The position numbers and the translations under genes were made by a program. Below, in pieces: positions 1 to 36,060 of a stretch of 36,060 bases of DNA. The stretch spans positions 1 to 36,060 of the forward strand of contig JAAYMV010000096.1 of NCBI GenBank assembly GCA_012521185.1, read 5' to 3'. Positions within the stretch are counted from its first letter, which is position 1, and each line of letters starts with the position of its first letter. Source of the stretch: Bacillota bacterium. GTDB lineage: Bacteria; Bacillota; Limnochordia; Darwinibacteriales; DTU012. A model generated the notes under the pieces. That model was not told the DNA's origin and made no database searches. It saw only the letters and a list, made by a program, of their open reading frames with translations.

Positions 1-323
1 ACTACTCGATGCCAACGTCCTTTCCCATCACCTGCAGCTAAAACCATTCCCCCGTCAGGTTTAGCGGTACTCTCTGGGTCATAAACAAAAACTCCACCGC
101 CACCATCATTTTCAGACCAATAACCTTGTACATAAATTTGTTCTTGGTTTCTAATCAAAGGCAAAGTTGATAAATCAGAGAGCGAACTAATACTTACCAA
201 ATTAGCCGAATTAGCAACTATACTTTTTTCGGTCAATAACTGTTCTTGGACTCCCTTATCCAATAAGCAACCAGTTGAAATCATAGCTATCACTAGCAAC
301 ACAGTAATAAATAGCTTTCTCAA
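1..323 (-). CDS. Secreted lipoprotein, N-terminal part (beta-helix/pectate-lyase-like), cut by window edge
   Basis: The first 107 codons are visible and the gene continues beyond base 1. The start is a TTG at 321-323, preceded by a TAGGAGGA ribosome binding site. The protein opens with RKLF, a hydrophobic stretch and the lipobox STGC, so it should be exported and lipid-anchored at Cys19. After a linker comes a motif of the type YVQGYWSENDGGGG followed by a VFVYDP strand and a GKGRWHR end. This N-terminal motif is known from right-handed parallel beta-helix proteins (pectate lyase or GH28-like). The lipoprotein call is firm. The beta-helix call rests on one motif and the enzymatic role is not visible here. 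Confidence 0.72.
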   Translation of the reverse strand, partial: MRKLFITVLLVIAMISTGCLLDKGVQEQLLTEKSIVANSANLVSISSLSDLSTLPLIRNQEQIYVQGYWSENDGGGGVFVYDPESTAKPDGGMVLAAGDGKGRWHRV

Positions 324-424
324 TTAAGATTCCTCCTATCAAATTATTACAAGCTTAGGCTTGGTCTGTTGTAATATATGTTAATTTATTTCAAATGTTG
401 CTAGGATAAGAGATTATAAATTGG

Positions 425-452
425 AAAGGCTACAGTTTCCACTGTAGCCTTT
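425..452 (-). terminator. Hairpin terminator of the downstream lipoprotein gene
   Basis: A perfect 12-bp inverted repeat (AAAGGCTACAGT, loop of 4, ACTGTAGCCTTT) lies 14 nt past the stop of the gene ending at 467. The T-run is weak, so termination efficiency is uncertain. Confidence 0.6.
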
Positions 453-466
453 AAACATCTTATCTT

Positions 467-1258
467 CTATTCTTGATACCAAATAGCAATTTCATCGTAA
501 TAATAAGTCATTGCTGTACTTCCATCTGCTGTTCGAACTTGGAACTCAATTAGATTGATAGTTCTCAAATCTAACTCAGGATTATCTAGCAAATTGATTT
601 CTACATAATTCCAACCATTTTTCAAGTTATCGATAGGATAATTAATTGACTTTTGTCCACTAGGAGTCCAGAAATTCACTATTAACGCAGCATCTGGTCT
701 TAACAAATTCACATCTGGAAAATAAACCCAAAAGCCTAAACGATTATATTTAGATAAGTTGGACACAAAATTAGGATGGTAATCTCTGAGTCGAACCATG
801 GAACGAGCATCACTGCCAGTTTTGTCAACGCGTAAGCTATACTTACCTGCCATTACATAATCAGGATTTGCATTATGAGAGATGCTAGCATCATTTTCTG
901 TAGTAAATCCTTCAAAAGCATCAAACTGATCTATTAGCTGATAATTTTTCATACCAGTTTTAATTCGAAAATTAAGATCACGAGTAACTGTCTGCTCGCC
1001 ATCTGTGGCGGTGACCACCAAATTATAAATACCATCTTTTGAAATTGGATCGCCAAAATATGGATCACCATTTAAAACCATGGTAACTTCAACAGCAGGA
1101 TCTTCTACACTAACAACCGGAATAACTTCTCCACTATAAACTTTGCCATCTTCCACTCCGCTAATGCTTACTCCAAGACTAGGATCAGTACAACCAGCTA
1201 AAATCAAAGTAAATGACATAAGCACTAACAACAAGCCAGCTTTAGATAAGTGTCGCAT
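467..1258 (-). CDS. Lipoprotein with Ig-like and carbohydrate-binding-like domains
   Basis: 263 aa. A Lys/Arg N-terminus, a hydrophobic core and the lipobox LAGC (Cys at about 23) indicate a surface lipoprotein. Residues about 28-100 look like an Ig-like beta-sandwich (SISGVEDGKVYSGEV and VVTATDGEQTVTRDL patterns). Residues about 108-263 resemble a galactose-binding-like or CBM fold, with DQFDAFEGF, an aromatic-rich GFWVYFPDV strand and a terminal YYYDEIAIW strand. No catalytic motif is visible. The ATG start has a GGGAGGG ribosome binding site. It follows the same strand as the lipoprotein at 1-323, so both may belong to an extracellular polysaccharide-handling set. The substrate cannot be read from the sequence. 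Confidence 0.75.
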   Translation of the reverse strand: MRHLSKAGLLLVLMSFTLILAGCTDPSLGVSISGVEDGKVYSGEVIPVVSVEDPAVEVTMVLNGDPYFGDPISKDGIYNLVVTATDGEQTVTRDLNFRIKTGMKNYQLIDQFDAFEGFTTENDASISHNANPDYVMAGKYSLRVDKTGSDARSMVRLRDYHPNFVSNLSKYNRLGFWVYFPDVNLLRPDAALIVNFWTPSGQKSINYPIDNLKNGWNYVEINLLDNPELDLRTINLIEFQVRTADGSTAMTYYYDEIAIWYQE

Positions 1259-1370
1259 GAAAACCCTCCCATTATCAAAGGTTGTTAATTTAATTGTAAC
1301 AAATTTTTATGATAAAATTAAGCACATATATATTACAAGTTCCCCTCTTTTTCTACAATTTTGCCACAAA

Positions 1371-1400
1371 TAAAAAGCGATACCCAATATAAGTATCGCA
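1371..1400 (-). terminator. Terminator of the aspartokinase operon
   Basis: Stem GCGATAC/GTATCGC at 1377-1383 and 1393-1399. On the minus strand it is followed by CTTTTTATTT. It lies just downstream of the stop at 1414. Confidence 0.75.
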
Positions 1401-1413
1401 ATTTATTACTTAT

Positions 1414-2730
1414 TTAATTAACAAAAGCATTGTAAATAGATTTTACAGCCTGATCAAAGTCCTTATTCTCTATCCCTATAATAATATTCATCTCACTAGA
1501 ACCTTGAGCAATTAGCCGAATATTTATTCCACTCTCCGCCAAGGCGGTGAATAATCTAGCCGCAATTCCTTTTTTATAAACCATCCGACGTCCCACTGTA
1601 GCAATTAAGGCAATTTCGTGAAACACTTCAACTTTATCTGGCTCCAAACGCTTGTCAATTTTAGCAATCACTGTCTCTAATTTGCCTTTTAACTGGCATT
1701 CTGAGATTACTAAGGAAACACTATCAATACCGGAAGGCATATGTTCAAAGGAAATATCTTCTTCCTCTAAGATTGATAATAACCTACGGACAAAACCTGT
1801 TTCCGAATGCATCAAAGCTTTTTCAATTGTAATAATCACAAAGTCTTTCCGACCAGCAATACCAGTAACATCACTTTCCGCTTCACCATTTCCGTTAGAA
1901 CTGATAATTAAAGTACCTGGATCCTCTGGCCGATTAGTGTTCCGAATATTAATCGGAATTCCGACTTGCCGAACTGGATAAATCGCATCTTCATGTAAAA
2001 CATTCGCACCAGCATAGGCCAATTCCCGTAATTCACTATAAGTAATATGGCTTATTTCTTTTGGCTGAGAAATAATCCGGGGATCTGCCATATAAATTCC
2101 AGATACATCTGTCCAATTTTCATACATTGCTGCATTAACAGCCCGGGCGACTAAGGCACCAGTTATATCGGAGCCACCTCGAGAAAAGGTTTTAATTTCT
2201 CCATTTGGTAAACTGCCATAAAAACCTGGGATCACTGCTCGAGGATAATCTGCTAGCTTTTCTTTAATGGCTGCTTCTGTTTTAGCCATATCGAGTTGTC
2301 CTTGAGCATTAAAGAAAATAACATTTGCAGCATCAACAAACGGTACCCCTAAATAGGCGGCTAAGAGCAAACCATTTAAGTATTCACCTCTACTTGCCGC
2401 ATAATCAGGTGTCACTGTAGAAGGTAATGTTTTATATACGTGATCTAAATGACAAACAATATCATAATCTAGTTCTAAACCTGTCACAATACTAGTATAT
2501 CGTTCTTTAATAGCATTAAAGATATGATCATAGGGCTGCCCATTACTTACCGCTTCATAACATTGATAGAGCAAATCAGTTACTTTAGTATCGTCGTTAA
2601 ACCGCTTTCCTGGAGCAGATGGAACAACATACCGTCTATTAGGATCTTGCTCAATAATGTTTTTTACTTTACGAAATGCTTCCGCTGATGCAAGCGAAGT
2701 ACCACCAAATTTTACGACTTTTAAACCCAT
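1414..2730 (-). CDS. Aspartokinase, YclM (class III)-like
   Basis: 438 aa, the normal length for a monofunctional aspartate kinase (EC 2.7.2.4), the first step of the aspartate pathway to Lys, Thr, Met and diaminopimelate. The N-terminal kinase domain has VKFGGTSLA at about 6-14, the VVPSAPGKR stretch typical of the YclM type, and the SRGGSDITG nucleotide/Asp motif at about 184-192. The last 140 residues hold two ACT-type modules (FVIITIEKALM and ALIATVGRRM starts), so allosteric control by an amino acid end product is expected; which one is not evident. The ATG start has a GGGGAGG site 11 nt upstream. It is the last gene of the lrp-aminotransferase-aspartokinase operon, 29 nt after the aminotransferase, and is followed by a terminator. 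Confidence 0.93.
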   Translation of the reverse strand: MGLKVVKFGGTSLASAEAFRKVKNIIEQDPNRRYVVPSAPGKRFNDDTKVTDLLYQCYEAVSNGQPYDHIFNAIKERYTSIVTGLELDYDIVCHLDHVYKTLPSTVTPDYAASRGEYLNGLLLAAYLGVPFVDAANVIFFNAQGQLDMAKTEAAIKEKLADYPRAVIPGFYGSLPNGEIKTFSRGGSDITGALVARAVNAAMYENWTDVSGIYMADPRIISQPKEISHITYSELRELAYAGANVLHEDAIYPVRQVGIPINIRNTNRPEDPGTLIISSNGNGEAESDVTGIAGRKDFVIITIEKALMHSETGFVRRLLSILEEEDISFEHMPSGIDSVSLVISECQLKGKLETVIAKIDKRLEPDKVEVFHEIALIATVGRRMVYKKGIAARLFTALAESGINIRLIAQGSSEMNIIIGIENKDFDQAVKSIYNAFVN

Positions 2731-2759
2731 TACTAAATTAACCTCCCCTAAACTATGGC

Positions 2760-3941
2760 TTACTCTAGATTCTTTTCTTTTCTAACCTTCTTGACAAAAC
2801 GGCCAATTCGTTCCAAGGCCGCTTCTAGATTTTTTAGGGAGTAAGCATAAGAACATCTAATATAGCCTTCGCCGCTATCACCAAAAGCATTACCTGGAAC
2901 TACAGCCACACGCTCTTCCCGTAATAAACGATCACAGAACTCTTCCGACGACATACCTAGACCTTTAATGGATGGAAATACATAAAAAGCTCCCTTGGGC
3001 TCAAAACACTCTAACCCCATCTTACGAAAACCATGAACTAAAAATCGACGCCGTAAGTCATATTCTTCGTGCATTTTAGTTACTGATTCCAATCCATTGC
3101 GCAAAGCTTCCACAGCTGCATATTGACTAACTGTCGGAGCACACATAATTGTAAACTGATGAATTTTAGTTAAAGCTGCAATTAGGGCTGGATGCCCAGC
3201 AACATAACCCAACCGCCAACCCGTCATCGCAAATGATTTGGAAAATCCGTTAATCACTAATGTTCGCTCATACATTCCTTCAATCGATGCGATTGAAACA
3301 TGTTTCGTACCATAAGTTAATTCACTATAAATTTCGTCAGAAACGATTAATATATTGTGCTCCCGTAATACCTGAGCAATATCCTCTAAATTATGCCGCT
3401 CCATAATAGCTCCAGTTGGATTATTCGGATAAGGCAAAACCACAACCCGCGTACGTTCCGTAATACAGCTTGCCAAATCTTCGCCAGTAATACGAAACTC
3501 TGTTTTTTCTGAAGTCGGAATCGGAACGGGAACTCCGCCAGCCAAAATTACGCAGGGAGAATAGGAGACATAGGATGGTTCTGGAATTAATACCTCATCT
3601 CCCGGTTGAATAACCGCTCTAATCGCTAAATCAATTGCTTCACTGGCTCCAACTGTAACTAAGATTTGATCCTGCGGTCGATATTTAATCTGATAGCGCT
3701 CTTCTAAATAACGACTGATTTCTTGCCTTAACTCAAATAACCCAGAGTTAGAAGTGTAGGTAGTACGTCCCTTCTCCAAAGCATAAATCGCTTCTTCCCG
3801 CACATGCCATGGCGTAGTAAAATCAGGTTCTCCTACTCCTAAAGAAATCACATCCTCCATTTGCGCTGCAATATCAAAGAACCTACGGATACCCGATGGT
3901 TTAATTCCCTTTACTCGCTCATTGATGAAGGATTCAATCAT
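2760..3941 (-). CDS. PLP-dependent class I aminotransferase (PatA/AspC-like)
   Basis: 393 aa, fold-type I aminotransferase. Landmarks are GVGEPDF (35-41), the TSNSG loop, YPNNPTGA (171-178), SDEIYSEL (201-208) and the PLP-lysine motif NGFSKSFAMTGWR with Lys235. The C-terminal YIRCSYA contains the substrate-carboxylate arginine. The sequence is closest in pattern to B. subtilis PatA and related aspartate/aromatic aminotransferases; the amino donor cannot be decided here. The ATG start overlaps the stop of the lrp-type gene by 4 bp, so the two are probably translationally coupled. With aspartokinase downstream, a role around aspartate or aspartate-family amino acids is likely but inferred. Confidence 0.93.
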   Translation of the reverse strand: MIESFINERVKGIKPSGIRRFFDIAAQMEDVISLGVGEPDFTTPWHVREEAIYALEKGRTTYTSNSGLFELRQEISRYLEERYQIKYRPQDQILVTVGASEAIDLAIRAVIQPGDEVLIPEPSYVSYSPCVILAGGVPVPIPTSEKTEFRITGEDLASCITERTRVVVLPYPNNPTGAIMERHNLEDIAQVLREHNILIVSDEIYSELTYGTKHVSIASIEGMYERTLVINGFSKSFAMTGWRLGYVAGHPALIAALTKIHQFTIMCAPTVSQYAAVEALRNGLESVTKMHEEYDLRRRFLVHGFRKMGLECFEPKGAFYVFPSIKGLGMSSEEFCDRLLREERVAVVPGNAFGDSGEGYIRCSYAYSLKNLEAALERIGRFVKKVRKEKNLE

Positions 3942-4420
3942 AACCAGATCGCCGCCCTTTGATCCTTTTCTTCTGGTCCATAAACAAATCCATGTTCCTT
4001 ATATTTTTTTAATACGAAGTGTGTGGCACAACTAAGCACAGATTCCATTGGTGCTAGTCTTTGAGAAACGAATAAAGCTACGTCCTTCATGGACTTGCCT
4101 TCGACAACCACGGTTAAATCAAAACCGCCAGACATTAAATAAACAGCCGTTACCTCTGGAAACTGGTAAATCCGTTCGGCAATTTTATCAAAACCTATAC
4201 CACGCTGTGGTGTAACCTTAACTTCGATTAAGGCAGTTACTAATTCGCGCTTTGTCTTTTCCCAATCAATCATTGTATGATAACCAAGAATAGTACGGTT
4301 AGCTTCCATCTTTTTAATTTCCGCCGCAACTTCTTCCTCAGAGGCGCCAAGCATCACCGCCAGCTGCTCAACGGATATTCTGCTATCCTTTTCCAAAATC
4401 TCCAAGATTTTTTGATGCAC
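3938..4420 (-). CDS. Lrp/AsnC-family transcriptional regulator
   Basis: 160 aa with a GTG start at 4418-4420, chosen because a strong TAAGGAGG lies 8 nt upstream; the in-frame ATG 45 nt further up has no such site and sits in the operator region. Residues 1-60 form an AsnC-type winged helix-turn-helix (KILEILEKDSRISVEQLAVML). Residues about 65-145 form the RAM ligand-binding domain (ALIEVKVTPQRG, VTAVYLMSGGFDLTVVVEG). The protein should sense an amino acid and control the co-transcribed aminotransferase and aspartokinase. A 14-bp palindrome lies between promoter and start codon, suggesting autoregulation. Lrp-aminotransferase pairs are a known arrangement in Bacillota. Confidence 0.92.
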   Translation of the reverse strand: MHQKILEILEKDSRISVEQLAVMLGASEEEVAAEIKKMEANRTILGYHTMIDWEKTKRELVTALIEVKVTPQRGIGFDKIAERIYQFPEVTAVYLMSGGFDLTVVVEGKSMKDVALFVSQRLAPMESVLSCATHFVLKKYKEHGFVYGPEEKDQRAAIWL

Positions 4421-4449
4421 AATAATAACCTCCTTAACCAAGTTATGCC

Positions 4450-4463
4450 GGATACATGTATCC
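4450..4463. promoter_or_regulatory. Operator-like perfect palindrome upstream of the lrp-type gene
   Basis: GGATACATGTATCC is a perfect 14-bp palindrome. It begins 4 nt downstream of the proposed -10 box (4468-4473 on the minus strand), which places it over the expected transcription start. Binding there by the Lrp-type protein would block its own operon. The site is seen; its binding partner is inferred. Confidence 0.6.
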
Positions 4464-4467
4464 ATTT

Positions 4468-4496
4468 ATTTTATACCAAACTCTGCCTAAATACAA
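4468..4496 (-). promoter_or_regulatory. Promoter of the lrp-aminotransferase-aspartokinase operon
   Basis: On the minus strand: -35 TTGTAT (4491-4496), 17-bp spacer, -10 TAAAAT (4468-4473). It overlaps the short gap after the AEC transporter gene and lies 48 nt from the GTG start. Confidence 0.6.
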
Positions 4497-4513
4497 TACC
4501 CAGCCTAATTAGG

Positions 4514-5479
4514 CTACACCACAGGGAAGATAATGCCTGCAAAATAAATTACAGCTGTTAAAGTAATCGCACTAAGCAATGTTGAAACCATCACTGCTTG
4601 AGACGCAAAATCAGGGCGATTATTATATTCTACAGCAATAAGCGCGGTATTAACCGATGTTGGTACTGAAGACGAAATCATCAATGCTTGAGCTAAAATT
4701 CCTTGAGCGCCAAATAATTTTAGTAAGATGACTGCTAAAATAGGACCGCCAATTAATCTCATGGCCACTGCTAAATAAACTTCCCGATCTTTAAAATTAA
4801 AGCTTGTCCGCGATAGTTGTACGCCTAAAGTAATAAGGGCTACCGAAATTAAACCTTGCCTGATAAACTCAAATGCTGGCCAAAACGGTGCTTTAGTCAT
4901 GTCAACAGCAAGATACTTTAAGATTAAAGCTAGAGGTATCGCATAGATCGTCGGCATTTTACAAATATTAATTAAAGATTGCTTCCAATCCATATGAGCT
5001 CGTCCAGCATTAAAAAAGCCTAACGTGTTCGTAGTCACATTTTGCACTACTAAAATCATCACTTGGCAGGTAACAGCCAATGCCAAGTAAGGCGTTTCAC
5101 CATTAATTAAAAATGGGCCGCTGCTAAAAACCAAAGTAATTAACGGAACTCCAATATTTCCCGAGTTATAAAACATGACCGAGTTTTTAAAAGCACTCTT
5201 TAACCCTAAATCATATCCTCTTAATCTTGCAACAATGGAGGTAATTCCCATATTTAGAATTAACATTACTATACCAAAAATAAGAGCCTGCATTAATTGA
5301 AAATCTATTTCGGTAGTAAGCAAATTAACAAAGACAAAAATGGGGACATAAATATAAAAATTAATCTTACTCAACGTAAAAATATCCAAATTAAAAGCTT
5401 TGTTCAATAAAAAACCTAAAGCAATTAATGTGAAAATTGGAATGATGTTATTACTTAGAATGTAAAAAAAGATCTCCAC
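4514..5479 (-). CDS. AEC-family (auxin efflux carrier-like) transporter
   Basis: 321 aa, with about ten hydrophobic segments and the two-halves pattern of the AEC/BASS-like permeases (Pfam Mem_trans). Visible signatures are ALGFLLNKAF near the N-terminus, the FYNSGNIGVPL motif in the first half, and SSVPTSVNTALIA in the second. In bacteria such proteins export or take up small organic acids (malate, malonate, lactate) or amino acids; the substrate is not known here. The start is GTG at 5477-5479 with a modest AAAGG site. The stop codon overlaps the palindrome AGCCTAATTAGGCT (4502-4515), a weak hairpin with no T-run, so read-through towards the lrp gene is possible. Confidence 0.87.
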   Translation of the reverse strand: MEIFFYILSNNIIPIFTLIALGFLLNKAFNLDIFTLSKINFYIYVPIFVFVNLLTTEIDFQLMQALIFGIVMLILNMGITSIVARLRGYDLGLKSAFKNSVMFYNSGNIGVPLITLVFSSGPFLINGETPYLALAVTCQVMILVVQNVTTNTLGFFNAGRAHMDWKQSLINICKMPTIYAIPLALILKYLAVDMTKAPFWPAFEFIRQGLISVALITLGVQLSRTSFNFKDREVYLAVAMRLIGGPILAVILLKLFGAQGILAQALMISSSVPTSVNTALIAVEYNNRPDFASQAVMVSTLLSAITLTAVIYFAGIIFPVV

Positions 5480-5791
5480 CTAAAACAACCTTTCTATTAT
5501 ATATTTATTTACTTAGATACAATAATACACTTTTGAGCACTATTTGCCAAGTAGCTGGGATTAGACTGATTAATGCAACAATAGCAACAAATCAAATTAG
5601 GCTATAACCTTTTGTTAGTTTTTTCTTTTTCATTAAGTTTAGGAAGGATTTCTTTAATCATTATAGAATATTTGAAAACGTTAACAACTGTTATTGGAGC
5701 AAGAACAAAAAGAAAGTGCTACACTGTATTACGATTAAAATCAAAAATAATTTAATCGACTTTGAGCGGCAGAGAGGAGTTTTGAGCTTAG
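5480..5791. other. Divergent intergenic region (312 nt) with cre site and inverted repeat
   Basis: This gap lies between the AEC transporter (minus) and the histidine kinase (plus). It holds a consensus cre site (5672-5686) and an inverted repeat CGATTAAA/TTTAATCG (5732-5739 and 5751-5758, 11-nt loop). No convincing promoter pair is visible for the kinase. A TATAAT-like box at 5496-5501 could serve the AEC gene, but its best -35 partner is only 15 bp away. No small gene is evident. Confidence 0.5.
5672..5686. promoter_or_regulatory. CcpA cre site (catabolite control)
   Basis: TTGAAAACGTTAACA matches the cre consensus WTGNAARCGNWWWCA at every position. It lies 105 nt upstream of the histidine kinase start and about 190 nt upstream of the AEC transporter start, so either gene could be under carbon catabolite control. 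No ccpA is in the window. Confidence 0.6.
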
Positions 5792-7300
5792 ATGTCTATG
5801 CTAAACCTTCAGCAATTAGCTTCGATTCCTAATGCAAACAGTACAGCACATGTTCTTCTTATTAGCACTCCAAATGACACAATTCTTACACCAGATAAAA
5901 TTCTTCACCATGACGATTTCCACATAACCAAAGCATCTACAGTCCAAGATGTATTGATGCTGATTACCCAATTTAAATTTTCCTTAATTATTATTGACAA
6001 TCACTCTAGCAAGCTAGATCCAAGCTTTCTTATTAATACAATCAGAAAATCAAATCACCATCATCAGGTTCCAATCATCCTAATAATTGATGGACAAAGC
6101 ACACCTAGCAAGTTAGCCACTAATTACAATATGGAGCGAGTTCATCATTTGTTTACTCCAATTAACTACGAATCATTACACTCATACATCACTAATGTGA
6201 TTAATCGAACTTGTGTATCAGGACTAGATAGTCTACCACACCCAAACCTGGGATTTTCCACACTTAACAATTATTATCCCGAACGAACTACACAAATACT
6301 TGAATGCATCTCAGAAGCATATATGGCTATTGATAGAAATTGGCGAATAATCTATTGTAACCAGGCAGCCATTAATTTCCTAGATCCGATAGCCTTCAAT
6401 CAAGCAAGAACTAATCTAGCAGAAAATCTCCTTTGGGAATTACTTGATGTTAATATAAAATCTCAAATCTATGACCCTCTCCAAGAGGCAATGCAAAGTT
6501 TTAAACCGGTCAACGTCATAGTATACGATTGTGATAACTGGTTCAAAATTCGAGCTTATCCTATCGATGATGGATTAAGTCTTTACTGTGTTGATATTAC
6601 TGAGAAGAAAAAACTAGAGGAAGAAATCGTAAGGCTAGAACGGCTAAAACTTATTGCCCAAATGGCTGCTGGGATTACCCATGAAGTGAGAAATCCTATT
6701 TCAGTAGTGCGAGCCGTTCTTGATTTAGCTCGCTTAGCTGACAAACCAATTTCTCAAGAAAAAATTAACATGATGATTCAAGAAATCGATCGAGCCAACT
6801 CAATAATTTCAGAATTCTTGTCGTTGACTAATACCAATAACTATAAAAAAGAATTGATTTCCCTAGATAAATTAGTAACCCAGTTAGTTCCACTAATCGA
6901 AGCCAAAGTCTATAACTGCAATAAACGACTAATGCTAGATTTACAAAAATGCAATCCCATTTACCTATGTCCGCAAAAAATAGATCAATTAATCTTAAAT
7001 CTAGTTTTTAACGGCTTAGAGGCCATGAAACATCAGGGAGAAACTTTAACTATAAGAACTTATCAAAAATTTAGTGATGTTTATCTTGAAGTTAGTGATG
7101 AAGGAACCGGTATCGAAATGAAAGATTTACAAAACATTTGGGATCCATTCTTCACTACCAAAGAAGATGGCACTGGTTTAGGACTAGCGATCTGTAATAC
7201 CATCGTTACAAATCACAATGGAATTATAGATGTGGAAACTAATAATCAAGGTACTACCTTTATCGTTCGTTTCAAACAATACACAAGCAAGGGTAATTAA
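5792..7300 (+). CDS. Orphan sensor histidine kinase with degenerate receiver, PAS and kinase core
   Basis: 502 aa with no transmembrane segment, so probably cytosolic. Residues about 18-140 follow a receiver fold (VLLIST, LIIIDN with Asp69, VPIILIID), but the N-terminal acidic pair is absent and the usual conserved Lys is Thr (LFTPI). Residues about 165-270 look like a PAS domain (AYMAIDRNWRIIYCNQAA). HisKA follows with the phospho-acceptor in GITHEVRNP (His297). The HATPase has the N-box LNLVFNGLEAM (Asn403, Asn407), DEGTG (436-440), an FFTTK F-box and GTGLGL (460-465). The core resembles sporulation-type kinases such as KinA. No response regulator is adjacent. The ATG is 12 nt past AGAGGAG; a second ATG two codons on is possible. 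Confidence 0.9.
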   Translation: MSMLNLQQLASIPNANSTAHVLLISTPNDTILTPDKILHHDDFHITKASTVQDVLMLITQFKFSLIIIDNHSSKLDPSFLINTIRKSNHHHQVPIILIIDGQSTPSKLATNYNMERVHHLFTPINYESLHSYITNVINRTCVSGLDSLPHPNLGFSTLNNYYPERTTQILECISEAYMAIDRNWRIIYCNQAAINFLDPIAFNQARTNLAENLLWELLDVNIKSQIYDPLQEAMQSFKPVNVIVYDCDNWFKIRAYPIDDGLSLYCVDITEKKKLEEEIVRLERLKLIAQMAAGITHEVRNPISVVRAVLDLARLADKPISQEKINMMIQEIDRANSIISEFLSLTNTNNYKKELISLDKLVTQLVPLIEAKVYNCNKRLMLDLQKCNPIYLCPQKIDQLILNLVFNGLEAMKHQGETLTIRTYQKFSDVYLEVSDEGTGIEMKDLQNIWDPFFTTKEDGTGLGLAICNTIVTNHNGIIDVETNNQGTTFIVRFKQYTSKGN

Positions 7301-7330
7301 AAATCTACCCTTGCTTGCCATTTTTTAAGG
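7284..7330 (+). terminator. Intrinsic terminator of the histidine kinase, lying inside convergent gene ends
   Basis: A perfect 12-bp stem, CAAGCAAGGGTA (7284-7295) and TACCCTTGCTTG (7306-7317), is followed by CCATTTTTTAA. It overlaps the last codons of both the kinase and the opposing adenosine deaminase gene. On the minus strand no T-run follows, so it should act mainly on plus-strand transcripts. Confidence 0.7.
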
Positions 7331-8334
7331 TCTAATTCTAAACGACTAATTAACTGCTGCTTCTCATTATCCGGCAAAAATGCTGCTCTAGCTCCATTTA
7401 ATACTATTTGACAAACTTCCTGACTGTTGAAATCAAACTTTTCTTTTAACACTTGATACTCTGATGAAATATTGATGCCAGAAGTTGTTGGATCATCATC
7501 ACCTAAACTAATTGGGATTCCTTGTTCGAATAAAGTGCGAATCGGGTGACTAGCATACGAACTGACTGCTTTAGTATGCACATTACTTGTTGGACACACC
7601 TCTAAGGTAACCCCTGCTTGCTTCACTTGTGCAACAAGCTTAAAATCCGCTGCGATTTGTATCCCGTGGCCAATCCGGTCAGCTGATAATTCAACAATGG
7701 CATCAATTACTGACTGACCAGGCCCTACTTCTCCAGCATGGACTGTGATACCTAATCCATGCTTTTTTGCTTTAGCAAAGATTTCTTTAAAATTACTAGC
7801 AGGGTATCTAGCTTCATCACCGGCAATATCAAAACCAACTACCCCTTGATTTTGATATGCAGCAGCAACCTCTACTAAATCCATATTCTTTGTTGGATCA
7901 GAATCATTTCTTAAAGCGCAAACAATTAAACGCGCATCAATCGGATATTTGTGTTTAGCTGCTTGAATACCTGCCAAGACCTGCTCAATTGGTTCGTGTA
8001 CCCCTTGATTGTTTTCTAGATGCTGCCAGGGACCAAAACGAATTTCTAAATATTGAACATTTTGCCGATAAGCATCTTCCACCGCTTCGTAAGCAAACCG
8101 TTTCAATACTCCAGGAAAACGAGAAACCGCAAAAATACGATGAATCTTATCCAAAAAGTCTGCTAAGCTTGATTCAGTACCAGATACCTGAAGGTACTGC
8201 CGACTCTCCTCTACCGTGTCAATAGGCAAATCCACTTGATACTCTTTTACTAACTGCAAAAAAGTTTCAGGCCGAACTGCGCCTTCAAGGTGTTGATGTA
8301 GATTGACTTTTGGTAAGTCACGGAAACATTCCAT
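7297..8334 (-). CDS. add: Adenosine deaminase
   Basis: 345 aa from the ATG at 8332-8334, chosen because GGGGAGG lies 6 nt upstream; an ATG 15 nt earlier overlaps that site. It should convert adenosine to inosine in purine salvage (EC 3.5.4.4) in the cytosol. Zinc and catalytic motifs of the family are present: NLHQHLEG near the N-terminus (His13, His15), VHAGEVG (His199, Glu202), DRIGHGI (His223) and LGDDDPT (Asp280/Asp281). Length is typical. An adenine deaminase-type member cannot be fully excluded. The stop codon overlaps the stop of the convergent histidine kinase gene by 2 nt. It is last in the minus-strand run that contains the pirin pseudogene, 23 nt upstream. Confidence 0.9.
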   Translation of the reverse strand: MECFRDLPKVNLHQHLEGAVRPETFLQLVKEYQVDLPIDTVEESRQYLQVSGTESSLADFLDKIHRIFAVSRFPGVLKRFAYEAVEDAYRQNVQYLEIRFGPWQHLENNQGVHEPIEQVLAGIQAAKHKYPIDARLIVCALRNDSDPTKNMDLVEVAAAYQNQGVVGFDIAGDEARYPASNFKEIFAKAKKHGLGITVHAGEVGPGQSVIDAIVELSADRIGHGIQIAADFKLVAQVKQAGVTLEVCPTSNVHTKAVSSYASHPIRTLFEQGIPISLGDDDPTTSGINISSEYQVLKEKFDFNSQEVCQIVLNGARAAFLPDNEKQQLISRLELDLKKWQARVDF

Positions 8335-8357
8335 GCTTGTCCTCCCCATCAGTGTTT

Positions 8358-9195
8358 TTAATATGTTATCTTGTCTTGCAAGAATGTATCATTTTCCAAA
8401 TCAGTAAAGGCTTGCTTCAATTCTTCCCGAGTATTCATAACCACGGGTCCTCCCCAAGGTATGGGTTCATCTAAGCGGACAGAACTGATAAATAATACTT
8501 GAACAGGTTTGTCAGCTGCCTTTATTTCCACATAATCCCCTTCAGTCAGCTTAACTGCTGTCTTTTCCTAAACTAACTCGCCCCCAATATAACATTCACC
8601 AACCAAAGTAAATAACATTATTGACCGTTCTCGTTTAGTATTAATCGTTACCGAGGCTTGAGGTTCTAAATGGATATCATAATAATCTAATGGTAAATAT
8701 TTACTTTGATGTCCCTTTCGTCCTTCATATTCACCAGCCAATAAACGAACTTTCCCATTTTCCAACGGAATCTCCTGAATTTCATGATTCTTAATCGTCC
8801 AATATGCGGGAGCAACCATTTTATCTTTAGCAGGCAAATTTAACCATAGCTGTACTCCAAGCAATCTTTCCGCTGGCGGTAGTTTTTCCTCATGCAAAAT
8901 CCCAGAGCCGGCAGTCATCCATTGAACTTCTCCATTACCAATTGTATCTTCATTTCCCAAACTATCCCGATGAGTCATAAAACCACGATACACATAACTA
9001 ATCGTTTCAATGCCGCGATGAGGGTGCATGGGATCCTGCAATATAATCCTCTGGGTTGGTGCTATCGAACGAATCAAGCATTAATATCGGATCTTATTCT
9101 TCTGCGGTTCTATTGCCTAAGACCCTAACTAGCTTTACTCCTGCGCCATCTTCCGTTTGATATCCTTGAACTACTTGCTTAACCTTTCTTTTCAT
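8358..9195 (-). pseudogene. Pirin-family protein, broken by two stop codons and a frameshift
   Basis: The full gene would run from the ATG at 9193-9195 (AGGAGG site upstream) to the TAA at 8358-8360, about 279 aa, the usual pirin size. The N-terminus reads KRKVKQVVQGYQTEDGAGVK and continues to NRTAEE, then an in-frame TAA at 9094-9096 replaces the expected Phe before DPILMLDSF. Near 9029-9036 two bases are missing, moving the frame just before PMHPHRGIET. The longest intact piece (8571 to about 9030) keeps the metal-binding pattern (HPHRG and GILHEE). An in-frame TAG at 8568-8570 then interrupts it, after which pirin-like sequence resumes (PIPWGGPVVMN). Three lesions argue for decay rather than a sequencing error or recoding. 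Confidence 0.85.
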
Positions 9196-9206
9196 AGGTT
9201 TACCTC

Positions 9207-9989
9207 CTATTTATTTTGTACCATCGTTAACCAAGGCCGCCCTCCTTCCCATCTTACCTGTACATCTGTTTGCAAAAATTTACTAAAAGTAGCGGTGTTC
9301 AGTAATTCTTTAGTTTGGCCGCTTTGAAAAACCTGTCCCTTCCTTAATAATAAGGTATGGGAAAAAATTGGTAAGATCTCTTCAATATGATGCGTTACAT
9401 ATAATAAGGTAGGTGACTGTGGCGCCAAACTAATTGTCTCAATTGTTTCTAAGATCTGTTCCCGAGCGAAAACATCTAGGCCAGTGCAAGGTTCATCAAG
9501 CACTAATAACTTTGGTTGATTAATTAAAGCCCGTGCAATCAAGATTTTTTGCTTTTCGCCTTGGGACAAAGTGCGGTAAGGACGATGGGCTACTTCCAAT
9601 GCTCCAAGCATTCGTAGTAAATCGGCTGCCTGATCCACATCTTCCTGGGTAGGTTCTTCATACAAACCGATAGTGGCATGTTTTCCACTTAAAACAATGG
9701 CCAAAGCTAGTTCCTCACCATATAGTCTTTCCTGCAACGAAGAACTTACCCAACCTATTGATTTCCGTAATTGGCGCAAATCATAAGTACCAAATTTTTT
9801 ACCTAAAACCTCTACTTGACCACGGGAAGGAAATAAATAACCATTTACAATATTAAGCATTAAAGTTTTCCCAGAACCGTTTAAACCTATAATTGCCCAG
9901 TGCTCTCCTGCCTTGACTTCCCAATCAATGCTGTCTAGTAGCGTAACTCCATCCCTAATTAAACTAACCTGCTCCATTTTTATTACCAC
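9207..9989 (-). CDS. ABC transporter ATP-binding protein (YlmA/ModF-like)
   Basis: 260 aa from the GTG at 9987-9989, preceded by GAGGTGG at 5 nt; another GTG 9 nt earlier and an ATG 12 nt later have poorer spacing. It is a single nucleotide-binding domain: Walker A GLNGSGKT at about 35-42, a Q-loop region, signature LSQGEKQK, Walker B LLVLDEP and the H-loop VTHHIEE. The sequence pattern resembles the stand-alone ATPases YlmA and ModF. No permease or binding protein is adjacent, so the transport partner is unknown. It starts 14 nt after the YheC-like gene stop and ends 11 nt before the pirin pseudogene, indicating one operon. Confidence 0.88.
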   Translation of the reverse strand: MVIKMEQVSLIRDGVTLLDSIDWEVKAGEHWAIIGLNGSGKTLMLNIVNGYLFPSRGQVEVLGKKFGTYDLRQLRKSIGWVSSSLQERLYGEELALAIVLSGKHATIGLYEEPTQEDVDQAADLLRMLGALEVAHRPYRTLSQGEKQKILIARALINQPKLLVLDEPCTGLDVFAREQILETIETISLAPQSPTLLYVTHHIEEILPIFSHTLLLRKGQVFQSGQTKELLNTATFSKFLQTDVQVRWEGGRPWLTMVQNK

Positions 9990-10003
9990 TATTACCACCT
10001 CAT

Positions 10004-11044
10004 CTATTCTCGTTCTGCTAAATATTTAGCATATTCTAATGGTCGAAGATAAACTTTTTCGATTACTTCATTATTATCTATTATAGCAAACAAGTCCTTT
10101 CGCGGTTTGCCATTGACTTCAATTAACCATAGATTTTCCTGACGATCAATTATAAAGTCAATACTAAGTTCACCAAAATGAGCTAGTTTTTGTTCCAAAA
10201 TTTGCGCAACATGAATTGATATCATTTGCAATCTGGTCAGAATAGCATTTCCATTCCTTTCTGCCAATAAAATCTCTGGCAACTCTAATTTATAAGTATC
10301 ATTAGTAGCAAAATGATTTTTACGAGCCACTCTACTAATCATAGCTGTAACTTGCCACATACCGATATGATCCTTTTGCACTAAAACACGAATATCAAAA
10401 TATCGACCATTCCACTGTGTCGGCTCGATAAATTGCTGAATTAAATACTGACGTTCACTGGTTTGAATCTGTTCTATAAAATCCAACAATTGATTTTGAG
10501 AAAGCTTTAAAAATGGTTGTTTGATTTTACGCTTATAAACGTGATAACGATTAGTCTTGTCTTTATGAATCCGATAAATATTTAATCCGTAATGACCTTG
10601 CTTTGGCTTTAAAACCACTTGATCAAAATCGTTTAAACTGCTGATCAAGTTTTCCCTTGTATACTCCAAGGTAAGTGGTAGAATCTGCTGATGGATTTCT
10701 GATAAGCTTTGATAAACTAGATACTTGTCAAGTCGATTGGTCCAATTAAAAATCCGATGGTCTCCAGTGTAGGTTGCTAACTTGCTAATCGTGTTCGGAT
10801 GGGTTCCATAAAGTCGATTATAAATGGCCTGTGGCAGTGGTAATTCTCCCCGAATCCATTGACCGTTATCAAGTAACTTCCCGCTCACAATATTTCGTTC
10901 CCATTGAATGCCATATGGAGTAAAGGCAATTACATCAATCCCTAAATCCTGGATTTTTTCTTCTAAGTCTAAACCAAGTTCCGCATATTCTGGCTGGTTA
11001 ACTAAAGTAATACATAACAAACCGATTATTGGTCGCTTTTTCAT
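10004..11044 (-). CDS. YheC/YheD-family endospore coat-associated ATP-grasp protein
   Basis: 346 aa. The N-terminal part (about 1-100) has the YheC/D-type opening RPIIGLL and AIYNRLYGTHPN. The rest is an ATP-grasp fold: a nucleotide-binding stretch QVVLKPKQGHYGLNIY, QQFIEPTQWNGRYFDIRVLVQ, and the metal-binding C-terminal IEVNGKPRKDLF. Family members are known as spore-coat-associated proteins in Bacillus, with an unknown ligation reaction. Its presence supports, but does not prove, that the organism makes endospores. The ATG has a GGGTGA site. It is the first gene of a minus-strand run with an ABC ATPase, the pirin pseudogene and add. Confidence 0.85.
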   Translation of the reverse strand: MKKRPIIGLLCITLVNQPEYAELGLDLEEKIQDLGIDVIAFTPYGIQWERNIVSGKLLDNGQWIRGELPLPQAIYNRLYGTHPNTISKLATYTGDHRIFNWTNRLDKYLVYQSLSEIHQQILPLTLEYTRENLISSLNDFDQVVLKPKQGHYGLNIYRIHKDKTNRYHVYKRKIKQPFLKLSQNQLLDFIEQIQTSERQYLIQQFIEPTQWNGRYFDIRVLVQKDHIGMWQVTAMISRVARKNHFATNDTYKLELPEILLAERNGNAILTRLQMISIHVAQILEQKLAHFGELSIDFIIDRQENLWLIEVNGKPRKDLFAIIDNNEVIEKVYLRPLEYAKYLAERE

Positions 11045-11103
11045 TGTTAATCACCCATTTATCCTATGTTAAAACTCCCCATAAAGTTAACATTAATCAG
11101 CTA

Positions 11104-11132
11104 TTGACGGTACATAGATTCAATGATATGAT
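11104..11132 (+). promoter_or_regulatory. Sigma-A promoter of the uronate operon
   Basis: TTGACG (11104-11109), 17-bp spacer, TATGAT (11127-11132). The transcript would start near 11139 and give a leader of about 110 nt before the ROK regulator gene. Confidence 0.75.
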
Positions 11133-11135
11133 TTA

Positions 11136-11150
11136 ATTGCAAGCTGCAAT
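11136..11150. promoter_or_regulatory. Operator-like inverted repeat at the uronate operon start site
   Basis: ATTGCA-AGC-TGCAAT is a perfect 6-bp inverted repeat with a 3-nt centre. It starts 4 nt downstream of the -10 box, over the expected transcription start. It is the natural candidate for binding by the ROK regulator encoded next. The repeat is seen; the binding is inferred. Confidence 0.55.
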
Positions 11151-11251
11151 AAAGTTACAAAAACAACTAGGATTTTTCCAGCGTAAACCAGCTGTTTTTC
11201 GGAGTTTTTTCCTATTGTTAATTGCACTCAAAAATAAAGAAGGTGAATTGA

Positions 11252-12499
11252 ATGCGTCTCAAAGGCAATCTGCCTTTTATGAAAGAAATTAATAGGCGAT
11301 TAATATTAGACACGATACGCCGAAAGGGCTCATTAAGTCGTGCTGACCTAGCCAAAGAAACGCAACTAAATCCTTCCACAGTTACACGAATAACTGCTGA
11401 ATTAATTAATGAAGGCTTTATCCGAGAAGTTGGATACGCTGATTCACAAGGTGGACGCAAACCAATTCTACTAAATTTAGTAGCCGATGCAGTTCACATA
11501 ATCGGTATTAATGTGGAAACCACAGAAGTCATTGGCGTTGTTAGCAACTTAATTGGCGAGGTTTTATATAAAATCACTTGTCCAATTAAAGATACATCTA
11601 AAGATGGTATTCTACAAGTAATCACCCAGACAATCCAGCAACTATTAGACGCAGCAAATAATGACGGCCGCTCCATTGTTGGAATCGGGTTAGCTATGCA
11701 TGGTTTGGTTGATTGTGATAATGGGATCGCACTCTACCCGCCAGCCTTTGGTTGGAAAAACCTGGCTATCGTAAGCTTACTCGAGGAAAAGTTTCGAATT
11801 CCAGTCCAACTAGAAAACAATGCACGGGCAATGGCACTAGGTGAATGGTGGTTTGGTGCTGGCAAAGATCTATCGAACTTCATCGCTGTAAAAGTAGGAC
11901 ACGGAATTGGTTCTGGGATTTTTCTCAATGGAGAAATCTTTAGAGGTATCAATTTTGTAGCTGGCGAACTTGGCCATACTACCTTACTCGTTGACGGGCC
12001 TCTTTGTGATTGCGGTAACTATGGCTGCTTGGAGGCTTTAGCATCAACAAAAGCATTAGTCAAACGTGCTCAACGTTCACTAAAGGAAGGTGTTGAAAGT
12101 CAGATTCTAACACTGGCTGGCAGTCCTGAACAGGTAGAGCCGGAACACATCTTTAAAGCAGCCGATAATCAAGACCCGCTTGCCATTCAATTATTGCAAG
12201 ACATGGGTCGGTATTTAGGAATTGCGTTGGCTAATTTAGTAAACTTACTAAATCCAACCAAAATTATTTTAGGTGGCGATATTTTACCTGGCCTTGAACA
12301 TATCCTACCTATCCTACAAACTACGGTACACTCTAGAGCAATGGAAATACCAGCTCACAAGTTAATAATTGAACCCATTAAACTTGGAGTAAACGCAGTC
12401 TCAATTGGTGCAGTATCTCTTATTTTAGAAGAATTCTTTTCTACCAAAAGGCCAAATCTCAAAAAAGATTTATCTATATGGAAGGAGAAACAAACATGA
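11252..12499 (+). CDS. ROK-family transcriptional regulator of the uronate operon
   Basis: 415 aa, the normal size for NagC/XylR-type ROK repressors. Residues about 12-60 form a winged helix-turn-helix (ILDTIRRKGSLSRADLAKE, NPSTVTRITAELINEG). The ROK sugar-kinase-like domain follows, with GIGLAMHGLVD, an ENNARAMALGEWWFG motif, GHGIGSGIF, and the zinc-binding CDCGNYGCLEALAS. Family members lose DNA binding when a sugar or sugar acid binds the ROK domain. The ATG follows a GAAGGTGA site. Its stop codon overlaps the uxaB start by 4 nt (ATGA), so regulator and catabolic genes are co-transcribed. A uronate or pathway intermediate is the likely inducer, by context only. Confidence 0.9.
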   Translation: MRLKGNLPFMKEINRRLILDTIRRKGSLSRADLAKETQLNPSTVTRITAELINEGFIREVGYADSQGGRKPILLNLVADAVHIIGINVETTEVIGVVSNLIGEVLYKITCPIKDTSKDGILQVITQTIQQLLDAANNDGRSIVGIGLAMHGLVDCDNGIALYPPAFGWKNLAIVSLLEEKFRIPVQLENNARAMALGEWWFGAGKDLSNFIAVKVGHGIGSGIFLNGEIFRGINFVAGELGHTTLLVDGPLCDCGNYGCLEALASTKALVKRAQRSLKEGVESQILTLAGSPEQVEPEHIFKAADNQDPLAIQLLQDMGRYLGIALANLVNLLNPTKIILGGDILPGLEHILPILQTTVHSRAMEIPAHKLIIEPIKLGVNAVSIGAVSLILEEFFSTKRPNLKKDLSIWKEKQT

Positions 12500-14010
12500 A
12501 AGCATTAAACCGAACAAATTTCCCAGAATTTGCTGCTGAAGCAAATAACCATCAAGAAAGAGTTATCCAATTTGGAGAGGGTAATTTCTTAAGAGGGTTT
12601 GTCGATTGGATGATCCACAAAGCAAATAATGCTGGTGTATTTGACGGTAGTGTTGTTGTAGTTCAACCAATTGAACATGGTTTGGTAAACAAACTTAATG
12701 AACAAGATGGCTTGTTTACCATGATAACTCGCGGATTAGTTAATGGCGAAGAAGTTGTCGAAGAAGAAGTGATTACTTCTATTAGCAGAGGTTTATTAAG
12801 CGTTGGTGAATGGGATAAGGTTTTAGAATGTGCTGCTGATCCTAACATCGATATTCTAGTTTCAAATACTACTGAAGCTGGAATTACTTACTCAGCAACT
12901 GATACCCTAGACCAAAATCCACCATTTTCTTTTCCTGGAAAAGTAACCGCATATTTATATCATCGTTTTAAAGCTTTTAATGGTGCTAGTGATAAAGGGA
13001 TGTTACTACTGCCTTGCGAATTAATTGATCGTAATGGTGACAACTTAAAAGCTATTGTACTTCGTTTAGCTAAAGAATGGAACTTAGGCGATGATTTTAT
13101 TAACTGGGTAGAAACTGCTAATATTTTTGCTAATACCCTAGTTGACCGGATAGTTACAGGTTATCCTGGAGCTGAAGAATCTGCTAAACTCTGCGAAAGA
13201 TTTGGTTATAAAGATGACCTAATCAACACTGCTGAAATCTTCCACTTATGGGTAATCGAAGCTCCTAAAGGTACTGAAGAAAGATTCCCATTACACAAAG
13301 CAGGCTTGCAAGTTAAATGGGTTGAAGATATGACTCCATATAGAACACGTAAAGTAAGAATTCTAAACGGTGCTCATACTTCCACAGTAGGTTTAGCCTA
13401 TTTAGCTGGATTTGACTATGTAAGACCAGCTGTAAATGATGAAAATGTTGGTGCTTACTTAAACTCTATTATCTTTGATGAAATTATTCCTACATGTGAC
13501 ATGGATTTAGCCGAACTTAATGAATTTGCTAACCAAGTAATCGAAAGATTTAAAAATCCATTTATCCAACATCGTTGGTTAGATATTTCTTTAAACTCTA
13601 TTTCTAAATACAATGCTCGAGTATTACCTTCATTACTTCCATACTTAGAGAAAGGTGAAGAACCAGCTTTACTAACTTTTTCATTAGCTGCACTAATAAG
13701 CTTATATCATGGTATTCAATTAACTGATGAAGGCTTAGTATGCAAACGCAATGATGAAGAATATCTAATTCGTGACGATCGTGGTATTTTAGAATTCTTC
13801 CATGCTCTATGGCAATCAGCAGGAGATAATTATACAGCTGTTGCTGAACAAGTTTTATCCAATGTAGATTTCTGGGGTACAGACTTAACCAAATATGATA
13901 ACTTCGTTAAAACCGTTGCTAAGCATCTCTCTATTATTGCAACTGAAGGTATGGAAAAAGCGTTATTAAATGTTATGAGCGGGAGGAAAGCCCATGCCAA
14001 GATTTATTAA
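12496..14010 (+). CDS. uxaB: Tagaturonate reductase (altronate oxidoreductase)
   Basis: 504 aa. The ATG at 12496 is chosen because GGAAGGAG lies just upstream; an ATG 18 nt earlier is inside the regulator gene without a site. It reduces D-tagaturonate to D-altronate with NADH (EC 1.1.1.58). It belongs to the mannitol dehydrogenase family: the N-terminal Rossmann half has VIQFGEGNFLRGFVDWM, SNTTEAGI and LLPCELIDRNG, and the C-terminal half has the catalytic-Lys region YRTRKVRILNGAHT. The FLRGFVDWM form and the adjacent altronate dehydratase favour tagaturonate over fructuronate reductase. It overlaps the regulator by 4 nt and uxaA by 17 nt. AGA arginine codons are more common than in its neighbours, which may reflect high expression or a separate origin. 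Confidence 0.9.
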   Translation: MKALNRTNFPEFAAEANNHQERVIQFGEGNFLRGFVDWMIHKANNAGVFDGSVVVVQPIEHGLVNKLNEQDGLFTMITRGLVNGEEVVEEEVITSISRGLLSVGEWDKVLECAADPNIDILVSNTTEAGITYSATDTLDQNPPFSFPGKVTAYLYHRFKAFNGASDKGMLLLPCELIDRNGDNLKAIVLRLAKEWNLGDDFINWVETANIFANTLVDRIVTGYPGAEESAKLCERFGYKDDLINTAEIFHLWVIEAPKGTEERFPLHKAGLQVKWVEDMTPYRTRKVRILNGAHTSTVGLAYLAGFDYVRPAVNDENVGAYLNSIIFDEIIPTCDMDLAELNEFANQVIERFKNPFIQHRWLDISLNSISKYNARVLPSLLPYLEKGEEPALLTFSLAALISLYHGIQLTDEGLVCKRNDEEYLIRDDRGILEFFHALWQSAGDNYTAVAEQVLSNVDFWGTDLTKYDNFVKTVAKHLSIIATEGMEKALLNVMSGRKAHAKIY

Positions 14011-15499
14011 AATTAAGCCAGAAGATAATGTGGCAGTAGCTGTTACTTTTCTGCCAAAAGGTACAGAAGTAGAAGTTGACAACAAGAAAATTGAACTGCT
14101 TGAAGACATTAAACAAGCTCACAAATTCGCTATCAAGCCAATTGCAGCTGGAGCTGACGTAATCAAATATGGTTCTAGTATTGGTGCTGCTACAAAAGAT
14201 ATTGTCGTTGGCGAATGGGTGCATACCCATAATGTAAAGACTAAGTTAGATGGCACTTTAGAATACACTTATAATCCTCAACCAATTCAAGCAAGAGAAT
14301 TGCCAAAACCTAATTCTACTACCTTTATGGGCTATTTACGTCCTGACGGACAAGTGGGAATTAGAAATGAAATCTGGGTTTTACCAACTGTTAGTTGCAC
14401 AAACCAAACTGCTACTATCATGATTAAAACAGCTATGGCTCATATTAAAAACCAACCTTGGGCAAATAATATTGATGGCATCTATGAATATAAACATCCT
14501 TATGGCTGCTCCCAATTGGGTGATGACCATAAAAACACTCAAAAATTATTAGCATCCTTAGCTAAACATCCTAATGCAGCTGGTGTACTAATCGTTGGTC
14601 TAGGTTGTGAAAACAACCAAGTTTCAGAAATGAAAGAAGTACTTGGTGACTACGATCCAGAACGGATTAAGTTCCTAGTAATTCAAGAAGTAGAAGATGA
14701 AATTCAAGCTGGTGCAGATATTCTAATTGAATTAGCAGAAAAAGCCAGTCAAGTTCAGCGACAAGAACTACCTATTAGCCATTTGAAAATTGGTCTAAAA
14801 TGCGGTGGATCTGATGGTATGTCAGGAGTAACTGCTAACCCACTTGTGGGGGTTATTTCAGATATGATCGTTGCTGAAGGCGGTACTAGTGTTTTAACAG
14901 AAGTTCCAGAAATGTTTGGTGCAGAACACCTACTAATGAACCGAGCTAAAGATAAACAAGTTTATGAAGACATTGTCAAACTGATCAATGACTTTAAAGA
15001 GTATTTTCTCTCTCACAATCAACCAGTATATGAAAATCCATCTCCTGGAAATAAAGAGGGAGGAATTACTACTTTAGAGGATAAATCTTTAGGGTGTACC
15101 GAAAAAGGTGGCACAAGCCAAGTTGTAGCTGTACGCGATTATGCTGAACAAGTAGCCACTCCCGGATTAAACTTGTTATGCAGCCCTGGTAACGACTTAA
15201 TTGCTGCCACAACTTTAGCAGCAGCAGGTTGCCAAATTATTCTATTTACCACTGGAAGAGGAACACCATTCGGCACTTGCGTACCGACTATAAAAATTGC
15301 AACTAACTCTAAACTATTCAACCACAAGCAGCATTGGATGGATTTCAACGCAGGAACTCTTGCTGAAGGCCGCACCTTTGATGAAGTCGCTGTTGAGCTA
15401 TTAGATGAGATCATTGCTGTAGCTTCTGGCAAAAAGACCAAAGCAGAGTTAATGGAGTTCCGGGAAATTGCTATTTGGAAAGGCGGAGTCACCCTATAA
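13994..15499 (+). CDS. uxaA: Altronate dehydratase
   Basis: 501 aa, full length. It dehydrates D-altronate to 2-keto-3-deoxy-D-gluconate (EC 4.2.1.7), normally with Fe2+. Residues about 1-95 form the SAF domain (VAVAVTFLPKGTEVEV, GWVHTHNVK). The large galactarate/altronate dehydratase domain follows, with YLRPDGQVGIRNE, HPYGCSQLGDDH, VGLGCENNQ, GLKCGGSDGMSG and the C-terminal TTGRGTPFGTCVPTIKI. Conserved Cys and His residues are in place. The ATG follows GGGAGG at 6 nt and lies inside the uxaB end, so translation is coupled. The product KDG would need a kinase and aldolase, which are not in this window. Confidence 0.95.
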   Translation: MPRFIKIKPEDNVAVAVTFLPKGTEVEVDNKKIELLEDIKQAHKFAIKPIAAGADVIKYGSSIGAATKDIVVGEWVHTHNVKTKLDGTLEYTYNPQPIQARELPKPNSTTFMGYLRPDGQVGIRNEIWVLPTVSCTNQTATIMIKTAMAHIKNQPWANNIDGIYEYKHPYGCSQLGDDHKNTQKLLASLAKHPNAAGVLIVGLGCENNQVSEMKEVLGDYDPERIKFLVIQEVEDEIQAGADILIELAEKASQVQRQELPISHLKIGLKCGGSDGMSGVTANPLVGVISDMIVAEGGTSVLTEVPEMFGAEHLLMNRAKDKQVYEDIVKLINDFKEYFLSHNQPVYENPSPGNKEGGITTLEDKSLGCTEKGGTSQVVAVRDYAEQVATPGLNLLCSPGNDLIAATTLAAAGCQIILFTTGRGTPFGTCVPTIKIATNSKLFNHKQHWMDFNAGTLAEGRTFDEVAVELLDEIIAVASGKKTKAELMEFREIAIWKGGVTL

Positions 15500-15517
15500 T
15501 CCAAGGAGGTATTTAAG

Positions 15518-17050
15518 GTGAGGAACAGTATGAACTGGCGAGTAGTGTTTCCAAACAACAGCAACAGCATTGACGAGTTACAGGCGGCAATAACAGCAGC
15601 TGAGATTGGTTCCATCTATCCTAAGTCAGTACAAGTTGTAGACAATAGTTTATTCTTTATGGTAAACGAGGATCTGGAGCGCAAGTTAGTTGTAGTAGGT
15701 GCTTTAGCAGAAAAATTTACTGGTGAGGAAGAGCAGATTGCAGATTATCAAGCAAAAGTCTGCTCCCTCACCCCAGAAAATCTCTCAGCCATACAGGAGA
15801 TTTTCCCCTGGACAAAGCCTCAGGCCTTTGGTCCAAATGGTGCCAGCATTGGTTTAGGCGACCGACTGGGTTTAGCCTCTCCGGGACACATTGCAACAGT
15901 CCGCAATCGTGCTGTTAAGCCCATTTTAGCTCAGCAGTCTATTCGCGAGTTAGACCTAACTGGTAGAGACTATCCCCAGGTATTAGCAGCTGCCGCTTGG
16001 GCAGTCTTTGAACAAGGCTTTACTACAGGCTATGGTGCTGACGGAGACCACTTAAAGAAACCAAATGACGTACAAATGGCCATTGATCTAGGCTTTAGTA
16101 TGATTACTCTTGATTGTAGTGAACATATTGATGATACTGTTGGTTCATTAACTGATGATCAAGTGGTTGAAAAATATCAAGCTCTGCCCGATAAATTACG
16201 GTCTCGTTTAGAAACTGAGTACTTAAATCAATCATTTACCCTAGCTAGCGGAACTGTCATCAAGTTCACTGCAGATGATTTTCGTAGAATGGTAGTAATC
16301 TACCATAAGGTATTGGATTTTGCAGAACAAATTTATAATGATATTATTCAACCTGCTGGCAGAGACGTTGATTTTGAAGTTAGTATTGACGAAGTTGCTA
16401 CTCCAACTACGCCGCAAGATCATTTCTTTGTCGCCAACGAGCTGATTAAGCGGGGAGTCAAGGTTAATAGCGTTGCTCCACGTTTTTGTGGCGAATTTCA
16501 AAAAGGCATTGATTATATTGGAGATATTAATCAGTTTGAAGCAGAGTTTAAAGTGCATGCTGAAATCGCCGATCATTTTGGCTATAAAGTAAGTGTTCAC
16601 TCTGGCAGCGATAAATTTGCAGTCTTTGGCATCGTTGGTAAATATACCAAAGGCCGCTACCACGTGAAAACAGCTGGAACAAACTGGTTAGAGGCTGTTC
16701 GAGTTATTGCTGAAGTTGCACCTGACTTATATCGCAAAATGCATCTATTTGCGCTAAATAATTTAAATGAAGCAAAAAAATATTACCATGTAACATTTGA
16801 TCCCAATGCTATTCCAGATGTTACCAAGCTAGCTGATGATCAATTGCCGAACTTAATGAATCAGAATGATGCCAGACAAGCTTTGCATATTACCTATGGA
16901 CTGATTCTACAGGCTAAAGCTGAAACTGGAAATTACTTGTTCAGGGATGAAATATATAAAATACTGTTAACTCACCGAGATTTATATTCCTCTCGACTAC
17001 AGCAACACATAGGTAAACATTTAGATTTACTAAATACCAAAAAACAATAA
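15518..17050 (+). CDS. uxaE: Tagaturonate/fructuronate epimerase
   Basis: 510 aa. The GTG start has an AAGGAGG 8 nt upstream. The whole protein follows the UxaE family known from Thermotoga (D-tagaturonate 3-epimerase, giving D-fructuronate). Motifs are GPNGASIGLGDRLGLASPGH near 105, GADGDHLKKP, a MITLDCSEHIDD metal-site-type stretch, and HSGSDKFAVFG with a following KTAGTNWLEAVR. In this operon the neighbouring reductase and dehydratase are of the altronate branch. The epimerase may therefore run from fructuronate to tagaturonate, so that glucuronate joins the galacturonate route. The family call is strong; the direction is inference. Confidence 0.88.
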   Translation: MRNSMNWRVVFPNNSNSIDELQAAITAAEIGSIYPKSVQVVDNSLFFMVNEDLERKLVVVGALAEKFTGEEEQIADYQAKVCSLTPENLSAIQEIFPWTKPQAFGPNGASIGLGDRLGLASPGHIATVRNRAVKPILAQQSIRELDLTGRDYPQVLAAAAWAVFEQGFTTGYGADGDHLKKPNDVQMAIDLGFSMITLDCSEHIDDTVGSLTDDQVVEKYQALPDKLRSRLETEYLNQSFTLASGTVIKFTADDFRRMVVIYHKVLDFAEQIYNDIIQPAGRDVDFEVSIDEVATPTTPQDHFFVANELIKRGVKVNSVAPRFCGEFQKGIDYIGDINQFEAEFKVHAEIADHFGYKVSVHSGSDKFAVFGIVGKYTKGRYHVKTAGTNWLEAVRVIAEVAPDLYRKMHLFALNNLNEAKKYYHVTFDPNAIPDVTKLADDQLPNLMNQNDARQALHITYGLILQAKAETGNYLFRDEIYKILLTHRDLYSSRLQQHIGKHLDLLNTKKQ

Positions 17051-17071
17051 TCAAATTAAGGAGGAGTTTAT

Positions 17072-18319
17072 GTGATTACCGATAAACAAACTTTACGGGA
17101 AGTAGTACTTAGAGAAGTAAACAATGTTAAAATTACTGACATTCACACTCACATTTATGCTGAAGATTTTGGAGAATTATTACTCTGGGGTATTGATGAG
17201 CTAGTTACTTATCACTATCTAATTGCTGAGTATTTCCGTTACAGCAAAATGGATTATGCTGAATTCTTTGCTCTTTCTAAGAAAGAACAAGCAGATTTAA
17301 TCTGGCAAAAGTTATTTATTGAACATTCTCCAGTCAGTGAAGCACAACGTGGTGTTCTAACTGTTTTAGCTGAATTAGGTCTTGACGTTGCTTCTAGAGA
17401 TATCAACGCATATCGCGAATACTTTGCTAGTTTATCAACTTCTGAGTATATCGACAAAGTTTTCGAAGTATCTGGTGTTAAAAACGTAGTAATGACTAAC
17501 GACCCATTTGATCCAAATGAAAAACCGGTTTGGGACACTGTTGGCAACAACGATCCACGCTTTAAAGCCGCTCTACGCGTTGATCCATTATTAAACGATT
17601 ATGCTACTTCATACAAAAAACTTCAAGAATGGGGTTATGATGTAAGCCCAGATCTTGATGCTAAATCTATTGATGAAGTTAAACGTTTCTTATCCGACTG
17701 GATTACTAAAATGGACGCACTATACCTAGCAGTATCCTTACCACCAACCTTTACTGTACCTGAAAATTCTTTACGCTCCAGGATTGTAGAAAATTGTGTA
17801 ATTCCAGTTTGTCGTGAGCATAATATTCCTTTTGCCATGATGATCGGTGTAAATAAACTCGTTAACTACAAATTAGGTTTAGCTGGTGACTCTGTAGGTA
17901 AAGCAGATATTTCCACTGTTGAGTATCTCTGCAAAACTTACCCAGAAAATAAATTCATGGTTACTTTCTTATCTAAAGAAAACCAACACGAAGCTGCTAT
18001 TACAGCCCGTAAATTCGGTAACTTAATGCTTTTCGGCTGCTGGTGGTACCTAAACAACCCAAGTATTATTGATGAAATTACTCGTCTAAGAATGGAAACT
18101 CTTGGTCTATCCTTTATTCCACAGCACTCTGATGCTCGTGTCTTAGACCAATTAATTTACAAGTGGAGCCATTCCCGTAAAATCATCGCTGAAATCTTAA
18201 TCGATAAATACAATGATATATTAGATGCTAAATGGGCTATTAGCGAAGAAGAAATCCGTCGTGATGTTGAAGGTTTATTCAGCAATAACTTCTGGAACTT
18301 CATCGAACGCACTGAGTAA
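17072..18319 (+). CDS. uxaC: Uronate (glucuronate/galacturonate) isomerase, short divergent form
   Basis: 415 aa, shorter than the usual 465-470 aa. The GTG start follows AAGGAGGAG. It should isomerise D-glucuronate to D-fructuronate and D-galacturonate to D-tagaturonate (EC 5.3.1.12). It is an amidohydrolase-superfamily barrel with TDIHTHIY (His25, His27), MTNDPFDP (141-148), ALRVDP (Arg170), FGCWWYLNNP (321-330) and IPQHSDARVLDQ (349-360). The HSDAR form differs from the TDSRSF form of the E. coli-type enzyme and recalls the short Bacillus halodurans Bh0493-type isomerases (from memory). Last gene of the operon, 21 nt after uxaE and followed at once by a strong terminator. Confidence 0.85.
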   Translation: MITDKQTLREVVLREVNNVKITDIHTHIYAEDFGELLLWGIDELVTYHYLIAEYFRYSKMDYAEFFALSKKEQADLIWQKLFIEHSPVSEAQRGVLTVLAELGLDVASRDINAYREYFASLSTSEYIDKVFEVSGVKNVVMTNDPFDPNEKPVWDTVGNNDPRFKAALRVDPLLNDYATSYKKLQEWGYDVSPDLDAKSIDEVKRFLSDWITKMDALYLAVSLPPTFTVPENSLRSRIVENCVIPVCREHNIPFAMMIGVNKLVNYKLGLAGDSVGKADISTVEYLCKTYPENKFMVTFLSKENQHEAAITARKFGNLMLFGCWWYLNNPSIIDEITRLRMETLGLSFIPQHSDARVLDQLIYKWSHSRKIIAEILIDKYNDILDAKWAISEEEIRRDVEGLFSNNFWNFIERTE

Positions 18320-18327
18320 TCTAATAA

Positions 18328-18360
18328 TAAAACCCTCTGGTAATAACCAGAGGGTTTTTT
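18328..18360. terminator. Strong terminator of the uronate operon, probably bidirectional
   Basis: An 11-bp stem AACCCTCTGGT/ACCAGAGGGTT (18331-18341 and 18346-18356) with loop AATA is followed by T6 on the plus strand. On the minus strand the stem is followed by TTATTATTA, so it may also end the small minus-strand gene at 18380. Confidence 0.9.
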
Positions 18361-18379
18361 ATGTGTGTCTCCCATTTTC

Positions 18380-18619
18380 TTATGCTGGAGGCGGCGCTTC
18401 AACTACACTGACCAGCTGGTTGCACAAGAAAACTGCTTCTTGGAAACCACCTAAATCTGCTACTGGTCTACGAACAACAATGTAGTTGTCTCCTACTTCT
18501 CTTAATTGCCACTGTACATCAAAAAAGGCGTGGTCGCTATTAGTGGTGTAAATGAAGAACCAGGTATTAATATATTCTTCCAAAACATCTGGGCATAAAC
18601 AGTTGAATCGAATTCCCAC
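18380..18619 (-). CDS. Small protein of unknown function (79 aa)
   Basis: 79 aa from a GTG at 18617-18619 with a strong AGGAGG 7 nt upstream, which is the main reason to believe it. Not a family I recognise. It starts with MGIRFNCLCPDVLEEY and contains a beta-rich centre (WFFIYTTNS, VQWQLREVGDNYIVVRR) and ends AEAPPPA-like (VVEAPPPA). Two Cys are near the N-terminus; there is no signal peptide or membrane segment. It lies 86 nt after the Gfo/Idh/MocA gene on the same strand, so the two may be co-transcribed. No function is proposed. Confidence 0.6.
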   Translation of the reverse strand: MGIRFNCLCPDVLEEYINTWFFIYTTNSDHAFFDVQWQLREVGDNYIVVRRPVADLGGFQEAVFLCNQLVSVVEAPPPA

Positions 18620-18705
18620 ACTTTTCCCTCCTACTCTATCAGCATTTCATCACTCATAATACTATATGCTCCTAATTAGTAAGGGAAATAGGAAATTTGT
18701 CTTAT

Positions 18706-19926
18706 TTATCGTGTTAAACTGGCCAGACTCGGAAAATAAGTATAGTTAGTTAAATCCAATGTTACTCCTGCTTTAGCCCATGGGACTTCAGCCTTGCTTG
18801 GCATCGACCATTTTAAATAATTCTCCCGCAAAATTTGCTCTAAACCTTCCACGTAAATAAGGTTGCTAGTCTCATCAAATCTAATAACCTTATCAGGAAA
18901 ACGCTGAATTTGCAGCATACTTTCTTGGGCACCATTAATGCACATTGTTTGAGTTAAGGCTGCTTCGATACCGCATGGAATTGGCTCCCCATTTATAATC
19001 GCGTCGATCATTACCCATAATTTTCTCCGCGATTCCATAGTTGGATCCCCATAACTTCTCACTGTTCCGTCATTAAAATGTACAGTGATCTCCTTATTTA
19101 CACCATTAGTTTCATCATACTGGACTACTGCTTCCGAAAACTGATAATAAAAAGTTGGACCGACTGATTGGCGTACTGCATGACTAGCATAGAATAATAT
19201 TTCAACATCATCGGTGGTAATTACTCTAATAATGCTAGTATCAAAGTTTTCGATCGCGTTGGCTTTATACAACTCAGCTTCTACTTCTCGAATCTTTCCA
19301 CTGCTATCCATTGTTGGACCAATAACATAAAACATGTTATGTAGAAAATGAGCAGTAGCATTATTAGCTACACTATCTAAAATCCAATTCCCCTGCTGAT
19401 CCTGTTTTTTCCCTGCCCAACCACGCTGATAATAATCTAGATCCCGCGGCCATAAAACAATGGTTTTTAATCGCTTCGGATATCCGAGTTTACCAGCGAG
19501 AATGTCTTGTTTCAAGGCATTTATCGCTTTACTAAAAGACCATTGATAACCAATTCCAACTATTTTGCCAGCTTCATCCCGAGCTTCAATCAATTTCAAT
19601 GCATCTTGCACTGTGGCAGTAACAGGTTTTTCACATAAAACATGACTGCCATTTTCTAAGGCCAAACATGTCTGTTGATAGTGGAAATGAATTGGTGAGG
19701 AAATAACAGCTAAATCTGCTCGATGCTCCTTATAGAAACCTTCAAGTGAATCATAAACAGGGACATTTATTTCGTGCAACTTAGGTAAACTTGGTGCATT
19801 CTCGGGAAACGGATCTACAACACCTACAATAGAATACTCACGATTTCCAGGGTTTTCTAATAACTCTTTCACGTACCCATTACCATAACCGCCAATACCA
19901 ACCAAGACTATGGAAAGTTTATTCAT
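18706..19926 (-). CDS. Gfo/Idh/MocA-family oxidoreductase
   Basis: 406 aa. The N-terminal Rossmann domain starts SIVLVGIGGYGNGYV (the GxGxxG of NAD(P) binding) and contains VISSPIHFHYQ and the family signature CEKPVTATVQDA (EKP catalytic motif). The C-terminal part is the alpha/beta substrate domain, with NNATAHFLHNMFYVIG carrying the usual His. These enzymes oxidise or reduce sugars, inositols or sugar acids; the substrate is unknown. Its position beside the uronate operon and other sugar genes suggests carbohydrate metabolism. The ATG has a GAAGGGTG site. Confidence 0.88.
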   Translation of the reverse strand: MNKLSIVLVGIGGYGNGYVKELLENPGNREYSIVGVVDPFPENAPSLPKLHEINVPVYDSLEGFYKEHRADLAVISSPIHFHYQQTCLALENGSHVLCEKPVTATVQDALKLIEARDEAGKIVGIGYQWSFSKAINALKQDILAGKLGYPKRLKTIVLWPRDLDYYQRGWAGKKQDQQGNWILDSVANNATAHFLHNMFYVIGPTMDSSGKIREVEAELYKANAIENFDTSIIRVITTDDVEILFYASHAVRQSVGPTFYYQFSEAVVQYDETNGVNKEITVHFNDGTVRSYGDPTMESRRKLWVMIDAIINGEPIPCGIEAALTQTMCINGAQESMLQIQRFPDKVIRFDETSNLIYVEGLEQILRENYLKWSMPSKAEVPWAKAGVTLDLTNYTYFPSLASLTR

Positions 19927-20089
19927 CTTTTACACACCCTTCGCTTGTACAAATTACCACCTTAATTCTATTATGAAGGAATTTCAATGGTAACGCAACA
20001 TAATCATCATAAAAAGTCTTGTAATTAGCAAGGATATATGATAGCATGAACCATTCATTATTAAAAATCACATTCAAAGGAGAATGAAA

Positions 20090-21478
20090 TTGTCTACATT
20101 TAATAATTTAAACCTAAGTGCAGAAATCATGTCTGCCATTAATAAACTTGGTTTTGAAGAAGCAACACCTATTCAAGAAAAAACTATCCCTCCAGCACTG
20201 GCTGGTCATGATGTAATTGGCCAGGCACCAACCGGAACTGGTAAAACCATTTCTTTTGCTATCCCAATTGTGGAGAGAATTTCAGCGGAAGCTAACAAAC
20301 CGCAAGCCTTAGTAATTACTCCAACACGAGAACTAGCTATCCAAGTAGGCGAAGAAATAAACAAGGTAGCTCAATTTAAAGGAGTACATGCCTTACCAAT
20401 TTATGGTGGTCAAGATATCAATCGCCAAATTAGGGCGTTAAAGAAAAATCCACAGATTATCGTAGGCACGCCTGGTCGAATCATGGATCACCTGCGTCGT
20501 AGTACCATTCGGTTTCATAATCTTAAAATAGTTGTCCTAGATGAAGCAGATGAAATGCTAAACATGGGTTTCTTAGAGGATATCGAAACTATTTTACAAG
20601 CAGCTCCTAGTCAAAGGCAAACGTTGCTCTTTTCTGCTACCATGCCTAAGCAGATCGTTGCTTTAGCTAACAAATTTATGAACAATCCAGCAATGGTAAA
20701 AATTGCACCCAAGGCCATGACTGTCGACAATACCGAACAATACTACATTGAAATCCCCCATGGCAAAAAATTTGATACCCTCTGCAACTTATTAGATATG
20801 CATGCTCCAACTAGCGCAATTGTCTTTGGTCGCACTAAACGGGGCGTTGATGAGGTAACCGAAGCCTTAACTAAACGTGGTTATTCAGCTGAAGGTTTAC
20901 ATGGCGATTTAACCCAAGCTAGGCGTGATAGTGTTATGCGTCAATTCCGCAGTGGAGCAACTGAGATTTTAGTAGCCACTGATGTAGCCGCTCGTGGACT
21001 AGATATTGACAGTGTAACTCACGTTTACAACTTTGATATTCCGCAAGACCCAGAAAGCTATGTCCATCGAATCGGACGGACTGGACGGGCAGGACGGACT
21101 GGACTAGCAATAACTTTAATCACTCCCCGAGAATTATCCCAATTAAAATTTATAGAGCGCTTAACCAAGAAGAAAATTCAACGGTTATCTGCTCCTACCC
21201 TAACTGAAGCCCGTGAAGGGGCTCAACAAGTAGCAATAGAGCGCTTAATAGCAACTATTGAAGAGCAAACAGCAAATAGTTATCGGGGGCTAGCAGAAAG
21301 TCTTTTAGAACATCATGATTCAGTTACCTTGTTAGCTGCCGCTATAAAACTACTTACTAAAGAACCAAATACAACTCCAGTCAACATTACAGAAGAAAGA
21401 CCTAAACCCCAAACCCGCAAAAATCAGACCAAACGCCCTCGTAGCAATTCTCTTAAAAAACGCAAACGAAGAAAATAG
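20090..21478 (+). CDS. cshA: DEAD-box RNA helicase, CshA-like
   Basis: 462 aa from the TTG at 20090, with AAAGGAG 7 nt upstream. The in-frame ATG at 20084 touches the ribosome binding site and is less likely. All helicase motifs are present: FEEATPIQ (Q motif), APTGTGKT (I), PTRELAIQ (Ia), [15 protein letters not shown] (II), SATMPK (III), [19 protein letters not shown] and [10 protein letters not shown] (VI). The C-terminus is a short, very basic tail rich in KR/RK pairs, shorter than the RGG-type tail of B. subtilis CshA. Likely role: RNA unwinding in mRNA turnover and ribosome assembly, especially at low temperature. Monocistronic, ended by its own terminator. Confidence 0.92.
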
Positions 21479-21486
21479 CGAGTATC

Positions 21487-21516
21487 AAGCCTTGAACCAA
21501 AATCAAGGCTTCTTTT
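21487..21516 (+). terminator. Terminator of the DEAD-box helicase gene
   Basis: Stem AAGCCTTGA/TCAAGGCTT (21487-21495 and 21503-21511) followed by CTTTTG, 8 nt after the stop codon. Confidence 0.75.
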
Positions 21517-21570
21517 GTATATAAAGTAATGTATAATATATTAGAAATGATCTATTTAGGAGGTAATACT

Positions 21571-23052
21571 ATGACTAACATGCCCCATGTTAAACTGGGT
21601 ATCGTTGCAGTAAGCAGAGACTGCTTTCCAATTGAACTAAGTACTAATCGACGAAAGGCTGTTGTTGCTGCTTGCCAGGAAAAAGATATCCAAATTGTTG
21701 AAATTCCAACAACTATTGAGAACGAAAAAGATGTATTACAAGCTTTAAAGGAACTTGAAGAAAATCAAGTTAACGCTTTAGTTGTCTATCTAGGCAATTT
21801 TGGGCCTGAAGGACCTGAAACACTATTAGCTCAAAAATTTAATAAACCAACTATGTTTGTGGCTGCCGCTGAAGAAAGTCAAGATAATCTGTTTAACGGT
21901 CGTGGCGACGCCTACTGCGGCATGTTAAATGCCTCTTACAGCTTGGGCTTAAGAAAACTGAACCCTTACATACCAGAGTATCCTGTAGGTGTACCTAGTG
22001 AAATTGCTGATATGATTAAGGACTTCACTGATATTGCTCGTGTATTATTAGGTCTATCTGCCCTAAAAATCTTTAGTTTTGGTCCACGTCCCCAAGATTT
22101 TTTAGCTTGCAATGCACCTATTAAACCATTATTTGATCTAGGCGTGGAAATCATGGAAAACTCCGAACTAGATCTATTTGAGTCTTTTAATAACCATGCC
22201 AATGATCCCAGAATTCCCGACCTAGTACACGAAATGGAGCAAGAACTAGATGCTGGCAATAACCATCCTGGAATCTTAACCAAATTAGCTCAATATGAGT
22301 TAACCCTATTAGACTGGATGGAAAATCATCTTGGTGCATCTAGCTATGGAATTTTTGCTAATAAATGCTGGCCAGCATTTCAAACACAATTTGGATTTGT
22401 CCCTTGCTATGTAAACTCCCGCTTAGCGGCTAAAGGTATTCCAGTCGCTTGTGAAACCGATATTTACGGTGCTTTAAGTGAATATATAGTAACCTGTGCC
22501 ACTGGGCTGCCAGCTACTTTATTAGATATTAACAATACGGTTCCGCAAGATATGTATCAAAGCAATGCAATACAGTTTAGGAATTATCAATTAACCGATT
22601 TATTTATGGGTTTCCATTGCGGCAATACACCAAGTTGTCATCTAAAAGATGCTGAGATGAAACATCAATTGATTATGCACCGTCTTTTGGAGCCTGAACA
22701 AGATCCAAATATTACCCGTGGTACCTTGGAAGGAACCATCAAACCTGGCCAAATCACTTTATTCCGTTTACAAAGCACAGCTGACTGTCAATTAAAAAGT
22801 TATGTGGCAGAAGGAGAAGTTATTGATGTGGATCCAAAATCCTTTGGTGGCATCGGAGTATTTGCTGTTAAAGAAATGGGACGTTTTTATCGTCATGTAC
22901 TGATTGCTAAACGGTTTCCACATCATGCCGCAATTGCCTTTAAGGCTGCTGGCAAAACCTTATTTGCGGTAATGAAAATGCTAGGCGTTGAAGACGTGTC
23001 GTTTAATCAGCCCGCCAACATGCTTTATAAGGATGAAAACCCATTTAAATAA
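21571..23052 (+). CDS. L-fucose/L-arabinose isomerase-family protein
   Basis: 493 aa from the ATG at 21571, chosen for the TAGGAGG 8 nt upstream; an ATG 42 nt earlier has none. The sequence has the layout of the FucI/AraA-like isomerase superfamily: an N-terminal flavodoxin-like half (LGIVAVSRDCFPIELS, ALVVYLGNFGPEGPE), a middle region with GIFANKCWPAFQ and ACETDIYGALSEY, and a C-terminal domain with GFHCGNTPSC and FPHHAAIAF. The Glu in CETD and the His residues could be the Mn2+ ligands used by this family. The substrate is not known; an aldose/ketose isomerisation of a plant-derived sugar is likely. Its stop codon lies in the hairpin shared with the convergent transporter gene. A TATAAT box at 21532-21537 may be its -10. 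Confidence 0.85.
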   Translation: MTNMPHVKLGIVAVSRDCFPIELSTNRRKAVVAACQEKDIQIVEIPTTIENEKDVLQALKELEENQVNALVVYLGNFGPEGPETLLAQKFNKPTMFVAAAEESQDNLFNGRGDAYCGMLNASYSLGLRKLNPYIPEYPVGVPSEIADMIKDFTDIARVLLGLSALKIFSFGPRPQDFLACNAPIKPLFDLGVEIMENSELDLFESFNNHANDPRIPDLVHEMEQELDAGNNHPGILTKLAQYELTLLDWMENHLGASSYGIFANKCWPAFQTQFGFVPCYVNSRLAAKGIPVACETDIYGALSEYIVTCATGLPATLLDINNTVPQDMYQSNAIQFRNYQLTDLFMGFHCGNTPSCHLKDAEMKHQLIMHRLLEPEQDPNITRGTLEGTIKPGQITLFRLQSTADCQLKSYVAEGEVIDVDPKSFGGIGVFAVKEMGRFYRHVLIAKRFPHHAAIAFKAAGKTLFAVMKMLGVEDVSFNQPANMLYKDENPFK

Positions 23053-23078
23053 GGAGAGCAAAAATTGCTCTCCTTTAA
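23050..23078. terminator. Bidirectional terminator between convergent genes
   Basis: Perfect 11-bp stem AAGGAGAGCAA/TTGCTCTCCTT (23051-23061 and 23065-23075) with a 3-nt loop. It overlaps the stop codon of the isomerase gene on one side and that of the MATE-like gene on the other. T-runs are short (TTTAAAT), so efficiency is uncertain. Confidence 0.65.
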
Positions 23079-24427
23079 ATATTAACACTAGTTTTCGATT
23101 GCAGCTTCACCGTTGGTATTTCTTTCTTACTAACACAAAAAAGATAAATTATCTCTACTACCTCGCAACCGAGCATACCAAATACCCCCACTAAGGCAGG
23201 ATTGGCTAAATTTAGGAATGATACTACAAACATGGTTACTGTTAATGACAATAAATTAACTATTTTACCAATACTTAAGTACTTAGTTTTCCGCTGATAC
23301 ATTAACATACCCCAAAAATATTCTCGCACAATCACGAAGAATGGCAAGATTACCATCCAGCGTAACACACCTACAGCTGGTTGAATAATATCAGCAGGAG
23401 CCTTAATCCAATTTAGTAATAACCATTTACCCAAACTAGTATAACCCATCAGGAAAATACAAAAAGAGAAAAAACAAGCAACAAAGAAGCCAAACACTTT
23501 CACTAAACTTCGCTGTTCTTCAGTTGTAGACATAAAGCTAATTGGAATTTGATGGAATGCTCCTAATGGACTAATAGCAATGTTGCCTAATCCCCAACCA
23601 ACTGCATAAGCAGACAGAGCAATTTCTGGTGCATAAGTTTGACCTAGTCCAGCATTAACAAGCGGTGTTCCTAATGACCTAATGAATCCCATCACAATTA
23701 AAGGACCAATAAATGTAAATATCATGCGATAAGTTAAAGGATTCTGCTTCTCCAGATACTTAAATTGACTTAGGTGTAAGATTCTTTCATTGACATTGCC
23801 TACCACTAATCGCTTGCCGATCATTAATACAATTAATTCAACTAACAAAGCACTTAAAAACATTAAGCCCGCTAAAACACTGCCTGGTACCTGCGTAAAG
23901 CGACCGATTACTCCAACAAATATGCTCACATAAAACATTCTGCTAATTGTTGATAATGTAATTAACCTGGTAGCTTGAAACTTAATTAAGATACCTTGAT
24001 AGTAATTTCTAATTGCTGATAAAATCGGGAAAAAGAAAATTATACGCAGGATAACAATGGCTGCTGATAATGTTTCTCCATCTAAATTCATTAATTTGGT
24101 AAAAATCAAAAATGATATTGGACTATAGATAAATATGGCAAATAAAATGCCGATAATAGTAATCAACCAAGTACAAAATACCCGTACTTTTCTCATACTG
24201 TCCTGATCAACCACTAAAGTCGAATAAGTTTGTCGTAACATCGTAATTGGACTTTCAAAAAGGTGCATCAAGCTTTTTGCCACTGCAAAAGCAGATATGT
24301 AGATTTCCGGTTTAGATAATCGGCCTAACCCAGCATTAAACAATGTGTGAGTTAAAGTAGTTAACAATGCTGTTATCGCTAAAGGAATGTAAAATACAAA
24401 CATTGATTTAATTGAGATCTGAATCAA
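23075..24427 (-). CDS. MATE/MOP-superfamily transporter
   Basis: 450 aa, about twelve hydrophobic segments. The two halves repeat each other: FNAGLGRLSKPEIYISAFAV near residue 30 and VNAGLGQTYAPEIALSAYAV near residue 265, each followed by a matching ISP or ESP-type stretch. This is the inverted-topology pattern of MATE and polysaccharide-exporter (MOP) proteins. Substrate unknown: drug export or lipid-linked glycan flipping are both possible. The start is uncertain. The TTG at 24425-24427 lies only 1 nt from GGAAAGGA, too close; the next ATG (24403) is 25 nt away from it. An initiation at a rare codon or at the ATG remains possible. Confidence 0.82.
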   Translation of the reverse strand: MIQISIKSMFVFYIPLAITALLTTLTHTLFNAGLGRLSKPEIYISAFAVAKSLMHLFESPITMLRQTYSTLVVDQDSMRKVRVFCTWLITIIGILFAIFIYSPISFLIFTKLMNLDGETLSAAIVILRIIFFFPILSAIRNYYQGILIKFQATRLITLSTISRMFYVSIFVGVIGRFTQVPGSVLAGLMFLSALLVELIVLMIGKRLVVGNVNERILHLSQFKYLEKQNPLTYRMIFTFIGPLIVMGFIRSLGTPLVNAGLGQTYAPEIALSAYAVGWGLGNIAISPLGAFHQIPISFMSTTEEQRSLVKVFGFFVACFFSFCIFLMGYTSLGKWLLLNWIKAPADIIQPAVGVLRWMVILPFFVIVREYFWGMLMYQRKTKYLSIGKIVNLLSLTVTMFVVSFLNLANPALVGVFGMLGCEVVEIIYLFCVSKKEIPTVKLQSKTSVNI

Positions 24428-24607
24428 ATCCTTTCCATACTATTATAATTAAGCTGTTATCTTAACCATAATTTATACTACTTATCATTAATATAGTACC
24501 CTATATTAGCCGCTGATTCAAGCTGACCTGGCTTACCAGGACGAACATCATATTAAGCTTTGGTTAACATTTTTTGTTCATTTTATGAAGGAGTTTTACT
24601 TTTTTCA

Positions 24608-24762
24608 TTGAATTATCCTAAATGAAAAACGAATAATGAATTTGAAGCATCTCTTGAGAACACGATGACGGATAATTTGAGTATGGGCACTGAAATTATC
24701 CTGAGTGAGTAGTGCAACCGGTCCAGGAGCTTACTATAGCAGTGGATCGGTTTGTTTTTTAT
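24608..24762 (+). ncRNA. Candidate structured RNA with terminator-like 3' end
   Basis: In order on the plus strand: a possible promoter TTGAAT-18-AATAAT (24608-24637); hairpin GGATAATTT/AAATTATCC (24670-24678 and 24693-24701); its loop GCACT (24687-24691) can pair with AGTGC (24711-24715) as a pseudoknot; then a 10-bp stem AACCGGTCCA/TGGATCGGTT (24716-24725 and 24743-24752, one G-U pair) followed by TGTTTTTTATT. AATTATCC at 24611-24618 offers an alternative partner for GGATAATT. No similarity to a known family was recognised and the strand is not proven. Confidence 0.4.
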
Positions 24763-24832
24763 TAAAGTATTGATATTTTCACACATTTCGTCACTAATTA
24801 GCAAAGGATTTTTAAGGAAGAAGGTCTTGATA

Positions 24833-24961
24833 ATGCCTTATTACTTCTTTCGTGAAATCTGGACTCCATTAGCAATTTTCGAGGTGCGCTTCTACAAGGA
24901 AATATATTCTAAAAAATTATTTATAAAGATTGGTAATCGAAATAAGCGAGTGGTTTTCTAA
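24833..24961 (+). CDS. Doubtful 42-aa basic ORF
   Basis: ATG with AGAAGG 8 nt upstream. It encodes a Lys/Arg/Phe-rich peptide (opening MPYYFFREIW) with no recognised homology or signal peptide. It sits between the candidate RNA terminator and the hairpin at 24969-25008. It may be chance or a remnant of an older gene. Confidence 0.2.
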   Translation: MPYYFFREIWTPLAIFEVRFYKEIYSKKLFIKIGNRNKRVVF

Positions 24962-24968
24962 TAAAATG

Positions 24969-25017
24969 GCGGATTGCTACTATTTCCCAGGAAATAGTAA
25001 CATTCCGCTATGCTTTT
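24969..25017. terminator. Long hairpin terminator after the heparinase-like gene
   Basis: About 19-bp imperfect stem with loop near 24988-24989, including TACTATTTCC/GGAAATAGTA, and GCGGA/TCCGC at its base. The minus strand then has CATTTTATTAG, the plus strand GCTTTTTAC, so it may work both ways. Confidence 0.75.
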
Positions 25018-26819
25018 TACTGCTCAATTTTCTCGATGACAAAAGTCCAATCTCCACTAAGAACTGGCTTTTTCGTTTTCAACAATAACCGATAAAGCTT
25101 GCTACCCCAAACTGATATCAAGCGTTGATCACTGATCAAAATCTCTTCTAAAACCACAGCAAACAAATTCGAGTCATAGCTCATGCTTAAATTGCTAGCT
25201 ATTGAAAAGTGTATTATTCCTAAATCATTGACTCTAACAGGCTTACAAAGCATAAAACTCAGGGTAATCTCTTGCGCTTGGTTTAGCTTAAACTGATCTG
25301 TAATCAATAAACTAGCTTGCTCAGTGCGTTTTAAAGCGTAGCTGCGTTGCCAATAGTGAATATTAGCTGCTTTGGGATAGGCTGAACTAATATCTAAAGC
25401 AAAGTTCACTTCCTGCTTATTTACAGAATAGCTAACCTTCTGGGCTCGGTAATTGCTGCCTGCCTGTTGTTGAATTTCGCTAATAGTAGGCAAATTATGA
25501 TAGGCAGACTGCATTGTCCAAATATCATAACGCTGTTCACTAAAAGTTTTGGCTGTATACTCACCTACGCCCACATCAATAATAACTGGTTCGCCATTGT
25601 AATATAAAATGAAATTGCCCACATCGTTATGGTTATGACTTTCCTGATTATATCCACCCTTAGCAGCTAGATAAAAACCTTGATTTGAATTAGCCATTTC
25701 CCTAGCTGCCATTACTTGAATTCGATCCAGCCAGACATCTGGCGCATAATATCGAGGATTTTCTTTCGCAAAAGTAATCATCTCTTGATAATTAAACAGT
25801 CCTAATAATACTCGAAATAAGGAAAGGATTTCTGCCCCCATTAGTCCCTCTATTCCTTGACGCTGTAGTTCCCTAGCACCTAGCGAACATAAACACAGAT
25901 CATCAATTCGTTTACCAAACATATACACAACTGGAGCATCAATGGCAATTTTGCCACTGCTATCAGCAAAATTAACAAAATAATCATCTACAATATTTAC
26001 TTGGTATATGTAACGGGCAATATTTTTAATAATTGGTCGGTCATAAATACTATAATTTCCTGCTGTTGCCAGATAAAGCTGCTCCAATAAATCAAAAAGT
26101 GATCCAGCGGCTCTCCCCCAATAAAAGGGTCCTTCATCACATCCCCCGTCGGCTGGATACTTTGCTAAGAAAAAATCAATGCTATTTAATATCTTCTCTA
26201 TTCCAGCTAACTTTTGCTCATGATTCATTTCTGTTAATAAAAAGACAGTTAAGCAATTAGAGTTAATCCAAGTATTCCAATTATTGGCCAGACGAGACCA
26301 ATTATAATCATTTTTCAAATAAGGCTCGATGATTCTTCGCTGCAGCTCATCTTGAATACGCTGGCTGATTAAAGGAGACTCTTGATCTAATACACTTTTC
26401 AATAAATAATCACTCCAAGCTAAAAGTGCCCCTGTTTCAGCTTGAAATAAATCAATAATTTCATCATTAATATTCGGCAGTGCTTGGTGATTATTATGAG
26501 CTGGCAGCACCCAAGTAGATTCTTCGCAAATTAACCAAATTCCATTAATTAGATCATCAATAAATCTACCTTGAGCTTCCACACATTCAGCGAGCACTAA
26601 AGTTGCTAAAATCTGTCGTCGTTTAAAATATAACTTCTCAAATCTAGTGCGATTTCCAACACGAATATAATCCATGTAATGAGTAGCTGGTAAAGTCGGC
26701 CACTGATAGTTTAGATAGCCCTCTCCAAACTGGATTAGCTTTTCTTTTATGGCTTGTGGTAATTGTTGCCAAGAAGTTCGTTCTCCCACTCTAGGAAAAG
26801 GAGCAAATTTAACCAGCAT
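25017..26819 (-). CDS. Heparinase II/III-family protein (probable cytosolic polysaccharide lyase)
   Basis: 600 aa. The N-terminal half (about 1-350) is an alpha-helical toroid of the heparinase II/III type (NWNTWINSNCL, GGCDEGPFYWGRAAGS). The C-terminal beta-sandwich starts near 380 with GFYLAAKGGYNQESHNHNDVG, where the SHNHND His and neighbouring Tyr/Asn are expected in catalysis, followed by PVIIDVGVGEYT. No signal peptide is present, so it should cleave imported uronic-acid oligosaccharides inside the cell, feeding unsaturated products to uronate catabolism. The polysaccharide is not identified. The ATG follows AAAGGAGAG at 9 nt. The gene comes directly after a terminator ending pfk, with only 18 nt between that T-run and its start. 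Confidence 0.85.
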   Translation of the reverse strand: MLVKFAPFPRVGERTSWQQLPQAIKEKLIQFGEGYLNYQWPTLPATHYMDYIRVGNRTRFEKLYFKRRQILATLVLAECVEAQGRFIDDLINGIWLICEESTWVLPAHNNHQALPNINDEIIDLFQAETGALLAWSDYLLKSVLDQESPLISQRIQDELQRRIIEPYLKNDYNWSRLANNWNTWINSNCLTVFLLTEMNHEQKLAGIEKILNSIDFFLAKYPADGGCDEGPFYWGRAAGSLFDLLEQLYLATAGNYSIYDRPIIKNIARYIYQVNIVDDYFVNFADSSGKIAIDAPVVYMFGKRIDDLCLCSLGARELQRQGIEGLMGAEILSLFRVLLGLFNYQEMITFAKENPRYYAPDVWLDRIQVMAAREMANSNQGFYLAAKGGYNQESHNHNDVGNFILYYNGEPVIIDVGVGEYTAKTFSEQRYDIWTMQSAYHNLPTISEIQQQAGSNYRAQKVSYSVNKQEVNFALDISSAYPKAANIHYWQRSYALKRTEQASLLITDQFKLNQAQEITLSFMLCKPVRVNDLGIIHFSIASNLSMSYDSNLFAVVLEEILISDQRLISVWGSKLYRLLLKTKKPVLSGDWTFVIEKIEQ

Positions 26820-26837
26820 AATGCTAATCTCTCCTTT

Positions 26838-26868
26838 AAAAAAATTAGCTCAGCCATAAGGCTGAGCC
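26838..26868 (-). terminator. Terminator of the phosphofructokinase gene
   Basis: On the minus strand GCTCAGCC-TTAT-GGCTGAGC (stem 26848-26855 and 26860-26867) is followed by TAATTTTTTT. It lies between the pfk stop (26872) and the heparinase-like start (26819). Confidence 0.85.
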
Positions 26869-26871
26869 AGA

Positions 26872-27900
26872 CTAAATGCCAAAAATTCCTTGTTGTTTAG
26901 CCATTGCTTCAAACTTCTTGCTAATTGGGCCTTTTTTACCTCGGATTTCTGATAAAGGTACAGTTGTTAATTGATCATCAATCCGTGCTACCATGTTACC
27001 TAGATTTCCTTCTACCAGTAACTGGACAGCATATTGACCCATTTCAATACTATTTCTTAATTCATAAGCTGTTGGTTGGCCGCCTCTTTGATAATGTCCA
27101 AGAACTTGAATCCGCTTATCCCAACCAGTTTTTTGTTTTAAAATCTCTGCTACAGCATAGGAGATACCAGCTAAGGCTTTGTTACCAAAGGCATCAACTG
27201 CTTCGCCCCGATCTACACCATCGATTTCAATACCTTCAGAAACGATCACTAAGCAAGCCTCTTTACCTTGTGCCTTTTTGGCTTTTAAAGAATCAATTAA
27301 ATGATCGAAATTGAGTGGATGTTCAGGGATCATTACATAATCTGCTTCAGCAATTAAGCCAGCATACATAGCAATCCATCCGCTTTCGCGACCCATTACT
27401 TCAACAATCATACCCTTTTGGTGAGAAATATTACTCTCTCTCATTGCTTCGATTGCAGTTAAAACTTGGTTTACGGCGGTATTAAAACCTACACAATATT
27501 CAGTGCCATAAATGTCATTATCAATTGTTTGCGGAATACCCACTACAGGCAAGCCTTGGGTATGTAGGTAACCGGCAACACCTAAGGTGTCATCGCCACC
27601 AATAGCAATCAAAGCATCAATGTTATGTTTTTTGATTACTTCAGAAATATGTTCCACCTGTCCTTCTTCTTTCAAAGGATTGGTGCGGGATGTTTTTAAA
27701 ATCGTACCAGCACGACGATTAATCCCTTCTGTATTCTCCATATTTAATTCTTGGAAATTTTCCTCTAGCAATCCACGCCAGCCTTCTTTAATACCCAAAA
27801 TTTCCAAGTTGTGTTTGGTTGCGTTCACTACAATAGAACGAATTAGAGCATTGATTCCTGAAGAGTCTCCTCCACCAGTTAATACAGCAACCTTTTTCAT
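26872..27900 (-). CDS. pfkA: 6-phosphofructokinase, GGDD (PPi-type) motif
   Basis: 342 aa. It phosphorylates fructose 6-phosphate in glycolysis. Motifs are LTGGGDSSGINA (8-19), IGGDDTLG (100-107), PQTIDNDI (123-130, catalytic Asp127), EVMGRESGWIA and LGHYQRGGQPT. In ATP-dependent enzymes the third motif is normally GGDGS; Asp104 here is the residue that blocks ATP and marks PPi-dependent or mixed-type (group III) enzymes. The usual Lys of PKTIDND in many PPi enzymes is Gln here, so the donor remains open. The ATG follows TAGGAGG at 8 nt. A good promoter lies upstream and a terminator follows immediately, so it is probably transcribed alone. Confidence 0.92.
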   Translation of the reverse strand: MKKVAVLTGGGDSSGINALIRSIVVNATKHNLEILGIKEGWRGLLEENFQELNMENTEGINRRAGTILKTSRTNPLKEEGQVEHISEVIKKHNIDALIAIGGDDTLGVAGYLHTQGLPVVGIPQTIDNDIYGTEYCVGFNTAVNQVLTAIEAMRESNISHQKGMIVEVMGRESGWIAMYAGLIAEADYVMIPEHPLNFDHLIDSLKAKKAQGKEACLVIVSEGIEIDGVDRGEAVDAFGNKALAGISYAVAEILKQKTGWDKRIQVLGHYQRGGQPTAYELRNSIEMGQYAVQLLVEGNLGNMVARIDDQLTTVPLSEIRGKKGPISKKFEAMAKQQGIFGI

Positions 27901-27936
27901 GAATTTAACCTCCTAAAAAAGTATGTTCTACTAATG

Positions 27937-27965
27937 ACTATAGCTTATTAATCTTTTAGTTTCAA
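27937..27965 (-). promoter_or_regulatory. Promoter of the phosphofructokinase gene
   Basis: On the minus strand TTGAAA (27960-27965), 17-bp spacer, TATAGT (27937-27942), 37 nt from the pfk start codon. Confidence 0.7.
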
Positions 27966-27980
27966 GAAAAAAATTCTTGA
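27962..27980. repeat. Inverted repeat over the -35 edge of the pfk promoter
   Basis: TCAAGAA-AAAAA-TTCTTGA, 7-bp arms with a 5-nt A centre, overlaps the -35 box of the pfk promoter by 4 nt. It could be an operator; no binding protein is suggested by the sequence. Confidence 0.4.
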
Positions 27981-28048
27981 TGTTTTATTAACTAAAAATA
28001 AGTCAATACTAACCTTGAAAATACCAGTAATTTTAGGAGGTAAATCTG

Positions 28049-28291
28049 ATGTCAAACATCTATTGTATTATTGACAATTGTCACTATTGGGGAGAAGGAA
28101 ACAAATGTCATGCCTCAGAAATAATAATTGTCTCTGACTCCTATGCCAGTGAAACCCCTGATAACATTGATGCACCATTACATCAAAGTATTCAGCCAGT
28201 AAATGCTGCAGATTGTATGGACACCTGTTGCAAAACTTTTGTACCACGAGGAACTAACAAAATTAATGTTGATGGGGTTACCCGCAACTAA
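28049..28291 (+). CDS. DUF1540 Cys-rich small protein
   Basis: 80 aa with a strong TAGGAGG 8 nt from the ATG. Cys6, Cys11, Cys20, Cys56, Cys60 and Cys61 and the C-x4-C-x-YW-x-E-GN-x-C pattern near the N-terminus match the DUF1540 family found in Bacillota, often as one or two Cys-rich modules. The Cys set suggests metal binding. Function is unknown. The gene stands alone on the plus strand between pfk and galE, and no convincing promoter was seen. It has no good plus-strand terminator, since the downstream hairpin belongs to galE. Confidence 0.85.
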   Translation: MSNIYCIIDNCHYWGEGNKCHASEIIIVSDSYASETPDNIDAPLHQSIQPVNAADCMDTCCKTFVPRGTNKINVDGVTRN

Positions 28292-28296
28292 CACCT

Positions 28297-28320
28297 AAAA
28301 AGAGGAGCTCTTGCTCCTCT
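28297..28320 (-). terminator. Terminator of galE
   Basis: Stem AGAGGAGC/GCTCCTCT (28301-28308 and 28313-28320), loop of 4. On the minus strand it is followed by TTTTAGG. It lies 10 nt past the galE stop. Confidence 0.75.
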
Positions 28321-28330
28321 AAAACGCTAT

Positions 28331-29341
28331 TTATTCATATCCGTTAGGGTTGTTCGATTGCCAGCGCCAAGAATCTCTACACATATCTTCCAAATTTTTC
28401 TTTGCCTCCCAACCTAGCTCTAACTTGGCCTTCGCCGGATCAGCATAACAAGCAGCCACATCTCCTGGACGGCGCTCCACAATCCGATAGGGTACTTTTT
28501 TGCCAGAAGCTTTTTCAAAAGCTGCAACTACATCTAATACACTATAACCAGTACCTGTTCCTAGATTGTAAATATCTACTCCTGTTTTTTCCAGGATTCT
28601 TGCTAAAGCTTTTAAATGACCCTGGGCTAAATCAACAACATGAATATAGTCTCGAACTCCTGTGCCATCAGGTGTAGGGTAATCATTACCAAAAACCTGC
28701 AGTTCTGGCAACTTACCGACAGCTACTTGGGTGATAAATGGCATCAAATTATTAGGAATACCATTAGGATCCTCGCCTATACGACCACTTTCATGAGCCC
28801 CAATTGGATTAAAGTAACGTAACAGGGAAATCGACCATTGATTATCCGACACAAATAAATCTTGCAAGATTTGCTCAATCATCAATTTAGTTCTACCATA
28901 GGGATTGGTCGCACTTACCTGAGCGTCTTCAGGAATTGGTACTTTTTCCGGTACTCCATAAACAGTTGCCGAAGAACTAAAAACAAGTTTTTTAACATTA
29001 TGATCAATCATTACCTGACATAAAGATAAGGTCCCAGTAATATTGTTATGGTAATACTTCAAAGGGACTTGTACTGACTCCCCTACTGCTTTTAATCCAG
29101 CAAAATGGATTACAGCTTCAATTGGATGATCAATGAAAACTTTATCTAATGCTGCTTGATCCAATAAATCAACCTGAGAAAACACAAAATCCTTCCCAGT
29201 GATTTCCTTAATCCGATTAATTACCTCAAACTTACTATTTGATAAATTATCTACCACTACCAACTTATAACCGCTATTTAATAACTCCACACAGGTATGA
29301 CTGCCGATATAACCAGCACCGCCAGTTACTAAAATCGCCAT
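28331..29341 (-). CDS. galE: UDP-glucose 4-epimerase
   Basis: 336 aa, normal length. It interconverts UDP-glucose and UDP-galactose (EC 5.1.3.2) in the cytosol. The extended SDR fold shows [11 protein letters not shown] (5-15) for NAD binding, [19 protein letters not shown] with the catalytic Ser/Thr, and NPYGRTK with the YxxxK pair; [12 protein letters not shown] and [15 protein letters not shown] are GalE-specific. The ATG follows GGAGGGG. It is transcribed alone and its upstream region is divergent from the riboswitch operon. It links galactose released by the GH35 enzyme nearby, or cell-surface glycan synthesis, to UDP-sugars. Confidence 0.97.
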
Positions 29342-29419
29342 TTAACACCCCTCCATATTACAGGATTATCCATTACATATTATAGTCTATTACGGGACTC
29401 TATGCTAGAATATTTTCTT

Positions 29420-29448
29420 TTGACTTTATTCACTTCATGTGATATTAT
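29420..29448 (+). promoter_or_regulatory. Promoter of the riboswitch-antiporter operon
   Basis: TTGACT (29420-29425), 17-bp spacer, TATTAT (29443-29448). The transcript would start near 29455, just before the aptamer. Confidence 0.75.
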
Positions 29449-29453
29449 CACAT
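29437..29453. promoter_or_regulatory. Perfect 17-bp palindrome over the -10 box
   Basis: ATGTGATA-T-TATCACAT is symmetrical on all arms and covers the -10 box. It resembles a Crp/Fnr-type TGTGA/TCACA site but with a 5-nt centre instead of 6. A protein bound here would repress. The partner is unknown. Confidence 0.5.
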
Positions 29454-29458
29454 TAGTT

Positions 29459-29570
29459 ATCTCCGAATTCCATTAGGTAGTGGGGGAACCAATTTTTGGG
29501 GTGAATCTTGAGTTTTCAAGAGGGGCTACTTGGTCGTCCTAATCCGTCAGCTAACCTCACAGGAGTGAAC
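29459..29570 (+). promoter_or_regulatory. ydaO/yuaA (c-di-AMP) riboswitch aptamer
   Basis: The conserved blocks of this riboswitch class occur in order: CCGAATTCC (29463-29471), GTGGGGGAACCAA (29480-29492), GGGGTGAATC (29498-29507), AGGGGCTAC (29521-29529), GTCCTAATCCGTCAGCTAACC (29535-29555, one conserved block) and CTCACAGGAGTG. CTCC at 29461-29464 can pair with GGAG at 29562-29565 to close the element. A terminator follows at once. Members of the class bind c-di-AMP and turn off K+/osmolyte transport or cell-wall genes. Confidence 0.9.
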
Positions 29571-29571
29571 C

Positions 29572-29608
29572 AAGCGTATGACAGGAAAGTTATGCGCTTC
29601 TTGTTTTG
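29572..29608 (+). terminator. Riboswitch expression-platform terminator
   Basis: An 11-bp stem from AAGCGTATGAC (29572-29582) and GTTATGCGCTT (29589-29599), including two G-U pairs, is followed by CTTGTTTTG. It sits 2 nt after the aptamer, as expected for an OFF switch. Confidence 0.8.
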
Positions 29609-29679
29609 CAAAATTTTAATTATCGCATATAAAAAAACTTTCTGTAAATATGTGTATATTTGATGGAGGGATGATTAAT

Positions 29680-30891
29680 TTGGACACGCTTTTTAAACTT
29701 GGCATTGTAATTGTCGTTGGTCTTCTAGGAGGTAAACTAGCACGTAAATTCAAACTACCTAATGTTACTGGTTATTTATTAGCAGGCTTATTATTGGGAC
29801 CTTCATTTTTTAAATTAATCTCGGACCAAGACACACAAGCTTTTTCGATTATTAGTGAATTTGCTTTAGCTTGTATTGCTTTTAGTATTGGTAATGAATT
29901 TGTGATCAAAGAATTACGCAAACTAGGAAAATCAATAGTCATTATTACCTTTGCAGAAGTAATTGGTGCTATCGGTATAGTGTTCTTTGTTACTTATGTA
30001 ATTTTTAAACAACCTTTTGCCTTTAGTATTGTAATTGCCTCTATGTCAGCAGCTACTGCCCCAGCGGCTACACTTATGGTCATGAGACAATATCGAGCTC
30101 GTGGTCCTTTAACTCAAACGATTCTCCCAGTAGTTGCTTTAGATGATGTATACGGGATCATAGCTTTTGGAATCGCTATATCTCTAGCGAAAATTACTAC
30201 AGGTGGCGCTAATTATTCTATTCTCCAAATGTTTACTCAACCGCTAGTAGAAGTTGTAGGTTCATTAGTCCTCGGTGCTATAATGGGATTCCTTTTAGTT
30301 CTAACAGCAGGCAAAGCAAGCGATAAAGAAGAATTATTAAGTCTAGTATTAGCTGTTATTGCTGCCACAACTGGAATGGCTAACTGGCTTAATCTATCAT
30401 CACTATTGGCCTGTATCATGGTTGGCACAATGTTAGTAAATCTAAAACCAAACCCTAGCAGGGTGTTTTTAGCGCTCAACGACTTTACACCACCAGTCTA
30501 TCTCTTGTTCTTTACTTTAGCTGGGGCAAGTCTAGATTTAAGTATCTTATTTGCAGTTGGATTACTAGGCATTGCTTATATCTTTGCCAGAGCTGCTGGG
30601 AAAATGCTTGGAGCTTGGGTCGGTGCTAAATCCGTTAATGCTCCAGATACCGTAAGAAAATACCTAGGTCTAGCTTTATTGCCACAAGGGGGTATTTCTA
30701 TTGGGTTGTCAGTTCTGGTACGTCAACAACTGCCAGAATATGCTGTGGCCATTACCACAATTATTATGTTTAGTGTATTAGTCTATGAAACAACCGGACC
30801 TATTTTTGCTAAAATTGCCATTGATCAGGCTGGTGAAATCGGGGGAATGGATCGAGCCGAAAACCAAGGGCCAGTACAAGTTTCAATCTAA
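29680..30891 (+). CDS. CPA2-family cation/proton antiporter (KefB/NapA-like)
   Basis: 403 aa from the TTG at 29680, with GGAGGG 9 nt upstream. Earlier in-frame ATGs at 29671 and 29650 touch or precede that site. There are about 12-13 hydrophobic segments. Signatures are LPNVTGYLLAGLLLGP in the second segment, the FALACIAFSIGNEF region, SMSAATAPAATLMV and ALDDVYGIIAFG, where the Asp pair is the usual ion-binding site of CPA2 proteins. There is no C-terminal RCK/TrkA domain. It should exchange K+ or Na+ for H+ across the inner membrane. It is controlled by the c-di-AMP riboswitch upstream and followed 25 nt later by a PII-like gene. Ion specificity is not evident. Confidence 0.9.
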   Translation: MDTLFKLGIVIVVGLLGGKLARKFKLPNVTGYLLAGLLLGPSFFKLISDQDTQAFSIISEFALACIAFSIGNEFVIKELRKLGKSIVIITFAEVIGAIGIVFFVTYVIFKQPFAFSIVIASMSAATAPAATLMVMRQYRARGPLTQTILPVVALDDVYGIIAFGIAISLAKITTGGANYSILQMFTQPLVEVVGSLVLGAIMGFLLVLTAGKASDKEELLSLVLAVIAATTGMANWLNLSSLLACIMVGTMLVNLKPNPSRVFLALNDFTPPVYLLFFTLAGASLDLSILFAVGLLGIAYIFARAAGKMLGAWVGAKSVNAPDTVRKYLGLALLPQGGISIGLSVLVRQQLPEYAVAITTIIMFSVLVYETTGPIFAKIAIDQAGEIGGMDRAENQGPVQVSI

Positions 30892-30916
30892 TAAATAGAA
30901 GGTAGGTGCCTTAACT

Positions 30917-31267
30917 ATGTACGCCTTATTTATCGTTTTAAATCAAACTGACTTTCTTGACGAAATTTTAGCCAACTTCTTAGAAGCTGGTGTCAAAGGT
31001 GCAACTATTTTGGACAGCCAAGGAATGGCAAGTGCAATTATGAATAACGAAAACCGAAATATTCCGATCTTTGGCAGCTTAAATCAATTTTTTGAATCTG
31101 CTCGTCCGTATAACAAAACTATTTTTACTGTTCTAGAAAGCGAAGAAGAAGTAGAAAAAGCTGCCCAAATCGTGAAAGACACTCTTGGCGATGCCACTAA
31201 AGCCGGAGCAGGTCTAATGTTTTCTGTTCCCATCGGAAATGTTTACCCTTTAGGTGAAAGAGAATAA
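30917..31267 (+). CDS. PII-like (GlnB-fold) protein, putative partner of the antiporter
   Basis: 116 aa. The pattern fits a ferredoxin-like PII fold: a first strand MYALFIVLNQ, helix FLDEILANFLEAGVKGATIL, a central region of about 45 residues, a second repeat TIFTVLESEEEVEKAAQIVKD-type, and a C-terminal SVPIGNVYPLG strand. The PII T-loop with the uridylylated Tyr is not evident, so it would be a PII-like rather than a nitrogen-regulating PII protein. PII-like proteins often bind and gate a neighbouring transporter (SbtB with SbtA is one known case). The ATG follows AAGGTAGGTG, in the same transcript as the antiporter. No terminator lies before the tRNA promoter. The PII call is moderate; the antiporter link is inference. 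Confidence 0.7.
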   Translation: MYALFIVLNQTDFLDEILANFLEAGVKGATILDSQGMASAIMNNENRNIPIFGSLNQFFESARPYNKTIFTVLESEEEVEKAAQIVKDTLGDATKAGAGLMFSVPIGNVYPLGERE

Positions 31268-31278
31268 CCATAGTATAC

Positions 31279-31307
31279 TTGACAAACAAAGCTATTCATA
31301 TTATACT
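31279..31307 (+). promoter_or_regulatory. Consensus promoter of the tRNA-Arg gene
   Basis: TTGACA (31279-31284), 17-bp spacer, TATACT (31302-31307), 12 nt before the tRNA. Confidence 0.85.
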
Positions 31308-31319
31308 AAAAGATGCTTA

Positions 31320-31396
31320 GCGCCTGTAGCTCAGCTGGATAGAGTGTCTGACTTCGAATCAGAAGGCCGCAGGTTCGAGTCCTGCCGGGCGCGCCA
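31320..31396 (+). tRNA. tRNA-Arg (anticodon UCG), CCA encoded
   Basis: 77 nt including the 3' CCA. Acceptor GCGCCTG pairs with CGGGCGC (one G-U). The D-arm starts GCTC; the anticodon arm is TCTGA-CTTCGAA-TCAGA with UCG at positions 34-36, reading CGA and, by wobble, other CGN codons. The T-arm is GCAGG-TTCGAGT-CCTGC, discriminator G. A 64-codon plus-strand reading frame over it is an artefact. Confidence 0.97.
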
Positions 31397-31405
31397 TTTT
31401 GAAAT

Positions 31406-31440
31406 AAAGACTGCAATTTTGTTGCAGTCTTTTTGCTTTT
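31406..31440 (+). terminator. Terminator after the tRNA-Arg gene
   Basis: Stem AAAGACTGCAA/TTGCAGTCTTT (31406-31416 and 31422-31432) followed by TTGCTTTTT. Confidence 0.85.
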
Positions 31441-31461
31441 TATAGCTCTTATAACAGTTTG

Positions 31462-33627
31462 TTACTCCTTGTCATTCCGATCAAGTAGTAAAAAATATAA
31501 ATTTTGTAGTTCTGGATCTAACTCCATTTGACTAAGGGATGCAAGGCAATAAAAACAACGTGTCTTATCACCAAGTAAGGCCCATAAACCTGCATTTAAA
31601 AGTAATAAATCATCCTGGCAATCAGTTTGATCTTGAATCATTTGAGTAAAGTACCAATCAGCTATTTGATAGGCTTTCTCCTGTTGCCCTACTTGATAAT
31701 AGGCTGCTGCTATCATATGCATCATTAAGTATTGTTCCGCTTGGAAACTAAGTTTATTCTCACTTAGCTCTACAATTTTAGCATATTGATTGCGTTTGAA
31801 TAAACTTAACAGATAGTTTAAACTCAATGTCTCCGGCTCACCTTTTAAAAACTCTTGATCAAAAAGCTGTTCAGTAATTTGAATAGTTTGAGACCGACCA
31901 TCGATTATTAATGAAACTTGATCTCCGTAATTAAAATATCCCTTCGACACCAAACAAAACAAGGTAGCCACTTTCCAAGAATATGGATAATCTTTGGAAG
32001 TTAGAATCTGCTTAGCAAAATCAATTCCCCACTTATCTAAAGTAGTTAATATTAATATAGCCTGAATTTGTTGCTGATTCTCCGCTGGAACATCCTTAAA
32101 TAACTTAGCAATCAGCAGTAATTTTACTACCCCTAACTCTTCAAATGTTTCTCCTAATGCATGTTCTGATAGTTGATAGGTAGTCATCAAATGAAATGGA
32201 GTTAAGTATTCTAATTCAAATGCTGGAACAGAAATCCTTTGCAGAATTTTAGCCCCTTCAATATAATCCTTTAAGAGACTCCACTGCTCATTCTGTTCAA
32301 TTTTCTCCCAATACTTAATTGCTGCTTGATACTGTCCTAAATTAAAATGAGCAACGCCCACTTGGAAGATATCTTCATCATGTGCTAGATATTGCTTCCA
32401 ACGATTAAAAAGTGATATCACTAAGCGATGTTCTCCAGCCATTCCAGCCACATCTTTAATAACCAAAGTTAATTGCTGCCAATTAGGTGTTAGGTCATGA
32501 CCTAAAAAAGAGCTTTTAATGCCTTCTTCAAATTGGTCAACAGCTTGCTTTATAAATCTTCTAGTATTTATTTGATCGCCTAAATGGTAAGCTGCCTCAG
32601 CAGCAATAATATTACCGAAGGGATTAATAAAATCGTTAGCGATCACTGGCTGAAGCACATCGATCGCTTCTTGATATTTTTCCAGAACAAGTTTGCAATA
32701 AGCTAAATCATTACGAATATACATATCCTCCTGGTACTCTAGTGCTAATGAAAACAATTGCTCAGCCTGCACTATCTCGTTTTGAACTAGCAAGGCTCTG
32801 CCTTCAGAAGCTAAGAACAGGGCTTTTTCTCCAGACCGCGGCGGCTTCAATTTTGAATTAAGTTGATGTTCATAAATTTGTTTCATCCAATCTAGAATAC
32901 CTGATTCTTCTGTCCATAAATATGCCATTGAATGCACATACTCAACACACTCTACTTCATCACAAATCAAACGAAATTCATTGTCTTCTAAAGCTGCAAG
33001 ATGTGGAGGATTTAACAATAACTGACAAATCAAACTATTGCTAGCTAATGCTCGCTTTAACTTTTCTTCTGTTTCTTTGGTCTTTCCATTAACTAAATAA
33101 GATAACAGAACATCATTATAAAGCCAACTTGGACTGGTATCATTAGTATATTGTTTTAGTAATTCCCTGGCTTCTTGATAATGCTTTCGGCTGACCAAGA
33201 TCTTAAATACATTATGACGAACACCGTGCTCATCAGTATTATTTAACCGCAAAAGCTCACGATAATACGTTAATGCTTCTTCTTCTCGATTCTGATAATA
33301 TAGCTCATCAGCTAATCCTTGTAATCCGTCTAAAAACGAGCGTGCCTTGGGGAATTGCCAAAAGTTGCCTTGATGTTTTTGGAAAAACTCATCTCCTAAA
33401 ACGCGTTTACCTACCCTTACAGCCATACGATACCATTCTTCCCGTTCAAAAGAACTAGAAGCCTCATCACCCAAAAAAACATAGGCATCAATATAATCTT
33501 GATTGGTATTAATAGCCTTTCTTGCTAAAATATTTCGAGCTTGTCCTTCGCTATTTAAAGCCATGATTAATAAAGCATTAGCTCGTTTCCAAGAACGCTC
33601 ATCTTTATGAAAAGAATTCTTATTCAT
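31462..33627 (-). CDS. Large TPR protein with ST7-like N-terminus
   Basis: 721 aa, without signal peptide or membrane segment. Residues about 60-165 resemble the bacterial ST7-like TPR family: EWYRMAVRVGKRVLGDEFF, GNFWQFPKARSF, GLADELYYQNREEEALTYYRELLRLN, DEHGVRHNVFKIL. Further TPR-like helical pairs are spread to the C-terminus (EQLFSLALEYQ, FQVGVAHFNLGQYQAAIKYWEKI, AAYYQVGQQEKAYQIADWYF). TPR arrays bind proteins; no partner or enzyme domain is apparent. The ATG follows AAAGGTGA. It is a single gene between the tRNA and GH35, with no obvious operon. Function unknown. Confidence 0.8.
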   Translation of the reverse strand: MNKNSFHKDERSWKRANALLIMALNSEGQARNILARKAINTNQDYIDAYVFLGDEASSSFEREEWYRMAVRVGKRVLGDEFFQKHQGNFWQFPKARSFLDGLQGLADELYYQNREEEALTYYRELLRLNNTDEHGVRHNVFKILVSRKHYQEARELLKQYTNDTSPSWLYNDVLLSYLVNGKTKETEEKLKRALASNSLICQLLLNPPHLAALEDNEFRLICDEVECVEYVHSMAYLWTEESGILDWMKQIYEHQLNSKLKPPRSGEKALFLASEGRALLVQNEIVQAEQLFSLALEYQEDMYIRNDLAYCKLVLEKYQEAIDVLQPVIANDFINPFGNIIAAEAAYHLGDQINTRRFIKQAVDQFEEGIKSSFLGHDLTPNWQQLTLVIKDVAGMAGEHRLVISLFNRWKQYLAHDEDIFQVGVAHFNLGQYQAAIKYWEKIEQNEQWSLLKDYIEGAKILQRISVPAFELEYLTPFHLMTTYQLSEHALGETFEELGVVKLLLIAKLFKDVPAENQQQIQAILILTTLDKWGIDFAKQILTSKDYPYSWKVATLFCLVSKGYFNYGDQVSLIIDGRSQTIQITEQLFDQEFLKGEPETLSLNYLLSLFKRNQYAKIVELSENKLSFQAEQYLMMHMIAAAYYQVGQQEKAYQIADWYFTQMIQDQTDCQDDLLLLNAGLWALLGDKTRCFYCLASLSQMELDPELQNLYFLLLDRNDKE

Positions 33628-33760
33628 AAAATCACCTTTTTAATATATACGCTACCATATAAGAATACCTTGCTCTATCCTAAAGTCATAAACAAGGATT
33701 TAACATATTACAGCCGAATAGCATAAATAAGTTGAATACATAAAGTTTGGAGGTTAGCTC

Positions 33761-35497
33761 ATGAAAATTCTGACTGTTAAAGACGACAAATTTTTTCTTA
33801 ATGATCAACCTTTTACGTTACTATCCGGAGCAATACATTATTTTCGTGTTGTACCCGAATATTGGCGTGATCGACTATTAAAACTTAAAGCCTGTGGTTT
33901 AAATACTGTAGAAACCTATGTGGCTTGGAACATTCATGAACCACAACCAGGACAATTTAACTTCTCGGGTATGGCTGATATCGTAGCCTTTATTGAGTTA
34001 GCAGCCGAAATTGGGCTATATGTAATCATTCGCCCCGGTCCCTATATTTGTGCTGAATGGGATCTAGGAGGATTACCAGCATGGCTATTAAAAGACCCCA
34101 ATATGAAACTACGTTCTAGTTATCAACCATATTTAACAGCTGTTGACCGATTTTATGATCAACTAATCCCTAAGCTTGCAGCTTTGCAATCCACCAATGG
34201 TGGCCCGATTCTTGCTATGCAAGTAGAAAATGAATATGGTAGCTATGGTAATGATACCAAATATTTAAGCTATTTAAAAGATGGATTAATTAATCGCGGC
34301 ATAAATGTACCATTATTTACTTCTGATGGGCCAACAGACTGGATGCTGCAAGGAGGAACATTAACAGATGTATTAAAAACCGCAAATTTTGGATCTCGTG
34401 CCAAAGAAAATTTTGCTAAATTACTTGAATATCAGCCTAACCTGCCATTGGTATGTATGGAATTTTGGATAGGCTGGTTTGATCACTGGGGCGGTCCACA
34501 TCATACTCGGGATGCAACAGATATGGCTAACACCCTCCGAGATATTTTAGCAAGTGGCGGTCATTTTAACTTTTATATGTTTCATGGCGGAACAAATTTC
34601 GGATTTTATAACGGAGCTAATTGTCACGATAAATACCAACCAACAATTACTAGCTATGATTACGATGCCTTATTAACTGAAGCAGGTGATTTTACTGAAA
34701 AGTATTACGCCGCTCGTCAAGTGTTAGAAGAGTCTGGTCATCCAGCCACTGTAAAACTGCCTGAACCAATCAAGAAAATCAACTATGGCCAGGTAGAATT
34801 AACTAGTTACAGTCCTTTATTTTCTGCATTACCCATTATTTCCCAGTCAAAATACAGTTTACACCCACAGTCAATGGAAATGTTTGACCAGTATTATGGA
34901 TTTATTCATTATCGAACGGAAATTTCTGGACCACGCGAGAAAAACAGACTAAAAATCCATGATGTTCGCGATCGAGCCTATGTTTTCGTTAATCAAGAGT
35001 TTCAAGGGATTATTATGCGCAGTGAAAACGAGCAACTAGAAATAGATATCCCAGCGGCTGGCGCTGTCTTAGATATCTTAGTAGAAAATATGGGGCGAGT
35101 TAACTATGGGAATCATTTACATGACCGTAAAGGCATTACCCATGGAGTAAGTCTAAACGGCCAGTTTTTACATAATTGGGATATTTTTAGTTTGCCGTTA
35201 GACAACGTGGAAAAACTACCGTTTAATCAAACTAAACCGGCCATTCCAGGCTTTTTTAAAGGTACCTTTACTATTGAGAAAATTGGTGATACATTCTTAT
35301 CTTTACCAGGCTGGGGTAAAGGTGTCTGCTTTATCAATGGTTTTAATCTTGGGCGATACTGGGAAATCGGACCACAAAAAACCCTATATATTCCAGGTCC
35401 ACTTCTAAAACAAGGAGAAAATGAAGTAATTATCTTTGAATTAGAGAAGTTTACAACACCATTTGTTTATTTACAAGACAAACCAAATTTAGGTTAA
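33761..35497 (+). CDS. GH35 beta-galactosidase
   Basis: 578 aa, the usual size for bacterial GH35. The catalytic barrel has SGAIHYFRV (22-30), WNIHEP (56-61), RPGPYICAEWDLGGLPAWLL (91-110), the acid/base in QVENEYGSYG (Glu158) and the nucleophile in CMEFWIGWFDHWGG (Glu234), then FYMFHGGTNFGFYNG. Two beta-sandwich (jelly-roll) domains follow from about 370. No signal peptide, so it should release terminal beta-galactose from imported oligosaccharides in the cytosol. Galactose could then pass to galE, 4.5 kb upstream. The ATG follows GGAGG. A weak promoter TTTAAC-17-CATAAA may lie just upstream. It converges on the solute-binding protein gene and shares a terminator. Confidence 0.94.
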   Translation: MKILTVKDDKFFLNDQPFTLLSGAIHYFRVVPEYWRDRLLKLKACGLNTVETYVAWNIHEPQPGQFNFSGMADIVAFIELAAEIGLYVIIRPGPYICAEWDLGGLPAWLLKDPNMKLRSSYQPYLTAVDRFYDQLIPKLAALQSTNGGPILAMQVENEYGSYGNDTKYLSYLKDGLINRGINVPLFTSDGPTDWMLQGGTLTDVLKTANFGSRAKENFAKLLEYQPNLPLVCMEFWIGWFDHWGGPHHTRDATDMANTLRDILASGGHFNFYMFHGGTNFGFYNGANCHDKYQPTITSYDYDALLTEAGDFTEKYYAARQVLEESGHPATVKLPEPIKKINYGQVELTSYSPLFSALPIISQSKYSLHPQSMEMFDQYYGFIHYRTEISGPREKNRLKIHDVRDRAYVFVNQEFQGIIMRSENEQLEIDIPAAGAVLDILVENMGRVNYGNHLHDRKGITHGVSLNGQFLHNWDIFSLPLDNVEKLPFNQTKPAIPGFFKGTFTIEKIGDTFLSLPGWGKGVCFINGFNLGRYWEIGPQKTLYIPGPLLKQGENEVIIFELEKFTTPFVYLQDKPNLG

Positions 35498-35510
35498 ACT
35501 ATTCATAACA

Positions 35511-35545
35511 AAAAGCGAGAGGAATCATCCTCTCGCTTAATTTTT
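35511..35545. terminator. Bidirectional terminator between convergent genes
   Basis: Perfect 11-bp stem AAGCGAGAGGA/TCCTCTCGCTT (35513-35523 and 35528-35538), loop ATCA. TTTTT follows on the plus strand and TTTTTG on the minus strand. Confidence 0.9.
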
Positions 35546-35548
35546 AAA

Positions 35549-36060
35549 TTATTGATTGAACAAGTCATCCAATTTAGCTTGAATAATTGGTTTAATTTCA
35601 GCCATGGCAGCGGCTGCACCTTTTTGACCAGCAGCAATATCCCTAAAAGTTTGTTTTACAAAATCATCTTTTTCAAAGAAGTTTTCAAACAGGCGGGAGG
35701 TTTGCCCTTGCCATTCCTGATTAGCTCTTAATAATACATCAGCTGACTCTTGATTTTTAACATGAGTAGAGATAAAGTCGCTAACTAACACATCATCTTC
35801 TTGCCATAAGAATGCTCTTAAGGCCGCTAAAGCTTCTGGATCTTTAGCATTTACTGGAATTAGAGTAGTACTAATCGCTTGGACTGTCCATTGATGTTCA
35901 TCAACATTTGGTCCTTTTGGTAATGGAACAATACCCCAATACTTACCATCATATTTTAAAGCTTCTTCTACTGCTTTGAGACTTGAAGGTAAGTTATCAT
36001 AATATTCAGCAGGTAAAATATCACCCATTGGTAATACTGCTCCAGCTGCTACAAGCTCCC
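35549..36060 (-). CDS. Extracellular solute-binding protein (family 1), C-terminal part, cut by window edge
   Basis: The final 170 residues are present and the frame runs open past base 36058, so the gene starts outside the window. An internal ATG at 36026-36028 is not the start, because sequence before it (AAGAVLPMGDILPAEYY) continues the protein. KYWGIVPLPKGPN, a WTVQAISTTLIPVNAKDPEALAALRAFL-type stretch and the C-terminal FFEKDDFVKQTF fit the C-lobe of sugar ABC solute-binding proteins (SBP_bac_1). It would bind a sugar at the cell surface for an ABC importer whose other parts lie outside. It converges with GH35, so the oligosaccharide taken up may be GH35's substrate; this is inference. 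Confidence 0.8.
   Translation of the reverse strand, partial: ELVAAGAVLPMGDILPAEYYDNLPSSLKAVEEALKYDGKYWGIVPLPKGPNVDEHQWTVQAISTTLIPVNAKDPEALAALRAFLWQEDDVLVSDFISTHVKNQESADVLLRANQEWQGQTSRLFENFFEKDDFVKQTFRDIAAGQKGAAAAMAEIKPIIQAKLDDLFNQ

Follow-up and report, generated by a model that had tools for sequence, protein, structure and literature searches.

A predicted c-di-AMP riboswitch precedes a putative Na+(K+)/H+ antiporter gene and its PII-like partner gene in a Bacillota genome

The kdpFABC operon of Bacillus thuringiensis is controlled by a ydaO-type riboswitch (PMC6488665) and shares three features with the locus described here: the aptamer family, an adjacent intrinsic terminator and a monovalent cation transporter downstream. 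Whereas kdp and kimA encode K+ importers, the target in the 36,060-nt stretch of Bacillota DNA that we analysed (contig JAAYMV010000096.1, hereafter the window) is an antiporter of the Na+/H+ type that has a PII-like partner. On the protein side, AmtB-GlnK and SbtA-SbtB (PMC10710835, PMC10117731) likewise combine a transporter gene with a PII-superfamily gene beside it, separated by a small gap and kept together. However, the transporter of the window is a NapA-like antiporter, which is expected to be a dimer, and its PII-like protein has neither Q39/K58 and the B-loop motif nor the RxxR and cysteine loop of SbtB. An operon of a PII-superfamily gene with a proton antiporter is also known from PII-NG and CzcABC (PMC7726332), but this is a Fur-linked RND metal exporter of proteobacteria, whereas the antiporter of the window is of the monovalent type and follows a c-di-AMP riboswitch. 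PstA/DarA (PMC4316997) have the PII-like fold and belong to the c-di-AMP signalling of Bacillota, but they form another family (PF06153), are encoded separately in the genome and have a binding motif that the protein of the window does not share. UmpAB (DUF1538), a Na+(Li+,K+)/H+ antiporter (PMC5484666), has a homologue in the host genome that also follows a c-di-AMP aptamer and precedes a PII-like gene; this is an unrelated membrane protein family, with a tandem PII protein as opposed to the single PII domain in the operon of the window. Our literature search for PII, antiporters and c-di-AMP returned no report of such a module; the early ydaO surveys (Block 2010, Nelson 2013) were outside its scope, and an earlier mention is possible.

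A covariance-model search (cmscan) of the window located a c-di-AMP (ydaO) riboswitch aptamer at 29451–29581 on the plus strand, which matched the full RF00379 model (positions 1–134) with 92.7 bits and E 9e-21, compared to a curated gathering score of 38. An intrinsic terminator with an 11-bp stem (29572–29599), a T-rich tail and a dG of -13.5 follows on the same strand at 29572–29609 and is the putative expression platform. That is, both the ydaO-type aptamer upstream of the antiporter and the terminator between them, as claimed in a sequence-only reading of this DNA, were borne out, and a score above the cut-off together with an adjacent expression platform places the leader in the c-di-AMP riboswitch class. 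The P1 stem is formed by 29461–29464 and 29562–29565. From the aptamer alignment, we read a candidate pseudoknot of CTTGG (29529–29533) with CCAAG (29570–29574), the two strands of which are altered together in locus L043. The aptamer core is kept across 16 aptamers. The terminator begins 6 nt past P1, a spacing common to most scored leaders: its AAGCG arm, which overlaps the pseudoknot strand CCAAG by three bases, lies exactly 6 nt 3' of P1 in most of them. A hairpin better than -8 kcal/mol was present in 31 of the 43 scored leaders, a set that took in part of the leaders, some having been skipped. Covariation of the terminator was modest (96% paired versus 92% with swapped arms), since there is little variation at the base of the stem. 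A conserved antiterminator composed of aptamer core and left terminator arm was rejected, since its pairing energy in 39 leaders did not go beyond that of shuffles; in the window's own fold, such a pairing joins 29543–29552 with 29573–29586. Upstream of the aptamer lies a promoter-like site (29420–29448, plus strand; TTGACT-17-TATTAT with a TG before the -10, thus extended -10) that was assigned by consensus match only (10/12). Given its spacing, the transcript would begin at the aptamer.

The gene behind this leader (29680–30891, plus strand) encodes a cation/proton antiporter of 403 amino acids. Its most likely start is TTG 29680, because this codon lies 10 nt after a GGAGG Shine-Dalgarno sequence (29665–29669, plus strand, read from the sequence) and agrees with the TTG/GTG-D-x-L-L-K starts of its relatives, while both Shine-Dalgarno spacing and relatives' starts disfavour ATG 29650. 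The protein matched PF00999 (E 6e-36, 124.5 bits) and the domain profile search found no RCK/TrkA domain in it, in line with the earlier claim of an antiporter without an RCK domain of its own. Against the CPA2 profile TIGR00932, the score of 63 bits falls below the NCBIfam cut-off of 238.3, so that 'CPA2', the class assigned to the protein earlier, can be used loosely only. The structural model (pLDDT 83) matched NapA best (Z 39.6, rmsd 3.4, 374 aligned residues), followed by NhaP1 and PaNhaP; KefC scored lower (Z about 29). The ion-binding DD motif reads ALDDVYGI; D158 is conserved in 70 and D159 in 66 of 74 antiporters, R307 and K311 in all 74. In a phylum-wide sample, an acidic pair (DD, DN or ND) is likewise retained, and all antiporters have the lysine. 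Overall, a NapA-type Na+/H+ antiporter with a DD motif appears more likely than a Kef-type K+ exporter, and Na+ (K+)/H+ exchange is predicted from sequence and model. K+ transport, which the earlier reading named as the process under c-di-AMP control, is too narrow a description in view of the NapA-type fold and the DD motif. Behind the last helix, the tail AKIAIxKAGE is nearly invariant (E389 in 74/74) and may be a docking site.

By precedent, the RF00379 aptamer at 29451–29581 would bind c-di-AMP, for which the host genome has two diadenylate cyclase genes. The direction of control is likely OFF, since termination in vitro increases with c-di-AMP in those tested members of the class whose terminator is a separate element next to the aptamer (PMC6488665; PMC9337991). 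At high c-di-AMP, the aptamer would hold P1 and the pseudoknot, the adjacent terminator would form and the operon would not be transcribed. At low c-di-AMP, for example when K+ is scarce or the cell is osmotically stressed, RNA polymerase would read through and antiporter and PII-like protein would be co-produced. In Bacilli, high c-di-AMP is linked to ample K+ and the absence of osmotic distress. For a K+ exporter, OFF control would make little sense. With its NapA-like fold and DD motif, the antiporter may instead serve Na+ expulsion or pH control when K+ is short or under osmotic stress. An ON switch, or an antiporter that exports K+ such that high c-di-AMP leads to more K+ export, would have a parallel in the antiporter CpaA, which is activated by bound c-di-AMP according to a statement cited in PMC6488665. 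But the separation of the terminator from P1 is the geometry of an OFF switch, and the NapA-like fold with its DD motif is not of the Kef type, which makes this explanation very unlikely.

The PII-like ORF (30917–31267, plus strand) begins 25 nt behind the antiporter stop and encodes 116 amino acids. A tRNA gene lies downstream at 31320, and the operon therefore comprises two genes. In the comparison with PII family profiles proposed in the sequence-only reading, 37 of the 38 members of the protein's family matched P-II (PF00543), but the 116-aa protein itself stayed below the Pfam cut-off (20.6 versus 25 bits). A profile of the family found solved PII proteins (E 0.001); a single-sequence search of solved structures with the 116-aa protein found nothing. 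Its AlphaFold2 model (mean pLDDT 77.8, with low confidence in the T-loop, residues 47–62) matched PII/GlnK structures best (Z about 13), and this fold together with the matching relatives bears out the PII-like identity. Invariant across 80 homologues are L4, N9, G28-A29-T30, S34, G36, M37, P64, K67, F102 and P105; among these, T30 and G36 align with the adenine-side residues T29 and G35 of PII. The same genome encodes a second PII-like paralogue (L034 4688–5029, G000:C78) that is 38% identical and located at a contig end; several of its relatives lie near metabolic genes, not antiporters.

Alignment to PII chains and conservation revealed that Q39, K58 and the TGxxGDGKI B-loop, through which PII binds 2-oxoglutarate and ATP (PMC4316997), are absent from the protein. 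A canonical nitrogen PII (GlnB/GlnK) was ruled out by this missing signature, and a GlnB-like response to 2-oxoglutarate together with ATP is improbable. In the host genome, which is 98% complete, a canonical GlnB/GlnK was looked for and not detected. PstA/DarA was rejected as well, as no member of the family matched PF06153 and the motif TKLxxxGGFLxxGNTT is absent beyond single residues; two separate PstA genes lie elsewhere in the host genome. Neither is the protein an SbtB: it has no cysteine, NNEN instead of RxxR at 43–46 and no CGPxGC loop, and its partner is an antiporter, not SbtA. Might the PII-like protein itself bind c-di-AMP (or AMP/cAMP), so that a single messenger family would govern synthesis as well as activity? 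The invariant adenine-side T30 and G36, combined with the absence of the phosphate-binding B-loop, are consistent with this, c-di-AMP and AMP are ligands of SbtB, another PII-superfamily protein (PMC10117731), and PII-like proteins are tied to c-di-AMP riboswitches in three antiporter contexts. However, the c-di-AMP motif of PstA is kept at single residues only, PF06153 is not matched while PstA is encoded twice elsewhere, and the antiporter-PII pair occurs in many loci without a riboswitch. We thus consider c-di-AMP binding by this protein distinctly unlikely.

We then analysed how closely the two genes are associated. Among the 79 closest loci from named genomes (Tissierella, Clostridium, Lacrimispora, Anaerocolumna, Alkaliphilus, Erysipelothrix, Acholeplasmatales and others), 75 contain the pair (73 with the antiporter first, 2 with PII first), and antiporter-PII pairs have a median gap of 24 nt. 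Within an even Bacillota-wide sample, a PII-like homologue was detected in 80 of the 299 genomes, and we fetched 40 loci of strong homologues, drawn evenly over the phylum. An antiporter is located nearby on the same strand in all 40, in either gene order: within 400 nt, PII comes first in 25 and the antiporter in 11, while two of the remaining pairs overlap by about 35–45 nt and two are 434 and 441 nt apart. The conservation of the pair, on which the sequence-only reading had made its proposal depend, thus holds far above chance (75/79 and 40/40), and with it the locus has the stable PII-transporter neighbourhood of a transporter-gating PII system. Eight antiporters of the phylum sample are of the plain NapA type (A/G-AVIDD), and the PII-like family therefore serves more than one antiporter subfamily. 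Since the pairing occurs in both gene orders and with two subfamilies, it is unlikely to reflect shared history alone. Antiporter and PII divergence are correlated (r 0.45 versus at most 0.18 in permutations, uncorrected for species history).

The riboswitch is distributed differently. With a covariance model built from 16 aptamers, an aptamer was detected in 40 of the 79 named-genome loci, always upstream and on the same strand. On the antiporter tree, presence of the aptamer requires 5 changes versus 24.4 in shuffles, where the rows scored as aptamer-less include two contigs that end at or near the antiporter start (L102 and L124); the cassette has therefore been kept together. In the phylum sample, by contrast, only 4 of the 40 loci carry an aptamer, all of them with the antiporter first. 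The PII-antiporter pair thus extends well beyond the riboswitch, whose range is a single branch within which it has been retained. In Acetivibrio straminisolvens (L098 4794–5348), an aptamer is followed immediately by a PII-like gene, with no antiporter, on a draft contig with a possible frameshift.

The host genome encodes three c-di-AMP aptamers, in the leaders of the antiporter, of Veg and of a DUF1538 protein. The DUF1538 gene is followed by a gene for a 244-aa tandem PII-like protein, and its leader contains a weak hairpin only. DUF1538 and tandem PII-like genes were paired in all 20 relatives' loci. None of these 20 loci has an aptamer, which was therefore rejected as a conserved companion of the DUF1538-PII pair. 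In a relative (G023), an aptamer precedes the gene of an NhaP-type antiporter with a TrkA_C domain plus a tandem PII-like gene. The DUF1538 and NhaP cases, each a single one, appear to be independent instances in which a PII-linked antiporter came under c-di-AMP control. A broader interpretation would be a general c-di-AMP/PII module for salt control, in which three antiporter types that are distant or unrelated, namely NapA-like, DUF1538 and NhaP (with TrkA_C), are each PII-partnered and riboswitch-controlled and an adenyl-nucleotide-reading PII trimer, its ligand possibly c-di-AMP itself, controls a dimeric antiporter; we regard this as doubtful.

Does the PII-like protein act on the antiporter? 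It could be co-made with the antiporter yet act on a different target, perhaps as a sensor of energy or nitrogen, and leave control of the antiporter to the riboswitch alone. In the order to which the window belongs, some PII-like copies lie away from antiporters, and in genus g7 other genes take the place of the PII gene behind riboswitch and antiporter; both would fit such a role. So would symmetry: NapA-type antiporters are dimers. The known PII-gated transporters, in contrast, are trimers (PMC10710835), and docking would need a symmetry mismatch. Against this stand the 40 of 40 Bacillota homologues that adjoin an antiporter in both orders and with at least two antiporter subfamilies, as well as the 20 of 20 loci that pair tandem PII-like genes with DUF1538 antiporters. 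Taken together, we consider action elsewhere unlikely. The reading we prefer, and hold to be probable, is a two-gene operon for a Na+(K+)/H+ antiporter and its PII-like partner, in which a c-di-AMP OFF riboswitch governs transcription and the PII-like protein modulates the antiporter. Its first level, c-di-AMP riboswitch control of expression, is well supported, while the gene pairing suggests the second, action of the PII-like protein on the antiporter. This protein, presumably a trimer with a flexible T-loop, would bind the cytoplasmic face of the antiporter and alter its activity depending on a small ligand, as GlnK does with AmtB and SbtB with SbtA. Taken as a whole, the two-level switch proposed in the sequence-only reading is supported, and the link between PII-like protein and antiporter is put forward here as tentatively as it was there.

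To our knowledge, known PII-gated transporters handle nitrogen or carbon. If our interpretation is true, the near-obligate pairing of PII-like proteins with a Na+/H+-type antiporter in the Bacillota would bring ion and pH balance under PII control, with a link to the essential messenger c-di-AMP through the riboswitch. For a large set of PII-like genes of obscure role, in organisms such as Tissierella, Lacrimispora and Anaerocolumna, it would also suggest a function. Structurally, it raises the question of how a trimeric regulator would control a dimeric antiporter, which would depart from the picture of PII gating for trimers only.

Several other riboswitch loci were observed. Within the window, a c-di-GMP-II aptamer was detected at 24649–24731 on the plus strand (61.9 bits, cut-off 53.5), behind which no plus-strand ORF exceeds 69 aa and the next gene lies on the opposite strand. 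Veg (PF06257), a biofilm stimulator, is encoded behind a c-di-AMP aptamer in L075 (5108–5720) and in further loci (L197, L203, L204, L209, L215, L216, L218, L221, L224, L229, L230, L233 and L241), several of which encode a conserved protein of about 105 aa between aptamer and Veg. A small protein of about 55–70 aa with an 'LExHPRQK'-type motif, for which no family was matched, is encoded no more than 900 bases behind a c-di-AMP aptamer in 11 loci from the order to which the window belongs (L208, L212, L214, L220, L227, L228, L232, L234, L237, L240 and L242). Directly behind the aptamers of L205, L223 and L238, a small zinc-ribbon-like protein (CxxCxxxNxSYxSYCQKCSG) is encoded. In L248 and L250, c-di-AMP aptamers precede genes of SulP-family transporters and then apparent Mrp-type antiporter genes, and in L194 the aptamer precedes TrkH and a TrkA-like gene, which is the expected K+ uptake target.
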